Below are positions 1 to 64,000 of a DNA stretch of 64,000 nt, one piece after another. Each line of letters starts with the position of its first letter. The stretch's first letter is position 1. Source of the stretch: Candidatus Nyctobacter psychrophilus (GTDB taxonomy: Bacteria; Vulcanimicrobiota; Vulcanimicrobiia; Vulcanimicrobiales; Vulcanimicrobiaceae); the NCBI GenBank assembly GCA_014305025.1, contig JACRTY010000017.1, forward strand, positions 62,001 to 126,000, in the 5' to 3' direction. Made by a program: the position numbers and the translations under genes. The notes beneath the pieces were generated by a model, which made no database searches, had not been told where the DNA came from, and saw nothing but the letters and a program-made list of their open reading frames with translations.

Positions 1-8
1 CCCAACCC

Positions 9-527
9 ATGCTCCGCCGCTGCGACGTCGTCGATGCCGATTTCCGCGTGATCATGCGTGGACCGTCGGCCGAGCAGATGCTGCCCGTGGCGACGGAAGA
101 AACGCTCGAGGTCGAACTCGGCCGCGAAGTCGCCGCGGTGGTGGCGCTCCACGACTTTCGGCGGCATCCGATCGCAACCGCTCTCGTCGGCACCGAGTAC
201 GGCTTGCGCATCGCCCGCTTGCCGGGCGCGCGCAGCAATTACTACAGCGTGGCGACCGAACGTCTGACCTTGGGTAGCCGCTTACGCCGAATCGCGGCGC
301 TGCACCGGCTGGATGCGGGCGAACAAGAGCTGCTGCGCCTGCTGGTCGGCGGCTACGACGAACGCGAAATCGCGCAGCGCTTGGATGCGAGCCGTGCCGA
401 TTTACGCGACAGGACGCGCCGGCTGCGCGGCAAGCTCGGCTGCACGCGACGCAGCGATCTGGCCACGCTCGTCTTTGGAATCGATGCGACGCACGATCCC
501 GCAGTGGACCGCCGCGCACGCGCATAA
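9..527 (+). CDS. LuxR/GerE-type helix-turn-helix protein, possibly 5'-truncated
   Basis: A 172-residue protein. Residues about 100-160 look like a LuxR/GerE-type DNA-binding domain: a 'DAGEQELLRLLVGGYDEREI' stretch followed by an R/D-rich recognition-helix region and 'LRGKLGC'. The N-terminal 95 residues match no domain I recognise. The reading frame is open to the left edge of the window, so the ATG at 9 may be internal to a longer gene. It ends 75 bases before the convergent mqnC stop. It is probably a transcription regulator, but its signal and targets cannot be read from the sequence. Confidence 0.6.
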   Translation: MLRRCDVVDADFRVIMRGPSAEQMLPVATEETLEVELGREVAAVVALHDFRRHPIATALVGTEYGLRIARLPGARSNYYSVATERLTLGSRLRRIAALHRLDAGEQELLRLLVGGYDEREIAQRLDASRADLRDRTRRLRGKLGCTRRSDLATLVFGIDATHDPAVDRRARA

Positions 528-602
528 AAGCGTCGGCGCATACGGCGTCTTGCGCGAATCGAACGTGACCGTCGCGTTGACGGTGACCCGAACGCTAACC
601 CT

Positions 603-1688
603 TTACGAAGCAGTCGCCAGCGGCATCTCGGGCCGCAGGTTCCAATACGTGTCACGGATGACGGGACGGAAGCCGGCACCGATGATCAGCCCCTCGAGTT
701 GCTGGCGCGTCGCTTCGTTCGTCGAGCCGGCATCGTGGACCACTTTCTCCTCGAGAATCGTCCCACCCATGTCGTCGCAGCCGTAGAAGAGCGCCAACTG
801 TCCCATCTTGAGGCCCGGCGTCAACCACGAAGCCTGCAAATGCGGAAAGTTGTCGAGGTATAGTCGGGCCACCGCGAGCACGCGCAGGTAGTCCAGTCCC
901 GTCGACTCCCCGCCGCCGAGCGGCGTCTTAAACGGCACGTAATACCATGGGATGAACGCCGTGAAGCCGTGCGTTTCGTCTTGCAACGCGCGCATGACGT
1001 CGAGATGTTCGATCCGCTCCGCCACGGTTTCCACCGAACCGAACATCATCGTCGCGGTCGTCGGCATGCCGAGTTCTTGCGCGTCCCGCATGATGCCCAG
1101 CCACGCATCGGGCGTGATCTTGCGCGCGCTGATCCGCTTGCGCACGCGTTCGACGAGGATCTCCGCGCCCGCGCCGGGCAGCGAGCGCATTCCGGCGTCT
1201 TTGAGGCGAATCAGTATCTCGCGCGGCGGCAAACCCTCCACTTTGGAGAGTCCGTTGACCTCGGAAACCGACAGCGAGTGAATGTCGACCCCCGGAAACT
1301 CCATACGCACGCGACGGAACAGCCGCTCGAACCACTCCAACCGCAACTCCGGATTGACGCCGCCTTGAATCATGATCTGCGTCGCGCCTTGATCGGCCGC
1401 CCATTTGACGCGTGCGACCACGTCGTCGTGCGACATCGTGTAGCCTTCGCCGTGCTTTTCCGGGCGGAAGAACGCGCAGAACGAGCAGTGGACGTTGCAG
1501 ACGTTCGTGTAGTTGATCGTCGTGTCGATCACGTACGTCACGTCGCTGGTCGGATAGAGCGCCATGCGCCGGTGGTGGGCCGCAGCGCCGAGTTCGTGCA
1601 GCGGAGCTTGCTCGTAGAGCCGCACCCCTTGCGCGCGCGTGAGCCGGCTGCCGGCGGCGGCTTTATCGAGCAGATCAGCGAGCGGCAA
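603..1688 (-). CDS. mqnC: Cyclic dehypoxanthinyl futalosine synthase (radical SAM)
   Basis: MqnC is a radical SAM enzyme that cyclises dehypoxanthine futalosine in the futalosine route to menaquinone. The 361-residue protein carries the CxxxCxxC cluster motif (CNVHCSFC, near residue 65), followed by 'QGGVNPELRLEW'. The 'LPGAGAEILVERVRKRIS' stretch separates MqnC from the MqnE paralogue. The start is TTG, supported by GGAGGT five bases upstream. It overlaps the end of mqnA by 14 bases, so the two are probably translationally coupled. It is last in the mqnE-mqnA-mqnC order on the minus strand. No mqnB or mqnD is in the window. Confidence 0.93.
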   Translation of the reverse strand: MPLADLLDKAAAGSRLTRAQGVRLYEQAPLHELGAAAHHRRMALYPTSDVTYVIDTTINYTNVCNVHCSFCAFFRPEKHGEGYTMSHDDVVARVKWAADQGATQIMIQGGVNPELRLEWFERLFRRVRMEFPGVDIHSLSVSEVNGLSKVEGLPPREILIRLKDAGMRSLPGAGAEILVERVRKRISARKITPDAWLGIMRDAQELGMPTTATMMFGSVETVAERIEHLDVMRALQDETHGFTAFIPWYYVPFKTPLGGGESTGLDYLRVLAVARLYLDNFPHLQASWLTPGLKMGQLALFYGCDDMGGTILEEKVVHDAGSTNEATRQQLEGLIIGAGFRPVIRDTYWNLRPEMPLATAS

Positions 1689-2505
1689 GAGCGACCTCCG
1701 GTTCGACCGACGGCGCGCTTGGGATTGCGCCGAGGCCGTGCAATTCGTGAACGTAGCGCGAGAGGCCGGCGCGCGCCCCCTCGTCGAGCGTAAAGTTCAG
1801 CGTCTGGTAGTAGCGAGCATAGAAGCCGGGCGGACGCGCACGAATCGTGTCGGCAAGTGAAATCACGGCGTCGAGGTGAGCGCGGCCCCAACCGCGTGCG
1901 GCGAGCAGTGCGTCGAGAACCGCGTGCACGTCGCCGGGGCGCCGCGCCAGCACGTCTTTGCGGACGGCCCAAACGGCAAACACCATGTCGCAACCGGTCC
2001 ACTGGTGCCACAGCGACGCGAGATCGTGCACCTGACCGGGTGGAAACGTTGCGCGGGCGTCGAGCGCGCGGTCGCCGATCAACAGGGCCGGTTCGCCGCG
2101 CGCGGCGGCTGCAAAGGGGTCGGCGCTTTCCACGAACGTCGCCCCGACGCCGTAGCGCCGCGCCAGCAATAAGCGCAACAAGCTGCGGCCGCTCTCCGAT
2201 TCGCGCGTGACGGCGACCGTCGCTCCGCCCAGTTCCTCGAGCGGTTTCGGGCTGATGCACAGGACCGACCAGACCGCTGTACGGGCGCCGATGCACAACT
2301 CGGGCAGCAGGGCGAGTTCATCGGCATGGCCCGCCCAGTGGAACGCGCTGACCGGGCTGAGGTCGAGGTCGCCGTCGAGCAGCATGCGGTTGAGTGCCGA
2401 CGGCACGCCGGGAACGAGCGTGGCCGGATACTCGACGGCACCTGCGTCGAAGGCGGCGTAGATCGGCAGGTCGTTGGTATACGCGATCCGGCCCGTACGC
2501 AACAT
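1675..2505 (-). CDS. mqnA: Chorismate dehydratase
   Basis: MqnA dehydrates chorismate to 3-enolpyruvyl-benzoate, the first committed step of the futalosine menaquinone pathway. The 276-residue protein has the periplasmic-binding-protein-like fold typical of the family: an N-terminal 'IAYTNDLPIYAAF', then 'GVPSALNRMLLDGDLDLSPV' and 'LLIGDRAL'. Length is normal. Its ATG abuts the mqnE TGA with no intergenic base, and there is no clear ribosome binding site, so translation probably depends on mqnE. The 3' end overlaps mqnC. Confidence 0.9.
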   Translation of the reverse strand: MLRTGRIAYTNDLPIYAAFDAGAVEYPATLVPGVPSALNRMLLDGDLDLSPVSAFHWAGHADELALLPELCIGARTAVWSVLCISPKPLEELGGATVAVTRESESGRSLLRLLLARRYGVGATFVESADPFAAAARGEPALLIGDRALDARATFPPGQVHDLASLWHQWTGCDMVFAVWAVRKDVLARRPGDVHAVLDALLAARGWGRAHLDAVISLADTIRARPPGFYARYYQTLNFTLDEGARAGLSRYVHELHGLGAIPSAPSVEPEVALAAR

Positions 2506-3747
2506 TCAATTGGAGGGGGCGCCGACAGCGTCTTCTGCCGCCGCGGAAACCCGATCGTGGGGGGCCCCGACGGCTTTGCCGGCGGGGGGCGTGGAGGCCG
2601 AAGGCCGGAGCGCCTGTTTAACTTCGGGGACCCCGTGATTGGGCGGAGCCCAATCATGGGGAAAGCGGTCGTACGTCGAGTTGCGGCGCACCGGGACGTA
2701 ACCGACTTCTTCGATGAGGCGCCGGAACTCGCGATCGTCGACGTACTGCCCGGAGCGCGTGCCGGCGCTGTGGTAGATGCGCTCTTCATCGGTCGAACCG
2801 TGCGTGCCGTCCATGTCGTCGGCGCCGAACGCAAGCGCGACTTGACAGACCTTGAGGCCCTGAATCATCCAATACGCCTTGATATGGTCGACGTTGTCGA
2901 GCATCAAGCGCGCCGTCGCGAACATGCGGATGTCGTCGAGGCCGCTGGTCCAGCCATGCGACGAGAGTTCGTTGCCGTCGGGATGGAACGCGAGCGGAAT
3001 GAAGGCGTTGAAGCCGGGCGAGCGTTCTTGCGATTCACGCAGCATGATGAGGTGTTCGACCCGCTCTTCGAGCGTTTCGATCGTTCCGTAGAGCATCGTC
3101 GCGTTCGACGCGACGCCGCGACGGTGCGCGACCTCGTGAATCTCAAGCCAGTGCGCCGCGTCGACTTTGTTCGGACAGACCGCCGCGCGAAAACGCGGAC
3201 TGAATACTTCGGCCCCGCCACCGTTGATGTTGTCCAATCCCGCGCCGTGCAACTCGCCCATGATCGCATCGTACGAAAGCCGGTGCCGGCGCGCCAGGTA
3301 ATCGATTTCGGCGGCCGTGAACAGCGAGAGCTGCACGTGGGGCAACGCTTCTTTGAAGCGGCGCATCAACGGGAGCCAATAGTCGAGCGTCAGTTGCTTG
3401 GGATCGTGACCACCGACGATGTGAATCTGGTTGAAGTTGATACCGGTCTCGAGCGCCTTGGCGAATACTTCATCGGAGGGCATCCGTACGGCGCGATCAC
3501 GCTCCTTGGACTCGTCGACGGCAAACGAACAAAAGCGGCAGTTCGCATAGCAGATGTTGGTCGAATTGATGTAGCGGTTGAGCACGTAGAAAACGTCGCG
3601 CCCGCTCTTGCGTTCCTTAGCGGCTTTGGCCAGCCGCCCGAGGGTATGGATGTCTTGCGTCTGCAGCATCGCAACGCCGTCGGCGCGGTCCAGCGAGACG
3701 CCGGAATCGATCTTGCGTTCGATATCGCGCAGTTTGGGGTCGGTCAT
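2506..3747 (-). CDS. mqnE: Aminofutalosine synthase (radical SAM)
   Basis: MqnE couples 3-enolpyruvyl-benzoate to SAM to form 6-amino-6-deoxyfutalosine. The cluster motif CYANCRFC lies near residue 70. 'IHIVGGHDPKQ' and 'NGGGAEVFSPRFRAAVCPNK' are MqnE-specific stretches. I chose the ATG at 3747; a TTG three codons upstream is also possible. The catalytic part ends near residue 365. It is followed by about 45 residues rich in Ala, Pro and Ser that I do not regard as part of the family core, and the DNA of that tail contains short hairpins. First gene of the mqn operon. Confidence 0.92.
   Translation of the reverse strand: MTDPKLRDIERKIDSGVSLDRADGVAMLQTQDIHTLGRLAKAAKERKSGRDVFYVLNRYINSTNICYANCRFCSFAVDESKERDRAVRMPSDEVFAKALETGINFNQIHIVGGHDPKQLTLDYWLPLMRRFKEALPHVQLSLFTAAEIDYLARRHRLSYDAIMGELHGAGLDNINGGGAEVFSPRFRAAVCPNKVDAAHWLEIHEVAHRRGVASNATMLYGTIETLEERVEHLIMLRESQERSPGFNAFIPLAFHPDGNELSSHGWTSGLDDIRMFATARLMLDNVDHIKAYWMIQGLKVCQVALAFGADDMDGTHGSTDEERIYHSAGTRSGQYVDDREFRRLIEEVGYVPVRRNSTYDRFPHDWAPPNHGVPEVKQALRPSASTPPAGKAVGAPHDRVSAAAEDAVGAPSN
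2637..2655. repeat. Perfect 8-bp hairpin inside the mqnE 3' tail
   Basis: GATTGGGC and GCCCAATC flank a GGA loop. A second short hairpin (GGCC-GAA-GGCC) lies about 40 bases further along the mqnE message. Both fall in the low-complexity C-terminal extension, upstream of mqnA. There is no U-tract, so a classical terminator is unlikely. A role in mRNA stability or in graded expression of mqnE over mqnA is possible but not shown. Confidence 0.45.
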
Positions 3748-3880
3748 GAAGGTCAAGCGACGAACCTCGGGTCTGGAGGAGGACTGCGTTCTAGCGTACG
3801 TCGGCCTTATACCGCTAACAAGGACTTCACTCGGGCTCCCGGTGGTGCCGGATCATCGGGCCGCCCTAAAGACCAACGAA

Positions 3881-4549
3881 TCACGCTACGACAGCGTCCC
3901 CGGCCACCGCGAGCCCCAGCACACGCTGCGGGACGAAGGCGATGCCTAGTTCCAGGATGGCCGCGCCCAGCAAATAGCCCCCTAGAACGTCGGTCGGGTA
4001 GTGCGCTCCGAGCGCTAGACGCGACCAGCCGATTGCGCCGCTGAGCACGAGCAGCACTACTGCAATCAAAAATCGCCACGGCGCCGTGAGCGTGGAGCGC
4101 AACGACACGTACGCCCAAAAGCCGAAGAAGACGAGTGAATTCGTACAATGGCCGCTCGCGTACGAGTACGTCCTCTCGTGCGTGACGATCCAGTGCGCCG
4201 GCCGCGGTCGTCGGAACGCGTCCTTGAGCGCGTTGCTGCAGACCTCAGCGATGATGAGCAGGCCGATTGCCGTCAGGCAGCGTCCGAGCCAAATGCGGCG
4301 CACGAAACCGGCCACGAGGATGACCGCGCACGCACTGCCGTACGCCGGAAACCGTCCGAGCGATGTGAGGAACGCAGCCAGCGGAGTTGCCGACCCGACC
4401 AACGCTGCCGCTTGTCGATCGATCGCAGCAGGTGGATGCGGCGAAACCGCAAGGCCGAGCAATGCGTACACGACGAGCAAAACGGCTACGGTAAGTGACG
4501 CGGTGAGGCGAGATGCCAAGGTCAAACGCTCGTATGGGATGCCGACCAA
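3881..4549 (-). CDS. PAP2-family membrane phosphatase
   Basis: A membrane phosphatase of the PAP2 (phosphatidic acid phosphatase 2 / haloperoxidase) superfamily, 222 residues with several hydrophobic segments. All three phosphatase motifs are visible: KDAFRRPRP, YASGH, and SRLALGAHYPTD with the catalytic His. The likely substrate is a lipid or isoprenoid phosphate such as undecaprenyl pyrophosphate, but the family is broad. The longest frame begins with TTG at 4549, which lies inside the palindromic operator of the divergent gene at 4591. Later TTG codons are equally possible starts, and the two genes may share control. Confidence 0.8.
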   Translation of the reverse strand: MVGIPYERLTLASRLTASLTVAVLLVVYALLGLAVSPHPPAAIDRQAAALVGSATPLAAFLTSLGRFPAYGSACAVILVAGFVRRIWLGRCLTAIGLLIIAEVCSNALKDAFRRPRPAHWIVTHERTYSYASGHCTNSLVFFGFWAYVSLRSTLTAPWRFLIAVVLLVLSGAIGWSRLALGAHYPTDVLGGYLLGAAILELGIAFVPQRVLGLAVAGDAVVA

Positions 4550-4590
4550 GATTCTTGGTCACATGACCAAGAATCTGCTATACTAGGCGT
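4544..4590 (+). promoter_or_regulatory. Promoter and palindromic operator of the AbiE-like module
   Basis: An almost perfect palindrome GACCAAGATTCTTGGTC (4544-4560) is followed four bases later by a third half-site, GACCAAGA (4565-4572). A -35-like TTGGTC (4555-4560) lies inside the palindrome. It is separated by 18 bases from a -10 box TATACT (4579-4584). The A of the gene's ATG is seven bases past the -10 box, where transcription would begin, so the mRNA should be leaderless. A repressor on these half-sites would cover the -35 and the spacer, the usual geometry of toxin-antitoxin autoregulation. Confidence 0.65.
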
Positions 4591-4917
4591 ATGGATTTCG
4601 GGATATTCGGATCCCCCGTTCGCGACCGCATCCTCAAGCTGCTCGTACTGATCGAAGACTCGTACCCACGACAACTGGCGGAACGCCTTGACGAACGGCT
4701 GTACACCGTTCAACGGGCGGTCGACGCGCTGCAATCCGCTGGAATCGTCACCTCGCGGCTCGTGGGAACCATTCGGCGCGTCGAGCTAAACCCGACCTGG
4801 TATGCGGCGAGCGAGCTGCGGGTTCTGTTGCGGCGAATGGCACAAGCCGATCCGGGCCTCAGCGCCATTGCGGGCTCGATCCGAAGGCGGCCGCGGCGCG
4901 CGCGTAAGGCGCTTTGA
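4591..4917 (+). CDS. Winged-helix regulator / putative AbiEi-like antitoxin
   Basis: A 108-residue protein with a winged-helix fold through about residue 75: 'SPVRDRILKLLVLIEDSYPR', then 'LAERLDERLYTVQRAVDAL' as the recognition helix and a two-strand wing ending 'RRVELNP'. The C-terminus is strongly basic (RRRPRRARKAL). Its stop overlaps the start of the nucleotidyltransferase-like gene as TGATG. Together with the palindromic operator, this suggests an autorepressing antitoxin like AbiEi. It is shorter than typical AbiEi, so it could instead be a plain MarR/ArsR-type regulator. Confidence 0.6.
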   Translation: MDFGIFGSPVRDRILKLLVLIEDSYPRQLAERLDERLYTVQRAVDALQSAGIVTSRLVGTIRRVELNPTWYAASELRVLLRRMAQADPGLSAIAGSIRRRPRRARKAL

Positions 4918-5480
4918 TGCTCGAGAAAGACGCTACGCTAATCGATGTGGCCTTTGCCGTCTGTACCGTGCTCGATGCCGCGGGGAAATGCGCCGTGCTT
5001 ACCGGCGGAAGCGCTGCGACATACTATGCACCCGCCGCCTACCAATCGCTCGACGCCGACTTCATACTGCAATTCGGCGTTACTCGAAAGGTCGTTGATC
5101 CGGCGCTCGCCGCCATCGGCTACCATCGCACGCCGTACGGCATGTACGCCCACGAGGCCATTCCGTTCACCGTCGAATTTCCGGCTGGCCCTTTGCGGAT
5201 CGGTCGCGACGTCGTTACGGAATGGCGGACTGATCATCGTAATGATCAACTGCTCCACGTTCTCACTCCTACCGACAGCGCGCGAGACCGCTTTATCGCC
5301 TACTATGCATGGTCTGATTATTCAGCGCTCCTAGCAGCGGTCGCAGTCGCACGAACCCAGGCAAAAGACTTTGATCGAAAACGATTCGAGCACTGGGCTC
5401 GCGCAGAGGCGCGTGCCGATTCAGCGTACGATCCGGCGCGGCTCGACACGTTCTTCGCACTGCTGGCGCACAGGGACTGA
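4917..5480 (+). CDS. Nucleotidyltransferase-fold protein / putative AbiEii-like toxin
   Basis: A 187-residue protein. Near residue 30 it has the nucleotidyltransferase signature: 'LTGGSAATYYAP', then 'SLDADF'. This is the GS...DxD arrangement seen in AbiEii/MenT-type toxins and in related uncharacterised nucleotidyltransferases. The rest shows no second domain. I prefer the ATG at 4917, overlapping the TGA of the regulator by one base; a TTG one codon upstream is also open. AbiEii-type toxins transfer nucleotides to RNA targets, but the substrate here is unknown. The next gene, ftsK, converges five bases away. Confidence 0.6.
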   Translation: MLEKDATLIDVAFAVCTVLDAAGKCAVLTGGSAATYYAPAAYQSLDADFILQFGVTRKVVDPALAAIGYHRTPYGMYAHEAIPFTVEFPAGPLRIGRDVVTEWRTDHRNDQLLHVLTPTDSARDRFIAYYAWSDYSALLAAVAVARTQAKDFDRKRFEHWARAEARADSAYDPARLDTFFALLAHRD

Positions 5481-5485
5481 ATCGT

Positions 5486-7930
5486 TTAGGCGCCCTGAGC
5501 GAACAGATCCGTTTGTTCGGATTTGCCGAGGCGGTCGGCGATCGTTTCCAGTTCACCGAGGCCGATGTTGATGCGGCGGGGCTTCGTGCCTTCGTGCGGG
5601 CCGACGATGCCGAACTCTTCGAGTTGCTTCATGACGCGCACGGCGCGCGGGTGGCCGATCGAGAGGCGCTGCTGTAACTGTGCGGTCGAAGCGAAATCAC
5701 TCTCGATGATGAAACGCGCGGCTTCGTAGCAGAGCGGGTCCACGTCGCGCTTGCGGTCGTCGTCCTCGATCGGGACGACCTCGACATCGAGAAGATTCTG
5801 GGGACGGGCCTGCGTCGCCCAGAATTCGACGAGCCGGGTGACCTCGTTGCCGGTGATCAGCGCGCCCTGCGAGCGAATCGGCTTGGGCGCATCGATCGGC
5901 AGAAACAGCATGTCGCCGCGCCCGAGCAGCCGTTCGGCGCCGGCCATGTCGATGATCGTGCGGGAGTCGACCTGCGAGCTGACCGCAAACGCGATGCGCG
6001 ACGGAATGTTCGCCTTGATGATGCCGGTGATGACGTCGACCGATGGTCGCTGGGTCGCGACGACGAGATGGATGCCGGTGGCGCGGGCCAGTTGCGCGAG
6101 CCGGCAGATCGTCGTCTCGACCTTCGCCGGCGCAATGAGCATCAGGTCGGCCAGCTCGTCGATGACGATGACGACGTACGGCAACGTCTCCGCGGGGAAC
6201 TTCGCGTTGTACTCCTCGATCTTTCGCACGCCCGCTTTGGCGAAGCGTTCGTAGCGTCCATCCATCTCCTTGGTCATCTCGAAGAGCGCGCCGGCCGCGA
6301 GCCGCGCGTCGGTGATCACGTCTTTGATCAAGTGCGGGATGCCGTTGTAGACGGTCAACTCGACGCGCTTGGGATCGATGAAGAGCATTTGAACTTGGTC
6401 GGGCGTGGCTGAGACGAGCAACGAGGCAATGATCGTGTTGAGGCAGACGCTCTTGCCGCTGCCGGTCGCGCCGGCGACGAGCAGGTGCGGCATCTTGCCG
6501 AGATCGCCGAAGACGGGACGACCGGTGATGTCTTTGCCCAGCGCCATGTGCAGCGGCGGAACCGTTCCGCGTTGCGGTAGCGCGTCGAGAATTTCACGGA
6601 TCGAAACGATTGAGGTTTGCGCGTTGGGAACTTCGATGCCGACGGCCGATTTGCCGGGGATCGGCGCTTCGATGCGCACCGACGTTGCGGCCAGGGCCAA
6701 CGCGATGTCGTCGGCCAGCGCGGAGATGCGCGAGATTTTGACGCCGCGTTCGGGCCGCAGTTCGTAGCGTGTGATCGACGGCCCGCGCTGGACGTGCGTA
6801 ACTTTGGCGCCGACGCCGAACGACGCCAGCGTATCCTCCAGCAGATGCGAGCGCTGCGATTCGTCGACGATCTGGGCTTGCGGCGGGTCGAATAGGTCGA
6901 GGTTCGGCAGCGAGTACGTGCGTTTCGCCGTCCCGTCGGCGGCGATGCCGGCAGGTTCATATTCGCCGACGACGATGCCGCCGTTTTCCTCATCATCGTC
7001 GTCGTCGTCGAGGCCCTCGTCGCCGCGCTCGTCGCCCTCCTCATCTTCGTCCTGGTCGGCGTCGTCTTCGTCGTCTTCGTCGTCTTCGTCGTCGAAGTCG
7101 TCATCATCGAGATCATCACCGTCGAGTTCGTCGTCCGTCGCATCGTCGAGTTCGTCTTCGTCCTCTTCTTCATCATCGAGGTCGTCTTCGGCACGGGCGG
7201 TCTCTTCGGTAATGAACGTTTTCGCGTCGACCGGCGCCAACGTCGCCAGGCTGGTCCCGGCGGCGACGGGGGCCGCCGCAGTCGCGGCTCCGTCACGCGC
7301 CGGCGACGTTGCCGACGGACGGGCCGGCAGGTGGAACGCCTCGCGGAGCGAGACCGGCCGAAGCGGCTGCGCAGCGCCCTTCGATGCGGCTCGCGCAACG
7401 GAAGCCGAGGCGCGCGAGGACGCGGCGGCGCCGGCCACCCAGGCCCGCAGTCGCGAGGCGCCGACGATCAACGCCCCGATCGCGCGTTTGACCTCGAGGT
7501 TTCCGATCCACACCGTCAGCGCGAGCGCCAGCAGCGCGAGAACGAGCACGGCGCCCGCCGGGCCCACGTATGCTTCGAGCCCGGTTCGGAGCAGGCGCCC
7601 GAACGCGCCGCCCGCGCGGCCGACGAACGCGTCGATCAGCAGAAAGTACGACAGCGACGCGAAACCGAGCGTCGCGATCATGCGCGGCACGTTGATCTCG
7701 AGAAACACGATGCCGCCGAAGATCGCGACGAGCACGGGAGCCAGCCCCGCGACCCGGCCGAACGCGGCGCCGAGACCGTGCGCCGCGGCCCCTCCTAGTG
7801 CGCCGGAATGAGTCGGCGCGACCAGTGCGACGCCGAGCAGCATTGCTAGTCCCAGTGCCGCCATCCCGATGATTTCGAGGTTGAACCGCAGGCGCATCGC
7901 CGCTGCCGATTTGCGCCGCACGCGAGCCAT
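5486..7930 (-). CDS. ftsK: DNA translocase FtsK/SpoIIIE
   Basis: A membrane-anchored hexameric ATPase that pumps chromosomal DNA at the division septum. The 814-residue protein has about four N-terminal membrane segments (residues 20-40, 60-80, 82-102, 122-142). A linker follows, with an intensely acidic run at 248-315 made almost entirely of Asp and Glu. The motor has Walker A GATGSGKS near residue 485 and a Walker B-type 'VVIVIDELADLM'. The C-terminal winged-helix gamma domain reads 'AQLQQRLSIGHPRAVRVMKQ' and would bind KOPS/SRS-type sites. The acidic linker is longer and purer than I would expect. The ATG at 7930 faces the dehydrogenase gene across 94 bases. Confidence 0.93.
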   Translation of the reverse strand: MARVRRKSAAAMRLRFNLEIIGMAALGLAMLLGVALVAPTHSGALGGAAAHGLGAAFGRVAGLAPVLVAIFGGIVFLEINVPRMIATLGFASLSYFLLIDAFVGRAGGAFGRLLRTGLEAYVGPAGAVLVLALLALALTVWIGNLEVKRAIGALIVGASRLRAWVAGAAASSRASASVARAASKGAAQPLRPVSLREAFHLPARPSATSPARDGAATAAAPVAAGTSLATLAPVDAKTFITEETARAEDDLDDEEEDEDELDDATDDELDGDDLDDDDFDDEDDEDDEDDADQDEDEEGDERGDEGLDDDDDDEENGGIVVGEYEPAGIAADGTAKRTYSLPNLDLFDPPQAQIVDESQRSHLLEDTLASFGVGAKVTHVQRGPSITRYELRPERGVKISRISALADDIALALAATSVRIEAPIPGKSAVGIEVPNAQTSIVSIREILDALPQRGTVPPLHMALGKDITGRPVFGDLGKMPHLLVAGATGSGKSVCLNTIIASLLVSATPDQVQMLFIDPKRVELTVYNGIPHLIKDVITDARLAAGALFEMTKEMDGRYERFAKAGVRKIEEYNAKFPAETLPYVVIVIDELADLMLIAPAKVETTICRLAQLARATGIHLVVATQRPSVDVITGIIKANIPSRIAFAVSSQVDSRTIIDMAGAERLLGRGDMLFLPIDAPKPIRSQGALITGNEVTRLVEFWATQARPQNLLDVEVVPIEDDDRKRDVDPLCYEAARFIIESDFASTAQLQQRLSIGHPRAVRVMKQLEEFGIVGPHEGTKPRRINIGLGELETIADRLGKSEQTDLFAQGA

Positions 7931-8024
7931 TGGCCATCGTCTTACATCGCGTCACAGCGCGCACCTGTTCGCGCGAACGCCGGCGCGCAGGCATCGTCGC
8001 AGCGAAGCGCGGACACACAGCGCG

Positions 8025-9098
8025 ATGGCCACGCAAACGATCGCCGTCCTCGAAGGCGACGAGACCGGACAAGAATTGCTCGTCGATGCGCTGCGCGTGC
8101 TGGCGCCCGACGTCATCGGCATGGACCTCGTCTTCGAACGCCACGATCTATCGCTGCTCAAGCGCCGTGAAACGCAGAACGGCGTGGTCCACGAGTCGGC
8201 GGCGGCGATGAAACGGACCGGCCTCGGTCTGAAGGCCGCCACAATCACGCCGGAAACCAAAGGCGACGTCGGTTCGCCCAACGCCATCCTGCGCCGCGAG
8301 GTCGACGGGAAGGTCATCGTACGCACGGGACGCCGGCTTCCCGGCGTGCGCCCGATCGGCGGCATCCACGCCCCGATTTCGATCGTCCGCATGGCGGTTG
8401 GCGACGCCTACGGCGCCAAGGAATGGCGCGAAGGCTCGGGCGACGATGAGATCGCGTTTCGCACCGAACGCATCTCCCGCAACGTGTGCCGCGTCGTGGC
8501 AGAATACGCCTTCTCGCACGCGCGAAAAATGCACGCCAAGGTCTTCGGCGGCCCAAAGTACACGGTGAGCCCGATCTACGAAGGCATGCTCAAAGAAGAG
8601 ATGGATGCGGCGGCCGAACGCTACCGCGACGTCGTCTACGATCCCCAGCTCATCGATGCCACCTACGCGCTCTTGATTTCGACGAACGGTGAAGCGATGG
8701 TCATTCCGTCGCTCAATCGCGACGGCGACTGCCTATCCGACCTCGTGATGCAACTCTTCGGTTCGATTGCGGGCGCCGAGAGCGTGCTGCTCTCCTTCGA
8801 CGCCGGTCTGCGGCCGAATTGCGTGATGGCCGAAGCCCCGCACGGAACGGCGCCGCGCCTGTTCGGTAAAAACGTCGCAAATCCGATGGCGATGATCCTC
8901 GCCGAAGCCGCGCTGCTCGGCTACATTGCCGACCCGCGCGCCGCCAGCGCCTCCCGCGCGATCTATGAATCCGCGCTCGAAACCGTTCACGGCGGAACCG
9001 CCACGAGCGACCTCGGCGGCCACGCCTCGACCACCGAATTCACCAACGCCGTGATCGAGCGCGTGCAGGCGAAGTTGGATATCTGGGCGTCGCTCTAG
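8025..9098 (+). CDS. Isocitrate/isopropylmalate dehydrogenase family protein
   Basis: A 357-residue NAD(P)-dependent beta-hydroxyacid oxidative decarboxylase. It has the family glycine-rich stretch 'AEAPHGTAPRLFGKNVANP' and the substrate-loop pattern 'RTERISRNVCRVVAEYAF'. The ATG at 8025 gives the right N-terminus (MATQTIAVLEGDETGQE). Substrate choice between isocitrate, isopropylmalate and homoisocitrate cannot be settled by eye. I see no leucine-operon neighbours, which mildly favours isocitrate. The last 205 bases were duplicated downstream and survive as a pseudogene at 10964-11163. Confidence 0.85.
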   Translation: MATQTIAVLEGDETGQELLVDALRVLAPDVIGMDLVFERHDLSLLKRRETQNGVVHESAAAMKRTGLGLKAATITPETKGDVGSPNAILRREVDGKVIVRTGRRLPGVRPIGGIHAPISIVRMAVGDAYGAKEWREGSGDDEIAFRTERISRNVCRVVAEYAFSHARKMHAKVFGGPKYTVSPIYEGMLKEEMDAAAERYRDVVYDPQLIDATYALLISTNGEAMVIPSLNRDGDCLSDLVMQLFGSIAGAESVLLSFDAGLRPNCVMAEAPHGTAPRLFGKNVANPMAMILAEAALLGYIADPRAASASRAIYESALETVHGGTATSDLGGHASTTEFTNAVIERVQAKLDIWASL

Positions 9099-9101
9099 AG
9101 T

Positions 9102-9479
9102 TCACCCGGCGAGTTGGCGGAGGCGTAAGGCGCCGATGGGTCCATTTGCTTGGGAGATGACGATCTCGATGTCGCAGCCGAGATTGCGCAGCGCTGCGAA
9201 AAGCCGTTCAGTCGAAAACCCAGATCCACGTCCATTTGCGATGCGCGAGAGATCAGGCTGTGCGAGCCCGACGAGTTTGCCGGCCACCGCTTGTGTCAAC
9301 TTCCGCCGTTTGATCTCCGAGTTGATAGCGTGCATGATGTGCGCTTTGAGCAGCAACTCATCGGCGTCGGGTAACCCCATGTCGGCGAAGACATTACCGC
9401 TGCCGGCTTCGAAAGTGACGCCGTTAACGATCCGTCTGCCGCTCGTAGTCTTGGCGCGCTTCGCGGAGGCGTTGAGCAA
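9102..9479 (-). CDS. HigA-type XRE antitoxin
   Basis: A helix-turn-helix protein with 'LTQAVAGKLVGLAQPDLSRI' as its XRE core and the N-terminal 'VTFEAGSGNVFADMGLPDA' typical of antitoxins partnered with HigB/RelE toxins. It lies directly downstream of the toxin, the usual order for HigBA. No ATG or GTG precedes the conserved N-terminus. I chose the TTG at 9479, which overlaps the toxin 3' end by 56 bases. An ATG at 9380 would delete the conserved N-terminus. Its stop is three bases from the convergent dehydrogenase stop. Confidence 0.75.
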   Translation of the reverse strand: MLNASAKRAKTTSGRRIVNGVTFEAGSGNVFADMGLPDADELLLKAHIMHAINSEIKRRKLTQAVAGKLVGLAQPDLSRIANGRGSGFSTERLFAALRNLGCDIEIVISQANGPIGALRLRQLAG

Positions 9480-9780
9480 TGAGATCGAGTTCGGCTCTCG
9501 GAGTCGCGATACCGTGCCGCGACTTTTTCTGGAACGCGTGGAGGACATAAACGACCTCTCCGATCTGGACCGTGTAGACGAGCCGATAGGTACCGCTTCG
9601 ATCGTTTTCGCTGATCTCGAGTACACCGCGCAGCGAACCATGAAGGGGCTTGCGTTCTGGGATGTCTCGCCGATCTGCGCGAGGTACAGTTGCGAAGCCA
9701 AGTTCTCGCTGCACAGCTTGAGGGAAAGCCCGAAGGTTGGTGCGGGCTGAGGACACCCACTCTACCGGCTTAAGCGCCAT
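9424..9780 (-). CDS. HigB/RelE-type toxin (Gp49-like family)
   Basis: A 118-residue RelE-superfamily protein. 'MALKPVEWVSSARTNLRAFP' leads into 'GTYRLVYTVQIGEVVYVLHA' and then 'FQKKSRHGIATP', the pattern of phage-Gp49-like mRNA interferases that cleave ribosome-bound mRNA. It is encoded upstream of the HigA-type antitoxin and probably read from the promoter at 9795-9823. The module lies between the dehydrogenase 3' end and a decayed EamA copy, which suggests insertion after the duplication described under findings. Confidence 0.8.
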   Translation of the reverse strand: MALKPVEWVSSARTNLRAFPQAVQRELGFATVPRADRRDIPERKPLHGSLRGVLEISENDRSGTYRLVYTVQIGEVVYVLHAFQKKSRHGIATPRAELDLIAQRLREARQDYERQTDR

Positions 9781-9794
9781 AGCGTCTCATCGGG

Positions 9795-9823
9795 AGTATA
9801 GCATTTCCGCTATTAGGTAGCAA
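9795..9823 (-). promoter_or_regulatory. Promoter of the higBA-like pair with overlapping palindrome
   Basis: On the minus strand, a -35 box TTGCTA (9823-9818) and a -10 box TATACT (9800-9795) are 17 bases apart. The predicted start lies about eight bases before the toxin ATG. An interrupted palindrome TAGC-N6-GCTA (9799-9812) overlaps the -10 box and is a plausible operator for the antitoxin. Confidence 0.6.
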
Positions 9824-9842
9824 CCGCGGCCGACGAAATCAA

Positions 9843-10270
9843 TTACCGGGCGATCAGCGCGACGCCTCCGGCGGCGAAGGCGACGCCTACCGCCGTCGAC
9901 CGATCCGCGCGGCCGCAAGTCCGACAAGTGCGGCGGCCGTGGGACGTTCGCCACTGCTCAGGCCGACGATGACGGGAACGCTCGCGCCGACGACCGCGGT
10001 GATCGGCGAACGAGGCCCATGCGCCCGACGGCGAGCGCGGCATACAGCGCCGCAATCGCGACGCCTCCCGCGATGCCCGCGAGCACGCCGAACATGATGT
10101 CGCTCGCGTTAGAAGTGTCCGGGCAGCGCCGACCATGCGAGCGCGAGGACGGCGATGCCCGCAATCTGCGAAAGCACGACGACCGCAGTAGCCGGCGTGC
10201 GGCGGCTCGCAAGACCGCCGAAGAAATCGGCCGCGCCGTACACCAGCGCCGCCGCCAGCGCAAGCCCGGT
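9843..10270 (-). pseudogene. Decayed EamA-transporter copy
   Basis: This is a broken duplicate of the EamA gene at 11196-12027. Recognisable pieces in order are 'GLALAAALVYGAADFFGG', 'SDIMFGVLAGIAGGVAIAAL' and, at the end, 'FAAGGVALIAR' plus stop. They fall in different frames because of several single-base indels, and roughly 440 bases of the middle are missing. The ending preserves the ancestral C-terminus that the better copy has lost by frameshift. It lies immediately downstream of the MazF-type toxin, as the other copy lies downstream of VapC. Confidence 0.85.
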
Positions 10271-10288
10271 CACCACGGTAACAGCGAG

Positions 10289-10657
10289 CTACGTCAAGAA
10301 CAACGCGAATTCGTCAGTCGCGAACCGACCCGGAGAACCAGCGATGCCTAAAAACACGAGAATGGCGCGATTGAGTCGCACGATCTCTTCATCAGTCAAT
10401 CGGCCGATACAAGCGCCCATCCTTGCTTTCGGCACGGCCGTGATCTTGTCTACCATCAGCCTTGAAACGGTGCGCAAGCCGTTGCGTTCGTCCGGCGCGA
10501 CCGGTAGGCGAAACAGTGGAGCCTCCGTCGGATCGCTGGTCAACGCGCAAATCGTGACGGAGTCCACGGTATCGAAGCGATCGTCTTGAATGATTACGGC
10601 GGGTCGCGGTTTACCCGCATAGTCATTGGCGCCAGCGATCGTCCAAATCTCCCCCGT
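10289..10657 (-). CDS. MazF/PemK-type toxin with no standard start codon
   Basis: MazF-family endoribonucleases cleave single-stranded mRNA. The frame reads 'GEIWTIAGANDYAGKPRPAV', then 'DSVTICALTSDPTEAPLFRL' and 'GLRTVSRLMVDKI', all conserved in PemK/MazF toxins, to a TAG-TAA-bounded 122 codons. The frame begins right after the TAG stop of the antitoxin and has no ATG, GTG or TTG until GTG at 10572, well inside the conserved domain. An ATT codon and a G5 run sit where the family's 'MRRGEIW' start would be, consistent with a start mutation plus a one-base deletion. The toxin is probably silenced, or initiates at a non-standard codon. Confidence 0.75.
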   Translation of the reverse strand, partial: TGEIWTIAGANDYAGKPRPAVIIQDDRFDTVDSVTICALTSDPTEAPLFRLPVAPDERNGLRTVSRLMVDKITAVPKARMGACIGRLTDEEIVRLNRAILVFLGIAGSPGRFATDEFALFLT

Positions 10658-10885
10658 CTAATCGAGCTCAACGGAAATTGCGTCGATAAATCCTTGATCT
10701 TCCGCGGCATGAGGGCTTTTCGACACGGCAAGCGACTGCCGATGAGCCTCGGCCGCAAAAGCCGGTGAGCGCACGTCCGGCACCCAGATTTGAATCGGTC
10801 GCAACCCTTTACGCCGCAGCCGTCCCGATGCGCGTTGACCTTTCCGCGCGAGGACCCAGGAGAAGCGGCCATCGTTAACCTGCAC
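10658..10885 (-). CDS. MazE-type antitoxin (DUF3018 family)
   Basis: A 75-residue antitoxin of the MazE/DUF3018 type. 'GLRPIQIWVPDVRSPAFAAE' followed by 'HRQSLAVSKSPHAAEDQGFI' is highly characteristic of the antitoxin paired with PemK/MazF toxins. It starts with GTG and ends in TAG directly against the toxin frame. A perfect 12-bp palindrome just upstream is a likely site of autorepression. MazE and MazF together occupy the position that VapC occupies in the second copy of the duplicated block. Confidence 0.8.
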   Translation of the reverse strand: MQVNDGRFSWVLARKGQRASGRLRRKGLRPIQIWVPDVRSPAFAAEAHRQSLAVSKSPHAAEDQGFIDAISVELD

Positions 10886-10889
10886 TATG

Positions 10890-10901
10890 GTTACATGTAA
10901 C
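10890..10901. promoter_or_regulatory. Palindromic operator upstream of the mazE-like gene
   Basis: GTTACATGTAAC is a perfect 12-bp palindrome ending five bases before the GTG start. No convincing -10 box is separable from it. Its position suits an antitoxin-binding operator. Confidence 0.5.
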
Positions 10902-10928
10902 GTACCACAGGACTGAAATCCCGTCGAG

Positions 10929-10963
10929 TCACTCAGCGTCGGGTTCGCATCAAAATCGGGCGA
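10929..10963 (-). pseudogene. Remnant of the vapB 3' end at the duplication junction
   Basis: These 35 bases match the 3' end of the intact vapB-like gene. TCACTCAG (10929-10936) equals 12426-12433 including the stop codon. CGTCGGG follows, and GCATCAAAATCGGGCGA (10947-10963) is identical to 12481-12497. A 33-base segment is missing in between. The dehydrogenase fragment begins immediately afterwards, which marks the seam of the tandem duplication. Confidence 0.75.
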
Positions 10964-11163
10964 GATCCTCGCCGAAGCGGCGCTTCTGGGCTACATCACC
11001 GATCCTCGCGCCGCCAGCGCCCGCGATCTACGAATCCGCGCTCGAAACCGTCCACGGCGGAACCGCCACCAGCGACCTCGGAGGCCACGCCTCGACAACC
11101 GAATTCACGAACGCCGTGATTGAACGCGTGCAGGCGAAGTTGGACATCTGGGCGTCGCTCTGA
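10964..11163 (+). pseudogene. Duplicated 3' fragment of the dehydrogenase gene
   Basis: 200 bases clearly homologous to 8894-9098, with a five-base deletion that shifts the frame and many synonymous-looking changes. It ends in its own TGA in the same context ('DIWASL' then stop). It has no promoter or start and cannot encode an enzyme. The substitutions show that the duplication is not recent. Confidence 0.9.
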
Positions 11164-12027
11164 ACGTTGCGTCCCCAGACGTGAGGCGAGCGCTCTCAAT
11201 GCGCAATGAGCGCGACGCCGCCAGGCGGCAAAGACAACCCCGATCCATTGCGTTGCCGTAAGCCGTTCACGTAGGACGATGCGTGCGAGGAATACGGTGC
11301 TTGCGGGGTAGAGCGACGTGATGACGGCAACGATCGCGAGCAAGCCGAACCGCGTTGCGATCACGTAAAGGATATTCGCGCTCATATCGAGCGCGCCGGC
11401 GAGCAAGATGAGGCGCACAGAATCCGGCGCCGGTCGCAGCGATTCACGTCGCATGAGCACGTACGAGCTCAGCAGCGCCATGGAAACGATGCGCGTGACT
11501 GCGAGCCGCGCGAGCCCCGCATCGGGATGGCCGCGCGCGAGGAACACGTAGAGCGCGCCGATGCCGAGTCCGGAGAGGAGCGCGAGTCCGACGCCGCGTT
11601 CGGCAAACGAGAAGCGCCGGAGGCCGGCGCCCGCGGAAACGAGCGTTACGGCGACGAGCGCTGCCGCGAGCCCCGCCATCGCGGCGACCGTTGGACGTTC
11701 GCCGCTGCTCAAGCCCACGATGACGGGAACGCTCGCGCCCACGACCGCGGTGATCGGCGAAACGACGCCCATCCGCCCGACGGCGAGCGCGGCATACAGC
11801 GCCGCAATCGCGACGCCTCCCGCGACGCCGGCGAGGACGCCGAACATGATATCGCTCGCGTAGAAGTGTCCGGGCAGCGCCAACCATGCGAGCGCGAGGA
11901 CGGCGATGCCCGCAATCTGCGAGAGCACGACGACCGCAGCAGCCGGCGTGCGGCGGCTCGCAAGACCGCCGAAGAAATCGGCCGCGCCGTACACGAGCGC
12001 CGCTGCCAGCGCGAGTCCGATCGCCAA
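10996..12027 (-). CDS. EamA/DMT-family transporter with C-terminal frameshift
   Basis: An inner-membrane drug/metabolite transporter of the EamA family with about ten hydrophobic segments, starting TTG at 12027 ('LALAAALVYGAADFFGGLAS'). It reads normally to 'LTATQWIGVVFAA'. There one extra base (near 11223) changes the expected 'GGVALIAH' plus stop at 11196 into an unrelated 68-residue tail that runs antisense through the dehydrogenase fragment. The distance 11196-12027 is 832 bases, one more than a multiple of three, which fits a single insertion. Only the last few residues of the transporter are altered, so it may still work. Confidence 0.8.
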   Translation of the reverse strand: MAIGLALAAALVYGAADFFGGLASRRTPAAAVVVLSQIAGIAVLALAWLALPGHFYASDIMFGVLAGVAGGVAIAALYAALAVGRMGVVSPITAVVGASVPVIVGLSSGERPTVAAMAGLAAALVAVTLVSAGAGLRRFSFAERGVGLALLSGLGIGALYVFLARGHPDAGLARLAVTRIVSMALLSSYVLMRRESLRPAPDSVRLILLAGALDMSANILYVIATRFGLLAIVAVITSLYPASTVFLARIVLRERLTATQWIGVVFAAWRRRAHCALRALASRLGTQRSERRPDVQLRLHAFNHGVREFGCRGVASEVAGGGSAVDGFERGFVDRGRWRREDR

Positions 12028-12039
12028 AGTGCGTCCGCT

Positions 12040-12429
12040 TTAAGTCTTTAGTAGTGCGACGTCGTAACGTGAAAAATGCGCATCGGCAGTGACGATCGTT
12101 AGCCCCTCGACGATCGCCTGCGCGATGAGAAGGCGGTCGAAGGGATCGCGATGATGCAAGGGTAGGGAGTGGACCGCGCATGCGTGCGCAAGTTCGACCC
12201 GAAGTGTCGTCATGCGCAACATCGAAATGCGCGACGGGATGTAACTGTCGGGCGCCGCCGGTAGATGTAATCTCCCGACGCCGTATTTGATCGATATCTC
12301 CCACGCGCTCGCGGTCGAAAAGATGACCTCATTGAGGGGGTTCTCGATGGCACTCCGGGCTTCTCCGCTCAATCGGTCGCTCGGCGCAACGGACCACAAC
12401 CACGCATGCGTGTCGAGCAGCAGCCTCAC
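12040..12429 (-). CDS. vapC: VapC-type PIN-domain ribonuclease toxin
   Basis: A 129-residue PIN-domain RNase. 'LLLDTHAWLWSV' carries the first acidic residue, 'ASAWEISIKYGVGRL' the second, and 'HRDPFDRLLIAQA' plus 'IVTADAHF' the remaining acidic sites. This is the type II TA family PIN subgroup often paired with Phd/YefM antitoxins. Its start overlaps the antitoxin stop by four bases. The EamA start lies only 12 bases downstream. Confidence 0.9.
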   Translation of the reverse strand: MRLLLDTHAWLWSVAPSDRLSGEARSAIENPLNEVIFSTASAWEISIKYGVGRLHLPAAPDSYIPSRISMLRMTTLRVELAHACAVHSLPLHHRDPFDRLLIAQAIVEGLTIVTADAHFSRYDVALLKT

Positions 12430-12677
12430 TCAGGCACGGGACCGCCGTAGAAGCCCTCCAAGATATCGTCGGGCAACGGTGCATCAAAATCGGGCGATAT
12501 CCAAACCAAACCTTCGTCCATTCCGAGCCTCCGAGGCTCAGGGGCGAGTTCCTTGTAGCTCGTCAAACGTGCAACAGGCTTGCCGGCTTTCGCAATGATC
12601 ACGTCCTCGCCGGCGGCGACATCGACTAGGAGGGCCGATAACTTTGTCTTGGCCTCGTGAATGTTAACGGTCTTCAT
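12426..12677 (-). CDS. Phd/YefM-type antitoxin for VapC
   Basis: An 83-residue antitoxin starting at ATG 12677: 'MKTVNIHEAKTKLSALLVDV', then 'GEDVIIAKAGKPVARL', the Phd/YefM DNA-binding fold. The acidic, Pro-rich C-terminus should bind and block VapC. The promoter makes the message leaderless. A 35-base remnant of its 3' end is left at 10929-10963 from the duplication. Confidence 0.88.
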   Translation of the reverse strand: MKTVNIHEAKTKLSALLVDVAAGEDVIIAKAGKPVARLTSYKELAPEPRRLGMDEGLVWISPDFDAPLPDDILEGFYGGPVPE

Positions 12678-12702
12678 ATGCAAACTATATCAAACTTAGT
12701 TT
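12677..12702 (-). promoter_or_regulatory. Leaderless promoter and inverted repeat of the vapBC-like module
   Basis: The minus strand has a -10 box TATAGT (12689-12684), whose last base is seven bases before the ATG at 12677, so transcription and translation should start together. The inverted repeat AAACT-T-AGTTT (12692-12702) and another AAACT half-site (12682-12686) flank the box and may bind the antitoxin. I see no strong -35. Confidence 0.5.
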
Positions 12703-12714
12703 AGTGAATCTAGT

Positions 12715-13100
12715 CTACGAAGGGCAAAAGTCTTCGGCCAAGAGTAAGCCCTGCACGCCGAAGCCGTGCGGCAGGCCGATGGCAGGAAGGCCCGTCGCGT
12801 TGCCGGCTGAGATGAAGTCGACGGCGCCCGGGTACGCCGTATAGACTTTGTCGAAATCGACGCCGATCGGATAGGCGACGGTCGACGTCGCAACGTCGCG
12901 AACGGCCCCTCGACCGACGTGCGGTCGTGCGGGTCTTTTCCGGCGATGGACGCGCAAGCACGACCTCAGCGTCGCGCGGGCCGGCCGCGGTGCAGGCGGC
13001 AGAACCGCTGGGTGAACCGCCGCTCCGGTAAGTCCGGTTCCACGGCGTACGACCGGGTCAGTGAACGATGCGTCGGCGTTGTTGTGCCCAAAGCCGCCGG
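12715..13100 (-). pseudogene. Decayed amidase-signature-family gene
   Basis: Fragments of an amidase (GatA-like) are spread over several minus-strand frames. 'RDAEVVLA' and 'IAGKDPHDRTSVEGPFAT' (about 12890-12980) are followed in another frame by 'VYTAYPGAVDFISAGNATGL' and 'PAIGLPHGF' (about 12740-12850). The catalytic Ser-Ser-Lys region is absent. At least two frameshifts and a large 5' loss make it non-functional. The region 12678-13129 contains nothing else I can identify. Confidence 0.6.
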
Positions 13101-13129
13101 GCGAGCTCCACCATGGCGGCGCGAACGTT

Positions 13130-13621
13130 CTACGGAAGCACGGCCGCCGGGGCTTGACCACAAACCGATTGCGACGCATCCTGCCGCGGCACAACGAAGT
13201 CGACGACAACGTCCGATTGCGTCGTCACGCGGGCCGATTTGGGATACCGCGCCAGCACCCGGCCATCACAGACGATGACGTAACCGTCCGCAGCGTACCT
13301 ATAAGACGCAAATGCGTACCCTGTCCCATTGCCATCGTTATCAGTAACGATCACGGTGTGACCGACATAGATTCGCGTCCCGCTCGGCCACGTTCGTAGG
13401 TTGCGTAAGAGGGCATCCGTCTGCATCGATGCAGCAGCCGCCCGGTCTACGCTGAACAGCTCGGCGATGAGCCGTTCAGCCAGAGCCCGGCGCTCGGGAG
13501 GCAGTTGCCGGATCTGCACCGCGTATGAGGGACGAACGGTAGCGACTGTTTGAGCATCGGACACTCCTGCCCCGAGTGACCATGCTGCCAAAACGACAAT
13601 CGGTATACCTTTGGTCACCAT
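13130..13621 (-). CDS. Secreted protein of unknown function
   Basis: A 163-residue protein starting at ATG 13621, with a GGGAG-type ribosome binding site. A signal peptide covers about residues 1-24 (hydrophobic core then 'GVSDAQ'). The mature part contains 'GYAFASYRYAADGYVIVCDG', possibly beta-rich, and a single further Cys near the C-terminus that could pair with it. I recognise no family. It lies upstream of the amidase remnant, and the two may once have been co-transcribed. Confidence 0.6.
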   Translation of the reverse strand: MVTKGIPIVVLAAWSLGAGVSDAQTVATVRPSYAVQIRQLPPERRALAERLIAELFSVDRAAAASMQTDALLRNLRTWPSGTRIYVGHTVIVTDNDGNGTGYAFASYRYAADGYVIVCDGRVLARYPKSARVTTQSDVVVDFVVPRQDASQSVCGQAPAAVLP

Positions 13622-13669
13622 CTCGCATCTTTCTCCCGCGCACCGACAGTTGCCGCAGCGCCCATGAAG

Positions 13670-13698
13670 AGGGCGCCTGCGATTCTCGCAGGCGCCCT
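13670..13698 (-). terminator. Strong hairpin after the TonB-dependent receptor gene
   Basis: A 13-bp perfect stem (13670-13682 with 13686-13698) and a three-base loop, 41 bases beyond the receptor stop. Only a short, mixed T-rich run follows in the direction of transcription. It should still stop or stabilise the receptor mRNA and insulate the secreted-protein gene downstream. Confidence 0.65.
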
Positions 13699-13738
13699 AT
13701 CGTTTGCTCCCTAGGGGTGTTTCACTGAGGTTCTGGGC

Positions 13739-16700
13739 TTACAGTTTGATCTGCAACTGTAAGTATGCGTTGAACGGTAACCCTGTGGAGCTGCCGATCG
13801 TGCCGCCGTAGAACGACGGTAGATACGACTGCCTCTGCCACGGCTGAGCAGCCGAGCCGTTGGCGGCAGCATCGGTGGGACTCGTGCCGTTGTAGAAGTT
13901 GCTCGTGTAGAACGCGTTCGGACCGTAGAAGCATGTGTTGGCGTTCGGCGCATACCGTCCGCTCGTCCACGGTTCGCTTGAACCGCCGAAGCAGGTGTGG
14001 AAGACGTTGGCGAACGTCACCAGGGCAGTAACGTTCTTGCTGACGTCATAGTGCATTTGCACGTTCGCCGTCAGCAGCGTGGGGTTCCGGAACTGGCCCG
14101 GCTTGGCGAACGAGCCCGTTTGCGGATTGGGGATGAACAATTGCCCGGCGACTGGGCTAGCCGAAGCGTTGCCCGTAGTCAGTGCGAAATAGTTGCACGC
14201 CAGCGGGTTGGTGCTGGGCGACACCGCTGTGATGCCAGCTTCACTCGCATTCTGCGTGCAGGCGCGGGGGTCTTTACCGGCGACGTCGTAGGGTCCGCCG
14301 TACGACCCCCCCTCGCTGATCTGGAAGCTCGGTGTGATCGCGAAGGGCCCGTGCTTGTAGTTGAGGATGAGCGAGCTGATGATGGGCGAGTCAAAGTAGG
14401 TCGTGTTGGGATTGTTCGTCGCCGATAACCCACTTAGGCCCGGAGCGTACCAGCCGCTCGGATCCAACATTGACTGCGTCGGCAAGCTGTAATAGGAGTT
14501 CAACACCGTGCCCGCTCCGCAGGCTGACGGCTTACCCGTTGTGTCATTGTAGCAGGGCGCCCCGCCCCCCGCCTTCGTCAGCGTGTTGAACTGAGCGATT
14601 GCCGTATTGGCGCTGGCAATTTGGTTCTGACCGAAGTACTGCTTCTGGTATTGCACCTGGGCGTTGGTATACGTGAAGGCGAGCGAACCCGATAAACCGT
14701 CGCGGCTGAAGTCGCCTTTGCTGAGCGCGGCTTCGATACCGGAGCTGCGGAAGGCGCCGACCGGCACCTGGGTCACGAAGTTCGGCCCGATGAAGGCCTG
14801 CTGCTGGTAGCCGTTGGTGTAGTTGAAGAACGGTGACAGCTTGATAGATACGTCCGTACCCTTCAGCTGATGTTCGATCGAGAGGTCGGTCTGCAGCGCG
14901 TTTTGCAGCGGTATGGGGTGGAACGGCGTGTTGAAGCCGAGCGGCAACGTGGCGTTCCAAACAGTTAGAGCGTTGCCCGAGCTGTTGAGATACTGTAACG
15001 ATGCCGAGATCGGCGGCTGCGTGTACTCGCCCGCGCTCGCACGCAGAACGGTCAGCGGGTCGACCGTATATGTCATCGACACACGCGGTGAGAGGTGTCT
15101 CAGTACGTACGAGCCCGGAGACGACGCGGAAAACGCCGGATGTGCGTACCCGCTCGGGCAGGTAGCCTCGTAGACGACTGGTGCCGGCGGCGGGGCGCCG
15201 GGCTTAAGGGGGGTCGTGAGGACCGAACCACTCGCGTTTTGGCAAACGTAGCTCGAGATCGCCGCAGCGTAGTACGCCGTGCCTGGCGTAACCGGTGCGA
15301 GGTCGTAGCGATAGTTGTCAAAACGTAGGCCGAGGTTGATGTTTAGGTTCTGCGTCGGACGCCAATCGTCTTGCAACGACGTGAACAAGAAGAACGGCTT
15401 GACCGTATTGAACGTACCGTACGTCGAGCCGTTCTGGAGCGTAATCCATTGCGCCCCTGCCGTTTGAGCTGGGGAGCCGGCGGGTGCTAGTGGATACGGC
15501 CCATTTCCGGCGACGTCAGTGGACGGCGAGTGGGGCACACCACAGGCGACGGGATCACCGGTCGACGGATCGTAGCAGGTGTACGCGCCGTTCTTTTGGC
15601 TGGCGTAGCCGACGAGCGACCCACCGCGCAAGCTATTCCCGACGAAACCGCTGTTGTTGAAGCGGGAAACGTTGGCCGTTGTGTAGTTCCCCGTGAGGTT
15701 GAGCAGATGTTGGCCGATCTGATCCGCCAACTGAACTTCACCGCCTCCGGTGTGGGTGATCAAGTCGTAGTTGGCGGCGACACCACAGTCGTCGGTAAAG
15801 CTCCCATAGGTGTAGCAGTTAAACGCCGAATTCGCGCCCGCTTGGGTCCAGTCGGAGAAAAACGTGTACCCGAAGACGCGCGCGTACGCCGAGGACCCGA
15901 GGCTCTTCGTATACTGAAGTTTTACGATTCCCGTGTCGTTCCAGATCGTGTCTTTCCGGTCGGCCGGTACTTGTGCGAGCGCAGGCCGAGCTCCGGGGCT
16001 GGAGGGCTGCAAATACGTCTTCGTCGGGAGATCGAACCCGTTGGCATTTTGGATTACCGTGCCGAAGGGCAAATTGTAGACGTTCGACGCGTCGAGGTAG
16101 AACGGATAGTTCGCCCCCCCCGTCACCGCACACCCGGGTGCCCCCGTACCGCTCGGCGGGCAATAGGGCTGACCGGTCACGTCGAGCGTGTACGGCCCGT
16201 AGCCTCCCGCATCGTTGGGGCTCGAGTAGTACGTCGTTTGTAAAGCCGAGACGCTTCCGAGCAGCTGGATATCGTCCTTCGAACCGTCCTTGTGCGGAAT
16301 GCCGAAGTGCAGATTGAGGACGTCTTCGCGGTCCGAGATGGACGAGGCATTGCCGAACACTGCAAGGTTCGAGGCTGAGTTACCGATGAAGCACTGACCG
16401 CCGTAGCCGAAGCCGTTCACCGGAGCTGTCGCGGCGATGGGGCTCACGTTGCTACCGGGTTGACAAACCGGCCACACGCCCCGCCCGTTCGTGCCTGTCG
16501 CTCCAACATTATATGACCCATACTCTTGCGGGATGAAGTCGTATTCCGCGCCCGGCGGAATTAATGTTGCGGCTTGATTGTTGTCGACGTAGCGCAAGTC
16601 TTGATTGTAGCCGCTGGCGCCGATGTAGTAGCTGAAGTTGCGGTTCTGGGTCGCACCGCCGTACTCCAACTTTAAAGAGTGGTAGAAGGCCCCGGTGCCG

Positions 16701-17488
16701 TATCCGGTGTCGAGGCTTCCGAAGGACGGAAACGTCCCCGTCTTGATGACCTGGTTGATGAATCCCGACGTGCCCGCCGAGGAGCTGGAGGACGGACCGC
16801 CGCCGGTGTACACCTCGAGTTGTTGCAAGCCGAGGTTTGATTCCGTCGAGGAATTGTAGTTGTCGAAGGCGCGGTTGACCGGAACGCCGTCGTATTCATA
16901 GCTCGTGAAGAACGACTGATTGCCGTGAATGTACACGGCGTTGTTATTCCAGCCGGTGCCGCCGATGGGCACGTTCACGCCCGGCGCCGCTGCTATCGCG
17001 GAATAGGCGTTGTTGAGGTTGCCGCCGCTGCCGAGCGGCGCCGCCGCCGCGGCTTGGGCGCTGTTGATGTTGTACGTGTCCGATGTGACGCCCGGCTGGA
17101 CCAGGTTCGCCCGGGCACGCGTCGTGACGCGGGCGATGGTACGGAGATTTTCCGTGGTCAGGTTGACGCGTGCCGTTTGGTCGGCCGAGATGGTGACCCC
17201 CGGGGTCGAGGCAGGGTTGTAGCCTTGCTTTTCAGCGGAAACCGTATACGTGTCCGGGTTAAGGCTTAAGATGGTAAAGCGCCCGGTCGCGTCCGTCCGC
17301 GCCGAGGCAACTTGCGACGCACTGGTGGCAGTGACCGTCGCGCCCTCGATGGGTTGATGCGTCTTTTGATCTAGCAGCGTCCCGCTTAGATTGCCCGTCG
17401 TCCCGGCCAGAACCGATGTTCCCTGACTGAGGAGGGCGACCATGAGAAGGACGGCGATGATCGCAGACTTCAAGCTGCGAGTCAACAT
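13739..17488 (-). CDS. TonB-dependent receptor with carboxypeptidase-regulatory-like N-terminal domain
   Basis: A large outer-membrane receptor, 1249 residues from the ATG at 17488, which has an AAAGGA site seven bases upstream. A signal peptide (1-28, ending 'SVLAG') precedes an Ig-like CarboxypepD_reg domain (about 30-105: 'GTLLDQKTHQPIEGATVTAT'). Next comes the plug ('GWNNNAVYIHGNQSFF', 'YEYDGVPVNRAFDNY', 'LQQLEVYTGG') and a long beta-barrel rich in Tyr, Asn and Gly that ends 'LPFNAYLQLQIKL' with a terminal hydrophobic residue. It should import a bulky nutrient using TonB energy. No TonB/ExbB genes are nearby, so the substrate cannot be inferred. Confidence 0.88.
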   Translation of the reverse strand: MLTRSLKSAIIAVLLMVALLSQGTSVLAGTTGNLSGTLLDQKTHQPIEGATVTATSASQVASARTDATGRFTILSLNPDTYTVSAEKQGYNPASTPGVTISADQTARVNLTTENLRTIARVTTRARANLVQPGVTSDTYNINSAQAAAAAPLGSGGNLNNAYSAIAAAPGVNVPIGGTGWNNNAVYIHGNQSFFTSYEYDGVPVNRAFDNYNSSTESNLGLQQLEVYTGGGPSSSSSAGTSGFINQVIKTGTFPSFGSLDTGYGTGAFYHSLKLEYGGATQNRNFSYYIGASGYNQDLRYVDNNQAATLIPPGAEYDFIPQEYGSYNVGATGTNGRGVWPVCQPGSNVSPIAATAPVNGFGYGGQCFIGNSASNLAVFGNASSISDREDVLNLHFGIPHKDGSKDDIQLLGSVSALQTTYYSSPNDAGGYGPYTLDVTGQPYCPPSGTGAPGCAVTGGANYPFYLDASNVYNLPFGTVIQNANGFDLPTKTYLQPSSPGARPALAQVPADRKDTIWNDTGIVKLQYTKSLGSSAYARVFGYTFFSDWTQAGANSAFNCYTYGSFTDDCGVAANYDLITHTGGGEVQLADQIGQHLLNLTGNYTTANVSRFNNSGFVGNSLRGGSLVGYASQKNGAYTCYDPSTGDPVACGVPHSPSTDVAGNGPYPLAPAGSPAQTAGAQWITLQNGSTYGTFNTVKPFFLFTSLQDDWRPTQNLNINLGLRFDNYRYDLAPVTPGTAYYAAAISSYVCQNASGSVLTTPLKPGAPPPAPVVYEATCPSGYAHPAFSASSPGSYVLRHLSPRVSMTYTVDPLTVLRASAGEYTQPPISASLQYLNSSGNALTVWNATLPLGFNTPFHPIPLQNALQTDLSIEHQLKGTDVSIKLSPFFNYTNGYQQQAFIGPNFVTQVPVGAFRSSGIEAALSKGDFSRDGLSGSLAFTYTNAQVQYQKQYFGQNQIASANTAIAQFNTLTKAGGGAPCYNDTTGKPSACGAGTVLNSYYSLPTQSMLDPSGWYAPGLSGLSATNNPNTTYFDSPIISSLILNYKHGPFAITPSFQISEGGSYGGPYDVAGKDPRACTQNASEAGITAVSPSTNPLACNYFALTTGNASASPVAGQLFIPNPQTGSFAKPGQFRNPTLLTANVQMHYDVSKNVTALVTFANVFHTCFGGSSEPWTSGRYAPNANTCFYGPNAFYTSNFYNGTSPTDAAANGSAAQPWQRQSYLPSFYGGTIGSSTGLPFNAYLQLQIKL

Positions 17489-17651
17489 GCAGTATCCTTT
17501 CAAATAGGGTCAAATAGGGTCACGGTCGGACGCCCTACATTAGAGCGACCGCCGTACGCTGAGCCGATTTCTGGTAATAGTCTGTTAATCCTCTTTAAAG
17601 AGGGCACACCAGCAGCACATCTTGGGGCGCCGGCCGGTTCGGGAAACTGAC
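17489..17651 (-). promoter_or_regulatory. Receptor leader with tandem repeat and palindrome
   Basis: The 163-base leader upstream of the receptor holds two adjacent copies of CAAATAGGGT (17501-17520). They lie next to the ribosome binding site. It also has a perfect 14-bp palindrome CCTCTTTAAAGAGG (17590-17603). I see no clear promoter hexamers. The tandem repeat could be a regulator site or affect translation. The palindrome could be an operator or the end of the upstream gene's transcript. Confidence 0.4.
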
Positions 17652-18365
17652 CTAGCAGCTCGACAAGATCGTGTCGGCGCTTTGGGCGGCGTCGCCTTCG
17701 GCATCGCCGATGCGGTCCAGCTGTTTGTCGAAGCTGATGATGTTACGCACGTCGCGGGACGCCTGGGGCATCCTCTGTGTCTCAAGGTCATAGCCGCCGG
17801 GGAGCGGGGGTGGCGACGGCGGGCCCTGTGGATCGAACGGATGGGGAATCCAGGTCAGATTCGTGCCGGTCGCCACATCCATCATGGCATGGACGACCCC
17901 CAGTGAGTCGATCGCCAGTTGGTGCTGCCTGTCGAGCGCCCGTTGCAACTGCGAAGCAAGTTCGACCGTCGCTTTGGCGATTTGCGGATCCGACGCTGTC
18001 TTGGCCGTATCGCGCAACGCATTGATCTCGCTCTGGGCGGGCGCAATCTGCGCGAACAACTGTTTCAAGTATGCCATCAGCTTGACGCGATCATCATAAA
18101 GACGCTGTTCGGGGACACGATCGCGATTGTCGGGTTCGATCAGTCCCATCGTGTAGTGCATGTAACTCAGCTGATCGTCGGCCGCCAGCAACGGGACGGC
18201 GGCTCCGTTAAAGTGCGTCTGAAACGCTTTGCAGAACGCTGTCACGGCATGGACCCGTCCGATGATGCGCAGCGGCTCACGCGGCGTCGGCGAGGGAGCC
18301 GGGTGCGCGGGCGCGCCCCTCGCTCCCAGAAGGAGGACTGCCATGAGCGCAAGGACCGGCGCCAT
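17652..18365 (-). CDS. Secreted protein of unknown function
   Basis: A 237-residue protein with a clear signal peptide ('VLALMAVLLLGARGAPAHPA'). The mature protein is mostly helical, with a central region (about 90-155: 'LKQLFAQIAPAQSEINALRD', 'VELASQLQRALDRQHQLAID') that looks like a coiled coil. A Pro-rich stretch (PQGPPSPPPLPGG) follows, and there are two Cys in the mature chain. No family recognised. It is transcribed toward the TonB-dependent receptor and could be a periplasmic partner, but nothing in the sequence proves that. Confidence 0.65.
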   Translation of the reverse strand: MAPVLALMAVLLLGARGAPAHPAPSPTPREPLRIIGRVHAVTAFCKAFQTHFNGAAVPLLAADDQLSYMHYTMGLIEPDNRDRVPEQRLYDDRVKLMAYLKQLFAQIAPAQSEINALRDTAKTASDPQIAKATVELASQLQRALDRQHQLAIDSLGVVHAMMDVATGTNLTWIPHPFDPQGPPSPPPLPGGYDLETQRMPQASRDVRNIISFDKQLDRIGDAEGDAAQSADTILSSC

Positions 18366-18428
18366 CGGGCGATCTTCCGTGAACCGGTGACCAGCCCCTT
18401 GGGGGCCCGCAATGCCCCGACGTCGAGT

Positions 18429-18998
18429 TTAGCGAGGTGCGAGGAAGGGATCGGCGTTCAGCGTGACTTCGGCTATCGCGACGAGACTAAAGCGATCGCG
18501 GTAGCCCATTTTGCGCGATTGACCGTACGCAACGTCCGACGGTTGGGTGAACCGGACCAGGCGGTTCTCCCCGATGTCGACGACCAGATATTCGGGAATG
18601 CCGCGCGAGGCGTACAGTCGCTGTTTGCGACCGAGATCGAATTCAATTGACGATTCCGCGACTTCGATCAAGGCGAACATCTCGCCTGGATCGGGGCGGC
18701 GCTCTTCATAGTTCCGCGGCGCGAGAATCGCGACGTCGGGTTGCGGTTCCGAGCGGCGATCGAGCGGAAATGAGCCTTGCGGCACGATGAAGGCGCGCCT
18801 CCCGAGCATGTCGTGCAGGTAATGGACTATCGTAGCATGGCGTGACCAATGCCGGTTACCGATCGGCGCCATTTCGATCAACTCGCCGTCGATGAGTTCG
18901 ACGCGCTCGTCGGGATCGAAAATGCCGATTTCGGCCATACGATGGTACTCGTCGACGGTGATGTCTCGACGTTTATATTCGGTGGCCATCTCACTCAT
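18429..18998 (-). CDS. Uma2-family (DUF820) PD-(D/E)XK nuclease-like protein
   Basis: A 189-residue Uma2/DUF820 protein: 'ITVDEYHRMAEIGIFDPDER' then 'VELIDGELIEMAPIGNRHW', with the nuclease-fold residues in 'EPQPDVAIL', 'ALIEVAESSIEFDLGRKQRL' and 'IPEYLVVDI'. The family has a restriction-endonuclease-like fold and is expanded in many genomes, but its biological role is not settled. It starts at ATG 18998 as a single gene with no evident partner. Confidence 0.88.
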   Translation of the reverse strand: MSEMATEYKRRDITVDEYHRMAEIGIFDPDERVELIDGELIEMAPIGNRHWSRHATIVHYLHDMLGRRAFIVPQGSFPLDRRSEPQPDVAILAPRNYEERRPDPGEMFALIEVAESSIEFDLGRKQRLYASRGIPEYLVVDIGENRLVRFTQPSDVAYGQSRKMGYRDRFSLVAIAEVTLNADPFLAPR

Positions 18999-19051
18999 CG
19001 TATCCTAAGCCCCTTAGATTTCCGCATCGTAACCGTAACGTTTTCAAACCG

Positions 19052-20770
19052 CTAGACCTCCATCACCACCGGCACCACGATCGGCCGGCGGCGCGTGCGC
19101 TCGTAGACAGCTTTTGAGAGCCCCTGGCGGATGTGTTCTTTGACCGTGTTGACGTCGCGGATGCCCTCGGCGGAACAGCCGCCGAGAATGTCGGCGACGC
19201 GGCGTTCGAGATCGCGCGTTACCTGGTCGGCTTCGGGCAAATAGAAGACCCCGCGTGAGATGAGGTCGGGGCCCGCGACGACACGGGACTCCTCCGCGTC
19301 CACCGTCACGACGACGAGCATGATGCCGTCGGCCGAGAGGTGCTTGCGGTCGCGCAGGACCGCCTCGCCGACGTCGCCGACCCCGCTGCCGTCGACCATC
19401 ACGTTGCCGGCGTAGGTCTTGCCGATCTTCTCGGCGCCAGCCGGCGTGAACTCGACGACGTCGCCATTTTCGATGACGAAGCAGTTCTCGGGTGCGACAC
19501 CGGTCTTTTGCGCGAGTCCGGCGTGCGTGACGAGCATCCGGTATTCGCCGTGGATGGGCACGAAGTACTTCGGGCGCACGAGGTTGAGCATCAGCAGCAA
19601 CTCTTCTTGCGAAGCGTGACCCGAGACGTGGGCGGTGCCGCGCGCCGTGCCGTGGATGACCGTCGCGCCCAGGCGGTACAGGTTGTTGATCGTCTTGCCG
19701 ACGCTCTTCTCGTTGCCCGGGATCGGCGTCGCGCTGATGACGACCGTGTCGCCGGCGACGATTTTCATGCGCGGATGGTCGCGGACTGCCAGGCGTGAGA
19801 GGGCCGACATCGGTTCGCCCTGGGAGCCCGTCGTGATGACCACGATCTCGCTGGGCGGAAACGCGTCGAGCTGCTCGAGGCGGATCACCCGCTCCGGCGG
19901 CAGATTGAGATAGCCGAGCGCGGTTGCATGCTGCACGACGTTCATCAGCGAACGCCCGAGCAGCGCGATCCGCCGCTCGAAGCGCAGCGCGGTGTCGACG
20001 ATCTGCTGGATGCGCGGCACGTTGGACGCGAACGACGTCACGATGATGCGCCCCGGCGCGTGGGCGAAGATGTTCGCGAAGGCCTCACCGACGACGCGTT
20101 CGGAGGGCGTGTGACCCGAGCGTTCGGCGTTGGTCGAATCGGAGAGCATGCAGAGCACGCCCTCGTCGCCGATGCCGGCGATCGCGGCGAAGTCGGCCGG
20201 CTTGCCGTCGAGGGGCGTCTGATCGAACTTGAAGTCGCCGGTGTGGAAGAGCGTGCCGAGTTCGGTCGTGATCGCGAGCGCGCAGGCGCCGGCCACGCTG
20301 TGATTGATGTGCACGAACTCGGTCTCGATGCCGCCGTAACGCACGCGCTCGCCGGGGTTGACGATCACGAATGCTTTATCGTTGAACTTATGGTCGCGGG
20401 CCTTCGCGCGGATCAGGGCTAGCGACAGCGGCGTCCCGGCGACCGGCACGTCGAACTCGCGCAGCAAATACGGGATGCCGCCGATGTGATCTTCGTGGCC
20501 GTGCGTCACGAGCAACGCGCGGAATTTGTCGCGCCGCTCGCGTAGATACGTGAAATCGTTGATCACGATGTCGACGCCGAGCATCGACTCGTCGGGAAAC
20601 ATCAACCCGCAGTCGACCACGACCAGATCGTCGCGCGTCTCGATGATCGTCATGTTGCGGCCGATCTCGCCGCAACCACCCAAAGGAATGATTCGCACGT
20701 ACGGTCCGTCGGGCGGGGGCGCGACGACGAGCGGCACGGGCGCGGTACTACGACCGTTCTGCTGCAGCAA
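19052..20770 (-). CDS. rnj: Ribonuclease J
   Basis: A metallo-beta-lactamase/beta-CASP ribonuclease with 5'-3' exo- and endonuclease activity in mRNA decay and RNA maturation. The zinc site 'VTHGHEDHIGGIPYLL' and the beta-CASP motifs 'LSDSTNAERSGHTPSE' and 'TTGSQGEPMSAL' are intact. The C-terminal domain is complete, ending 'RRPIVVPVVMEV'. The frame is open much further upstream, but the family length fits a start at TTG 20770, giving 572 residues, with GAGAG just upstream. It diverges from the small gene at 20841. Confidence 0.92.
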   Translation of the reverse strand: MLQQNGRSTAPVPLVVAPPPDGPYVRIIPLGGCGEIGRNMTIIETRDDLVVVDCGLMFPDESMLGVDIVINDFTYLRERRDKFRALLVTHGHEDHIGGIPYLLREFDVPVAGTPLSLALIRAKARDHKFNDKAFVIVNPGERVRYGGIETEFVHINHSVAGACALAITTELGTLFHTGDFKFDQTPLDGKPADFAAIAGIGDEGVLCMLSDSTNAERSGHTPSERVVGEAFANIFAHAPGRIIVTSFASNVPRIQQIVDTALRFERRIALLGRSLMNVVQHATALGYLNLPPERVIRLEQLDAFPPSEIVVITTGSQGEPMSALSRLAVRDHPRMKIVAGDTVVISATPIPGNEKSVGKTINNLYRLGATVIHGTARGTAHVSGHASQEELLLMLNLVRPKYFVPIHGEYRMLVTHAGLAQKTGVAPENCFVIENGDVVEFTPAGAEKIGKTYAGNVMVDGSGVGDVGEAVLRDRKHLSADGIMLVVVTVDAEESRVVAGPDLISRGVFYLPEADQVTRDLERRVADILGGCSAEGIRDVNTVKEHIRQGLSKAVYERTRRRPIVVPVVMEV

Positions 20771-20840
20771 AGTTGTCTCTCGTAAACGGGGCTTGCGGAT
20801 CCGGTTCTCGGCGTGAAGAGACAAGCCGGGAGGATACGCT

Positions 20841-21104
20841 ATGGTTCCGCTCGTTTTCGTCACCCTGGCCGCCGTGACTCTTTCTTGCACGACGCCGCCG
20901 CACCGGCACCAGCGGCACCACGCCCCCGCACTCATCGGCCCGCTGGCGGCCGACCCTAACCTGCTGTATTCCGCGCGTGCCCGTAAGCGCATGGTCGCCT
21001 ACCTAAAGCTACGCCTCCTCGAGCTGCGCGAACAGCACCTCGAGCGCGCCGCCGCGGCGATCGAACGGCGCCTTCCGGTTTCGGAGCTGCTGAAGGGACC
21101 GTAG
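20841..21104 (+). CDS. Small putative lipoprotein
   Basis: An 87-residue protein with an excellent ribosome binding site (GGGAGGA seven bases before the ATG). The N-terminus 'MVPLVFVTLAAVTLSC' looks like a lipoprotein signal peptide with Cys at the lipobox. The mature part is His-rich at first, then a basic amphipathic helix ('KLRLLELREQHLERAAAAIE'). No family recognised. It diverges from rnj, sharing a 70-base promoter region. Confidence 0.55.
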   Translation: MVPLVFVTLAAVTLSCTTPPHRHQRHHAPALIGPLAADPNLLYSARARKRMVAYLKLRLLELREQHLERAAAAIERRLPVSELLKGP

Positions 21105-21148
21105 GCGCTTCTTAACGGGCTCATTGATACCATGATTGCTGGGCGACG

Positions 21149-21346
21149 TTGAAGAAAAATCGAGAAATCATCCGCGAACCCAAACAAGATGGCTGGTATC
21201 AATTGCCCGGCGGTAAAACCGGCCATCGGCAATTCAAGCACCCTTCCAAGCTTGGTCGGGTAACGGTTTCAGGCAGCCTCGGGGACGACATGCCCATAGC
21301 GCTCGTGAAGAGCGTGGAAAAGCAATCAGGATTGAAATTGACGTGA
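21149..21346 (+). CDS. hicA: HicA-type mRNA interferase toxin
   Basis: A 65-residue double-stranded-RNA-binding-fold toxin. 'REIIREPKQDGWYQLPGGKT' then 'GHRQFKHPSKLGRVTVSG' carries the catalytic His followed by RQF. The start is TTG. Its end overlaps the antitoxin start by four bases (GTGA). HicA cleaves mRNA until neutralised by HicB. Confidence 0.88.
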   Translation: MKKNREIIREPKQDGWYQLPGGKTGHRQFKHPSKLGRVTVSGSLGDDMPIALVKSVEKQSGLKLT

Positions 21347-21705
21347 ATTACTACGTCGTAATCGAGCAGGGTGACCGGCCCCGTTCGTTCGGCGCCTATG
21401 TGCCGGATCTACCGGGCTGCGTCGCCACGGGCTCGAGCCGCGAACAGGTTCGTACCCGCATCCGCGCGGCCATTGAACTGCACGTCGCCGGCCTGCGCGA
21501 GGATGGGCTTCCGGTTCCGAAGCCGACGACGGTTCCCGAAGTCGTCACCGTCACGTCGCGTCACGCGGGCGGATACCATGTGGCCGGCCCTCAGGCCGTG
21601 GCCCCAAAGCTTGCCGACGCGCCAGCCGCCAAAGAGACACCGGTCGCTCTGCCCTCACGGGCGCCCGGAAGACGGTACGGTACACGACGGGCCAGGGAAC
21701 GCTGA
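21343..21705 (+). CDS. hicB: HicB-type antitoxin
   Basis: A 120-residue HicB protein with the RNase-H-like degraded fold: 'YYVVIEQGDRPRSFGAYVPD', 'LPGCVATGSSREQVRTRI', then 'AIELHVAGLREDGLPVP'. It starts with GTG inside the hicA stop. The last 45 residues are Ala/Pro/Arg-rich with no visible helix-turn-helix or ribbon-helix-helix, unlike many HicB proteins. DNA binding and autoregulation are therefore uncertain. Confidence 0.88.
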   Translation: MNYYVVIEQGDRPRSFGAYVPDLPGCVATGSSREQVRTRIRAAIELHVAGLREDGLPVPKPTTVPEVVTVTSRHAGGYHVAGPQAVAPKLADAPAAKETPVALPSRAPGRRYGTRRARER

Positions 21706-21786
21706 AGACGAAAATCGCTGACCGGAGAACTGCGGCGGGCGCGAGCCAATCAACCGGCGGTCGTTGAGGATGAACGGCCGCCGCTG

Positions 21787-22533
21787 ATGCGGAGAATCCC
21801 AGCCCGTCCGCGAATGGGTCGGCCGGTGCAGCAGCGCGACGACATCGAGCCGGCTGAGCGCCGTCCGCTTCTCCGCCTGACGCTCCTGCGCGACATCATC
21901 CTGCATCCGCGGCGCGCGTACGAGGCGGTCTTGGCTACGCGGTCGTGGCTCCCGGCGTACGCCGTCGTCGTCGCGTGCGGCCTCTTCGACCTGTGGCTGA
22001 GCACGCCGGCGCTCGCGCACGTCTTGACCTTGGCGGCGCGGCACGATCCGCACTCGGCCTTTCACGCAGGCGGCACGGCCGCAACCCGCCACGATCTGTT
22101 CCTCAACAGCGCGCTCTTCGGATGCGTACAGCCGGTCGTGCAGTGGAGCCTCGCGGCCATCGTCACCAGTCTGGTCGCTCGATTTCGGCGCCTGACCGTC
22201 GGCTACGGCGCCTTCTTCTCGCTGGCCGCCGTCTGTTCGGTTCCCGGTGCGCTCGGCGCCATCGTTGACGGCATCGCCATCTGGCTGCGTGCGCCCGCTT
22301 CCTATGGGAGCTTAAAGGCCCTCGCCGTCGCGGCGCCGGATAATCTGGCAATCTTCGCGTCGCCGCACAACGATCGCGAGGTCGTCTTCCTTTCGAGTTT
22401 TGGGCTTTTCGATGTATGGTCGACCGTTCTGTTCGCCTACGGCCTAATCGCGTTTACGAACATGCGCGTCACCACGGCGCTGGCGATCGCGTTCGGCATC
22501 GACATCATGGTGGCGTTGATCTTCGCACCGTAG
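21787..22533 (+). CDS. Yip1-family membrane protein (first copy)
   Basis: A 248-residue inner-membrane protein with about five hydrophobic segments. It begins 'LRDIILHPRRAYEAV', the N-terminal 'P.EAF/Y' pattern of bacterial Yip1-like proteins. Function is unknown; the family often lies beside export or envelope genes. It is followed by a second Yip1 gene and the TolC-MacAB-type run, so a role in that export system is a reasonable inference. The ATG at 21787 could be replaced by one nine codons later. Confidence 0.7.
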   Translation: MRRIPARPRMGRPVQQRDDIEPAERRPLLRLTLLRDIILHPRRAYEAVLATRSWLPAYAVVVACGLFDLWLSTPALAHVLTLAARHDPHSAFHAGGTAATRHDLFLNSALFGCVQPVVQWSLAAIVTSLVARFRRLTVGYGAFFSLAAVCSVPGALGAIVDGIAIWLRAPASYGSLKALAVAAPDNLAIFASPHNDREVVFLSSFGLFDVWSTVLFAYGLIAFTNMRVTTALAIAFGIDIMVALIFAP

Positions 22534-22560
22534 GAATTCGTCTTCGTCGAATCCCTACGG
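22528..22560 (+). repeat. Hairpin spanning the stop codon of the first Yip1 gene
   Basis: CCGTAGG (22528-22534, containing the TAG stop) pairs with CCTACGG (22554-22560). The stem continues with ATTCG/CGAAT after one mismatch, leaving a seven-base loop. There is no U-tract. It may act as a partial terminator or a 3' mRNA stabiliser between the two Yip1 genes. Confidence 0.55.
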
Positions 22561-22648
22561 TCGGCGCGCGGGCCGGTCTACGCGTACGTGCGACGCACGA
22601 AACTTTGGAAGGTGCAGCACCGTACCAGCTTCCCAGGAGGTCCTTCGC

Positions 22649-23380
22649 ATGAGCGTCGAGGCGGCATCCGCGCCTTCTACACGCAGCGGCCTTTCCACGC
22701 TATGGGACGTGATCGTCGCGCCCCAAAGCGCGTTTGCAGCGTTACGCGAACGCCCCACCTGGGTGTGGGCGTTCGTCGCCACGTCCGTTTTCGGCATCGC
22801 GGGCGCATTGTTGCAGTTGCCCGCGGGCGAACACATCGCCCGCAATCTCATCGCCCTCAATCCCAGCCACGATCCGAAAATCGCCGCTATGACGCCCGAG
22901 CAACGTCAAGCGGTCACGAATATCTCGGTCGCGACGCAACGCATCGCGACGTGGCTCTACCCCATCGGCGTTCTGGTGGCGATCGCGTGGGGCACGCTGA
23001 TCGCGCTGATTGCCAATGCCGCCGGTAAAGGCGACGGAACGTGGGGACGGCTCTTCGCCTTCATCGCCAACATCGCGTTCATTCGCCTCGGACTCGGAGC
23101 GTTCGTCACGGGCGTCCTCGTCGCGCTGCGCGGTCCCGCTGCCTTGGTCACGACGCGCGACCTGTTGACGGTGCTCCCCAGCCTCGCCTGGCTCGTGCCG
23201 GCCGGCAACGTCAAACTCGCGGCGTTCCTGGCGGTCTTCAACCCGTTTCAGATTTGGACGTTCGTCCTGATCGGCATCGGATTACCGATCTTCGCGCGCA
23301 TCGGGCGCACGCCGGCCTTCGTCGCCGCCGCCGTGATCGTGCTGACCGAAACCGCGATCAGCGTCGCCTCGGCGAAGTGA
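22649..23380 (+). CDS. Yip1-family membrane protein (second copy)
   Basis: A 243-residue protein with five or six membrane segments and the Yip1-type N-terminus 'LWDVIVAPQSAFAALRERPT'. A very strong AGGAGG site precedes the ATG. The loop between the first two segments is acidic/polar and about 60 residues long. Its stop overlaps the tolC-like start by four bases (GTGA), so it belongs to the export operon. Confidence 0.75.
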   Translation: MSVEAASAPSTRSGLSTLWDVIVAPQSAFAALRERPTWVWAFVATSVFGIAGALLQLPAGEHIARNLIALNPSHDPKIAAMTPEQRQAVTNISVATQRIATWLYPIGVLVAIAWGTLIALIANAAGKGDGTWGRLFAFIANIAFIRLGLGAFVTGVLVALRGPAALVTTRDLLTVLPSLAWLVPAGNVKLAAFLAVFNPFQIWTFVLIGIGLPIFARIGRTPAFVAAAVIVLTETAISVASAK

Positions 23381-25116
23381 CGCGATCGCCCGGCGCCATC
23401 GCCCTCGCGCTCGCCCTCATGCTTCCGGTATCGGCGGTTGCGGCTGCCGGTTCCGCACGCTCGACGCCGACCGCCCTACCCGTTCCCGATTTCACGCCCG
23501 CACCGGCGGAGTCGCCGGAGTCAAGCGGGAGCACCGAACCGAGCCCGGTCGCGGTGCCGGCGGCGGCAGTTGAACCGACGCCCGCCTCACCGAACGCGAG
23601 CACCATTCCGGAACCGGCCGGTTCACCGCAAGCCGTCGTTGCGCCCGGCAGCAGTCCCTCACCGCTGCCGCCCACGGCGCCGAGCGCCGCACCGCTGCCG
23701 GGCTTCAGCGGCGTGCCGGGCGCGCGTGTCGGGCGGACCTTCGACGGCTACTTCGCCGTCGCATACGCCCTCCAACATGCGCCGACGTTGCTGGCGCAAC
23801 GCGCCACGATCACCAGCGACGACGCAACGTATACGCGCGACCGCGCGGTGGAATTTCCGACGCTCGGCGGCACCCTGCAGAACCAGATCCAAAAGTCGAG
23901 CAACGTCAGCGGCTCGTTCGCTCAGTTCGGGATCGCGCCGGTCAACAATTTCTCGCAGAACACGGCGCAACTGCAATCGACCTACAACCTTTTCAACGGC
24001 GGCCAACAGCTCGTCGCGCAACAGGCGAGGCGCACGACGCAAGCCGCGCAATACGAGTTACGCCGCCTGGAAGAACAGACGGCGATCGCCGTTTCCAACG
24101 CTTTCTACAACCTCGCGGCCCTGCAAGAAGTCGTGGTTCTCGACAGCAACGACGTGCGCTATCAGCAGGCGTTGCTCGATGCGGCGCTTGCCAGTGAACG
24201 CGTCGGCCGCGTGGCGGGCGTGGACGTGCTGCGCGCGCAGGTGGCGCTGGGCCGCAGCAGCGCGGTGCTCGTGCAGGCGCGCGTCGACGAACGCAACGCG
24301 AGCGAAGCGCTCGCCGTGCAGATCGGCGCGCCGATCGGCTCGACCTTCGCCCTTCCCAAAGTGCTGCCCGAACCGCCGAAGCCCAAGACCAGCAGCGCCG
24401 AACTCGGCACGATCGCGAAGCTCAACCGCCCCGAAATTCTCGAAGCCAAGGCGAACTTCGACGCCTCCAAACTCGGCGACGCCGCGGTCGACAACGATCT
24501 GCGTCCGACCGTGCAGTTGGGCGGCTCGTTCGGCAGCCAGGTGTCGCCGACGTCGCTCGTGCAAGAGCAGCAGCAGATCGATGCGCAGAACGCCGCGGCG
24601 CTCGCCAGTTACCTCGCCGAGAGACAGCTCTTTCCGAACGTCCCGTTTCCGCCGCCCGTTCCCATTCCGCCGGTCAACCGGCAGCGCCCCGGCTTCTGGC
24701 AGTTCAACGTGACGTCCACCTTCGCCGCCCCCCTCTACGATTACGGTCAACGCGCAGCGTTGCACCATGCGGCGCGCGCCGCTATCGATGCCGCTCTCGC
24801 GTCGCTGTACAACGCGTACGATGCCGTCGTGGCCGACGTCGATGCGGCGCGGCGCAATCTCGATTCGGCCGACACGCGGCTGGGGATCGCTAAGCAAAGC
24901 GCCAGACTCGGCCGCGAGACGGCCCGCATCGCGCAGCTTCAGTATAAAAACGGCTTGGTGTCGTTTACCGATGCCACGCAAACCCAACAGACGGCGCTCT
25001 CGGCGGAGAACGACCTCATCGCCGCGCGCGTTACGTATGTCACGGCGCTGATCCGCCTGCGCGTCGCGCTCGCGCCGGCGGACACCGCCGCCGCCGCGGA
25101 CTTGAGAAATCTATGA
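23377..25116 (+). CDS. TolC-family outer-membrane efflux protein
   Basis: A 579-residue outer-membrane channel of the TolC type. A signal peptide (to about residue 25) is followed by an unusual 75-residue Pro/Ala/Ser linker. Two outer-membrane-efflux repeats of long helices follow ('AIAVSNAFYNLAALQEVVVL' in the first, 'RETARIAQLQYKNGLVSFTD' in the second). The start is GTG at 23377 inside the preceding stop. It probably forms the exit duct for the downstream adaptor and permeases. The linker could extend the N-terminus through the outer membrane or bind cell wall; this is an inference. Confidence 0.88.
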   Translation: MTRSPGAIALALALMLPVSAVAAAGSARSTPTALPVPDFTPAPAESPESSGSTEPSPVAVPAAAVEPTPASPNASTIPEPAGSPQAVVAPGSSPSPLPPTAPSAAPLPGFSGVPGARVGRTFDGYFAVAYALQHAPTLLAQRATITSDDATYTRDRAVEFPTLGGTLQNQIQKSSNVSGSFAQFGIAPVNNFSQNTAQLQSTYNLFNGGQQLVAQQARRTTQAAQYELRRLEEQTAIAVSNAFYNLAALQEVVVLDSNDVRYQQALLDAALASERVGRVAGVDVLRAQVALGRSSAVLVQARVDERNASEALAVQIGAPIGSTFALPKVLPEPPKPKTSSAELGTIAKLNRPEILEAKANFDASKLGDAAVDNDLRPTVQLGGSFGSQVSPTSLVQEQQQIDAQNAAALASYLAERQLFPNVPFPPPVPIPPVNRQRPGFWQFNVTSTFAAPLYDYGQRAALHHAARAAIDAALASLYNAYDAVVADVDAARRNLDSADTRLGIAKQSARLGRETARIAQLQYKNGLVSFTDATQTQQTALSAENDLIAARVTYVTALIRLRVALAPADTAAAADLRNL

Positions 25117-26654
25117 ATCGTCGTCGCAACACGCTGATCGTCGTCGCCGCGCTGGCACTGATCGTGATCGTCGGCTTCTTCGCCTCACGGCACGGCGCCG
25201 CGGCGATGCCCGTGCGCGAGGTCGTGGTGCATTACGGCGCCTTCCGCACGAAACTGCCTGAGACGGGCGTCGTGCAGTTGCCGCGAAGCATCACGATCCC
25301 GGCGTCGGCTGCCGGCAATCTCGGCCTGATCGAGGTGCACGCGGGGGAACGCGTGGCGGCGGGTCAGCTGCTCGCGACCATCATCAACGATCAACTGATC
25401 TCCAACCTGCACGACGCGCAGGACAACGTGCTCGCCGCGCAAGGCAAGGCGCAGAGCGTTTCCGAGACAAACGGCGTGCTGCCCGAACAGAACCGCTCGG
25501 CCGTGCTGCAGGCACAGGCCAACCTCGTCGCCGCGCGCTCGGCGCTGACGCAGGCGCGCCAAGACCTCGTCGCGGGCGCGCAATCGGGCCTGGGTTACGG
25601 CGGCCAAACGGCGCAAGAGCAACGCCTGGCCGCCGATACGGCGCTGGCCAAAGCGCAAACGGATTTGGGCGAAGCCAAGCGCACCTACGACGCCAACCAG
25701 TATCTGTACGCGCAAAAAGGCATCTCGCGCGATCTTCTGATGCAGTCGAAGGCGCGGTACGACGAAGCGCAGGCGACCTACGACCAAGCCCGCAGCGAAC
25801 GCCAGATTTTAGGGGGCACCCTGGCGCGTGAGAACGCCGTGCTGAGCGAACGCGTCCGTTCCGCGCAGGATAGTCTACGCGAATCCGAAGCGGCGCTCGC
25901 GTCGGCGCGCGCCAGTGCCAGCGAATCCAAAGCCGGCGACCTGCAATCCGCGCGCGCCGATTCGGAGCGCGCCGCGGCCGACCTCGCGTTTGCTCAGCGG
26001 CAAGTGGCGCGTTTACAAGTAACGGCGCCGCTGGCGGGGGTGATCGAAAGCGTTGCGTCGCAGCCGGGCGATTCGTTGCGGCCCGTGCAGCCGGGCGACG
26101 CCGTGACGGCGGGGCAAGCGCTCTTCACGATGGCTGCCGACGAGCGGTACATCGTGCGCACGAAGGTCGACGAGCAAGACATTGCCGCGGTCCGCGCCGG
26201 GCAGCGCGCCGTCGTCAGCGGCGAAGACTTCGGGACGGCGACCTTGGGCGGACGGGTCGTTTCGATTTCCCCCATCGCGCAAAAATCGGACGATCCGTCC
26301 AACACGTCGCGCCAAGTTCTTACGACCATTGCTCTCGACCGCACCTTGCCGTTTCTGCGCGACGGAATGACCGTCGACGTCGACATCGTCACGCACGATC
26401 AGCCGCACGTGCTCACCGTTCCAACCGATGCCGTTCGCAAGGACGATCGCGGCAACTACGTCTTTGTGGTGGACCGTGGCCGCGCCACGCGCACCGCGGT
26501 CAAGCTCGGCGCGCAGAACGATACGCAGGTCGTGGTGCTTTCCGGCCTGCATGCCGGCAACATCGTCGTCGATGACAAGGCGGCGACCGTGGCCGCCAAC
26601 GATCGCGTCACGCCGGCACCCTCGCCTTCGCCGGTGACTTCCGCCGGGCCATGA
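25113..26654 (+). CDS. Periplasmic adaptor (MacA/HlyD-like membrane-fusion protein)
   Basis: A 513-residue adaptor linking permease and TolC. It has one N-terminal membrane anchor (residues 8-24), a lipoyl half-motif ('GNLGLIEVHAGERVAAGQLL'), and a long coiled-coil hairpin (about 85-290, Ala/Gln/Glu-rich). The second lipoyl half ('LQVTAPLAGVIESVASQPGD') and beta-barrel/proximal domains ('LTVPTDAVRKDDRGNYVFVV') follow. The coiled coil is longer than in typical MacA. Overlaps of four bases at both ends place it in the operon. Confidence 0.88.
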   Translation: MNRRRNTLIVVAALALIVIVGFFASRHGAAAMPVREVVVHYGAFRTKLPETGVVQLPRSITIPASAAGNLGLIEVHAGERVAAGQLLATIINDQLISNLHDAQDNVLAAQGKAQSVSETNGVLPEQNRSAVLQAQANLVAARSALTQARQDLVAGAQSGLGYGGQTAQEQRLAADTALAKAQTDLGEAKRTYDANQYLYAQKGISRDLLMQSKARYDEAQATYDQARSERQILGGTLARENAVLSERVRSAQDSLRESEAALASARASASESKAGDLQSARADSERAAADLAFAQRQVARLQVTAPLAGVIESVASQPGDSLRPVQPGDAVTAGQALFTMAADERYIVRTKVDEQDIAAVRAGQRAVVSGEDFGTATLGGRVVSISPIAQKSDDPSNTSRQVLTTIALDRTLPFLRDGMTVDVDIVTHDQPHVLTVPTDAVRKDDRGNYVFVVDRGRATRTAVKLGAQNDTQVVVLSGLHAGNIVVDDKAATVAANDRVTPAPSPSPVTSAGP

Positions 26655-27844
26655 CGCGCTTCTGGGCCTACGCGCGCGAGGCGTTCGAAGCGATCTGGCG
26701 CAACCGCGCGCGCTCGATGCTGACGATGCTCGGCATGATCATCGGCACGGCGTCGGTCATCGCGGTGCTGGGCATCGGCAAGGCGGCGTCGGGCGGCATC
26801 AGCGGAACGCTGAACTCGCTCGGAAACCCCGGCTTCTTCGTGTCCGTCGATCCCGAGCAAGACGATCCCGCCGCCGCCGCCATCCAGTATCGCGACGCGG
26901 CCCTGGTCGCAGCCGACGATGCGGATATCGTCGCGCACGTCTTCCCGACCTATCAGCGTAATTTTCACATCGTGGCCAACGGCACGGACTACATCGGCAC
27001 CGCCGTCAGCCAAACGGATTACATCGTTGATTCGCTGCAATTGCGCGAGGGGCGGCGCATCGACTCTAGCGACGTGGCCACCGCTGCACGCGTCTGCCTG
27101 CTCGGGGAACCGATGGAACGCCGTTTCTTCGGCTCGGGCCAGGCCCTGGGTGCGACGGTGCGCATCGACGGCACGCGCTTCCGCGTGATCGGCGTGTACT
27201 CCGACGCGACCTCGAGCATCTTCAGCAGCGCCGGCGGCACCGACTACGCCGAGATGCCCTACTCGACGTTTCACGAACTCGTGCCGGGACCGGTTGACTC
27301 GCTCAACCTCTACGCCCAACCGGGAAAAACGCTCGACGACGTGCGCACCGCGGTCGTGGCGACCTTGCGGCACGCGCACGGTCCGCACGCTGCGTATCAG
27401 GTGCAGGATGCGCTGGCGTTCGAGGGTGCCTTCATCAAGACGATCGGCGTCGTCGGCATCGGGTTGACGGCCATCGGCGGGGTCGCACTGCTGGTCGCCG
27501 GCATCGGCGTGATGAACATCATGCTCGTCTCCGTCACCGAGCGCACGCGCGAGATCGGCATTCGCAAAGCGATCGGCGGCAGCCGGCGCGACATCGTGCT
27601 GCAGTTCTTGATGGAAGCGGTCATCCTGTCGCTGATCGGCGGCGGCCTCGGCATGCTGCTCGGCATCGCAATCGTGCTGCTGGCTTACGGCGTCGTCTCG
27701 GGTCTGCTCGGACCCGCGCCGATTCCCTGGCTGATCATCGTCGCGACGGCCGCCGGCTTCTCGACCTTCGTCGGCGTCATCTTCGGAACGTATCCCGCGA
27801 TGCGCGCCGGTAAGATGGACCCGATCCAAGCGCTGCGCTCGTAA
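26651..27844 (+). CDS. MacB-type ABC permease, first
   Basis: A 397-residue FtsX/MacB-type permease with no fused ATPase. It has an N-terminal membrane helix ('RARSMLTMLGMIIGTASVIA'), a periplasmic MacB core domain of about 200 residues, and three C-terminal helices containing the signature 'GIGVMNIMLVSVTERTREIG'. It probably pairs with the second permease as a heterodimer driven by the separate ATPase at 29057. Confidence 0.9.
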   Translation: MTRFWAYAREAFEAIWRNRARSMLTMLGMIIGTASVIAVLGIGKAASGGISGTLNSLGNPGFFVSVDPEQDDPAAAAIQYRDAALVAADDADIVAHVFPTYQRNFHIVANGTDYIGTAVSQTDYIVDSLQLREGRRIDSSDVATAARVCLLGEPMERRFFGSGQALGATVRIDGTRFRVIGVYSDATSSIFSSAGGTDYAEMPYSTFHELVPGPVDSLNLYAQPGKTLDDVRTAVVATLRHAHGPHAAYQVQDALAFEGAFIKTIGVVGIGLTAIGGVALLVAGIGVMNIMLVSVTERTREIGIRKAIGGSRRDIVLQFLMEAVILSLIGGGLGMLLGIAIVLLAYGVVSGLLGPAPIPWLIIVATAAGFSTFVGVIFGTYPAMRAGKMDPIQALRS

Positions 27845-27855
27845 GCAGTAGACGC

Positions 27856-29056
<1,201 letters not shown>

Positions 29057-29064
<8 letters not shown>

Positions 29065-29773
29065 CGGCGCCCGAGCGGTGGACGGCCCCGTGATTGCGAT
29101 GCGCGACATCGTCAAGACGTACAAGACGGGGACGCTCGAGGTGCCGGCGCTGCGCGGCGTCAGCTTCGATCTTGCCCGCGGCGAGTATGTCGCCATCATG
29201 GGACCGTCGGGTTCGGGGAAGTCGACGCTGATGAACCTCATCGGCTGCCTCGACCGGCCGACCAGCGGCACGTATCATCTCGACGGCATCGACGTCGGCA
29301 CCTTAGGCGATGATGCGCTGGCCGCCATCCGCCTCAAGAAGCTCGGCTTCGTGTTTCAGGGCTTCAACCTGCTGGCCCGTACGAACGCCCTCAAGAACGT
29401 CGCGCTGCCGTTGTTCTACGCGGGCGTCGGGGTGCGCGAGCGGGACCGGCGGGCCGCCGCGATGCTCGGGGAAGTCGGTCTGGGCGACCGCGCGACCCAC
29501 AAGCCGAGCGAGCTGTCCGGGGGACAGCAGCAGCGCGTCGCAATCGCCCGGGCGCTGGTCAACGATCCCGCCGTGCTGCTCGCTGACGAGCCGACGGGGA
29601 ACCTCGACTCGCAGACGAGTGAAGAGCTGATGGCGCTCTTTCTGCAGCTCAATCGGAGCGGGCGCACGATCATCATGGTGACGCACGATCCCGAAACTGC
29701 GCGCAACGCCGAGCGGGTCATACGCGTGCGGGACGGGCTGGTCGTGGCCGATGAGTCGAAAATGAGAATTTAG
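29057..29773 (+). CDS. MacB/LolD-type ABC transporter ATPase
   Basis: A 238-residue nucleotide-binding subunit. Walker A is GPSGSGKST (near residue 50), the signature is LSGGQQQR, Walker B is 'AVLLADEPTGNLDSQT', and the H-loop is 'MVTHDPE'. The family powers mechanotransmission-type export (MacB) or lipoprotein release (LolD). It is last in the run and serves the two permeases. Confidence 0.93.
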
Positions 29774-29864
29774 GGAAAACTGCCGCGACCGCGTGACCTG
29801 TGCCCGGCCGGCGAGTAGTTGGCCGGCAGAACGTTTCGACCCGAAGAAAGTGAAAGAACCGCTC

Positions 29865-31124
29865 ATGCAAAAATCCCGTATCGTCTCGACGGCGATCGTC
29901 GCCCTCATCGGCGCCATCATCGGCAGCTTCTCGATGATGCTGTTCGCGAGCACCCACTTCGCCGGCATCGCGGGCCCCGGCAACACGCCGCCGCAGGTCT
30001 ATGCCGCTCCGATTACCGCCGGCGGCAGCGACCAGCAACGGATCGTCAGCGCCGTCAGGCGCGTGGCCCCGTCGGTCGTGGCGCTCAACGTCACCGTCAA
30101 CGGGCAGCAAGTCGTTCCGCTCGACCCGTTCGCGCAGTTCTTCGGGCAGCAAGGGCCGCAGCAGGTGCAGCGCTATCGGGCGCGCGCGTCAGGTTCGGGC
30201 TTCGTCTACGCGCGCAACGGCGACGGCAGCGGACTCATCGTCACCAACGCCCACGTCGTGCGGCCGCCCACCGGCGGCACCGTTTCCGGCATCCAAGTCG
30301 TCTTCCGCAGCGGGCAGCGCGTGACCGGACATCTGTTCGCCGACAGCATCGGGGCCGATCTGGCGGTAATCAAGGTCGACGGCGTCAAGGACATGCCGCC
30401 GCCCATCGAAATCGCCGACTCCTCCAAACTCGAGGCTGGACAGTTTGCGATCGCCATCGGTGAGCCGTTCGAACTCAAGGAGTCCGTCTCGCTCGGCGTC
30501 GTCTCGGGCTTCAACCGCGACGAAACGATCGGCTCGGAAGCCGGCGGCGCGATCGACTTTAAGGGCCTGCTGCAGACCTCCGCTCCGATCAACCCGGGCA
30601 ACTCCGGCGGGCCGCTGATCGACACCGACGGGCGCTTGATCGGCGTCAACCAATCGACCGCCAATCCGGGCACCGCCCAAGGCATCGGCTTTGCGATTCC
30701 CTCGAACACCGTGCGCGAGCAGGTGGCGATGCTGCAGAAGAGCCCCGGAACGCACCAGGGCACGAACCAGGGCTTCATCGGCGTGGCGCTCGCCACCGTG
30801 ACGCCGGCGCTGAGCGTTCAGTTGAACTACCACGGCAAGGGCGTCGCCGTGACCCAAGTCGTGTCGGGGTCAGCCGCCGACCAGGCTGGGCTGCAGCCGG
30901 GCGACGTCGTGGTGCGCGCCAACGGCCAGGACATAACGAGCGACGCCCAATTACGTAAGGTCATCGAAGGCGTCAAACCGGGGCAGACGGTCAACCTCGA
31001 AGTCTGGAGTTCGGGCATCAAGAAGCTCGTCAGCGTCAAAGTCGTCGAGCGGCCGGCCGACGTCGGTGCGCTCGTTCCACAGCAGCAACAGCCCCAGCAG
31101 CAAGACCCCAACGCCGGCCCGTAA
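29865..31124 (+). CDS. HtrA/DegP-family trypsin-like serine protease with one PDZ domain
   Basis: A 419-residue envelope protease starting at ATG 29865. It has an N-terminal membrane anchor or signal (8-30) and a trypsin domain with the triad His in 'VTNAHVV', Asp in 'GADLAVIKV' and Ser in 'NPGNSGGPL'. One PDZ domain follows ('GKGVAVTQVVSGSAADQAGL'), then a Gln/Pro-rich tail. It degrades or refolds misfolded envelope proteins. It may be read from the export operon or from its own promoter in the 91-base gap. A strong terminator follows. Confidence 0.92.
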   Translation: MQKSRIVSTAIVALIGAIIGSFSMMLFASTHFAGIAGPGNTPPQVYAAPITAGGSDQQRIVSAVRRVAPSVVALNVTVNGQQVVPLDPFAQFFGQQGPQQVQRYRARASGSGFVYARNGDGSGLIVTNAHVVRPPTGGTVSGIQVVFRSGQRVTGHLFADSIGADLAVIKVDGVKDMPPPIEIADSSKLEAGQFAIAIGEPFELKESVSLGVVSGFNRDETIGSEAGGAIDFKGLLQTSAPINPGNSGGPLIDTDGRLIGVNQSTANPGTAQGIGFAIPSNTVREQVAMLQKSPGTHQGTNQGFIGVALATVTPALSVQLNYHGKGVAVTQVVSGSAADQAGLQPGDVVVRANGQDITSDAQLRKVIEGVKPGQTVNLEVWSSGIKKLVSVKVVERPADVGALVPQQQQPQQQDPNAGP

Positions 31125-31143
31125 CGCGGGCGGCGACAGTGTG

Positions 31144-31180
31144 GAGACCTCGTCGCGGCTGCGGCGAGGTCTCTGCTTTT
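31144..31180 (+). terminator. Rho-independent terminator after htrA
   Basis: GAGACCTCG and CGAGGTCTC form the base of a 13-bp stem (31144-31156 with 31161-31173, one T-G wobble) closed by a four-base loop. It is followed by TGCTTTT. It separates htrA from the dnaK operon. Confidence 0.85.
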
Positions 31181-31360
31181 GCGCTGAAGCAGAGGCACCG
31201 CGCGGCCGAAACCCTTAAAGGGTCCAGGCGTATCTAAGCTTACGGAAATAAGCAGCGCCGCGCTTAGAGACGGCGCATCCTTGAATGTCGGTAAGCGGCA
31301 AGGCAAAGCGTGAAATCGCGCGTAGCTGGTCCTCGGCGTTCGGAGCAGGAGTGAGAATTT
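31181..31360 (+). promoter_or_regulatory. dnaK leader region
   Basis: Between the htrA terminator and dnaK lies a short palindrome ACCCTTAAAGGGT (31211-31223) and a hairpin GCGCCG/CGGCGC (31255-31276). An AGGAG ribosome binding site lies nine bases before the ATG. I find no CIRCE element, and no promoter hexamers I would defend. Heat-shock control may use the palindrome or a dedicated sigma factor. Confidence 0.4.
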
Positions 31361-33229
31361 ATGGCAAAAGTGGTCGGAATCGACCTCGGCACGACCAATT
31401 CGGTCGTCGCGGTGATGGAAGGGCAGACGCCCACCGTCATCGCGAACTCGGAAGGCAGTCGCACGACGCCGTCGGTCGTCGCCTTCACCAAGACGGGCGA
31501 ACGCCTCGTCGGGCAACTGGCGAAGCGTCAGGCCGTCACCAACCCGGAGCGCACGATCAAATCGATCAAGCGGCACATGGGCACGGATTTCAAAGTCAAG
31601 ATCGACGGCAAGGACTATACGCCGCAAGAGATCTCGGCGATGGTCCTGCAAAAACTCGTCAACGACGCGTCGACGTATCTCGGCGACCGGGTGACCAAAG
31701 CGGTCATCACGGTGCCGGCGTACTTCAACGACGCGCAGCGGCAGGCGACCAAGGACGCGGGCCGCATCGCGGGACTCGACGTGCTGCGCATCATCAACGA
31801 GCCGACGGCGGCGGCGCTCGCGTACGGGCTGGATAAGAAAGGCTCCGAGACGATCCTCGTGTGGGACCTCGGCGGCGGAACCTTCGACGTTTCGATCCTC
31901 GAAGTGGGCGACGGCGTCTTCGAAGTGAAGTCGACCAACGGCGACACACACCTCGGCGGCGACGACTACGACGACAAGATCGTCACCTGGCTCGTCTCCG
32001 AATTCCGCAAGGATCAGGGCATCGATCTCTCCGGCGACAAGCAGGCCTTGCAACGCCTGACCGAAGCGGCGGAAAAAGCCAAGATCGAACTCTCGACCTT
32101 GACCTCGGCCAACATCAACCTGCCGTTCATTACGGCGGATCAAAGCGGTCCGAAGCACCTCGACATCACGTTGAGCCGCGCCGATTTCGAGCGCATGACC
32201 AGCGACCTGACCGATCGCATGGTGCAGCCGTTCAAGTCCGCGCTCGCCGATGCGAAGATCGACGTGAGCCAGATCAACGAGATCGTCATGGTCGGCGGTT
32301 CGACCCGCATGCCCGTGTGCCAAGACCTCGTCAAGAAGCTGACCGGTAAGGACCAACTCAATCAGTCGGTCAATCCCGACGAAGTCGTTGCGATCGGTGC
32401 GGCCATTCAAGCCGGCGTGCTCGCGGGCGAAGTCCGCGACGTGGTTCTGCTCGATGTTACCCCGCTGTCGCTCGGCCTCGAGACCCTCGGCGGCGTATTC
32501 ACGAAATTGATCGACCGCAACACGACGATTCCGACAAAGAAGTCGCAGGTCTTTACGACGGCCGAAGACGGTCAAACGTCGGTCGACATCGCGATCTTCC
32601 AAGGCGAGCGCGAGATGGCGCGCGACAACAAGAGTCTGGGCCAATTCCGGCTCGAGGGCATTCCGGCCGCGCCGCGCGGCGTGCCGCAGATTGAAGTCGC
32701 CTTCAACATCGATGCCAACGGCATCGTCAACGTGTCGGCCAAGGACCTGGGTACCGGCAAAGAACAGGCGATCACGATCACCGCATCGACGAATCTCTCG
32801 AAAGACGAAGTCGACCGGATGGTGCGCGACGCCGAAGCTTCGAGCGCGGAAGATGCGCGCAAGAAGGAAGAGGCGGAAACGCGCAATCAAGCTTCCAGCC
32901 TGATCTACTCGACGGAGAAATCGCTCAAGGAGATCGGCGACAAGCTCGAAGCCGGCGCCAAAGCCGACGTCGAGAACGCGCTGAACGATCTACGCGCCAA
33001 GAGCGAGAACGGCACGGCGGCCGAGATCAAGACCGCGACCGAAACCTTGCAGGCGGCATCGTATAAGTTGGCCGAGGCGCTGTATCAGAAGACCGGCGGT
33101 GCCGCGGGTGCGGCCGGGCCCAATGGAGCCGCGGCGGATGGAGCAGCGTCAAGCGACGGCGCGGTGAGCGGAGCAGAAGCACCGGCCGGCGACGACGTGA
33201 TCGACGCCGAGTTCAAAGAAGCGAAGTAG
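31361..33229 (+). CDS. dnaK: Chaperone DnaK (Hsp70)
   Basis: A 622-residue ATP-driven chaperone with all Hsp70 signatures: '[18 protein letters not shown]', '[15 protein letters not shown]', '[17 protein letters not shown]', the substrate-binding domain, and the terminal '[12 protein letters not shown]'. It is first in dnaK-grpE-dnaJ, so the whole Hsp70 cycle is encoded together. Confidence 0.98.
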
Positions 33230-33237
33230 TTTCGCTC

Positions 33238-33801
33238 ATGGACATCGACACGCAAGCTGCGGCGGAGGGCACCGAAGACCTCGGTGCCCCGGCCGCCGCC
33301 GATGGGCAATCCGATCTGGCCGCGGAATTGACCACCGCCAAGGCCCTCGCCGACGAGCGTTATGCGGACTTGCAGTACGCGCGCGCCGAAATCGACAACG
33401 TGCGCAAACGCGCCGAACGCAGCGCCTTGGAGCGACTCGCGTATACCCGCCGGCAATTGCTCGAGCGCTTCTTACCGGTGCTCGACAACCTGCAGCGCGC
33501 GCTCGCCTTCGACGATTCGGAGGGTCTGCGGGGCGGCTTGCAGGCCACCTTACGCGGCTTCGAAGGCGTGCTCGCGAGCGAGCAAGTGACGCCGCTCGAG
33601 ACGGTCGGAAAACCGTTCGATCCGCATGTCGCCGAAGCGATCGCCACGCGCGAAACGAGCGACTACGCCGACGACATCGTCATCGAAGAAGCGCAACGCG
33701 GCTACCGGATGGGCGACGATCTGCTGCGCCCGGCGATGGTCGTCGTTGCCAAGCACGTCACGCCGGTCGACGAAAGCACAGCGCCGGCACCCCTAGAGTG
33801 A
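33238..33801 (+). CDS. grpE: Nucleotide exchange factor GrpE
   Basis: A 187-residue cochaperone that releases ADP from DnaK. A long N-terminal helix ('[20 protein letters not shown]') leads into the beta-wing domain ending '[19 protein letters not shown]'. It begins eight bases after dnaK and overlaps dnaJ by four bases. Confidence 0.95.
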
Positions 33802-34826
33802 ACTACAAAGACTACTATGCGGTGCTCGGCGTGCCCAAAAACGCTGCCGGGAAAGACGTCAAGTCGGCGTACCGCAAGCTCGCACGCAAGTGGCACCCCG
33901 ACGCCAATCCCAAGAGTCCCAAAGCGGCCGAAGAGAAATTCAAGGAGATCTCCGAGGCCTACGAGGTCTTGGGTGACGCCGAGAAACGCCGCAAGTACGA
34001 TGCGCTCGGCAGCGACTGGGCGCAAGCTGCGCAACAAGCCGAAACGCAGCGCCGTTACCGCTCGGCGCAAGGCGCGGGCGACCCGTTTGCCGGAGCACAA
34101 TTCTCCGGCGCGGGCGCCGGCGGCCCGAGCGGCTTCTCGGATTTTTTCGACCTCTTCTTCTCGGGGATCGGCCGCCGCGGCGGCAACGCCCAAGCATCGG
34201 CTCCGTCGTACGCGCAGCGCGGCGGCGACCTCGAGACCACGCTCGAGCTCACCCTCCGCGAAGCCTTTGCCGGCGGTTCGAAGGGCATCAGCTTACAGAT
34301 CGAAGACGCCTGCCCGCGTTGCGGCGGCAGCGGCATCGTGAACAATACGATCTGCCCGCAGTGTCACGGTACCGGACGCATCGTAAACAGCCGCCGCTTC
34401 GACGTCACGATTCCGCGCGGCATTCGTGAGGGTCAGCGCATTCGACTGGCGGGTCAAGGCAGCCGCGGCAGCGGCGGCGGCCCGAACGGCGATCTGCTGC
34501 TCGAAGCGCGGATCGCGAGCGATCCCACCTTCGAACGGAAAGGCGACGACTTGTACGTCGATCTGCCGGTGCAGGTTTACGACCTTGTTCTCGGCGCCGA
34601 TGTGCTGGTTCCAACCATGACGGGCGACGTGACGATGACGATTCCGCCCGGAACGCAGAACAATAAGATGCTGCGCCTGACCGGCAAGGGGATGCCCAAG
34701 GTCAGAGGCGGCGGCTACGGTGACGAATACGTACGTCTGGTCGGCTTGCTCCCGACCAATTTGAGCGAACGCGAACGCGAACTGTTCAGTGAGCTAGCGA
34801 ATCTCCGCAGCCCAGCCCACGCGTGA
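33798..34826 (+). CDS. dnaJ: DnaJ-family cochaperone with a two-motif zinc region
   Basis: A 342-residue J-protein that stimulates DnaK ATPase. It has a J domain with HPD (residues 4-70) and a Gly/Phe/Ala-rich linker. A cysteine region has only two CxxCxGxG motifs (CPRCGGSG and CPQCHGTG, near 175 and 192), where canonical DnaJ has four. The C-terminal substrate domains are present ('[20 protein letters not shown]', '[20 protein letters not shown]'). The two motifs could form one zinc site. It starts with GTG inside the grpE stop. Confidence 0.93.
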
Positions 34827-34882
34827 CGACTCGTTCTCGCGCCCGAAGTGCGTGTAGCAACGTGACGCGTTGACCCACCGCC

Positions 34883-35452
34883 TTAGTAGCGCAGGTTGTA
34901 GAAAAGTAGCGTGATATAAGCGAGGACCCAAGCCAGATTGATTGCAGCTACGGTCCTCTGAACGATATCGGCCTTCGTGAATATCGGTACAAGCGTTACA
35001 AGAAGAATGGCGGCCTTGAGTTGCGCGTCAGCATCAAATGCGATGCGGCCGTCGAGCAGATACGTTTGAACGAAGCTGAGCGCAATGGCGAAGGCAATCA
35101 GTGAGAAGAACCAACGACGATTCTCCTCGTAAGCCGAACGCATATTCGTCTGCGTTTGAGCTTCACCCGTAGGCAAGATGAGTCCCGACGCGGCGTAGAC
35201 CGCCGCCGGGATGCTCAAGGTGCATAGGAAAATCGGAAAAGTCCAATGTTGGTGTCGGGTCAGATTGAAATCGGCCCACCACACCAACGTCAGTAAGAGG
35301 AATAAGTTAGCAGCCCATACGATGCTCGGCAAGTATAACGCGGTTCCCGAACGGTTGTGAATCACGCGTACCATTGCTCCGAGCAAATGCGACATTCCCA
35401 GCCCGATGATAATTGAGAGCAAGACCGAAAGGTACGAAAAGGCATCGATCAT
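34883..35452 (-). CDS. Membrane protein of unknown function
   Basis: A 189-residue protein with about five or six hydrophobic segments ('YLSVLLSIIIGLGMSHLLGA', 'LFLLLTLVWWADF', 'LIAFAIALSFVQTYLL', 'LAWVLAYITLLFYNL'). The codon use is visibly less GC-rich than its neighbours, which hints at horizontal origin. I recognise no family. It converges on dnaJ and stands alone. Confidence 0.6.
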   Translation of the reverse strand: MIDAFSYLSVLLSIIIGLGMSHLLGAMVRVIHNRSGTALYLPSIVWAANLFLLLTLVWWADFNLTRHQHWTFPIFLCTLSIPAAVYAASGLILPTGEAQTQTNMRSAYEENRRWFFSLIAFAIALSFVQTYLLDGRIAFDADAQLKAAILLVTLVPIFTKADIVQRTVAAINLAWVLAYITLLFYNLRY

Positions 35453-35518
35453 ATTTTGGGCCCGAGTCGACTCAGCGCAGCCAGACGTAGACAGGCTCTC
35501 CCTGGTTGAGCCGTCGGG

Positions 35519-36205
35519 TTAGTGCAGGTCGGCGTCGGTTAGACCGGAGTCGATTTTGAAGTCTTTGAGCTCCCAATGCTCGACGACATCCTTGCCGACG
35601 TAACGTTTACGCAGCACGACGAGGCCGGTTCGTTTGGAGACGTCGATCACGTCGAGCGTTACGTCTTTGTCGCTAGCGGGGTCGTCGGGGCAGCTGATGT
35701 TCGCGTTGGAGAAGACCAGTTCGTCGGTCGCATCGCCGTCGACCGTCGGACCGGCGCGCTCGACGATGCGGTCGCGGTGCGCGTCAAGACAAGCGACCAC
35801 GTCACCCTCGTCGGGATTGAGGATGCCGTTGCCGCGCAAGGACGTGAGATCGACATCGTGTGCGCTGCCGTGCATTTTGAAGAGCGAGAGCCCGCGGCGA
35901 TACGCGGTCACGCGGTCGCCGCCGTCCCACAGAATCGTCGAGCCGCTCTTGGTGCCCTTAATGACGTCGAGCCGCGCTTGGTGCGGTTTGCGGAACGCGT
36001 ACTGCAACTCGTGATCGCTGGAGCGGTCGCCCATAACCTCATGCGCCACGATCGTCACGCTATAGTCGTGAAGATTTCTCCAGGTCGCCGCCAGATGATC
36101 GAGCGCCGGTAGCGCCGTCGCCGCTCGGGCCGGCACGCCACCGCCGGCAAACACCAGAGCGGCTACAATGCAAGCCTGCCGCCGGCTTCCTCGAAATGCA
36201 ACCAT
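35519..36205 (-). CDS. Exported LolA-like protein of unknown function
   Basis: A 228-residue exported protein, taking ATG 36205 as start because the signal peptide ('ACIVAALVFAGGGVPARAAT') follows it. The mature part resembles the LolA/LolB-like lipoprotein-carrier fold: 'LAATWRNLHDYSVTIVAHEV', 'RKPHQARLDVIKG', and a later 'VIDVSKRTGLVVLRKRYV'. It may bind lipid or lipoprotein acyl chains in the periplasm. It diverges from the lipid-exporter-like ABC gene at 36303, a suggestive but unproven link. Confidence 0.6.
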   Translation of the reverse strand: MVAFRGSRRQACIVAALVFAGGGVPARAATALPALDHLAATWRNLHDYSVTIVAHEVMGDRSSDHELQYAFRKPHQARLDVIKGTKSGSTILWDGGDRVTAYRRGLSLFKMHGSAHDVDLTSLRGNGILNPDEGDVVACLDAHRDRIVERAGPTVDGDATDELVFSNANISCPDDPASDKDVTLDVIDVSKRTGLVVLRKRYVGKDVVEHWELKDFKIDSGLTDADLH

Positions 36206-36302
36206 AGAATCGCTGCTCCGCTTCGCACGGGAGGCCCGTCCTCCTGGCGACGCGAGCGTGGCTCTCAGCAACTTCTCATCCTTAACGGCGGTCGAAAGAA
36301 CG

Positions 36303-38153
36303 ATGTTAGGCGGCCCTCCGACCCATCTGATGTGGTCGAGCATGTTCAATCCGGAGAAGCCGAAAGTCGAACGCAAGATCGATTGGCGCCGGCTCGGCCG
36401 CCTGTTCTTGCCCTACTGGCGTCAAGAGTCGCTAGTGCTGATCTGTATCATCGCCGGTTCGGCGCTCGGACTCGCACCGGCCCTCTTTACGCGCAGCCTC
36501 ATCGACGGAGCGCTGGCCCACCACGACTTGCACGGCTTGTGGGTCGACGTGGCCGGCATGATCGTTGCTGCCCTCCTCGCCGCCCTGATCGGCGTCTATC
36601 AAGGCTACCTGAATTCGCTCGTGGGCGAAGGCATCATGCGCGACATCCGTACGAGCCTCGTCTCACACTTGCACCGCATGCCGATCGCCTTCTTCACGAG
36701 CACGAAGACGGGCGAAATCATGAACCGCGTCTCGAACGACGTCGACAACGTCGACAACGTCGTCACCGGAACGCTCGTGACGATCGTCACCAATATCGCG
36801 ACGATTGCGACGACGGTCGTGACCATGTTCGTGATGGATTGGAAACTGTCGCTGCTGGCGCTGACCGTCGTGCCCCTCATGATCGTGCCGCTCGGGCCCG
36901 TCGGGCGCCGCATGTACGTCGTGCGCCGCGCCACGCGCGAAAAACGCGACCAGATCGAGAGCCTCACCCAAGAGACGCTGTCGATTTCAGGCATCACGCT
37001 CATCAAATCGTTCGTGCGCGAGGCCTTCGAGGCGAAGCGGTTCTTCGGCGTCTCGACCGACCTGATGAAGCTGGAGATTCGCCTCGCGATGGTCGGGCGC
37101 TGGTTCATCGCCGCCATCGCCGCCATGGTCATCGTCGGACCCGCCATCGTTTGGCTCGGCGGTTGCTATCTCGCGATCTATTACGGACTGACCGTCGGGA
37201 CGATCGTGGCCTTCGTCGCGCTCCTGGGGCGGCTGTACGGCCCTGCTTCGGCGCTGGCCGGCATCCAAGTGCAGATCGTCAGCGCGTTCGCGGTGTTCGA
37301 GCGTATCTTCGAATACCTCGACATGGCGTCCGAAACCGAGGGCACACGCACGCTGCCGCGCGTGGCCGGCGAGCTGCGTTTCGAGGACGTACACTTCGCC
37401 TACGCGGCCGGCCGCCAAGCGCTCGACGGCGTCGATCTGCGCATCGAGCCGGGCCAGGTCGCGGCCTTCGTCGGACCGTCGGGCGCCGGCAAAACGACGA
37501 TCACCCAACTCGTACCACGCTTTTACGATCCGCAAGAGGGGCGCATCACGCTCGACGGCGTCGACGTGCGCGACCTCGACCTGCATTCGCTCCGTTCGCA
37601 CATCGGCATCGTGACGCAGGAGACGTACCTCTTCCACGACACGATCGCCGCCAATCTGCGTTACGGCAACGATGCCGCAACGCAGGCGCAGATGGAAGCG
37701 GCGGCACGCGCCGCCAACATCCATGCATTCATCGCAGCCCTGCCCGACGGCTACGCGACCGTCGTGGGCGAGCGCGGTCACAAACTCTCGGGCGGCGAAC
37801 GCCAGCGGCTCGCGATCGCCCGCGTGCTCTTGGCCGATCCACGCATCCTGATTTTGGACGAAGCGACGAGCGCGCTCGATTCCGAGAATGAAGCGCTCAT
37901 TCAGGCCGCCTTCGACGAGGCAATGCACGGGCGCACGAGCCTCGTCATCGCGCACCGCCTGTCCACGATCCTGAGTGCCGACGTCATCTTCGTCGTCGAA
38001 GCGGGCAAGGTCGTCGAACGCGGCACGCACACGCAATTGCTCGCCAAGGACGGAACGTACGCGCGCTTGTACCGCACGCAGTTCGAAAAGGGCAACGTCG
38101 AGCTGTCGTTTCAGCCGCCGGTGACGGGCTCCGCCGCCGTCCCGGCGCCGTGA
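36303..38153 (+). CDS. MsbA-like ABC exporter (fused permease and ATPase)
   Basis: A 616-residue type IV ABC exporter. Six membrane helices (about 30-330) carry the family motif 'HLHRMPIAFFTSTKTGEIMN'. The ATPase has Walker A GPSGAGKTT, LSGGERQRLAIAR, and 'ILILDEATSALDSENEALIQ'. It is the right length for an MsbA/BmrA-type homodimer exporting lipids or drugs. I chose ATG 36303 because upstream codons overlap the divergent gene. It is coupled to the next ATPase by a GTGA overlap. Confidence 0.9.
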   Translation: MLGGPPTHLMWSSMFNPEKPKVERKIDWRRLGRLFLPYWRQESLVLICIIAGSALGLAPALFTRSLIDGALAHHDLHGLWVDVAGMIVAALLAALIGVYQGYLNSLVGEGIMRDIRTSLVSHLHRMPIAFFTSTKTGEIMNRVSNDVDNVDNVVTGTLVTIVTNIATIATTVVTMFVMDWKLSLLALTVVPLMIVPLGPVGRRMYVVRRATREKRDQIESLTQETLSISGITLIKSFVREAFEAKRFFGVSTDLMKLEIRLAMVGRWFIAAIAAMVIVGPAIVWLGGCYLAIYYGLTVGTIVAFVALLGRLYGPASALAGIQVQIVSAFAVFERIFEYLDMASETEGTRTLPRVAGELRFEDVHFAYAAGRQALDGVDLRIEPGQVAAFVGPSGAGKTTITQLVPRFYDPQEGRITLDGVDVRDLDLHSLRSHIGIVTQETYLFHDTIAANLRYGNDAATQAQMEAAARAANIHAFIAALPDGYATVVGERGHKLSGGERQRLAIARVLLADPRILILDEATSALDSENEALIQAAFDEAMHGRTSLVIAHRLSTILSADVIFVVEAGKVVERGTHTQLLAKDGTYARLYRTQFEKGNVELSFQPPVTGSAAVPAP

Positions 38154-38878
38154 ACGCTTCCGCCGCCGGCAGCCTTTTGCACGTCGACGGCCTCACCAAG
38201 CGCTTCGGGCAGACGTTGGCCGTTGACCGCTTGACCTTTGATGTCGCTCGGGGAGAAGTCGTCGGTCTGCTCGGCCCCAATGGCGCCGGTAAAACGACCG
38301 CGTTTCTGTGCTTATGCGGACTGCTGCGGCCGGACGTCGGCACGATACTGTTCGGGGACCGCCGCCTGGGCGGCGACCGCGGCCGAACGATCTCGCTGAT
38401 TCCCGAAACGCCCGACGTGTATCCGATGCTCACCGTATGGGAACACCTCGCCTTCGTCGCAGCGAGCGCGCGACTGGGTCCGGGCTGGGAGCCGCGCGCG
38501 AACGACTTGCTTGCGCGCTTTGGTTTGAGCGCAGAACGCGATACCGTCGGAGGATCGCTTTCCAAGGGCATGCGCCAGAAGACGTTGATTGCGGCGACGG
38601 TGCTTGCCAACACGCCGGTACTCCTTTTCGACGAACCGACGATCGGACTCGACCCACGCGGACAACGTGAACTGCGCACGCTGATCGGCGACCTCGCAGC
38701 CGACGGCACGTCGATACTGATCAGCACGCATCTCATCGAATCGACCGCAACGCTATGCGACCGGATCATCATCCTCAAGAAAGGCGTCACGGTTGCGCAA
38801 GGCGCCGTTGCTGAGTTACGCGCGAACGGCGATGCGCACCGGACGCTCGAAGACGTCTTCTTAGAAATCACCGCGTAG
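38150..38878 (+). CDS. ABC transporter ATPase
   Basis: A 242-residue stand-alone ATPase starting with GTG. Walker A is GPNGAGKTT, and Walker B 'TPVLLFDEPTIGLDPRGQRE' is followed by the H-loop 'ISTHLIE'. The signature is weak (GGSLSKGMRQK), as is common in ABC-2-type systems. It probably energises the membrane protein at 38886. Confidence 0.9.
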   Translation: MNASAAGSLLHVDGLTKRFGQTLAVDRLTFDVARGEVVGLLGPNGAGKTTAFLCLCGLLRPDVGTILFGDRRLGGDRGRTISLIPETPDVYPMLTVWEHLAFVAASARLGPGWEPRANDLLARFGLSAERDTVGGSLSKGMRQKTLIAATVLANTPVLLFDEPTIGLDPRGQRELRTLIGDLAADGTSILISTHLIESTATLCDRIIILKKGVTVAQGAVAELRANGDAHRTLEDVFLEITA

Positions 38879-38885
38879 ACCGCCG

Positions 38886-40436
38886 ATGCGCGCGCTCTGG
38901 TTACTCGAGGTGCGATACCTTCGCCATCAGATAGCCGCGATCGGGCGCTCGCCGCTGCGCCTCATGGTATGGATCGTCTACGCACTGGCCATGGGTGCGG
39001 TCGCCGTCGTGCGGTCTTTGAAAGCGCTGCACCATCATGCTGTGACGCCGATCGCTCTGCGTGCCGATTTTGCGACGGCGGGCGCTGGCTTGTACCTCGC
39101 TCTGCTCGGCACGATGGCCGCCGCCGCGGCCTTCGGTCGCATCACGCCGTTCCGCAACGCGGCCGAGCCGGTGCTCTTTTCGAATGCCGGGCTGCGTCCG
39201 GTGACGATGGCCGTCTGGCTGCAGGCTCGCAAGATGGTGACGGGCTGGCTGCGTTCGTTCGCAATGCTGATCTATGCGTTGCTGGTGTTTTCGCCGCCAC
39301 GCTCGGATTCGAGCGCGACACTACGCGCGTTCGCGGCGGCCATTCTCGTGTTCGGGATCGCGATCTCGCTCGAACTGCCGACGTTCTTGCTCGCGCGCGG
39401 CCGGTGGAAGGGACTGGTTCGAGGCGTCGCCTGCGCGGTCGCGGCGCTCGGATTTGCCTACGGCATCGGGGGGCTCATGGGCGAGCGGATTCGCGGACCG
39501 CTCGTACGGACGACGCAGCTCGATCCCGGGCTCGCGCTCGCTCCACTGTTGGCCGGCGACTGGATCGCAATGCTCGTGCCGCTGCTGACCTTCGCGCTGT
39601 TGATCGGAGTCGTTGCCGCCCTCGGGAATGACGCGCTGCCTGAATTGTATGCCGCATCGCAGCGGACGGTCGGCGCACGCCAGCGCGCCCGTTCGCCCGC
39701 GCTTCGGACATCGTCGCGCGAACGTCGGCGCCGTACGAATACCGTTCCGCGCGGAGCGCTGGCGCTGGTCTGGAAGGATTGGATCACGTTCCGCCGCGTC
39801 GGTGGTGCGTTCGCGTTCTGGCTACTGTGCTGCGCGTTTTGGGCGGCCTGCGGCGCCGGTACGGCACTGCTGACGCGGCACTATCACGATGCCACTCCGC
39901 TCGCACTGCTCGCGGGAGCGCTCGGGCTCTTCGTCATCTTTATCGTTCCGTACGGCGCGAGCGCGGGTCTCGTCACCGATCTCGGCAAACCGCTCTTTTG
40001 GCTGTCCCCCGATGCGCTTCGCCTGCGCTTGGCAGCGTCGACGTTGGCGCGCGCGTGGCGTCTGGGAACCGCTCTCGGACTTGCGCCGCTTGCGGTCGCC
40101 GTCGTGTTCGGCGATACGATCTTCGCCGCAATTTCGTTGCCGGCGGGAATCGCGAGCGGCTGGGCGTTACAGGCGCTCGGCGTCGGACTCTATGCGCTCT
40201 TTCCCAATCCGCTCGACGCGCGCGGACCGATCGGCGCACTACGCACCCTCGTCACCATAGCGTGTTTCATTCCTCCCGCGCTCGTCGCGGCAATCGTCGC
40301 CCTACTGCACGGGCACTTCGCCGAACTCGGCATCGCCTTCGCCGCAACGCTGGCTTGCGAAGGCTGGCTGGCGATCGAACTCGCCGCCTTTCGCTTGCGC
40401 GAAGGAGGCGCCGCCCTGGCGGCGGCTTCACGATGA
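38886..40436 (+). CDS. ABC-2-like export permease
   Basis: A 516-residue membrane protein with about ten to twelve hydrophobic segments, eight bases after the ATPase. The N-terminus ('MRALWLLEVRYLRHQIAAIG') and the repeated segment layout fit a large putative ABC exporter permease, but I cannot name the family. The cytoplasmic loop near 255-290 is Arg-rich. Substrate unknown. A GC-rich imperfect hairpin (40446-40473) follows the stop. Confidence 0.7.
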   Translation: MRALWLLEVRYLRHQIAAIGRSPLRLMVWIVYALAMGAVAVVRSLKALHHHAVTPIALRADFATAGAGLYLALLGTMAAAAAFGRITPFRNAAEPVLFSNAGLRPVTMAVWLQARKMVTGWLRSFAMLIYALLVFSPPRSDSSATLRAFAAAILVFGIAISLELPTFLLARGRWKGLVRGVACAVAALGFAYGIGGLMGERIRGPLVRTTQLDPGLALAPLLAGDWIAMLVPLLTFALLIGVVAALGNDALPELYAASQRTVGARQRARSPALRTSSRERRRRTNTVPRGALALVWKDWITFRRVGGAFAFWLLCCAFWAACGAGTALLTRHYHDATPLALLAGALGLFVIFIVPYGASAGLVTDLGKPLFWLSPDALRLRLAASTLARAWRLGTALGLAPLAVAVVFGDTIFAAISLPAGIASGWALQALGVGLYALFPNPLDARGPIGALRTLVTIACFIPPALVAAIVALLHGHFAELGIAFAATLACEGWLAIELAAFRLREGGAALAAASR

Positions 40437-40517
40437 ACAACCCGCGTACCGGCGCGAGTGCGCGGCGCCGTACTCCCAAGTCCGCGGACGGGGAGCTTCG
40501 AATGCTGCTAAGCGACC

Positions 40518-41159
40518 TCAGCCCTTTAGTTGAACCCTAAACGGCGGCCCCGTCGCCGCGCGCACGTCGTCGACGCTAATGCCGGGCGCGCACTCGCGCA
40601 GCACGAGGCCGTCGGGCTCGATGTCGAGCACCGCTAGGTCGGTGATGATGCGGTGCACCACGCCGCGACCCGTCAGCGGCAAGGTACAGTGGTTGACGAT
40701 CTTGTGGGTGCCATCTTTGGCGACGTGCTCCATCATCACGATGAGCCGTTTGGCGCCGTGGACGAGGTCCATCGCGCCGCCCATGCCCTTGACCAGCTTG
40801 CCCGGAATCATCCAGTTCGCCAGATCCCCGCGGCCGGAGACTTGCATGGCGCCGAGCACCGCAAGATCGATGTGGCCGCCGCGGATCATGCCGAACGATG
40901 CCGCTGAATCGAAAAACGATGCACCCGGATACACGGTGACCGTTTCTTTGCCGGCGTTGATGAGGTCGGGGTCCTGCTCGCCCTCATACGGATACGGCCC
41001 CATGCCTAAAATGCCGTTCTCGCTTTGCAGAACGACGTGAATGCCGGGATCGACAAAATTCGGAATCAACGTCGGCAGGCCGATGCCGAGATTGACGTAT
41101 TGGCCGTCGCGCAGTTCGCGTGCAACGCGCGCCGCCAGTTGATCGCGCGTGAGCGCCAT
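40518..41159 (-). CDS. scoB: 3-oxoacid CoA-transferase subunit B
   Basis: A 213-residue beta subunit of a family I CoA-transferase, which moves CoA between succinyl-CoA or acetyl-CoA and a 3-oxoacid. The catalytic Glu lies in '[17 protein letters not shown]', and '[15 protein letters not shown]' is conserved. Its ATG overlaps the alpha-subunit stop by one base (TAATG). Together with the acyl-CoA dehydrogenase downstream it suggests ketone-body, leucine or fatty-acid catabolism. Confidence 0.93.
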
Positions 41160-41950
41160 TACACTTCCTCGCCCGCGGCCGCCGGCGCCGCGTCGCGTTC
41201 GGACCGTTTGCGCGTCGTCACGCGTTCGATCCGCTTACCGTCGCTGCCGACGACGACGACGCGCTGCACGAAGATGCCCGGCGTATGCACGTTCTGCGGA
41301 TCGATCTCGCCGGGTTCCACCAGCCGCTCGACTTCGGCGACCGTGATCTTCCCCGCTGCAGCGCAGAGCGGATTGAAATTGCGCGTCGCTGCATCGTAGA
41401 CCAAGTTTCCCAGCCGGTCGCCGACGCTCGCCCGCACGAACGCATAATCGCACACGATGCCTTCTTCGAGCACGTAGTCGAGGTCGCCGAAGCGGCGCGT
41501 CTCCTTCTGCGGGGAAGCGACCGCGATCGTGCCTCCGGGTCCGTAGCGCCACGGCAACCCACCCTCCGCCACCTGCGTGCCGACGCCGGCCGTCGTATAG
41601 AAGGCCGCAATGCCGGCGCCCCCGGCGCGCAAGCGTTCGGCGAGGGTTCCCTGCGGAACGAGCTCGACTTCCAGTTCGCCGCTCAGAAACTGCCGCTCGA
41701 ACTCACGATTTTCTCCAACGTACGAACCGGTGGTACGGCGGATGCGCTTGGCGTCGAGCAGCACGCCCAGTCCCCAACCGTCGACGCCGCAATTGTTCGA
41801 GACGGTGACGAGATCGCCGGCGCCTTGCTCCAAGAGCGCGCCGATCAGGTGAAACGGAATGCCGCACAGACCGAAACCCCCGACCGCAAGCGACGCTCCG
41901 CTCGGCACGTCGGCGACGGCAGCGGCCGCGTCGGCCACGACTTTGTTCAT
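41159..41950 (-). CDS. scoA: 3-oxoacid CoA-transferase subunit A
   Basis: A 263-residue alpha subunit. It has the CoA-binding glycine motif '[17 protein letters not shown]', then '[15 protein letters not shown]' and '[15 protein letters not shown]'. It starts at ATG 41950 and heads the scoAB pair. The C-terminal 30 residues are charged and Ala-rich and lie beyond the conserved domain. Confidence 0.93.
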
Positions 41951-42039
41951 GCGCCCAGCGCTTACGACGAGCGCGCGCCGCCTGCCTCTGGGGCAACCCT
42001 GCCCGTTTCGATTGCTTGCTGCGACGGTATGCGCGGAAG

Positions 42040-42330
42040 ATGAACGACTATGATATCGAGCAAGCCCAGCGCGGTTCAGGCAACGCCGTGAAATCCGCAG
42101 CCCATTCCGCCAGTTCGGCTTTGGAATCCCCGATCAAGAAGGCCGACACCAACGCGACGTTGCGCAGCGGCCTCATGGCCGGTGCCGCCGCCAGTTTGTT
42201 TGCCTCGCTCGCCCTCAAAGCGGCAGGCAGCCGTGAAGATGCGCTATTTGTCGGACAATGGGTTCCGACGTTCCTCATCATCGCGCTCTGGGTCACGATC
42301 GTGCGCGAGGACGTCGCTCCCGGCACCTGA
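42040..42330 (+). CDS. Small membrane protein of unknown function
   Basis: A 96-residue protein starting at ATG 42040. A polar N-terminal 40 residues (Ser/Ala-rich) is followed by two hydrophobic helices ('LMAGAAASLFASLALKAAG' and 'WVPTFLIIALWVTIV'). It may be a general envelope or stress protein. No family recognised. It lies between divergent scoAB and the acyl-CoA dehydrogenase, 72 bases upstream of the latter. Confidence 0.55.
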   Translation: MNDYDIEQAQRGSGNAVKSAAHSASSALESPIKKADTNATLRSGLMAGAAASLFASLALKAAGSREDALFVGQWVPTFLIIALWVTIVREDVAPGT

Positions 42331-42402
42331 ACCGGGTCGCGGGAGGACGACTGCGGCGACCGAAGTCCCCGGCAAGCATCCTCTTTAGACCGGGAGTAGA
42401 CC

Positions 42403-43587
42403 ATGGCCATCGCGTCCCCTCATGCGACGGCGTCGGAAGACGACGCGATGATCCTCGAAGTCGTTCGCGAACTCGTCGCCGAACGAGTGGCGCCTCGCGC
42501 CGCTGAAATCGATGAGAAGGGCGAGTTCGCGCGCGACGTTTATGACCTCTTCGCCGGCAACGACTTGCTCGGAGTACCGTTTCCCGAAGAGTACGGCGGT
42601 CTCGGACTCTCGTTTCTCACCTACGTGAAAGTGGTCGAAGAAGTCTCGAAAGCGTGTGCTTCGAGCGGCCTGATGATTGCCGTTCAGGAATTGAGCGCGC
42701 TCGCGCTCATCATTGCTGGAACCGACGCGCAAAAACGAAAATACCTGACCAAACTCTCGAGCGGCGAAATGATCGGGGCCTATGCGCTGACGGAACCGGG
42801 CAGCGGCTCCGATGCCGCGGGTTCGATGCGCGCGCGCGCCGAGAAGCGCGGCGATCACTACGTCCTCAACGGTAACAAGGTCTGGATCACCAACGGCAGC
42901 GTCGCGGACGTGGTGACCGTTTTCGCCGTGACCGACCCGGCGAAGGGTCCCAGCGGCATCAGCGCATTCATCGTGGAGAGCACGTTTCCGGGCTTCAAGG
43001 TGGGCAAGCTCGAAAAAAAGATGGGAATCCGCGGTTCGCCGACGTGCGAATTGATCTTCGAGAACTGCGAGGTACCGGCCGAGAATCTGCTCGGGGAGGA
43101 AGGCAGCGGTTTCAGGACCGCCATGCGCGTACTCGACAAATCGCGCCCCGGAATCGCTGCGCAGGCGGTCGGGATCGCGGCGGGCGCGCTCAATTTCGCC
43201 ACCACTTACGCGACCGAGCGCATTGCCTTCGGGAAGCCGATCGCGCAGCAGCAGGGCATTCAATTCATGCTCGCCGACATGCGCGTCGAACTCGAAGCGG
43301 CGCGGCTACTGCTTTACGAAGCGGCCCGGAAATGCGACGAGAACGCGGCGGACCTGAGCGTATGGGCAGCGTACTGTAAGCTCAAGGCCGGTGATGTTGC
43401 GATGATGGTCACCACCGACGCCGTGCAGATTCTCGGCGGCTTCGGATACTCCACCGAATATCCGGTCGAACGGATGATGCGTGATGCCAAGATCACCCAG
43501 ATTTACGAGGGCACGCAGCAGATTCAACGGCTCGTCATTGCGCGCAGCATGATCGGCAAGAAGCCGCCGCCGGTTATCCGACGCTGA
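42403..43587 (+). CDS. Acyl-CoA dehydrogenase
   Basis: A 394-residue FAD enzyme that introduces the 2,3 double bond into an acyl-CoA. Signatures are 'GAYALTEPGSGSDAAGSM' and 'GNKVWITNGSVADVVTVFAV', with the likely catalytic Glu in 'QIYEGTQQIQRLVIAR'. A GGGAG site precedes the ATG. Chain-length preference cannot be read by eye. Its 3' end overlaps the convergent VIT gene by 14 bases. Confidence 0.92.
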   Translation: MAIASPHATASEDDAMILEVVRELVAERVAPRAAEIDEKGEFARDVYDLFAGNDLLGVPFPEEYGGLGLSFLTYVKVVEEVSKACASSGLMIAVQELSALALIIAGTDAQKRKYLTKLSSGEMIGAYALTEPGSGSDAAGSMRARAEKRGDHYVLNGNKVWITNGSVADVVTVFAVTDPAKGPSGISAFIVESTFPGFKVGKLEKKMGIRGSPTCELIFENCEVPAENLLGEEGSGFRTAMRVLDKSRPGIAAQAVGIAAGALNFATTYATERIAFGKPIAQQQGIQFMLADMRVELEAARLLLYEAARKCDENAADLSVWAAYCKLKAGDVAMMVTTDAVQILGGFGYSTEYPVERMMRDAKITQIYEGTQQIQRLVIARSMIGKKPPPVIRR

Positions 43588-44392
43588 CCGGGGGGTGCCC
43601 GAAGAGCGACGGCACGTAGTGCCCCACCGCCCACGACACGCCGAAGACGCCGGCGCCGAAGGCCACGATCTCAATGCCCTTGAGGATGGCGTTTCGTGCG
43701 CTCAGCGTTCCCGCGAAGTAGCCGATGCCGAAGAGCGCCGCCGCTGCTAAACCGAGCGCAAGCCACATCGCGTTACCGAGCGCCATGCCCGCGGCATAGG
43801 GCACGACGGGCACCGCGGCGCCCAGCGCAAAAGACCCTGCCATCCCGAAACTTTCACGCAGACCGCGACCCTCGGATTCACGAACGTCGATACCGAATTC
43901 GTCACGCACCATCTCGTGCAGCCAGATGTCCGGATTCTTCTGCAAGCGCTCGACGATCGTCACCGCTTCGGCGTCGGTGAAGCCTTTGAGGCGATAGTAC
44001 GCAACTTGCTCGGCGTATTCTTCATCGGGCATTTCGGCCATCTCGCGCTGCTCGCGAGCGATCGCATTTTGCACGACTTCTCGCTCTGATTTGCCCCCTA
44101 AGTATTCTCCAACGCCCATCGAGATCGCGCCGACGAACAGCGACAGCAGGCCCGTGATGACGACGATCGTGCGATCCGACGCGGCGCTGCCGACGCCGGT
44201 GACGATGCCGAGCGTCGTCAAGATGCCGTCTTGAGCACCGAAGACGACCTCGCGCACGCTGCGCTGGCGTTCGAGGCGTTGGCGCTCCGGCGTATCGGGA
44301 ATGCGCGCTGCGTGCCGGCCGCGGTTGGCGACCGAGACGATGCGGTTATCGACGTTGATGGCCGAAGAGTTGCGCTGTTGGCTCACGTCCAC
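43574..44392 (-). CDS. VIT1/CCC1-family transporter
   Basis: A 272-residue protein of the vacuolar-iron-transporter family, which moves Fe2+ or Mn2+ across membranes. 'VREVVFGAQDGILTTLGIVT' and 'GAISMGVGEYLGGKSEREV' are diagnostic. The cytoplasmic metal-binding insert is rich in Glu and Met ('REQREMAEMPDEEYAEQVAY'). Five membrane helices are present. The N-terminal 40 residues are polar and variable. The start is GTG. Confidence 0.9.
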   Translation of the reverse strand: MDVSQQRNSSAINVDNRIVSVANRGRHAARIPDTPERQRLERQRSVREVVFGAQDGILTTLGIVTGVGSAASDRTIVVITGLLSLFVGAISMGVGEYLGGKSEREVVQNAIAREQREMAEMPDEEYAEQVAYYRLKGFTDAEAVTIVERLQKNPDIWLHEMVRDEFGIDVRESEGRGLRESFGMAGSFALGAAVPVVPYAAGMALGNAMWLALGLAAAALFGIGYFAGTLSARNAILKGIEIVAFGAGVFGVSWAVGHYVPSLFGHPPVSVG

Positions 44393-44487
44393 ATTCGCAT
44401 TGCGGCCCGCGCCGTTGGAAGCCCTGCGTCAGCCGCGCTGCGTCGCGCTGAAGCGTTGCGGCGACCGAGGGCGAAACAGCACGCAGC

Positions 44488-45006
44488 ATGGATTCCGAAG
44501 GCGGCCTCAATCCGAATCCCATTGTCGCGATGGCGATGCGCATTCGTGCCCGCAAAGACATTGGCGCGGCCGTCGACGCCGCCGTCCCCCAAGACGCGCG
44601 CGGCTCCGGCGGCGACGACGACGTGGCCGCGTCGCTGGAAGCGTTCGCCGCGGCGCTGAGAACCGGCACCGCCCGGCTCAACACGGTCCTCGGCAAGCCG
44701 GGCGTGACGTTCATTCGCCTGGAGCATCCGCTGCGCGTTCGCCTGCGCTTTGCAGACAAACGGGCCAGCCTCGATGTCGATAGCAGGCGTCAACTCGTCA
44801 TCGTGCGCGGCCTCGGTCTAGACGGCGAGTACCAATTCGATCCGGGCGCCGACGTGCCGGCGTTGATCAATCTCTCCCAACTTTCCACGGAGGAAGGTTA
44901 CGGCGAAGCACTGACCCCCTCACGCTTGCTCAAGGCGATCGCCGCCGACGCGGAATTGCCGCGTCCGGCGCACCTTGACGCGCTTGGCCCGATCCAGCCT
45001 TCTTGA
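44488..45006 (+). CDS. Protein of unknown function
   Basis: A 172-residue soluble-looking protein with an acidic, Gly-rich linker (about 38-50, GSGGDDD) between an N-terminal helix and a compact beta-containing domain ('PLRVRLRFADKRASLDVDSR'). I recognise no family. Its last 77 bases overlap the convergent nth gene, and its TGA stop falls in the first unit of a 15-bp triplicated repeat belonging to nth. Confidence 0.5.
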   Translation: MDSEGGLNPNPIVAMAMRIRARKDIGAAVDAAVPQDARGSGGDDDVAASLEAFAAALRTGTARLNTVLGKPGVTFIRLEHPLRVRLRFADKRASLDVDSRRQLVIVRGLGLDGEYQFDPGADVPALINLSQLSTEEGYGEALTPSRLLKAIAADAELPRPAHLDALGPIQPS

Positions 45007-45799
45007 GGCGCGCCTTCTTGAGGCGTGCCTTCTTGAGGCGCGTCTCGTGCGCACGAGCAACCAGCGGCGCGGTCGGGCACAATTCGTTCACCGGGCAGCG
45101 CTCGCACAATGGCACCGGTGCTTTGCAGATGGCACGGCCGTGCAAAATTAACCAATGGTGCGCGTGACGTAGCTTTTCGCGCGGGACGAGTTGGGATACG
45201 TCGTCCTCAACGTCGCGTGGCGTCTTGCCCAGTGTCAGCCCGAGGCGGTGCGCTACTCGAAAGACGTGGGTGTCGACCGCCAGCGCCGCCTCCTCGAACG
45301 CGACGGACAGCACGACGTTGGCCGTCTTGCGGCCAACGCCGGGCAACGCTTGGAGTGCTTCCCGCTCGCGCGGAACTTCACCGCCGTAGCGGGTTGCGAT
45401 GGCGTGGGCGGCGGCGATGATGTTCTTGGCTTTCATGCGGAAAAATCCGCACGATTTGACGACCTGCTCGACGTTGCTTTGCTGGGCGCTACCCAGTGTC
45501 TCGGGCGTCGGGTAGGCGGCAAAGAGATGCGGAGTCGTTTGGTTGACGCGCGCGTCGGTGCACTGGGCGCTCAGGATCACGGCGATCAGCAACGTAAAGG
45601 GCGAAGTGTATTCAAGGGCCGTGGCCGCCAGCGGGTAGGCCGCCTCGAGCAGCTCCAGTTCACGCAGCGCGATGGTTCGGGAGACGCGACGCTTGGGAAA
45701 TGGAATCGCCGCACGAGCGTTTAGGGCAGCGGCGTTCGTAGCGATGAGGTTTCCTACGCGGCGCGAGCCCGGCGACACCGGACGAAGATGAACGGCCAC
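44930..45799 (-). CDS. nth: Endonuclease III (DNA glycosylase/AP lyase)
   Basis: A base-excision-repair enzyme for oxidised pyrimidines. It has the helix-hairpin-helix 'LPGVGRKTANVVLSVAF', the catalytic Asp in 'AVDTHVFRVAHRLGL', the catalytic Lys in the HhH, and a C-x6-C-x2-C-x5-C iron-sulphur loop ('CKAPVPLCERCPVNELC'). At 289 residues it is long: about 40 extra N-terminal residues (GTG start, so a later start is possible) and a basic 45-residue tail with three RLKKA repeats that could bind DNA. Confidence 0.92.
   Translation of the reverse strand: MAVHLRPVSPGSRRVGNLIATNAAALNARAAIPFPKRRVSRTIALRELELLEAAYPLAATALEYTSPFTLLIAVILSAQCTDARVNQTTPHLFAAYPTPETLGSAQQSNVEQVVKSCGFFRMKAKNIIAAAHAIATRYGGEVPREREALQALPGVGRKTANVVLSVAFEEAALAVDTHVFRVAHRLGLTLGKTPRDVEDDVSQLVPREKLRHAHHWLILHGRAICKAPVPLCERCPVNELCPTAPLVARAHETRLKKARLKKARLKKAGSGQARQGAPDAAIPRRRRSP
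44998..45042. repeat. Three tandem 15-bp units in the nth tail
   Basis: Three near-identical units (CCTTCTTGAGGCGCG, one base changed in the middle unit) encode RLKKA three times at the C-terminus of endonuclease III. Being a multiple of three, copy number can change without breaking nth. The same change would alter nothing upstream in the convergent gene, whose stop is in the first unit. Confidence 0.85.
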
Positions 45800-45897
45800 T
45801 GCACTGCGAGCATCACCGTCACGCTGAGATGAGCCAGTCGCGCCCTTTCATGCCGGAACGTTCACTGACGGTCGCGTCGCCTCCCTCGACATCAACC

Positions 45898-46806
45898 TCA
45901 GTTTGAAAGTCTGATTCCGGCAGCGCCCGTTTCCAGAACGCCGTCCGCCTCCAAGCCTTCGATGATTGCCGCGACGGCGCCGGCGTCGTGGTGCGCGAGG
46001 GCCGGCGCGAGGTCATCGTACAGATCCAAAAACGAGATGCGCCTGTTCTCCGGGAGCGAGCGCAAGCGTTCGACCACGCGGCCTCGCACGTACCGCGAGG
46101 TGGCCTCGAAAGGCAAGCGCTCCTGGATGCCACGTTTGGGCGCGTGCTGCTTCGCGAGCGTAGCAACCGTGGCGGCGTCGAGCGGGGCAGCGGCGCACAC
46201 CGCTTGGAGGGGACAGATGAGGCATTTCGGCGCCCACGCGGTGCAGACCGTGGCACCGAGGTCCATCAAGGCGGAATTGAAAGCGTAGCCCTTGCCGGCG
46301 GGAAGCAGCGCAGTACCCGCGGCATCGAGTTGTGCCGCGCTCGCGCGCGGCGGCCATTCGATGCCGTATTGCGTGCGGTGCACGGTGCGGCGAATGTTCG
46401 TATCGATGGCGAGCACGTCGACGTTGAACGCGAAGGCGCGCACGGCGCGCGCCGTGTACGACCCGATTCCGGGCAGCGAACGCAACACGGTTTCATCGGC
46501 CGGCAGGACGCCGTCGTGCTCATTGACGACGGCCTGCGCGAGGCGGTGCAGCCGTACGGCCCGCAAGTTGTAGCCGAGCCCGCGCCAGGCGCGCAGCACG
46601 TCGGACCGTGAAGCGGCCGCCAAGGCGGCGAAGGAAGGCCAACGCTCCACGAAGGCCTCGAAGAGCGGCACCACGCGCTCGACTTGCGTCTGCTGCAGCA
46701 TGAATTCGCTGACGACGATTCCGTACGGAGCGCGCTCTCGGCGCCACGGCAAATCGGCGCGTCCGTTGCGTGCGGACCACTCCAACAGCAACTTCGCGAA
46801 CGTCAC
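45898..46806 (-). CDS. mutY: A/G-specific adenine glycosylase with winged-helix-like C-terminus
   Basis: MutY removes adenine mispaired with 8-oxoguanine. The core has 'WWRRER/PYGIVVSEFMLQQ'-type N-terminal residues, 'LPGIGSYTARAVRAFAF', the Asp in 'AIDTNIRRTVHR' and the cluster loop 'CTAWAPKCLICPLQAVC'. Instead of the NUDIX-like domain of E. coli MutY, the last 70 residues ('YVRGRVVERLRSLP' to 'IEGLEADGVLETGAA') look like a winged helix, as in actinobacterial MutY. The GTG start overlaps the regulator stop by four bases. Confidence 0.9.
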   Translation of the reverse strand: MTFAKLLLEWSARNGRADLPWRRERAPYGIVVSEFMLQQTQVERVVPLFEAFVERWPSFAALAAASRSDVLRAWRGLGYNLRAVRLHRLAQAVVNEHDGVLPADETVLRSLPGIGSYTARAVRAFAFNVDVLAIDTNIRRTVHRTQYGIEWPPRASAAQLDAAGTALLPAGKGYAFNSALMDLGATVCTAWAPKCLICPLQAVCAAAPLDAATVATLAKQHAPKRGIQERLPFEATSRYVRGRVVERLRSLPENRRISFLDLYDDLAPALAHHDAGAVAAIIEGLEADGVLETGAAGIRLSN

Positions 46807-48263
46807 CGCCCCGACAACGCCGCCATCGCGCGACCGATGCGCTCGATGCCGCTCACCAGCTGCTCGTGCGTTACCGGCGTAATGGCAAGCCGCAAGTTGT
46901 GATCGCCGCCCGACGTTGCGAAGAACGCCTCCCCGAAGAGAAACGTCGCTCCCTCACGTTCGGCGGCGTCGAGCAAGGCGCGAGCGCGCAGGTCGCGCGG
47001 CGCCGTGATCCAGAGATAGAAACCACCGGCGCTCGGCGTCAGCCGCATCGTCTTGGGCCATGCCCGGGCGATCGTCGCTCGGGCGAGGGCGTGCCGGGCG
47101 GTAAGTTCCCCGCGCAGCCGCACGACGTGCGCGTCGTAATCGCGCGCGAGGTAGTCGCAAACGCCTGCCTGGACGTAGAGGCTGGTGGCCATGTCATAGG
47201 ATTGCTTGCGCAGCAGAAGCCGTTCGTAGATCGTGCGCGGCGCCGTCAGCCATCCCAGGCGCAGCGATGGCGCAATCGTCTTGGAAAACGTACTGAGGTA
47301 GATGACCGACTTGGGGGCAAGGGCGACGAGCGGCGGTGTTTGCGTCTTGGCGAGTGCGCCGTACGGGTCGTCTTCGACGATCGGCACGCGCGCACGGCCC
47401 GCCAACGTGACCAGACGTTGGCGGCGGTCGGCATTCATCGTCACGCCGGTTGGATTGTGCAACGACGGCATCGTATAGATGAAGCGCGGGCGGCGCGTCC
47501 GTAGGATTTCCTCGACGTGATCGACGCGGATGCCGCCGTGATCGACCGCCACGGGAATGGCGCGCAATCGCGCGATCGCAAAGATTTGCAGCGCTCCGGG
47601 ATAGGTCGGCTGCTCGACGATGATTTCGTCCTCGGGTTCCGCCAGCGACTGCGCCACCAGGGTGATGCCTTGGGTCGATCCCGTCAGCACGAGCACGTCG
47701 CGCGCATCGACGTTGCACGAGCGCGCGCGCATCCGGGCCGCGATCGCTTCGCGCAGCGGCGCGTGCCCCTCCGAATCACCGTACGACAAGACGTAATCGG
47801 GATCGCCCGCGACGCGCGCGAACGAACGGGCCAGTTCTTCCAGCGGCGACGGCTCGACGGGCGGTACGCCCTGCACGAACGAGATGCGCTCGCCATGAAA
47901 GGTCGCTGCCAGCTCCCCCAAGACTTGCGGAAAAGCACCCACCTGCCACGGCGGCAATGTAATCCACCACGGGACATCCGCCGTGCGGGGAGGATGGCCG
48001 ATAGCTCGCGCAACGCGTGAGCCCGAGCCGACGCGTTGCTCGACGAGCCCGTCGGAGACGAGCGCCCGATAAGCATGGACGACCGTGCTGCGATTGACGC
48101 CGAGACGCTCGGCCAGCACGCGCTCTGGCGGCAAGCGCGTCGTCTCGGGTAGCGTCCCAGCCAAAATCGATTCGCGCAGGTCTTCGTAGATCTGCTGATA
48201 GATCGGAACGATGCTGTTGCGGTCGACGACCGGAATCGCCGCCGGCCAGCCGACCTCACGCAC
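46803..48263 (-). CDS. MocR/PdxR-type regulator (GntR wHTH fused to aminotransferase fold)
   Basis: A 486-residue fusion of a GntR winged helix (about 15-85: 'LPPERVLAERLGVNRSTVVH') with an aspartate-aminotransferase-like domain that keeps the PLP lysine ('STFSKTIAPSLRLGW'). MocR regulators usually sense PLP or aminated metabolites; PdxR controls PLP synthesis. pdxT is in the window but 15 kb away. Coupled to mutY by a four-base overlap, an unexpected partnership. Confidence 0.88.
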   Translation of the reverse strand: MREVGWPAAIPVVDRNSIVPIYQQIYEDLRESILAGTLPETTRLPPERVLAERLGVNRSTVVHAYRALVSDGLVEQRVGSGSRVARAIGHPPRTADVPWWITLPPWQVGAFPQVLGELAATFHGERISFVQGVPPVEPSPLEELARSFARVAGDPDYVLSYGDSEGHAPLREAIAARMRARSCNVDARDVLVLTGSTQGITLVAQSLAEPEDEIIVEQPTYPGALQIFAIARLRAIPVAVDHGGIRVDHVEEILRTRRPRFIYTMPSLHNPTGVTMNADRRQRLVTLAGRARVPIVEDDPYGALAKTQTPPLVALAPKSVIYLSTFSKTIAPSLRLGWLTAPRTIYERLLLRKQSYDMATSLYVQAGVCDYLARDYDAHVVRLRGELTARHALARATIARAWPKTMRLTPSAGGFYLWITAPRDLRARALLDAAEREGATFLFGEAFFATSGGDHNLRLAITPVTHEQLVSGIERIGRAMAALSGR

Positions 48264-48299
48264 CAGGAAACGCTTTCTGCCGCCGGAGCAGCGGTCCCC

Positions 48300-48410
48300 T
48301 TACGCGAGCAGCTCCGCGACGATGAACGTTACGTCGTCCGCAAGTGGGACGGCGCTGCCGTCATCCCAGGTTTGCGGACCGGCATTGAGCCGCTGGACGG
48401 AGACTGTGGG
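48300..48410 (-). pseudogene. Possible remnant of a PP2C/SpoIIE-type phosphatase C-terminus
   Basis: A minus-strand frame without a start reads 'SVQRLNAGPQTWDDGSAVPL' then 'ADDVTFIVAELLA' and stop, resembling the last strand region of PP2C/RsbU phosphatases (DDVTFIVA). Upstream the frame becomes featureless. The rest of the 243-base gap 48264-48506 holds nothing else I recognise apart from the lpd ribosome binding site. Confidence 0.35.
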
Positions 48411-48506
48411 CCGCGGGCGCTCTCGAGACGGTCAAGGGTTTCGCAGTCGGCGGCGGCAACCCCAGCGATGGGTGGACGGGTTACTGCCCGATGGAGGTTT
48501 TCCAAG

Positions 48507-49976
48507 TTGGCTGACACGGTGGTCGACGCGATCGTCATCGGCGCAGGTCCCGGCGGCTACCATGCCGCCATTCGGCTCGGACAACTCGGCAAGAACGTCG
48601 TTTGTATGGATCGCGACGAGGTCGGCGGCGTGTGCCTGAATTGGGGCTGCATCCCGACCAAGGCGCTGCTGCACGTCGGCGAGGTGTCGCGCCACATCCG
48701 CGAAGCCGACAAGATCGGGCTCAAGGTCGCCGCGCCGGAAGTCGATCGCGAAGGCGTCGCCGCGTTCACTGATTCCGTCGTGAAGGCCAACGTCGGCGGC
48801 GTCAATACGCTCTTCAAAGCCAACAACGTCGCCTTTGCGTACGGCGAAGCCTCGTTCGTTGAACCCAAGCGCGTGGCGCTGAAAAAACGCGACGGCAGCA
48901 CGGAGACGTACGCCGCCAAGGAAGCCGTCGTGATCGCGACCGGCAGCGCGCCGGTCGACGTCAAAGCGTGGCCGCGCGACGGCGAGACGATCATCAATTC
49001 CGACGACGCCGTCCGCTTGAAAAAAATCCCGAAGTCGCTGCTCGTCATCGGCGGCGGCGTGATCGGCCTCGAGTTTGCGACCGTCTACACGCGCCTGGGC
49101 GCCAAGGTGCTGGTCGTCGAGATGATGCCGCAGGTCCTGACCGGCACCGACCTCGAGATATCCAAGACGATGGCGCGCATCCTCAAGAAGCAGGGCGTCG
49201 AGATCGCACTCGGTACGAAGGTCGTTTCGCTGGAGAAGACCGCCGGCGGCATCAAGGCCGTGCTTAACGGCGAGTTCACGAGCAACAAGGACGAGTCACG
49301 CGACTTCGAGGTCGCTCTGGTCGCGGTCGGACGGCGCCCGGTCACGGATAACCTCAACTTGGCCGGCGCCGGTCTGCAAACCGACGACAAGGGGTTCATC
49401 GCGGTCGACGCCCAGCGGCGCACCCCGGTCGAGGGCATCTTCGCGATCGGCGACGTCACGGGAGCGCCTTTGCTCGCGCACAAAGCCATGAAGGAAGGCG
49501 TCGTTGCGGCCGAGGTGATTGGTGGCGACGTCTCCTCGGCGTACGACCCAATTGCGGTGCCCAACTGCGTCTACACCGATCCCGAAGTCGCAACGGTCGG
49601 CCTCTCCGAAGAGGAAGCGAAAGCAGCCGGTTACGAGCTGCGCATCGGCAAGTTTCCGCTCGCCGCCAGCGGCCGTGCGCGGACCATGAATGAGTCGGAT
49701 GGTCTCATCAAACTCGTCGGCGACGCTAAGAGCGATCTGTTGCTGGGCATGCACATCGTAGCGCCGCAGGCTGAGTCACTGATCGGCGAAGGCGTCATCG
49801 CACTCGAGATGGGCGCGACGCTTGAAGACATCGGACTGTCGATCCATCCGCATCCGACCTTAACTGAGGCGCTTATGGACGCGGCGGAAGCCGCGCACTT
49901 CAAAGCGATCCACGTCGTCAACGCCAAGCCCAAAGGCGGCGCGGCGGCTGCCAAAGCGCCGGTTGCGGCCGGATAG
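48507..49976 (+). CDS. lpdA: Dihydrolipoyl dehydrogenase (E3)
   Basis: A 489-residue flavoprotein that reoxidises lipoyl groups of 2-oxoacid dehydrogenases or the glycine cleavage system. 'AIVIGAGPGGYHAAIRLGQL' binds FAD. The redox disulphide is in 'GGVCLNWGCIPTKALL', and the catalytic His-Glu pair is in 'HPHPTLTEALMDAA'. The start is TTG with GGAGG ten bases upstream. It leads the lpd-lipB-membrane gene-lipA cluster. The terminal 25 residues are Ala/Lys/Gly-rich. Confidence 0.95.
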   Translation: MADTVVDAIVIGAGPGGYHAAIRLGQLGKNVVCMDRDEVGGVCLNWGCIPTKALLHVGEVSRHIREADKIGLKVAAPEVDREGVAAFTDSVVKANVGGVNTLFKANNVAFAYGEASFVEPKRVALKKRDGSTETYAAKEAVVIATGSAPVDVKAWPRDGETIINSDDAVRLKKIPKSLLVIGGGVIGLEFATVYTRLGAKVLVVEMMPQVLTGTDLEISKTMARILKKQGVEIALGTKVVSLEKTAGGIKAVLNGEFTSNKDESRDFEVALVAVGRRPVTDNLNLAGAGLQTDDKGFIAVDAQRRTPVEGIFAIGDVTGAPLLAHKAMKEGVVAAEVIGGDVSSAYDPIAVPNCVYTDPEVATVGLSEEEAKAAGYELRIGKFPLAASGRARTMNESDGLIKLVGDAKSDLLLGMHIVAPQAESLIGEGVIALEMGATLEDIGLSIHPHPTLTEALMDAAEAAHFKAIHVVNAKPKGGAAAAKAPVAAG

Positions 49977-50005
49977 CGCGGTGTCGCCGTCGCGTGCGTG
50001 ATGGC

Positions 50006-50659
50006 ATGAGTTCGCTTCACATCTTGGAGCTTGGGCGCCGGCCATATCGCGAGGTGCTCTTACTTCAGCGCGACTTGCATGCGCGGGTGGCGCGCGGCGA
50101 GGAGCCCGATACCTGGATCGTCGTCGAACATGAGCCGGTCATTACGCTAGGGCGCAAGGCAAGGTCTGAAAACGTGCTCGTGCCGATGCAGTTGCTGTCC
50201 TTGCGCGGCATCGATCTCGTCGAAATCGAGCGCGGCGGGGATGTCACTTATCACGGGCCCGGCCAAGTAGTCGTCTACCCGATCGTCAAGTTGCCGCGCT
50301 TTCGAGAAGTGGAACCGTTCGTCTCAGCGCTCGAAGCGTCGGTAATCGACGCTCTCGCCACCTTCGGAATCGCCGCCGTGCGCCGAGCCGAGCACCGCGG
50401 CGTCTATGTCGGGCACAGGGCAATCTGCGCTATCGGTTTAGCAGTAAAACAGATGACGACAATGCACGGCCTCGCGCTTAACGTCTGCACGAGACTGGAT
50501 TATGATCGGCTGATTACGCCTTGCGGAACGCCGGCATTCGGGATCACGTCGATCTCACGGGAACTTAGCGACAACGTGTCATGGGAAGGTGGGCGCGACG
50601 CCTTGCTGGCCGCGCTTGAGCGCCGCTTCAAGCCCGAGAGTAGGGCACTGGTCGCATGA
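50006..50659 (+). CDS. lipB: Octanoyl-ACP:protein octanoyltransferase
   Basis: LipB transfers octanoate from ACP to lipoyl domains, the first step of lipoylation. The 217-residue protein has 'RGGDVTYHGPGQVVVYPIVK', the active Lys in 'CAIGLAVKQMTTMHGLALNV', and the catalytic Cys in 'ITPCGTPAFG'. I chose ATG 50006; a GTG four codons upstream is possible. Its stop overlaps the membrane gene start by four bases. Confidence 0.95.
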   Translation: MSSLHILELGRRPYREVLLLQRDLHARVARGEEPDTWIVVEHEPVITLGRKARSENVLVPMQLLSLRGIDLVEIERGGDVTYHGPGQVVVYPIVKLPRFREVEPFVSALEASVIDALATFGIAAVRRAEHRGVYVGHRAICAIGLAVKQMTTMHGLALNVCTRLDYDRLITPCGTPAFGITSISRELSDNVSWEGGRDALLAALERRFKPESRALVA

Positions 50660-51024
50660 TGATCTCAGCAAGAACATCGATGCTCGGGATGGTCGGCCTT
50701 GTAGGCGTAGTCAATTTCGGCGCTATGGCCATGGCTCTCGTGGCAGGGCGCCCATGGCCAAACCAAGCCGTCCTGTTCCTCTTGCTGGGGCAGATTTTCG
50801 GAGCGAATTCTAACGCGTGGCCTACGTTGCGCGGAAAACCGCAGCTTCATCAGGTCTTCTGGGTTGCCAGCGCGATTACGATACCCGTTGTGATCTACTT
50901 CGATGTACAAAGCGTAACGCCGGGGATACAAGCTCTCACCGTTTTCGCCGGCGCGTTAAACGCTGCTCTCTGGAACCTAATGTGGCGATTCGATCGTCAG
51001 TATCGTCGCGGGGAAGCGCAATGA
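50656..51024 (+). CDS. Four-helix membrane protein embedded between lipB and lipA
   Basis: A 122-residue protein with four hydrophobic segments ('[20 protein letters not shown]', '[11 protein letters not shown]', '[18 protein letters not shown]', '[18 protein letters not shown]') and a short basic C-terminus. ATG 50656 overlaps the lipB stop, and its own TGA overlaps the lipA ATG by four bases, so all three are translationally coupled. I recognise no family. A role tied to lipoylation (substrate delivery or membrane anchoring) is an inference from coupling only. Confidence 0.75.
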
Positions 51025-51902
51025 TCGACCTCACGAATCCGGCACCGCAGCGTAAGCCTGACTGGCTCAAAGTCACGCTCGCGCACGGCGAGAACTACGA
51101 GCGTCTCAAGCGCGACGTCAAAAAGCTCGACCTGCACACCGTCTGCCAGGAAGCGATGTGCCCGAACATCGGCGAGTGTTGGGGCGCGGGCACGGCGACG
51201 ATCATGATTTTGGGCGATACGTGCACGCGCGGCTGCCGCTTCTGCAACGTCAAGACCGGCAGCCCGCGCGGCGAGGTCGATTGGCTGGAGCCCAAACGCG
51301 TGGCGGAGGCGGTGCGCGATCTCGGTTGGCAGTATCTCGTGTTAACCGCCGTCGACCGTGACGATCTCGCGGACGGAGGCGCCGCCATCTTTGCGAGCAC
51401 CGTGCGCGTGATCCATAAACTTTCGCCGCAGGCGAAAGTCGAATGTCTGACGGGCGACTTCGCCGGGGATCGCGCCGCACTCGACGTCGTCCTCGATGCC
51501 GGCCCCGAAGTACTGGCGCACAACCTCGAAACGGTCCAGCGCTTACAATCCGCCGTGCGCGACCGGCGAGCGAACTTCACGCAGTCGCTGGCCGTTCTCG
51601 AGCACGCCAAGCGCAGCGGCAAGGTGCGTTTCATCAAGACGTCGCTCATGCTCGGCCTGGGAGAAAGCGAGACGGAGGTTGCCCAGACGATGGACGCGGC
51701 GCGCGCGGTCGGCGTCGACATCTTTACGATGGGCCAATATCTGCGGCCGACGCAACGGCATCTCGAGGTCGTCGAGTTCGTCACCCCGGCGAAGTTCGCG
51801 CGCCTGCGTGAGATCGGCCTCGCGAAGGGCTTCCGCCAAGTCGTCAGCAGCCCGCTCTCGCGCAGCTCTTACCATGCGGAGCAAGCCTTCGATCCTGCGT
51901 GA
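51021..51902 (+). CDS. lipA: Lipoyl synthase (radical SAM)
   Basis: LipA inserts two sulphur atoms into octanoyl groups. The 293-residue enzyme has the auxiliary cluster motif '[12 protein letters not shown]' and the radical SAM motif '[10 protein letters not shown]'. The C-terminal '[10 protein letters not shown]' carries the Arg-Ser-Ser-Tyr ligand to the auxiliary cluster. A GGGGAAG site precedes ATG 51021. Confidence 0.97.
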
Positions 51903-51913
51903 TTCGCACGGCA

Positions 51914-51927
51914 AATCGTGCACGATT
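51914..51927. promoter_or_regulatory. 14-bp palindrome downstream of lipA, upstream of an HxlR-like gene
   Basis: AATCGTGCACGATT is a perfect palindrome 115 bases before the regulator at 52042 and 12 bases after lipA. It may be the regulator's own operator. It is not terminator-like because it has no loop or U-tract. Confidence 0.35.
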
Positions 51928-52041
51928 CGTCGCTCGCCGGTCTTCCTGCGCTTTACGCGCGGCTGGGCGGACGTGTGAGTGGCGGCACTTGTCGCCGCCG
52001 CGCTGCGACCCGGATCAGCGGCTTGCCGATATTCCTCGGTG

Positions 52042-52353
52042 ATGGCGCATGAGCGCGGCCGTGAAGTTACCTCTTTTCTGGACGAACTCGTTACGCTCGG
52101 ACAGCATGAGCACGCCGCCATCCTACGGCGTCTGGCCAACGGGCCACACCGGTTCAACGATTTGGTTGAGGCGCTCCCTCAGCTCGGCGATGGCACGATC
52201 GGTAGCGGATTGCGAGATCTCGACAACGCCGGCCTAGTCGCACGGCGCGTCGAACCGGGCCCCCCGCTCCGCGTGCTCTACGAGTTGACCCCGGCCGGAG
52301 GGTCGCTCGCGCCGACGCTCGTCGCCCTCGAACGTTGGGCGGCCGAACGCTAA
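52042..52353 (+). CDS. HxlR/PadR-like winged-helix regulator
   Basis: A 103-residue DNA-binding protein with the HxlR layout: 'LGQHEHAAILRRLANGPHRF', 'NDLVEALPQLGDGTIGSGLR' as recognition helix, then the wing 'RVLYELTPAGGSLAPTLVAL'. The usual N-terminal Cys is absent. ATG 52042 fits the domain start. Target unknown. Confidence 0.75.
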   Translation: MAHERGREVTSFLDELVTLGQHEHAAILRRLANGPHRFNDLVEALPQLGDGTIGSGLRDLDNAGLVARRVEPGPPLRVLYELTPAGGSLAPTLVALERWAAER

Positions 52354-52374
52354 TTCAGCGCAGCCGTATCCGAC

Positions 52375-52537
52375 TAGTGCTTGGCTGCGGAGATTTGCGT
52401 AAGAAGACCACGAAGGATTTTTGTCCGGATCGAGGAGCGAGGAGCGCAGAATGGCGAGTCATTTGAGCGACGAGCGACGATGAGCCGGGCAAAAAGACGA
52501 GTGGGATTCTTGCGCGAACCTCCGCAACCAAGCACTA
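52375..52537. repeat. Palindromic element, copy A
   Basis: Two arms, 52375-52405 and 52507-52537, are complementary at 27 of 31 positions. The stem resumes further in with TTTTTG and CCGG tracts (52418-52428 with 52485-52495). The 56-base loop contains CGAGGAGC at its left edge and CGACGA at its right. The right arm ends on the TAG stop codon of the gdh gene. It fills the gap between the HxlR gene and gdh. Confidence 0.7.
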
Positions 52538-53794
52538 TGCGTACACCCCGCGCAAGCGCATTGACGTCACGACGCGATCGATCGCCAGCATGTACGCGGC
52601 CGTTCGGAGCGGGATGTCGCGTAGTTGCGCCAGTTCCACGACGGCCCCGTAATGTTCTAGCATGACGTCGGCAAGCCGTTCGTTGACCTCCGATTCTTTC
52701 CAAAAGTAACCGGCCCGGTCTTGCGCCCATTCGAAATACGAAACCGTGACGCCGCCTGCGTTGGCGAGGATATCGGGGATGACGACGATGCCGCGTTGCG
52801 CGAAGATGTGATCGGCCTCGGGAGTCGTCGGCCCGTTCGCCCCTTCGACGATCAACTTCGCCGAAACATCGGCGGCGTTGGCGATCGTCAATTGCTTTTC
52901 AAGTGCCGCCGGAACGAGCACGTCGCACGGTAACTCGAGCAACGCTTCATTCGTGATGCGCTCGCCGCCGCGGTAGCCATCGAGCGAGGCGTGTTCCTGA
53001 GCGTACGCGATGGCACCGGCGACATCGATGCCCCGTTCGTTGTAGTACGCGCCCGTCACGTCCGAAATCGCAATCACCGTGCAGCCCGCGTCGACGAACA
53101 ATTTGGCAGCGATCGAACCGACGTTTCCGAAGCCTTGCACGACGATCTTCGCGCCCTTGGTTCCGATGCCCATGCGATGCATCTGCGCGAGCGCGACGAG
53201 CGATACGCCACGGCCGGTCGCTTCTACGCGGCCTTTGGAGCCGCCGATTTCCAGTGGTTTGCCGGTAACCACGCCCGGCACGTGTTCTCGTACGTGCATG
53301 CTATAGGTGTCCATGAACCATGCCATGATCTGGGCGGTCGTGCCGACGTCGGGGGCCGGCACGTCTTTGTCGGGACCGACGACTTCGACCAGTTCGGCTG
53401 CATAGCGGCGCGTGATGCGCTCCAGTTCGCCTTTGGAAAGCGTCGTCGGATCGCACGTAACCCCGCCCTTACCGCCGCCGAAGGGAAGATCGACGACGGC
53501 GCACTTCCAGGTCATCCAGAACGCCAGCGCCGTTACCTCGTCGAGCGTAACGCCGGGGTGAAAGCGTATTCCGCCCTTGGCCGGCCCGCGCGCAAAATTG
53601 TACTGCACGCGGTATCCGGTGAAGACTTCCATCTCGCCGTTGTCACGCGTGAACGGAATCGCAAAGATGATCTGCCGCGACGGTTTGGTGAGCAGCCGCC
53701 GGATTCCGGGATCGAGATCGAGCAACGCGGCCGCTTCATTGAAGTAGGCAATCGCGTCACCAAAAACCGAAACTTCACGCACAGCCGAAATCAT
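52535..53794 (-). CDS. gdhA: Glutamate dehydrogenase (Glu/Leu/Phe/Val family)
   Basis: A 419-residue NAD(P)-dependent enzyme interconverting glutamate and 2-oxoglutarate. 'GPAKGGIRFHPGVTLDEVTA' and 'CAVVDLPFGGGKGGVTCDP' carry the catalytic lysines. The Rossmann motif 'KIVVQGFGNVGSIAAKLFVD' follows. The family length is normal for the hexameric class. The stop codon lies in the right arm of palindromic element copy A. Confidence 0.95.
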   Translation of the reverse strand: MISAVREVSVFGDAIAYFNEAAALLDLDPGIRRLLTKPSRQIIFAIPFTRDNGEMEVFTGYRVQYNFARGPAKGGIRFHPGVTLDEVTALAFWMTWKCAVVDLPFGGGKGGVTCDPTTLSKGELERITRRYAAELVEVVGPDKDVPAPDVGTTAQIMAWFMDTYSMHVREHVPGVVTGKPLEIGGSKGRVEATGRGVSLVALAQMHRMGIGTKGAKIVVQGFGNVGSIAAKLFVDAGCTVIAISDVTGAYYNERGIDVAGAIAYAQEHASLDGYRGGERITNEALLELPCDVLVPAALEKQLTIANAADVSAKLIVEGANGPTTPEADHIFAQRGIVVIPDILANAGGVTVSYFEWAQDRAGYFWKESEVNERLADVMLEHYGAVVELAQLRDIPLRTAAYMLAIDRVVTSMRLRGVYA

Positions 53795-53849
53795 ACGTGG
53801 CCTTTACCCTGACACGCGAAAATTTCCCCCAGTTCCTCCGCTTCGGAGG

Positions 53850-53932
53850 GCTTCAACGTCCGGTTTCGCCCGTGGCGAGGAGCCTAGCGCGAACTACGCT
53901 ACGGCGCCATGGGCTACATCAGACGTTGAAGC
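53850..53932. repeat. Palindromic element, copy B
   Basis: GCTTCAACGTC (53850-53860) and GACGTTGAAGC (53922-53932) form a perfect 11-bp stem around a 61-base loop. The loop contains GTGGCGAGGAGCCTAGCG (53872-53889), identical to copy C. The right arm is the last codons of ychF before its stop. A separate small hairpin (53835-53849, CCTCCG-CTT-CGGAGG) follows on the ychF transcript. Confidence 0.7.
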
Positions 53933-55013
53933 GGAAGTTGACGACGTCGCCCTCCTGCATGACGTACTCCTTTCCCTCACTGCGCAGTAAGCCGGCCGCT
54001 CGAATCTCGTCCATCGTGCGGAGCCGCGCATAGTCCTCGAACGAAACGATCTCAGCCCGGATGAAACCGCGCTCGATGTCGGAGTGAATTTTTCCGGCTG
54101 CCTGCGGCGCTTTGGTTTGCCGCTCGATCGTCCACGCCCGAACCTCTTTTTCACCCGCCGTCAAGAACGTCATGAGTCCGAGCAGGTCATAACCGGAGAG
54201 GATCAACTGATCGAGTCCGCTGCGGTCGATGCCGAGTTCCGTGCGAAACGGCGCGGCATCCGTTTCATCCAGACCGGCCAGTTCGGCTTCGATCTTACCG
54301 CAGAAGGCGATGGCACGACTGCCTTCATCGTGAGCGAACGCGAACACGCTTTGCGCGAGCGGTCCCCGTTGGGATATCTGGGCTTCGTCGACGTTGGCGA
54401 CGTACAGCAACGGCTTAGCGGTCAACAAGAAGCTCTCACGCGCGAGCGCTCTTTCTGCGGATTCTGCGGGAAAGGAGCGAGCGGGGCTGCCTTCTTCGAG
54501 CGCTGCTCTAAGACGTTTGGCCGCAGCCAAGGTAGGCGCGACTTTTGGGACGACGCGGGCTTCGCGTTCGAGCCGCTCGATGCGTTTAGCAAGCGTCGCG
54601 AGATCGGCGAGCGCCATTTCGATGTTGACGATCGCGATGTCGCGTAGCGGTTCCGGCGCTCCCTCGACATGGATGACGTCGTCGTCTGCGAAGCAGCGCA
54701 CGACCATCGCCACGGCGTCCGCCTCACGAATGTGCGCAAGGAACGCGTTGCCCAGACCCGCACCGGCACTCGCGCCCCGCACCAGCCCCGCGATGTCGAC
54801 GAAGCGCATCGACGCATGGACGATTCGCTCGGTGCTCACGAGGTCCGCCAGCACGGCTAAACGATCGTCGGGCACGGGGACCTCTCCCACATTCGGCTCG
54901 ATCGTCGCGAACGGGTAGTTGGCGGCCAGCGCTTGCGCCGAACGGGTGAGCGCATTGAAGATCGTTGACTTCCCGACGTTGGGAAGGCCGACGATTCCGC
55001 ATGAGAGTGCCAA
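53919..55013 (-). CDS. ychF: Ribosome-binding ATPase YchF (Obg-like)
   Basis: A 364-residue P-loop ATPase of the Obg family. G1 is GLPNVGKST, 'RFVDIAGLVRGASAGAGLGN' is G3, and the altered G4 'YVANVDE' gives ATP preference. The C-terminal TGS domain ends 'VMQEGDVVNFRFNV'. The frame is open upstream, but TTG 55013 gives the universal family length and N-terminus ('LALSCGIVGLPNVGKST'). It diverges from the gene at 55074. Confidence 0.95.
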   Translation of the reverse strand: MALSCGIVGLPNVGKSTIFNALTRSAQALAANYPFATIEPNVGEVPVPDDRLAVLADLVSTERIVHASMRFVDIAGLVRGASAGAGLGNAFLAHIREADAVAMVVRCFADDDVIHVEGAPEPLRDIAIVNIEMALADLATLAKRIERLEREARVVPKVAPTLAAAKRLRAALEEGSPARSFPAESAERALARESFLLTAKPLLYVANVDEAQISQRGPLAQSVFAFAHDEGSRAIAFCGKIEAELAGLDETDAAPFRTELGIDRSGLDQLILSGYDLLGLMTFLTAGEKEVRAWTIERQTKAPQAAGKIHSDIERGFIRAEIVSFEDYARLRTMDEIRAAGLLRSEGKEYVMQEGDVVNFRFNV

Positions 55014-55073
55014 AGCGACGCTCGCGGTTCGTGCGCGGCAAGGAATCGTCCTGGACGCGTAGGATTTTGCCGT

Positions 55074-55547
55074 ATGCGCCAGATGAAGGTCGACAAGCTG
55101 GGGATTGATCTGTTGACCCATGACCCCGTGGTCATCCTCAAGGACCTGGAAGGCAAGCGCTATCTGCCCATCCTGATCGGGCCCTTCGAAGCGACCGCGA
55201 TCGCTCTGGCACTCGAAGGAACCGCCGTGCCGCGGCCGCTGTCGCACGATTTGATGCGCACGATGCTCGAGTCGCTGCACGGTTCCCTCGAACAAATCGT
55301 GATCCACGATATCAAGGAATCGACTTTTTTCGCCAAGCTGATCGTTCGGCAAAACGGCGACACGCAGGAGATCGATGCGCGGCCCTCCGACGGCATCGCG
55401 CTCGCCCTGCGCATGCAAGCGCCGATCTTCGTGTCCGACAAGATCGTCCTCGAGGAGACCGTCGTCGATAAGAAAACGGAAGCCGAAGAAAACGAACGCT
55501 TCAAGCAGTTCATCGAGGAACTCAAGCCGAGCGACTTCAAAGAGTAG
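55074..55547 (+). CDS. Bifunctional-nuclease-family protein (BFN/DUF151)
   Basis: A 157-residue BFN/DUF151 protein: 'VVILKDLEGKRYLPILIGPF', 'EATAIALALEGTAVPRPLSH', 'DARPSDGIALALRM'. Members have been linked to DNase/RNase activity and stress, but the biochemical role in bacteria is poorly settled. The tail is acidic. It overlaps mtnP by one base (TAGTG). Confidence 0.88.
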   Translation: MRQMKVDKLGIDLLTHDPVVILKDLEGKRYLPILIGPFEATAIALALEGTAVPRPLSHDLMRTMLESLHGSLEQIVIHDIKESTFFAKLIVRQNGDTQEIDARPSDGIALALRMQAPIFVSDKIVLEETVVDKKTEAEENERFKQFIEELKPSDFKE

Positions 55548-56341
55548 TGCCGTCTGAGCAAGCCGAGATCGGAATCTTCGGCGGGTCCGGTTTCTACTCG
55601 TTGCTGGAGAACGCGCGCGACGTTTGGGTTGAGACGCCGTATGGTCTGCCGAGCGACCGGGTTGCGCTGGGTGAAATCGCGGGCAAGCGCATCGCGTTCT
55701 TGGCGCGCCACGGGCGCGACCATCGCTTTCCGCCGCACGCGATCAATTATCGCGCCAACCTGTGGGCGATGAAGCAGTTGGGGGTCACGCGCATCATCGG
55801 ACCGACCGCCAGTGGCTCACTGCGGCGTGAGATCGAACCCGAGCACATGGTCGTCGCGGATCAAGTCGTCGACCGAACGGCGGGCCGGAAAGACACCTTC
55901 TATGACGGACCGATCACGACGCACGTCAGCTTCGCCGACCCATACTGTCCGCAAATGCGCCGCATCGCTGCCGCCGCGCTGCAAAGCCTCGGCATCACGG
56001 TCCACGAAGGCGGAACGATCGTCGTCATTTCCGGACCGCGTTTCTCGACGCGGGCCGAATCCAAGTGGTATCAAGATGCAGGCTGGGACGTGATCAACAT
56101 GACGCAATACCCCGAGTGCTATCTGGCCCGTGAACTCGAAATGTGCTACGTGAACATTTCGCTGATTACCGACTACGACGTGGGGTTGCCCGGTGCGCCG
56201 CCCGTCACGCACGCAGCGGTGCTCCAGGTGCTCGCGCGCAACAACGAGCGCATCAAGACCGCAATCGCCGAGATCGCCCGCACCACTCCCGGCGAGCGCA
56301 CCTGCAATTGCGGCCGCGCGCTCGGCGCGGCGCGCGCATGA
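55547..56341 (+). CDS. mtnP: S-methyl-5'-thioadenosine phosphorylase
   Basis: A 264-residue purine-nucleoside phosphorylase-family enzyme that splits methylthioadenosine for methionine salvage. 'GIFGGSGFY', 'FLARHGRDHRFPPHAINYRA', 'GTIVVISGPRFSTRAESK' and 'NMTQYPECYLAREL' are all family motifs. GTG start. It could also act on 5'-deoxyadenosine formed by the radical SAM enzymes here; that is an inference. Its stop overlaps the next gene by four bases. Confidence 0.93.
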   Translation: MPSEQAEIGIFGGSGFYSLLENARDVWVETPYGLPSDRVALGEIAGKRIAFLARHGRDHRFPPHAINYRANLWAMKQLGVTRIIGPTASGSLRREIEPEHMVVADQVVDRTAGRKDTFYDGPITTHVSFADPYCPQMRRIAAAALQSLGITVHEGGTIVVISGPRFSTRAESKWYQDAGWDVINMTQYPECYLARELEMCYVNISLITDYDVGLPGAPPVTHAAVLQVLARNNERIKTAIAEIARTTPGERTCNCGRALGAARA

Positions 56342-57084
56342 TGCGCCGCGCGGGAAAAACCGATCTCGGCAGCTACCTGCGCGCGTTCCCACTGCTGGTT
56401 CGGCATCCGCAGATCGCACTTGCGCCGTTCGTCGCCGGAGTCGCGCAGGCGTTGCTGTTTCGCGTGCTGCCCGGCAACGGCGGCGGGTCGGGTTTTCTCG
56501 GGTCGGCGAATTCGAGTATCGCCGGGCTCGCAGCGCAGTTGATCGGATTCTTCGGATTCGCGGTTGCGCTCATCGTCGCGGACACCGCCTGGCGCCGCGA
56601 GCGCGCGCCGTTCGATGATGCCTGGGAAGAAGCGCGCCGTAAAGCCGGCGACATACTCATGGCCGCAATCGGCTTCGGATTCGTGGTCTATATCGCTGGG
56701 CTGCTCGGTTCGTTCATCCCACTCGCCGGCCCGCTCGTACTCGGGCTGCTCGCGCTCTTCTTTTTCATCTACACGTTGCCCGCGGCCGCGGTTGGCGGCG
56801 TACCGGGGGGCGCCGCTCTGCAGATTTCGGTGGAACGCGCACGGGCAGCGCCCTTACCCACCGCCCTCGTGACGGCCATCTACATCGCCGGCATTTTGTA
56901 CATACCGGCCGTCGTGGTCGGTGCGGTCCAGGCGCCGCTGCTCTCCGGCAATCTACCCGCCCCAGACATCATTGCGATTCTGGTCAGCGCCGCCGTGCGA
57001 GCCGTGTGCTCCGGTTACGTCGCTCTCGTGCTGGCGAAGACGTACGCCGACCTCTCCTACGGCCGCTCATCGGCTCGGTGGTGA
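56338..57084 (+). CDS. Multi-spanning membrane protein of unknown function
   Basis: A 248-residue protein with about five membrane segments and the N-terminal 'LGSYLRAFPLLVRHPQIALA', similar in arrangement to membrane proteins that cluster with Yip1-like families, though I cannot assign one. ATG 56338 overlaps the mtnP stop. It ends four bases before the convergent holB stop. Confidence 0.65.
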   Translation: MMRRAGKTDLGSYLRAFPLLVRHPQIALAPFVAGVAQALLFRVLPGNGGGSGFLGSANSSIAGLAAQLIGFFGFAVALIVADTAWRRERAPFDDAWEEARRKAGDILMAAIGFGFVVYIAGLLGSFIPLAGPLVLGLLALFFFIYTLPAAAVGGVPGGAALQISVERARAAPLPTALVTAIYIAGILYIPAVVVGAVQAPLLSGNLPAPDIIAILVSAAVRAVCSGYVALVLAKTYADLSYGRSSARW

Positions 57085-57088
57085 CCAT

Positions 57089-58108
57089 CTAGCGCGGCGC
57101 CAGTTGCATGCGCAGGTGATCGACGACGAGTCCGGCGGACACGTTGGTTCGGGCGAGGCGTTCGCTTTCGGCGGCCCCGGCGAGGAGTGCGACGAGCGCG
57201 CTTGGGTTGCGAGCCGGTAGGCGCGCGAACCGTTCCCGTTGATCGGCTGCGAGCAACGTTGTCCTTTCGCCCCCGAGCGTGAGCGCGGCCCAATCGCGCG
57301 CGGCCGTGCGCACGATTTCGATGAGGTCGAGCACGACGGCGCGCTTTTGCGCTCCGTTGAGGCTGCGGTCGTCGAGCCTTAAAAATCCGCCGTCGGGGCG
57401 TTCGCCGCTTGCCGCATGCGCAAACCACGCGAAGGCCGCCTCACGAAAACCACTTGCATCATCGTCGAGGATCGAACGCGCGCGCGTAATGCTGCCCAGT
57501 GCGACTTCGGCAGCCAGGCGCGCTTTGTCGCCGGCAATGCCGTCGGCGACGAGAACGCTTGCGACGTCGGCTGCGGACAACGGCGAGAATGCCACCTCGA
57601 CGAGACGCGAGCGGATTGTCGGCAGGAGCGATCCCGGCGCGTCGCTCGTGAGGAAGACGACGACGCCCCCAGGCGGCTCTTCGAAGAACTTCAGTAAGGC
57701 ATTGGCCGCTTCGTGCGTCGCGAACGCGACGTCGCCGAGCAACACGATGCGATACCGGCTGCGGTAGCCGTGCAGCGACAGCTCGCGCACTAGATCGCGC
57801 GCCGAAAACTCCGCATCGTGCTGGGCGCTCCCGCCCTCTTTGCCGATTTTGATCGTCGCCTCGGATTCCACGAAGTCGGGATGCGTCCGCGCGGCAAACA
57901 GACGACAGGACGGACACCGTTCGCAGTACCCGAGCAGCGCCGTTTTCGGGGCCTCACACAGCAGCGATTGGGCGAGACGGCGGGCAAACGTCTTCTTCCC
58001 GACGCCGGCCGGTCCGCTGAAGAGGTATGCGTGGCCGATGCGCTCCAGCCGCGAAAAGAATGCGAGCGGCGCGCGCGCGCCGACAACGCCGAAAACGCCG
58101 TCGCTCAC
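57089..58108 (-). CDS. holB: DNA polymerase III delta' subunit
   Basis: A clamp-loader ATPase subunit of 339 residues, from GTG 58108. 'HAYLFSGPAGVGKKTFARRL' is the P-loop, 'YCERCPSCRLF' the zinc module, 'LLKFFEEPPGGVVVFLTSDA' the sensor region. 'LPTIRSRLVEVAFSPL' is also typical. The start overlaps the tmk stop by four bases (GTGA). The C-terminal domain is weakly conserved, as usual. Confidence 0.9.
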   Translation of the reverse strand: MSDGVFGVVGARAPLAFFSRLERIGHAYLFSGPAGVGKKTFARRLAQSLLCEAPKTALLGYCERCPSCRLFAARTHPDFVESEATIKIGKEGGSAQHDAEFSARDLVRELSLHGYRSRYRIVLLGDVAFATHEAANALLKFFEEPPGGVVVFLTSDAPGSLLPTIRSRLVEVAFSPLSAADVASVLVADGIAGDKARLAAEVALGSITRARSILDDDASGFREAAFAWFAHAASGERPDGGFLRLDDRSLNGAQKRAVVLDLIEIVRTAARDWAALTLGGERTTLLAADQRERFARLPARNPSALVALLAGAAESERLARTNVSAGLVVDHLRMQLAPR

Positions 58109-58743
58109 GTTGGGAGCGCGCACTGCGCAACGACCGCCTGCCAAGCGGCGTCGCACAGAGCCTCCGGTTCGAGCGTGCCGTCGAGCGTGACGATCCTCGT
58201 GTCCTGGCGTGCGAGGTCGAGATATCCGTCCCGAACGCGCTCATGGAAGGCGGCGCTTTCGCGTTCGAGTCGATCCTGCGCTTCCCCGGTCGCGACGGCG
58301 CGCGCGCGTACGCGGCTACGCGATACGTCGACCGAAACGTCGACGAGCAAGGTGAGGTCGGGATAGCGTCCGCGCGTGGCCAACGCGATGAGTCCGCGCA
58401 GCGTTTCCTGCGGCACGCCGCGTCCGTAACCCTGATAGGCGAGCGTTGCAGCGGCAAACCGGTCGCACAGGACTGACCGTCCCGCCGCGAGCGCCGGCTC
58501 GATCACTTCGCTCACGTGCTGCGCGCGCGCAGCACTGACGATCAGCGCTTCGGCCAGCGGATCGATCGCCAGATCGGGGGCCGTGAAGACATCGCGCAGC
58601 CGCTCACCGAGCGCCGTTCCGCCGGGCTCACGCGTGACGACGACGTCACGACCGCGCTCACGCATCCGCGCCGCCAGCCCCGCGAGCAACGTCGACTTTC
58701 CGCTGCCCTCGATTCCCTCGATGCAGATGAAACGGGGCCCTAC
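58105..58743 (-). CDS. tmk: Thymidylate kinase with unresolved start codon
   Basis: Tmk phosphorylates dTMP. The P-loop region 'FICIEGIEGSGKSTLLAGLA' is intact, followed by 'TREPGGTALGERLRDVF', 'LCDRFAAATLAYQGYGRGV' and 'RYPDLTLLVDV'. The first ATG/GTG/TTG in frame is TTG 58689, inside the P-loop and too late. Upstream the frame is open without a standard start for at least 40 codons and overlaps the preceding gene. I placed the 5' end at the GTA next to that gene's stop, where the family start should be. A non-standard start or a base error is likely. Confidence 0.85.
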   Translation of the reverse strand, partial: VGPRFICIEGIEGSGKSTLLAGLAARMRERGRDVVVTREPGGTALGERLRDVFTAPDLAIDPLAEALIVSAARAQHVSEVIEPALAAGRSVLCDRFAAATLAYQGYGRGVPQETLRGLIALATRGRYPDLTLLVDVSVDVSRSRVRARAVATGEAQDRLERESAAFHERVRDGYLDLARQDTRIVTLDGTLEPEALCDAAWQAVVAQCALPT

Positions 58744-60359
58744 GCGGACGCTCCCGTACCGTACGGTAGGTCGTTGCCGCGAAAAAAGAGCACGCGCCGA
58801 TTGGGCTCCATGCCGGTGCTGCGCGACATGACGCGGTGCTGTTCGGCCAGCTGATGCTGCATGCGCCGAACATACGACGTCTGCGGCGTCAATTCAACCG
58901 GGCGGTTGTCGAGCAACACCTTATAGATCGCTTCACTCGCTTCGCGCAGCGCAACTTCCTCGGTATCGATCGAGGGCAACGCGAAGATGTCTTTGAGTGC
59001 GTGCATGATCTGCGCCGTCGTATTCGTTTTGATTGAATAGATCGGCACGTTCTCGCTTGCGATCGACGTCAGTTTTTCCGACTCCTTACGCTCGAGCGAC
59101 TTGAGGGTCAGCACGACGTCGGCCTCGTCCCATTTGCGCGCGATCGATGCATTGACGCCCAAGTTCTGCACGGCGCGCTCGATCTTATTGCGCGAAACAC
59201 CATAGGGGAAGAGCGCAACGTGCTTACCTTCGCGCTCCTCTCGGCGCTGGTCCAATTCACCGCTGCCGATGGCCGCGGCAAACTCGCTCTCGGCAGCCGT
59301 CGTTCGCTGGTAAGCGGGAGCGGTGCGCTTGGAGACGACGATGGGAACGGCTTGCTGCAGCACCTGCACACCGCCCGACGTCCGCAAGCGGACTTCGGGT
59401 TGGGGCTGATAACCGCGCAGCAGCGCATCGACCGTTTCCGCGACGTTCTGATAGATCGAGAGACGGTTGCGATCGTTGATTTCAATGAGCACGTCGAAGG
59501 TCGGGGGCGCCTTGCGCTCGAGGACCGTTTTGCGGGTACCCCGGCGGCGCGCTTCTTCGTCGGAAAGCGTCACGGTGCTGATGCCGCCGACCAAGTCGGA
59601 GAGCGTCGGATTCATGAGCAGGTTTTCGAGCGTGCGGCCGTGCGCCGTACCGATCAACTGCACGCCGCGTTCGGCGATCGTGCCCGCGGCGCTCGCCTCC
59701 GCTTCGGTCCCGATCTCGTCGATGACGATCACTTCGGGCATGTGGTTCTCGACCGCTTCGACCATTACGTTGTGCTGCAGCGCGGCATCGGCGACTTGCA
59801 TGCGCCGCGCATGACCGATGCCGGGATGCGGAATGTCGCCGTCGCCGCCGATTTCGTTGGAGGTGTCGACGATGACGACGCGCTTGCGGTCGTCCGAGAG
59901 CACGCGGGCGCACTCGCGCAGGATCGTCGTCTTGCCCACGCCCGGCGCCCCGAGCAAGCAGATTGACGTTCCGCTGCGCACGACGTCGAGGATGATGTCG
60001 ACCGTGCCGACAAGTGCCCGACCCACCCGGCAGGTGAGGCCGACGATCTTCCCCGCGCGGTTGCGAATGGCCGAGACGCGATGCAGCGTCTGTTCGATGC
60101 CCGCCCGGTTATCGCTGCCGAACGCCGAGAGCCGCGCGCTGACGTGCGCGAGGTCCTCGAACGTGACGTTCGTCTCCGCGAGAAACACGAAGTCGTCGGG
60201 GAAGCGCGCCTCGGGCGGCCGCCCCAAGTCGAGCACGACTTCGATCAGCGCTTCCAGATTGGGCAGCCGCACGAGCGCTTGCCTGATCGGAAGCGGAAAG
60301 ATGTCGAGGAGCTGGGTGAGTTCCCAGTGCGATGAGACGGACTCGGCTTTAACGGCCAA
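58740..60359 (-). CDS. AAA ATPase with C-terminal R3H-like region (SpoIIIAA/Ycf45-like)
   Basis: A 539-residue protein resembling SpoIIIAA and the cyanobacterial/plastid Ycf45 family. The AAA core has 'SICLLGAPGVGKTTILRECA', 'VVIVDTSNEIGGDGDIPHPG', 'HMPEVIVIDEIGTEAEASAA' and 'GTAHGRTLENLLMNPTL'. The C-terminal half ('LFPYGVSRNKIERAVQNLGV' to 'SIDTEEVALREASEAIYKVL') looks like the R3H-associated nucleic-acid-binding part. Function in non-sporulating bacteria is unclear. It overlaps the tmk region. Confidence 0.85.
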   Translation of the reverse strand: MAVKAESVSSHWELTQLLDIFPLPIRQALVRLPNLEALIEVVLDLGRPPEARFPDDFVFLAETNVTFEDLAHVSARLSAFGSDNRAGIEQTLHRVSAIRNRAGKIVGLTCRVGRALVGTVDIILDVVRSGTSICLLGAPGVGKTTILRECARVLSDDRKRVVIVDTSNEIGGDGDIPHPGIGHARRMQVADAALQHNVMVEAVENHMPEVIVIDEIGTEAEASAAGTIAERGVQLIGTAHGRTLENLLMNPTLSDLVGGISTVTLSDEEARRRGTRKTVLERKAPPTFDVLIEINDRNRLSIYQNVAETVDALLRGYQPQPEVRLRTSGGVQVLQQAVPIVVSKRTAPAYQRTTAAESEFAAAIGSGELDQRREEREGKHVALFPYGVSRNKIERAVQNLGVNASIARKWDEADVVLTLKSLERKESEKLTSIASENVPIYSIKTNTTAQIMHALKDIFALPSIDTEEVALREASEAIYKVLLDNRPVELTPQTSYVRRMQHQLAEQHRVMSRSTGMEPNRRVLFFRGNDLPYGTGASA

Positions 60360-60491
60360 TGCGCATCCTCGTCGAGACGTCGGTCGGTGCCGGGATTAGT
60401 CCGCTAGGCGAACCGCGGCGGTGACCGTTCCAGCGGCGGTTCGGGAGCCGCAAAGTACGACCCTTGGAAGCAACGAGCGAATCATGACAGA
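60360..60491. other. Intergenic region with a short hairpin
   Basis: 132 bases between the decarboxylase and the R3H ATPase. CGAACCGC (60409-60416) pairs with GCGGTTCG (60436-60443) across a 19-base loop. No U-tract. It may mark the end of the decarboxylase transcript. No gene is visible. Confidence 0.4.
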
Positions 60492-61973
60492 CTATTTTAC
60501 CACGCGAATGGTGCGAAGTTCCGAATCGTACGGACCTTGCATCCGCACGCCGGCCTTCTTTTCGAGGTCGAGGTAGGCGACGACCGCGGGGGTGATCTCC
60601 TCGCCGGGCGAGATGACCGGGATGCCCGGCGGATAGGGCGTGATTACCTCGGCGCAGATGCGTCCGGCGCTGTCCTTGAAGCGAACGCTTTCGGTTGCCG
60701 CCAGGAACGCATCGCGCGGATTCATGCGAATCGGCGGGATGTCCGGCAGGTTGTACGTGCCGCTTTGCAGGCGCCGTTCGAGCACGCCGGAAGGCGAGAA
60801 CACGTCAATGGGCCGATCTTCGCGCGCCAATTCCTTGACGCCGTAGACCAACCGGTCCGCCGCCTCCCGGGTCGTTCCGATCGTGAACAGCGCAAGACAG
60901 TTGAACAGATCGGCCAGTTCGCACTGCACGTTGTAGCGGCGGCGCAAGATCTCTTCCGCCTCGTAGCCCGTGTAGCCCAACGCCTTGACGGTGATCGTGA
61001 TTTTGGTCGGGTCGAATGCGAACACGCCGGGTTTGCCGACTTGCTCTTCGCCGAAACACGACACGCCCTCGATCGCGTTGAGCCGTGCGCGCGTGTCGTT
61101 CGCCAATTCGATCGTCTGCGAGAGGAGCGCGCGCCCTTCGAGCGCCATCTGGCGCCGCGCGACGTCGAGTGACGCGATCAAGACGAGGTTGGGCGACGTC
61201 GAAAGAAACAGTTTGACGACCGCTTTGAGACGATCGAGTTTGAGGCGGCCGCCCTGCTCGTGCAACATGGCGGTTTGCGAGAGGCTGCCCAGCATCTTAT
61301 GGGTCGAATTGATGCACAGATCGGCGCCCGCTTCGAGCGCGTCGATTGGTAGGGCGGGGTGGAAGTGGAAATGCGGTCCCCAGGCCTCGTCAACGAGCAG
61401 CGGTATGCCGCGTTCATGCGCCAGCGCCGCGATCGATTCCAGATCGGCGGCGACCCCGTAATATGTGGGACTGACGACGTAAACGGCTTTGATATCGGGG
61501 TGCGCGTCAAGCGTCGCACGGACCGTCTGCGGCGTAACCGTGTGATCGGTATGCAAAGCTTGATCGACTTCGGGCTGCATCCAGACGGGCGTCGCGCCGC
61601 TCATAATCAGGCCGCCCATCGCGCTCTTGTGCGCATTGCGCGGAATAGCGATCCTTGCGCCCGGATCGAGCGCGGTCATCATCATGATTTGATTGCCGCT
61701 GGTCGAACCATTGATGAGGAAGAACGAGTGGTCGCTACCGTACGCTTCCGCCGCCAAGCACTGTGCTTCTTCGATCGCTTCCTCGGGCTGCAGCAGATCG
61801 TCGAGACCCCGTATTTGCGTGAGATCGATCGCCAGCACGTTTTCGCCCAGAAAATCCCGAAACGCGCGGTCCATGCCCCGGCCCTGCATGTGGCCCGGCG
61901 TATGAAACGGGATGACACCCGAGTCGACGTAGTCGAGCAACACATCGAAGTACGGGGTCCGCGACTGATCCAC
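60492..61973 (-). CDS. Orn/Lys/Arg decarboxylase-family PLP enzyme
   Basis: A 493-residue fold-type I decarboxylase, like SpeA/YaaO of Bacillus, which lies beside tmk and holB there too. 'PFHTPGHMQGRGMD' and 'FFLINGSTSGNQIMMMTAL' are conserved, and the PLP lysine is in 'CINSTHKMLGSLSQTAML'. The probable product is a polyamine precursor (agmatine, cadaverine or putrescine), but the substrate cannot be read directly. The C-terminal domain ('ITPYPPGIPVISPGEEITPA') is complete. Confidence 0.9.
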   Translation of the reverse strand: MDQSRTPYFDVLLDYVDSGVIPFHTPGHMQGRGMDRAFRDFLGENVLAIDLTQIRGLDDLLQPEEAIEEAQCLAAEAYGSDHSFFLINGSTSGNQIMMMTALDPGARIAIPRNAHKSAMGGLIMSGATPVWMQPEVDQALHTDHTVTPQTVRATLDAHPDIKAVYVVSPTYYGVAADLESIAALAHERGIPLLVDEAWGPHFHFHPALPIDALEAGADLCINSTHKMLGSLSQTAMLHEQGGRLKLDRLKAVVKLFLSTSPNLVLIASLDVARRQMALEGRALLSQTIELANDTRARLNAIEGVSCFGEEQVGKPGVFAFDPTKITITVKALGYTGYEAEEILRRRYNVQCELADLFNCLALFTIGTTREAADRLVYGVKELAREDRPIDVFSPSGVLERRLQSGTYNLPDIPPIRMNPRDAFLAATESVRFKDSAGRICAEVITPYPPGIPVISPGEEITPAVVAYLDLEKKAGVRMQGPYDSELRTIRVVK

Positions 61974-62025
61974 GGCCGCACCGCTTCCGTCGCCTTCCGA
62001 ACAATCCCCCCGCGCTAAAGATCCT

Positions 62026-62134
62026 GAATAGTGCTCGTATTTTAGTGCGTGGCGAGGAGCCTAGCGGCGCCGTGGCCTATGGGCCACAAGCCGCGTAGCG
62101 ACGACGTCCACGCGCTAAAAGACGAGCACTATTC
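62026..62134. repeat. Palindromic element, copy C
   Basis: Arms 62026-62052 and 62108-62134 are complementary at 25 of 27 positions. The 55-base loop begins just after GTGG and contains CGAGGAGCCTAGCG, shared with copy B, plus an inner hairpin GTGGCC-TATG-GGCCAC-like. The right arm covers the TAG stop codon of the HNH gene. It fills the space between the HNH gene and the decarboxylase gene. Confidence 0.8.
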
Positions 62135-62656
62135 AAGGCGTTCGTCGATCGAGATGTTGTATAGGAACAGAAACTTGTGCCATTCGCCGGGCAGCGTGTT
62201 GCGCTTGACGCGAATCCAGGGAATGTATTTCGGTGCTTTCGGCTTCCGGCGCAACGTCATGTTGGCGTGTTCGGGCGTGCGGTTGTTCTTGCGGTTGTTG
62301 CAGCGCATGCAGGAACATACCAAGTTTTCCCACGTCGAGGGCCCGCCCTTACTGCGCGGCAGCACGTGGTCGACGGTCATCAAACGCTCGCCGCGCAATC
62401 CGCAGTACTGGCAGGTGTAGTCGTCGCGCAGCAGGATGTTCTTTTTGGTCAGCGCGACCTTTTGCGTCGGACGGCGGATGTAGTAGAGCATGCGAATGAT
62501 CGACGGCAGGCGCATCTCGTAGCTCGGGGAGCACAGCATCTGCGCCCGGCCGTGAACCACTTCCGCTTTGCCCGAAAAGAGCAACTTGACCGCACGCTGG
62601 AAGCTCGTGATGTTGAGCGCTTCATAGGTGAAGTTGAGGACCAGGACGTCGGTCAC
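62129..62656 (-). CDS. HNH endonuclease
   Basis: A 175-residue HNH nuclease with a zinc finger: 'CQYCGLRGERLMTVDHVLPR' then 'CSCMRCNNRKNNRTPEHANM'. The N-terminus 'VLVLNFTYEALNITSFQRAV' is typical of the widespread stand-alone bacterial HNH family, whose role is unknown. GTG 62656 overlaps the DUF1844 stop by four bases. The stop codon lies in palindromic element copy C. Confidence 0.88.
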   Translation of the reverse strand: MTDVLVLNFTYEALNITSFQRAVKLLFSGKAEVVHGRAQMLCSPSYEMRLPSIIRMLYYIRRPTQKVALTKKNILLRDDYTCQYCGLRGERLMTVDHVLPRSKGGPSTWENLVCSCMRCNNRKNNRTPEHANMTLRRKPKAPKYIPWIRVKRNTLPGEWHKFLFLYNISIDERLE

Positions 62657-62943
62657 GTGCCCCGCTTCTTGACGTAGCTGAACCGCAGATCGGTGAGCAT
62701 GCTGGCCATCGCCGAGCGCTCGCCGGAACCGAGCCTCGGACTTATCCGCTCGAAGGCCTTGGCCGCCACGTCGATCGCGATCTCGGCCGCGGCCAGATCG
62801 GGAACCGCCTCCTCCGGGGTCTGGGCCGGATTGAGGTAGGCATGAGCGGCCAGCGCTAAGCTCGCGATCACCTCGCTCATGACGACGTCCACCGGGGGCA
62901 CGGCGGGCGCGCTTGGCGCAGTCGCACTCGATTCGGTAGCCAT
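62653..62943 (-). CDS. DUF1844-domain protein
   Basis: A 96-residue protein. After a Pro/Ala-rich N-terminus, 'EVIASLALAAHAYLNP' and 'AEIAIDVAAKAFERI' lead to 'SMLTDLRFSYVKKRG', the C-terminal signature of DUF1844. The family is small and uncharacterised. ATG 62943 is preferred over GTG three codons upstream. Translationally coupled to the HNH gene. Confidence 0.75.
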   Translation of the reverse strand: MATESSATAPSAPAVPPVDVVMSEVIASLALAAHAYLNPAQTPEEAVPDLAAAEIAIDVAAKAFERISPRLGSGERSAMASMLTDLRFSYVKKRGT

Positions 62944-63089
62944 CTGGCGCACAAATTACGCCGGGCGGCCAGCCCGTTCCCCGTTGCGGAAGTTGGGCAC
63001 GTCTGGGTGAGACGACCCGGACCATGCTCGCGTTCACCGAAGGTCAGTCCCACGTCGGGCTTTACCGCACTACGCCACTCGGAGGTTCC

Positions 63090-63650
63090 ATGCATCGAAT
63101 AACCACCGGCCTCGCCGTCGCCGCCGTCGCCTCGCTCTGCGGGGTCGCACTCGCCCAACCGTTACCGGTCCAGCGCTTTCCCTTCAAATCCGGGCCCGCC
63201 ACGATCACCTCGTGCTCGGTTGCCAAGAACGGTAACGTCGTAGCCAGCAACAGCCTCAACATCAAGTACTTTCAGAACGAGCGCGACCGCAACCTCAAGT
63301 CGGTCACGTTCCGCGTGCGCTACGCCGGAAAAACGGTCACCGTGACCAACAACGGCACCTTCTCCTATCAAGCACCGATCGAAGTCAAATCGGACCAACT
63401 CGACGGCGCTCCATTCGCCGGCACGCACCCGCAGGTTTGTCGCGTTTTGACGGCGACGTTCGCCGATGGTAAGACGGTCAATCCGCCCTACGACCGCGGC
63501 CTCGACCCCGACGACCGCGGAATGACGCCGGAGTCCCGAGAGTCGGGTGAGCCGATGTCGCCCGCCATGCCGCCGGCGCCTGAAGCGACCCCTGGGGCCC
63601 CGACTGGACCCGTCGCATCGCCGGCTCCGGAAGCCTCGCCCTCCCCGTAA
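63090..63650 (+). CDS. Secreted protein with Pro-rich tail, unknown function
   Basis: A 186-residue exported protein from ATG 63090, with GGAGG five bases upstream. The signal peptide ends 'VALAQ'. The mature core has two Cys ('TITSCSVAKNGNVV', 'HPQVCRVLTATF') and is beta-rich. A Pro/Ala/Ser/Glu-rich tail of 50 residues follows. No family recognised. The 3' 163 bases overlap the convergent pdxT tail. Confidence 0.6.
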   Translation: MHRITTGLAVAAVASLCGVALAQPLPVQRFPFKSGPATITSCSVAKNGNVVASNSLNIKYFQNERDRNLKSVTFRVRYAGKTVTVTNNGTFSYQAPIEVKSDQLDGAPFAGTHPQVCRVLTATFADGKTVNPPYDRGLDPDDRGMTPESRESGEPMSPAMPPAPEATPGAPTGPVASPAPEASPSP

Positions 63651-64000
63651 GGGAGCAGCATTCCAAGGAAATACGCGTGAAGGCGCACGTCGTTCGTCAG
63701 TTCCGGATGGAACGACGTGCCCATCACGTTGCCTTGCCGCACGAAGACCGGGTGGCCCGCAAGCGTCGCCAGAACCTCGACTCCGGGACCTGACCGCTCG
63801 ACCCATGGTGCGCGAATGAAGACGCCGGGGAACGGGTCGGTGCCCAGTACGGGGATCGCGAGCGGAACCTCGGCGGAGGCAATTTGGCGTCCGAAGGCGT
63901 TACGGCGCACGGTCACGTCGAGCAGGTCCAGTGTCTTCTGCTCGAGACCGGCCACGTCGTGCGCCGCGACGATCATGCCCATGCACGTGCCCCAGAACGG
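63488..64000 (-). CDS. pdxT: Pyridoxal 5'-phosphate synthase glutaminase subunit, 5' end outside the window
   Basis: PdxT supplies ammonia to PdxS for PLP synthesis. The frame enters at the window edge with 'PFWGTCMGMIVAAHDV', containing the nucleophile Cys, and continues 'DLLDVTVRRNAFGRQ' and 'GTSFHPELTNDVRLHAYFLG', containing the His-Glu pair. The normal family end is near 'YFLGMLLPYG' (about 63650). A further 50-residue Gly/Ala/Ser-rich tail is read to 63488, antisense to the secreted-protein gene. Confidence 0.88.
   Translation of the reverse strand, partial: PFWGTCMGMIVAAHDVAGLEQKTLDLLDVTVRRNAFGRQIASAEVPLAIPVLGTDPFPGVFIRAPWVERSGPGVEVLATLAGHPVFVRQGNVMGTSFHPELTNDVRLHAYFLGMLLPYGEGEASGAGDATGPVGAPGVASGAGGMAGDIGSPDSRDSGVIPRSSGSRPRS

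Follow-up and report, generated by a model that had tools for sequence, protein, structure and literature searches.

A winged-helix and nucleotidyltransferase gene pair as a candidate toxin-antitoxin-type module

Nucleotidyltransferases (NTases) of conflict systems occur in two main arrangements, namely as DUF1814 toxins (AbiE, MenAT) and as MNT antitoxins with HEPN toxins. A winged-helix (wHTH) gene and an NTase gene near the start of the window, i.e., of the whole 64-kb stretch of DNA that was analysed, raise the question whether they belong to AbiE, with which the original prediction matched them, or to another kind of system. The match holds for a predicted autoregulated wHTH-NTase pair with toxin-antitoxin logic, but not for kinship with AbiE, since membership was rejected on profile comparison and motifs. 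Judged from sequence, the pair is likely a compact, horizontally mobile toxin-antitoxin-type module of a wHTH autorepressor-antitoxin and an NTase toxin. The best reading is a putative NTase-toxin/wHTH-antitoxin family distinct from AbiE and undescribed.

Gene pair, operator and recognition helix

The two genes and their control region are arranged as follows:

4544..4560, both strands: palindromic operator GACCAAGA-T-TCTTGGTC, a perfect 17-bp dyad with half-sites 4544-4551 (+) and 4553-4560 (-)
4565..4576, plus strand: third half-site GACCAAGAATCT, pairing with 4549-4561 as a perfect 13-2-13 inverted repeat
4556..4584, plus strand: predicted promoter, -35 box TGGTCA (4556-4561), 17-bp spacer and TG-extended -10 box TATACT (4579-4584)
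4591..4917, plus strand: wHTH gene, 108 aa, ArsR/MarR-like winged helix, putative autorepressor and antitoxin
4696..4716, plus strand: recognition-helix segment RLYTVQR, residues 36-42 (helix of the model, 37-50)
4917..5480, plus strand: NTase gene, 187 aa, Pol-beta fold of the DUF2204/DUF6036 type, putative toxin

According to the open reading frames of the window, the wHTH gene starts with ATG at 4591 and stops with TGA at 4915-4917, and the NTase gene starts with ATG at 4917 and stops with TGA at 5478-5480. The overlap of stop and start as TGATG, which had been read from the sequence before, is confirmed at these positions.

Three GACCAAGA half-sites are located at 4544-4551 (+), 4553-4560 (-), and 4565-4572 (+). 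With up to one mismatch, the 12-mer GACCAAGAWTCT occurs three times in 64 kb, always at the operator (0.18 expected), and this triple occurrence was matched in none of 100 shuffles and is thus not due to chance. Shuffles and promoter scan thereby bear out the earlier statement that three half-sites lie over the promoter. A second perfect dyad, AGATTCTTGGTCA-CA-TGACCAAGAATCT, comprises 28 bp (4549-4576) with 13-bp arms and overlaps the 17-bp dyad. Due to the extent of this dyad, the operator ends at 4576 and not at 4572; the previously given span of 4544-4572 is correct for the half-sites, but not for the end. Elsewhere in the 3.2-Mb genome the palindrome does not recur; the runners-up carry three mismatches, equal to the reversed control. 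The sole sigma-70-like promoter of the region is situated under the operator, which covers the -35 box and the spacer. Only 6 nt separate the -10 box TATACT from the ATG of the wHTH gene, which makes a leaderless mRNA probable. Among the 45 relatives with a -10-like box, this spacing is more frequent than any other (18 cases).

Residue, tail, operator, and covariation counts refer to a set of 65 modules. For 30 of these a significant upstream inverted repeat was found (p<=0.05; approximately 3 expected), and some of these repeats are palindromes whose 14-18-bp arms span the promoter. In case of Pyxidicoccus fallax (L038, 5549-5660), about six copies of an CCAAGAnnnTTGG operator precede the wHTH gene in steps of 21-22 bp.

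The operator words vary among the 65 modules and track the recognition helix. Every module whose helix reads R[LP][YF]TVQ carries CCAAGA (7 modules, namely that of the window and six of the Myxococcota), versus 2 of the 58 others; this association stems from two lineages only and gives p=0.003 when these are collapsed. Helix identity is correlated with the operator in a partial Mantel test controlled for the remainder of the wHTH protein and for the NTase (p=0.001); the size of the effect is small (r=0.10). The common CCAAGA operator suggested a myxococcal origin of the window copy, which was ruled out by the NTase tree. In this tree, the window NTase falls among its own bacterial family and outside the Myxococcota. 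The CCAAGA match thus joins separate lineages, and the common operator is convergent or ancient. Operator anatomy and covariation support the prediction of autoregulation by the wHTH protein: it would bind the GACCAAGA operators via its winged helix and repress the promoter beneath. Since helix and operator covary, the modules offer a naturally varied set from which winged-helix specificity could be decoded.

Relation of both proteins to AbiE and other known systems

Neither protein reaches the curated cut-off of any Pfam or NCBIfam family, and a PADLOC search with the window NTase gave no match. AlphaFold2 models of both proteins, a structure prediction that had been proposed as a check, confirmed the two folds, winged helix and NTase. 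Among the fold neighbours of the NTase model (pLDDT 95.5) are MenT1, ANT(2'')-Ia, H. pylori JHP933, and LnuA. In profile-profile comparison (hhalign), the NTase aligns at full length, over approximately 140 residues, with DUF2204/DUF6036 (PF09970, PF19502; probability 96-97%, E about 1e-8 to 1e-10), although it remains below the cut-offs of these families. With DUF1814/AbiEii, only a 31-residue core is aligned (probability 12-33%). The conserved residues of the NTase are:

5004..5060, plus strand: catalytic motif GGS(30-32)...S44-x-D46-x-D48, from conservation across 65 modules
5175..5177, plus strand: E87, likely third carboxylate, E/D in 59 of 65 modules and Ala in 6
5289..5318, plus strand: R125, where AbiEii has its motif-III Lys, and D134, the first Asp in an element resembling motif IV

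G31, S44, D48, and R125 are invariant in the 65 modules, and D46 and D124 are present in 64 and D134 in 63 of them.

Like AbiE (COG5340-DUF1814), the module is a two-gene operon with the wHTH regulator first, a Pol-beta NTase second, and inverted repeats over the promoter. AbiEii is characterised by motifs I/II of the form hG[G/S]x9-15DhD, in which motif II contains an Arg, by motif III (KLxAaxxR), and by motif IV (+DxxD), and AbiEi by an N-terminal wHTH and a COG5340 C-terminal antitoxin domain (PMC3985639). In the module the GG...DxD signature is kept, whereas a conserved Arg is missing from motif II and Y42 and S44 are invariant instead; the motif-III Lys is replaced by the invariant R125 and the second motif-IV Asp by Ala, Ser, or Gly. 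The regulator contains a single ArsR/MarR-like wHTH, two helices, and a tail, but no COG5340 C-terminal domain; the original prediction of about half the usual AbiEi size with a basic tail proved correct (108 aa, tail conserved). AbiEi Pfam models are not among the listed matches of 23 wHTH members. Genuine membership in AbiE (COG5340/DUF1814, type IV), in shortened form, would explain the gene order, the promoter repeats, and the match of 1 out of 21 NTase members to the PADLOC AbiEii model, a weak one (E=1.7e-4). Due to the missing motif residues, the full-length match to DUF2204/DUF6036, the lack of any AbiEi model among the listed matches of the wHTH protein, and a search of the window genome with PF08843 (DUF1814) that gave no match, we consider this reading very improbable.

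Like the module with its putative antitoxin, MenAT1 of M. tuberculosis has a small antitoxin beside a short NTase, and MenT1 ranks high among the fold matches. By analogy only, S44 corresponds to T39 of MenT1, as in both proteins a Ser/Thr precedes the first catalytic Asp by two residues; T39 is the MenT1 phosphoacceptor (PMC11375011). Unlike the predicted wHTH autorepressor with its basic tail, MenA1 is without a DNA-binding domain and MenAT1 is not autoregulated (PMC10435456, PMC11375011).

A HEPN gene was not found next to the module, whose neighbours are PAP2 and ftsK without a conserved third gene in relatives, and HEPN-MNT membership was therefore ruled out. Moreover, the NTase here would be the toxin and not, as in HEPN-MNT, the antitoxin. 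The candidate system PDC-M05 (PMC12988326) also involves an NTase, and the wHTH protein resembles the N-terminal part of PDC-M05A in 21 of 23 members, but the module has no HEPN gene and its wHTH and NTase are separate proteins.

The fold matches also bear on the main rival reading, a drug- or metabolite-modifying NTase like ANT(2'')-Ia or LnuA with a compound-sensing wHTH repressor. Both enzymes are among the best fold matches and share fold, size, and the DxD catalytic centre with the NTase, at a sequence identity of about 9-14%. On the regulator side, the model of the wHTH protein (pLDDT 89.0) consists of the winged helix, two C-terminal helices, and a tail of low confidence (~58); structure search with the model yielded CzrA, SqrR, and MarR proteins, and its profile matches MarR/ArsR-type families. 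ArsR/MarR-like wHTH proteins are often ligand-sensing repressors. Neither ANT(2'')-Ia nor LnuA is known to be linked to a tailed wHTH partner.

Basic tail, pairing and gene decay

The element that sets the regulator apart is its C-terminus:

4882..4914, plus strand: basic tail RRRPRRARKAL, residues 98-108, more conserved than any other part of the wHTH protein

The motif R-x-RPRR-x-x-K is kept in 64 of the 65 modules. Median pI values are 11.0 for the wHTH protein and 5.3 for the NTase. In 149 genomes of the phylum, the tail is encoded by 60 wHTH genes, of which 48 are followed by a full NTase gene (gap 0-58 nt) and 7 by a partial one; for the remaining 5, none was detected at full-profile level, but 3 of these keep remnants. 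None of the 11 tail-less or truncated homologues, which often consist of several winged helices in tandem, precedes an NTase gene (Fisher p=5e-7 for co-occurrence; 2e-9 with partial NTases counted). The tail thus was found only in NTase-paired homologues or in copies with NTase decay, and because tail-less homologues never precede an NTase gene, it is tied to the NTase and not to DNA binding. Two side observations concern this distribution. The tail-less relatives L118-L123 and L126 are tandem poly-winged-helix proteins without an NTase, and at one locus of the Armatimonadota (L055, 1777-2629) two successive wHTH genes occur, of which only the NTase-adjacent one encodes the RPRR tail.

Except for one genome, the wHTH gene is located directly upstream in all 23 of 60 relatives with an NTase match. 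The same order was observed in 32 of 32 named loci, mostly of the Vulcanimicrobiota (Eremiobacterota), Myxococcota, Armatimonadota, and Latescibacterota. The distant plasmid copies that were analysed, from Sulfurospirillum, Bdellovibrio, Sulfurimonas, and Leptospira, are paired as well, although the wHTH protein of L092 matches only in part. NTase orthologues unlinked to the regulator, which had been named as a finding that would speak against the proposal, were looked for, and linkage was nearly complete. In the only near NTase without an upstream wHTH gene (G009), the catalytic DxD motif is gone. Decay thus affects mainly one partner: beside a damaged or missing NTase gene, the wHTH gene is intact in 12 cases (p=0.004 for gene length alone), and damage to both genes was seen in G107, at a contig edge. 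Since most genomes are MAGs, some of the broken genes may be assembly errors.

The invariant Arg/Pro-rich tail is the likely neutralising element; it would hold the NTase in an inactive state, and the acidic surface of this enzyme is where it would probably dock. In case of loss or titration of the wHTH protein, the NTase would, by analogy, transfer nucleotides to a cellular target and growth would stop; the most plausible target would be tRNA 3' ends, as with MenT toxins. The invariance of the tail suggests direct binding (type II) rather than type IV; alternatively, the tail could bind DNA or RNA.

With a compound-sensing repressor, an invariant regulator tail accompanying the NTase would be unexpected, as would several divergent module copies per genome and regulators that outlast a broken enzyme, the opposite of a dispensable repressor. 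We therefore presume the drug- or metabolite-modifying NTase to be an unlikely explanation. Slightly less probable still is a non-toxic regulatory pair, in which the NTase would modify the wHTH protein or another regulator and so tune transcription. The 1:1 pairing, the overlapping genes, and an operator unique to its own promoter are in agreement with such a pair. Conversely, no Ser, Thr, or Tyr in the conserved tail is invariant and could serve as acceptor, and housekeeping control would not usually go with a scattered distribution, copies on plasmids, and insertion as a cassette.

The toxin-antitoxin reading can be extended to a new family in at least seven phyla, with a DUF2204/DUF6036-type NTase as toxin and the 11-residue R-x-RPRR-x-x-K tail as the entire neutralising element on a bare winged-helix repressor. 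In this full form we put it forward tentatively, giving it a little less than an even chance. As a toxin-antitoxin-type module, the pair would represent a third NTase lineage in conflict systems and give one branch of DUF2204/DUF6036 a function, and a tail that neutralises the NTase would be a very small antitoxin element. In line with the original prediction, which had called the module undescribed, no description was found in Pfam, NCBIfam, PADLOC, and the open-access literature searched; the latter yielded neither a paper on the wHTH-NTase pair nor a functional paper on DUF2204/DUF6036, and either family is mentioned in a single paper on an unrelated subject. As the family is not a named system in these three resources, current defence and toxin-antitoxin annotation misses it.

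Distribution and genomic setting

The cassette is present in at least seven bacterial phyla, including plasmid relatives in the Campylobacterota, Bdellovibrio, and Leptospira. Its presence is patchy (52 of 149 genomes of the phylum). A conserved small bicistronic pair that is mobile, patchy, and also found on plasmids agrees with the general traits of toxin-antitoxin systems. A phage origin was rejected, as searches of phage records and IMG/VR gave no match to the module and viral structures gave none at E<=0.001. Likewise, a defence-island context was ruled out: the 76 neighbour proteins at 15 named loci are varied, and their matches were for the most part of the Ser/Thr kinase type in PADLOC, in addition to assorted housekeeping families. 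Distant NTases from other families of the phylum (L158-L161) are preceded by a different short partner, ending like IKNPFERLIKFMS, which suggests a separate candidate two-gene module.

The flanking genes in the window are:

3881..4549, minus strand: PAP2 phosphatase; its open frame begins inside the operator and its start is uncertain
5486..7930, minus strand: ftsK/spoIIIE, convergent, with its stop 5 nt past the NTase stop

In about 17 relatives, PAP2 follows directly after ftsK, usually with mqn next, all in one direction and without an insert. The window cassette is situated between ftsK and PAP2 in opposite orientation and is thus inserted at a junction that these relatives keep intact. 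Other genes occur at the ftsK junction as well: in L176 (G019), a HicA-HicB pair stands after the same ftsK as the window module, with no PAP2 detected at this locus, and different genes were found at this position in L173 and L194. In the window itself, a HigB-like toxin gene (Gp49, PF05973) and an HTH_37 antitoxin gene are located at 9102-9780 on the minus strand, 3.6 kb from the module.
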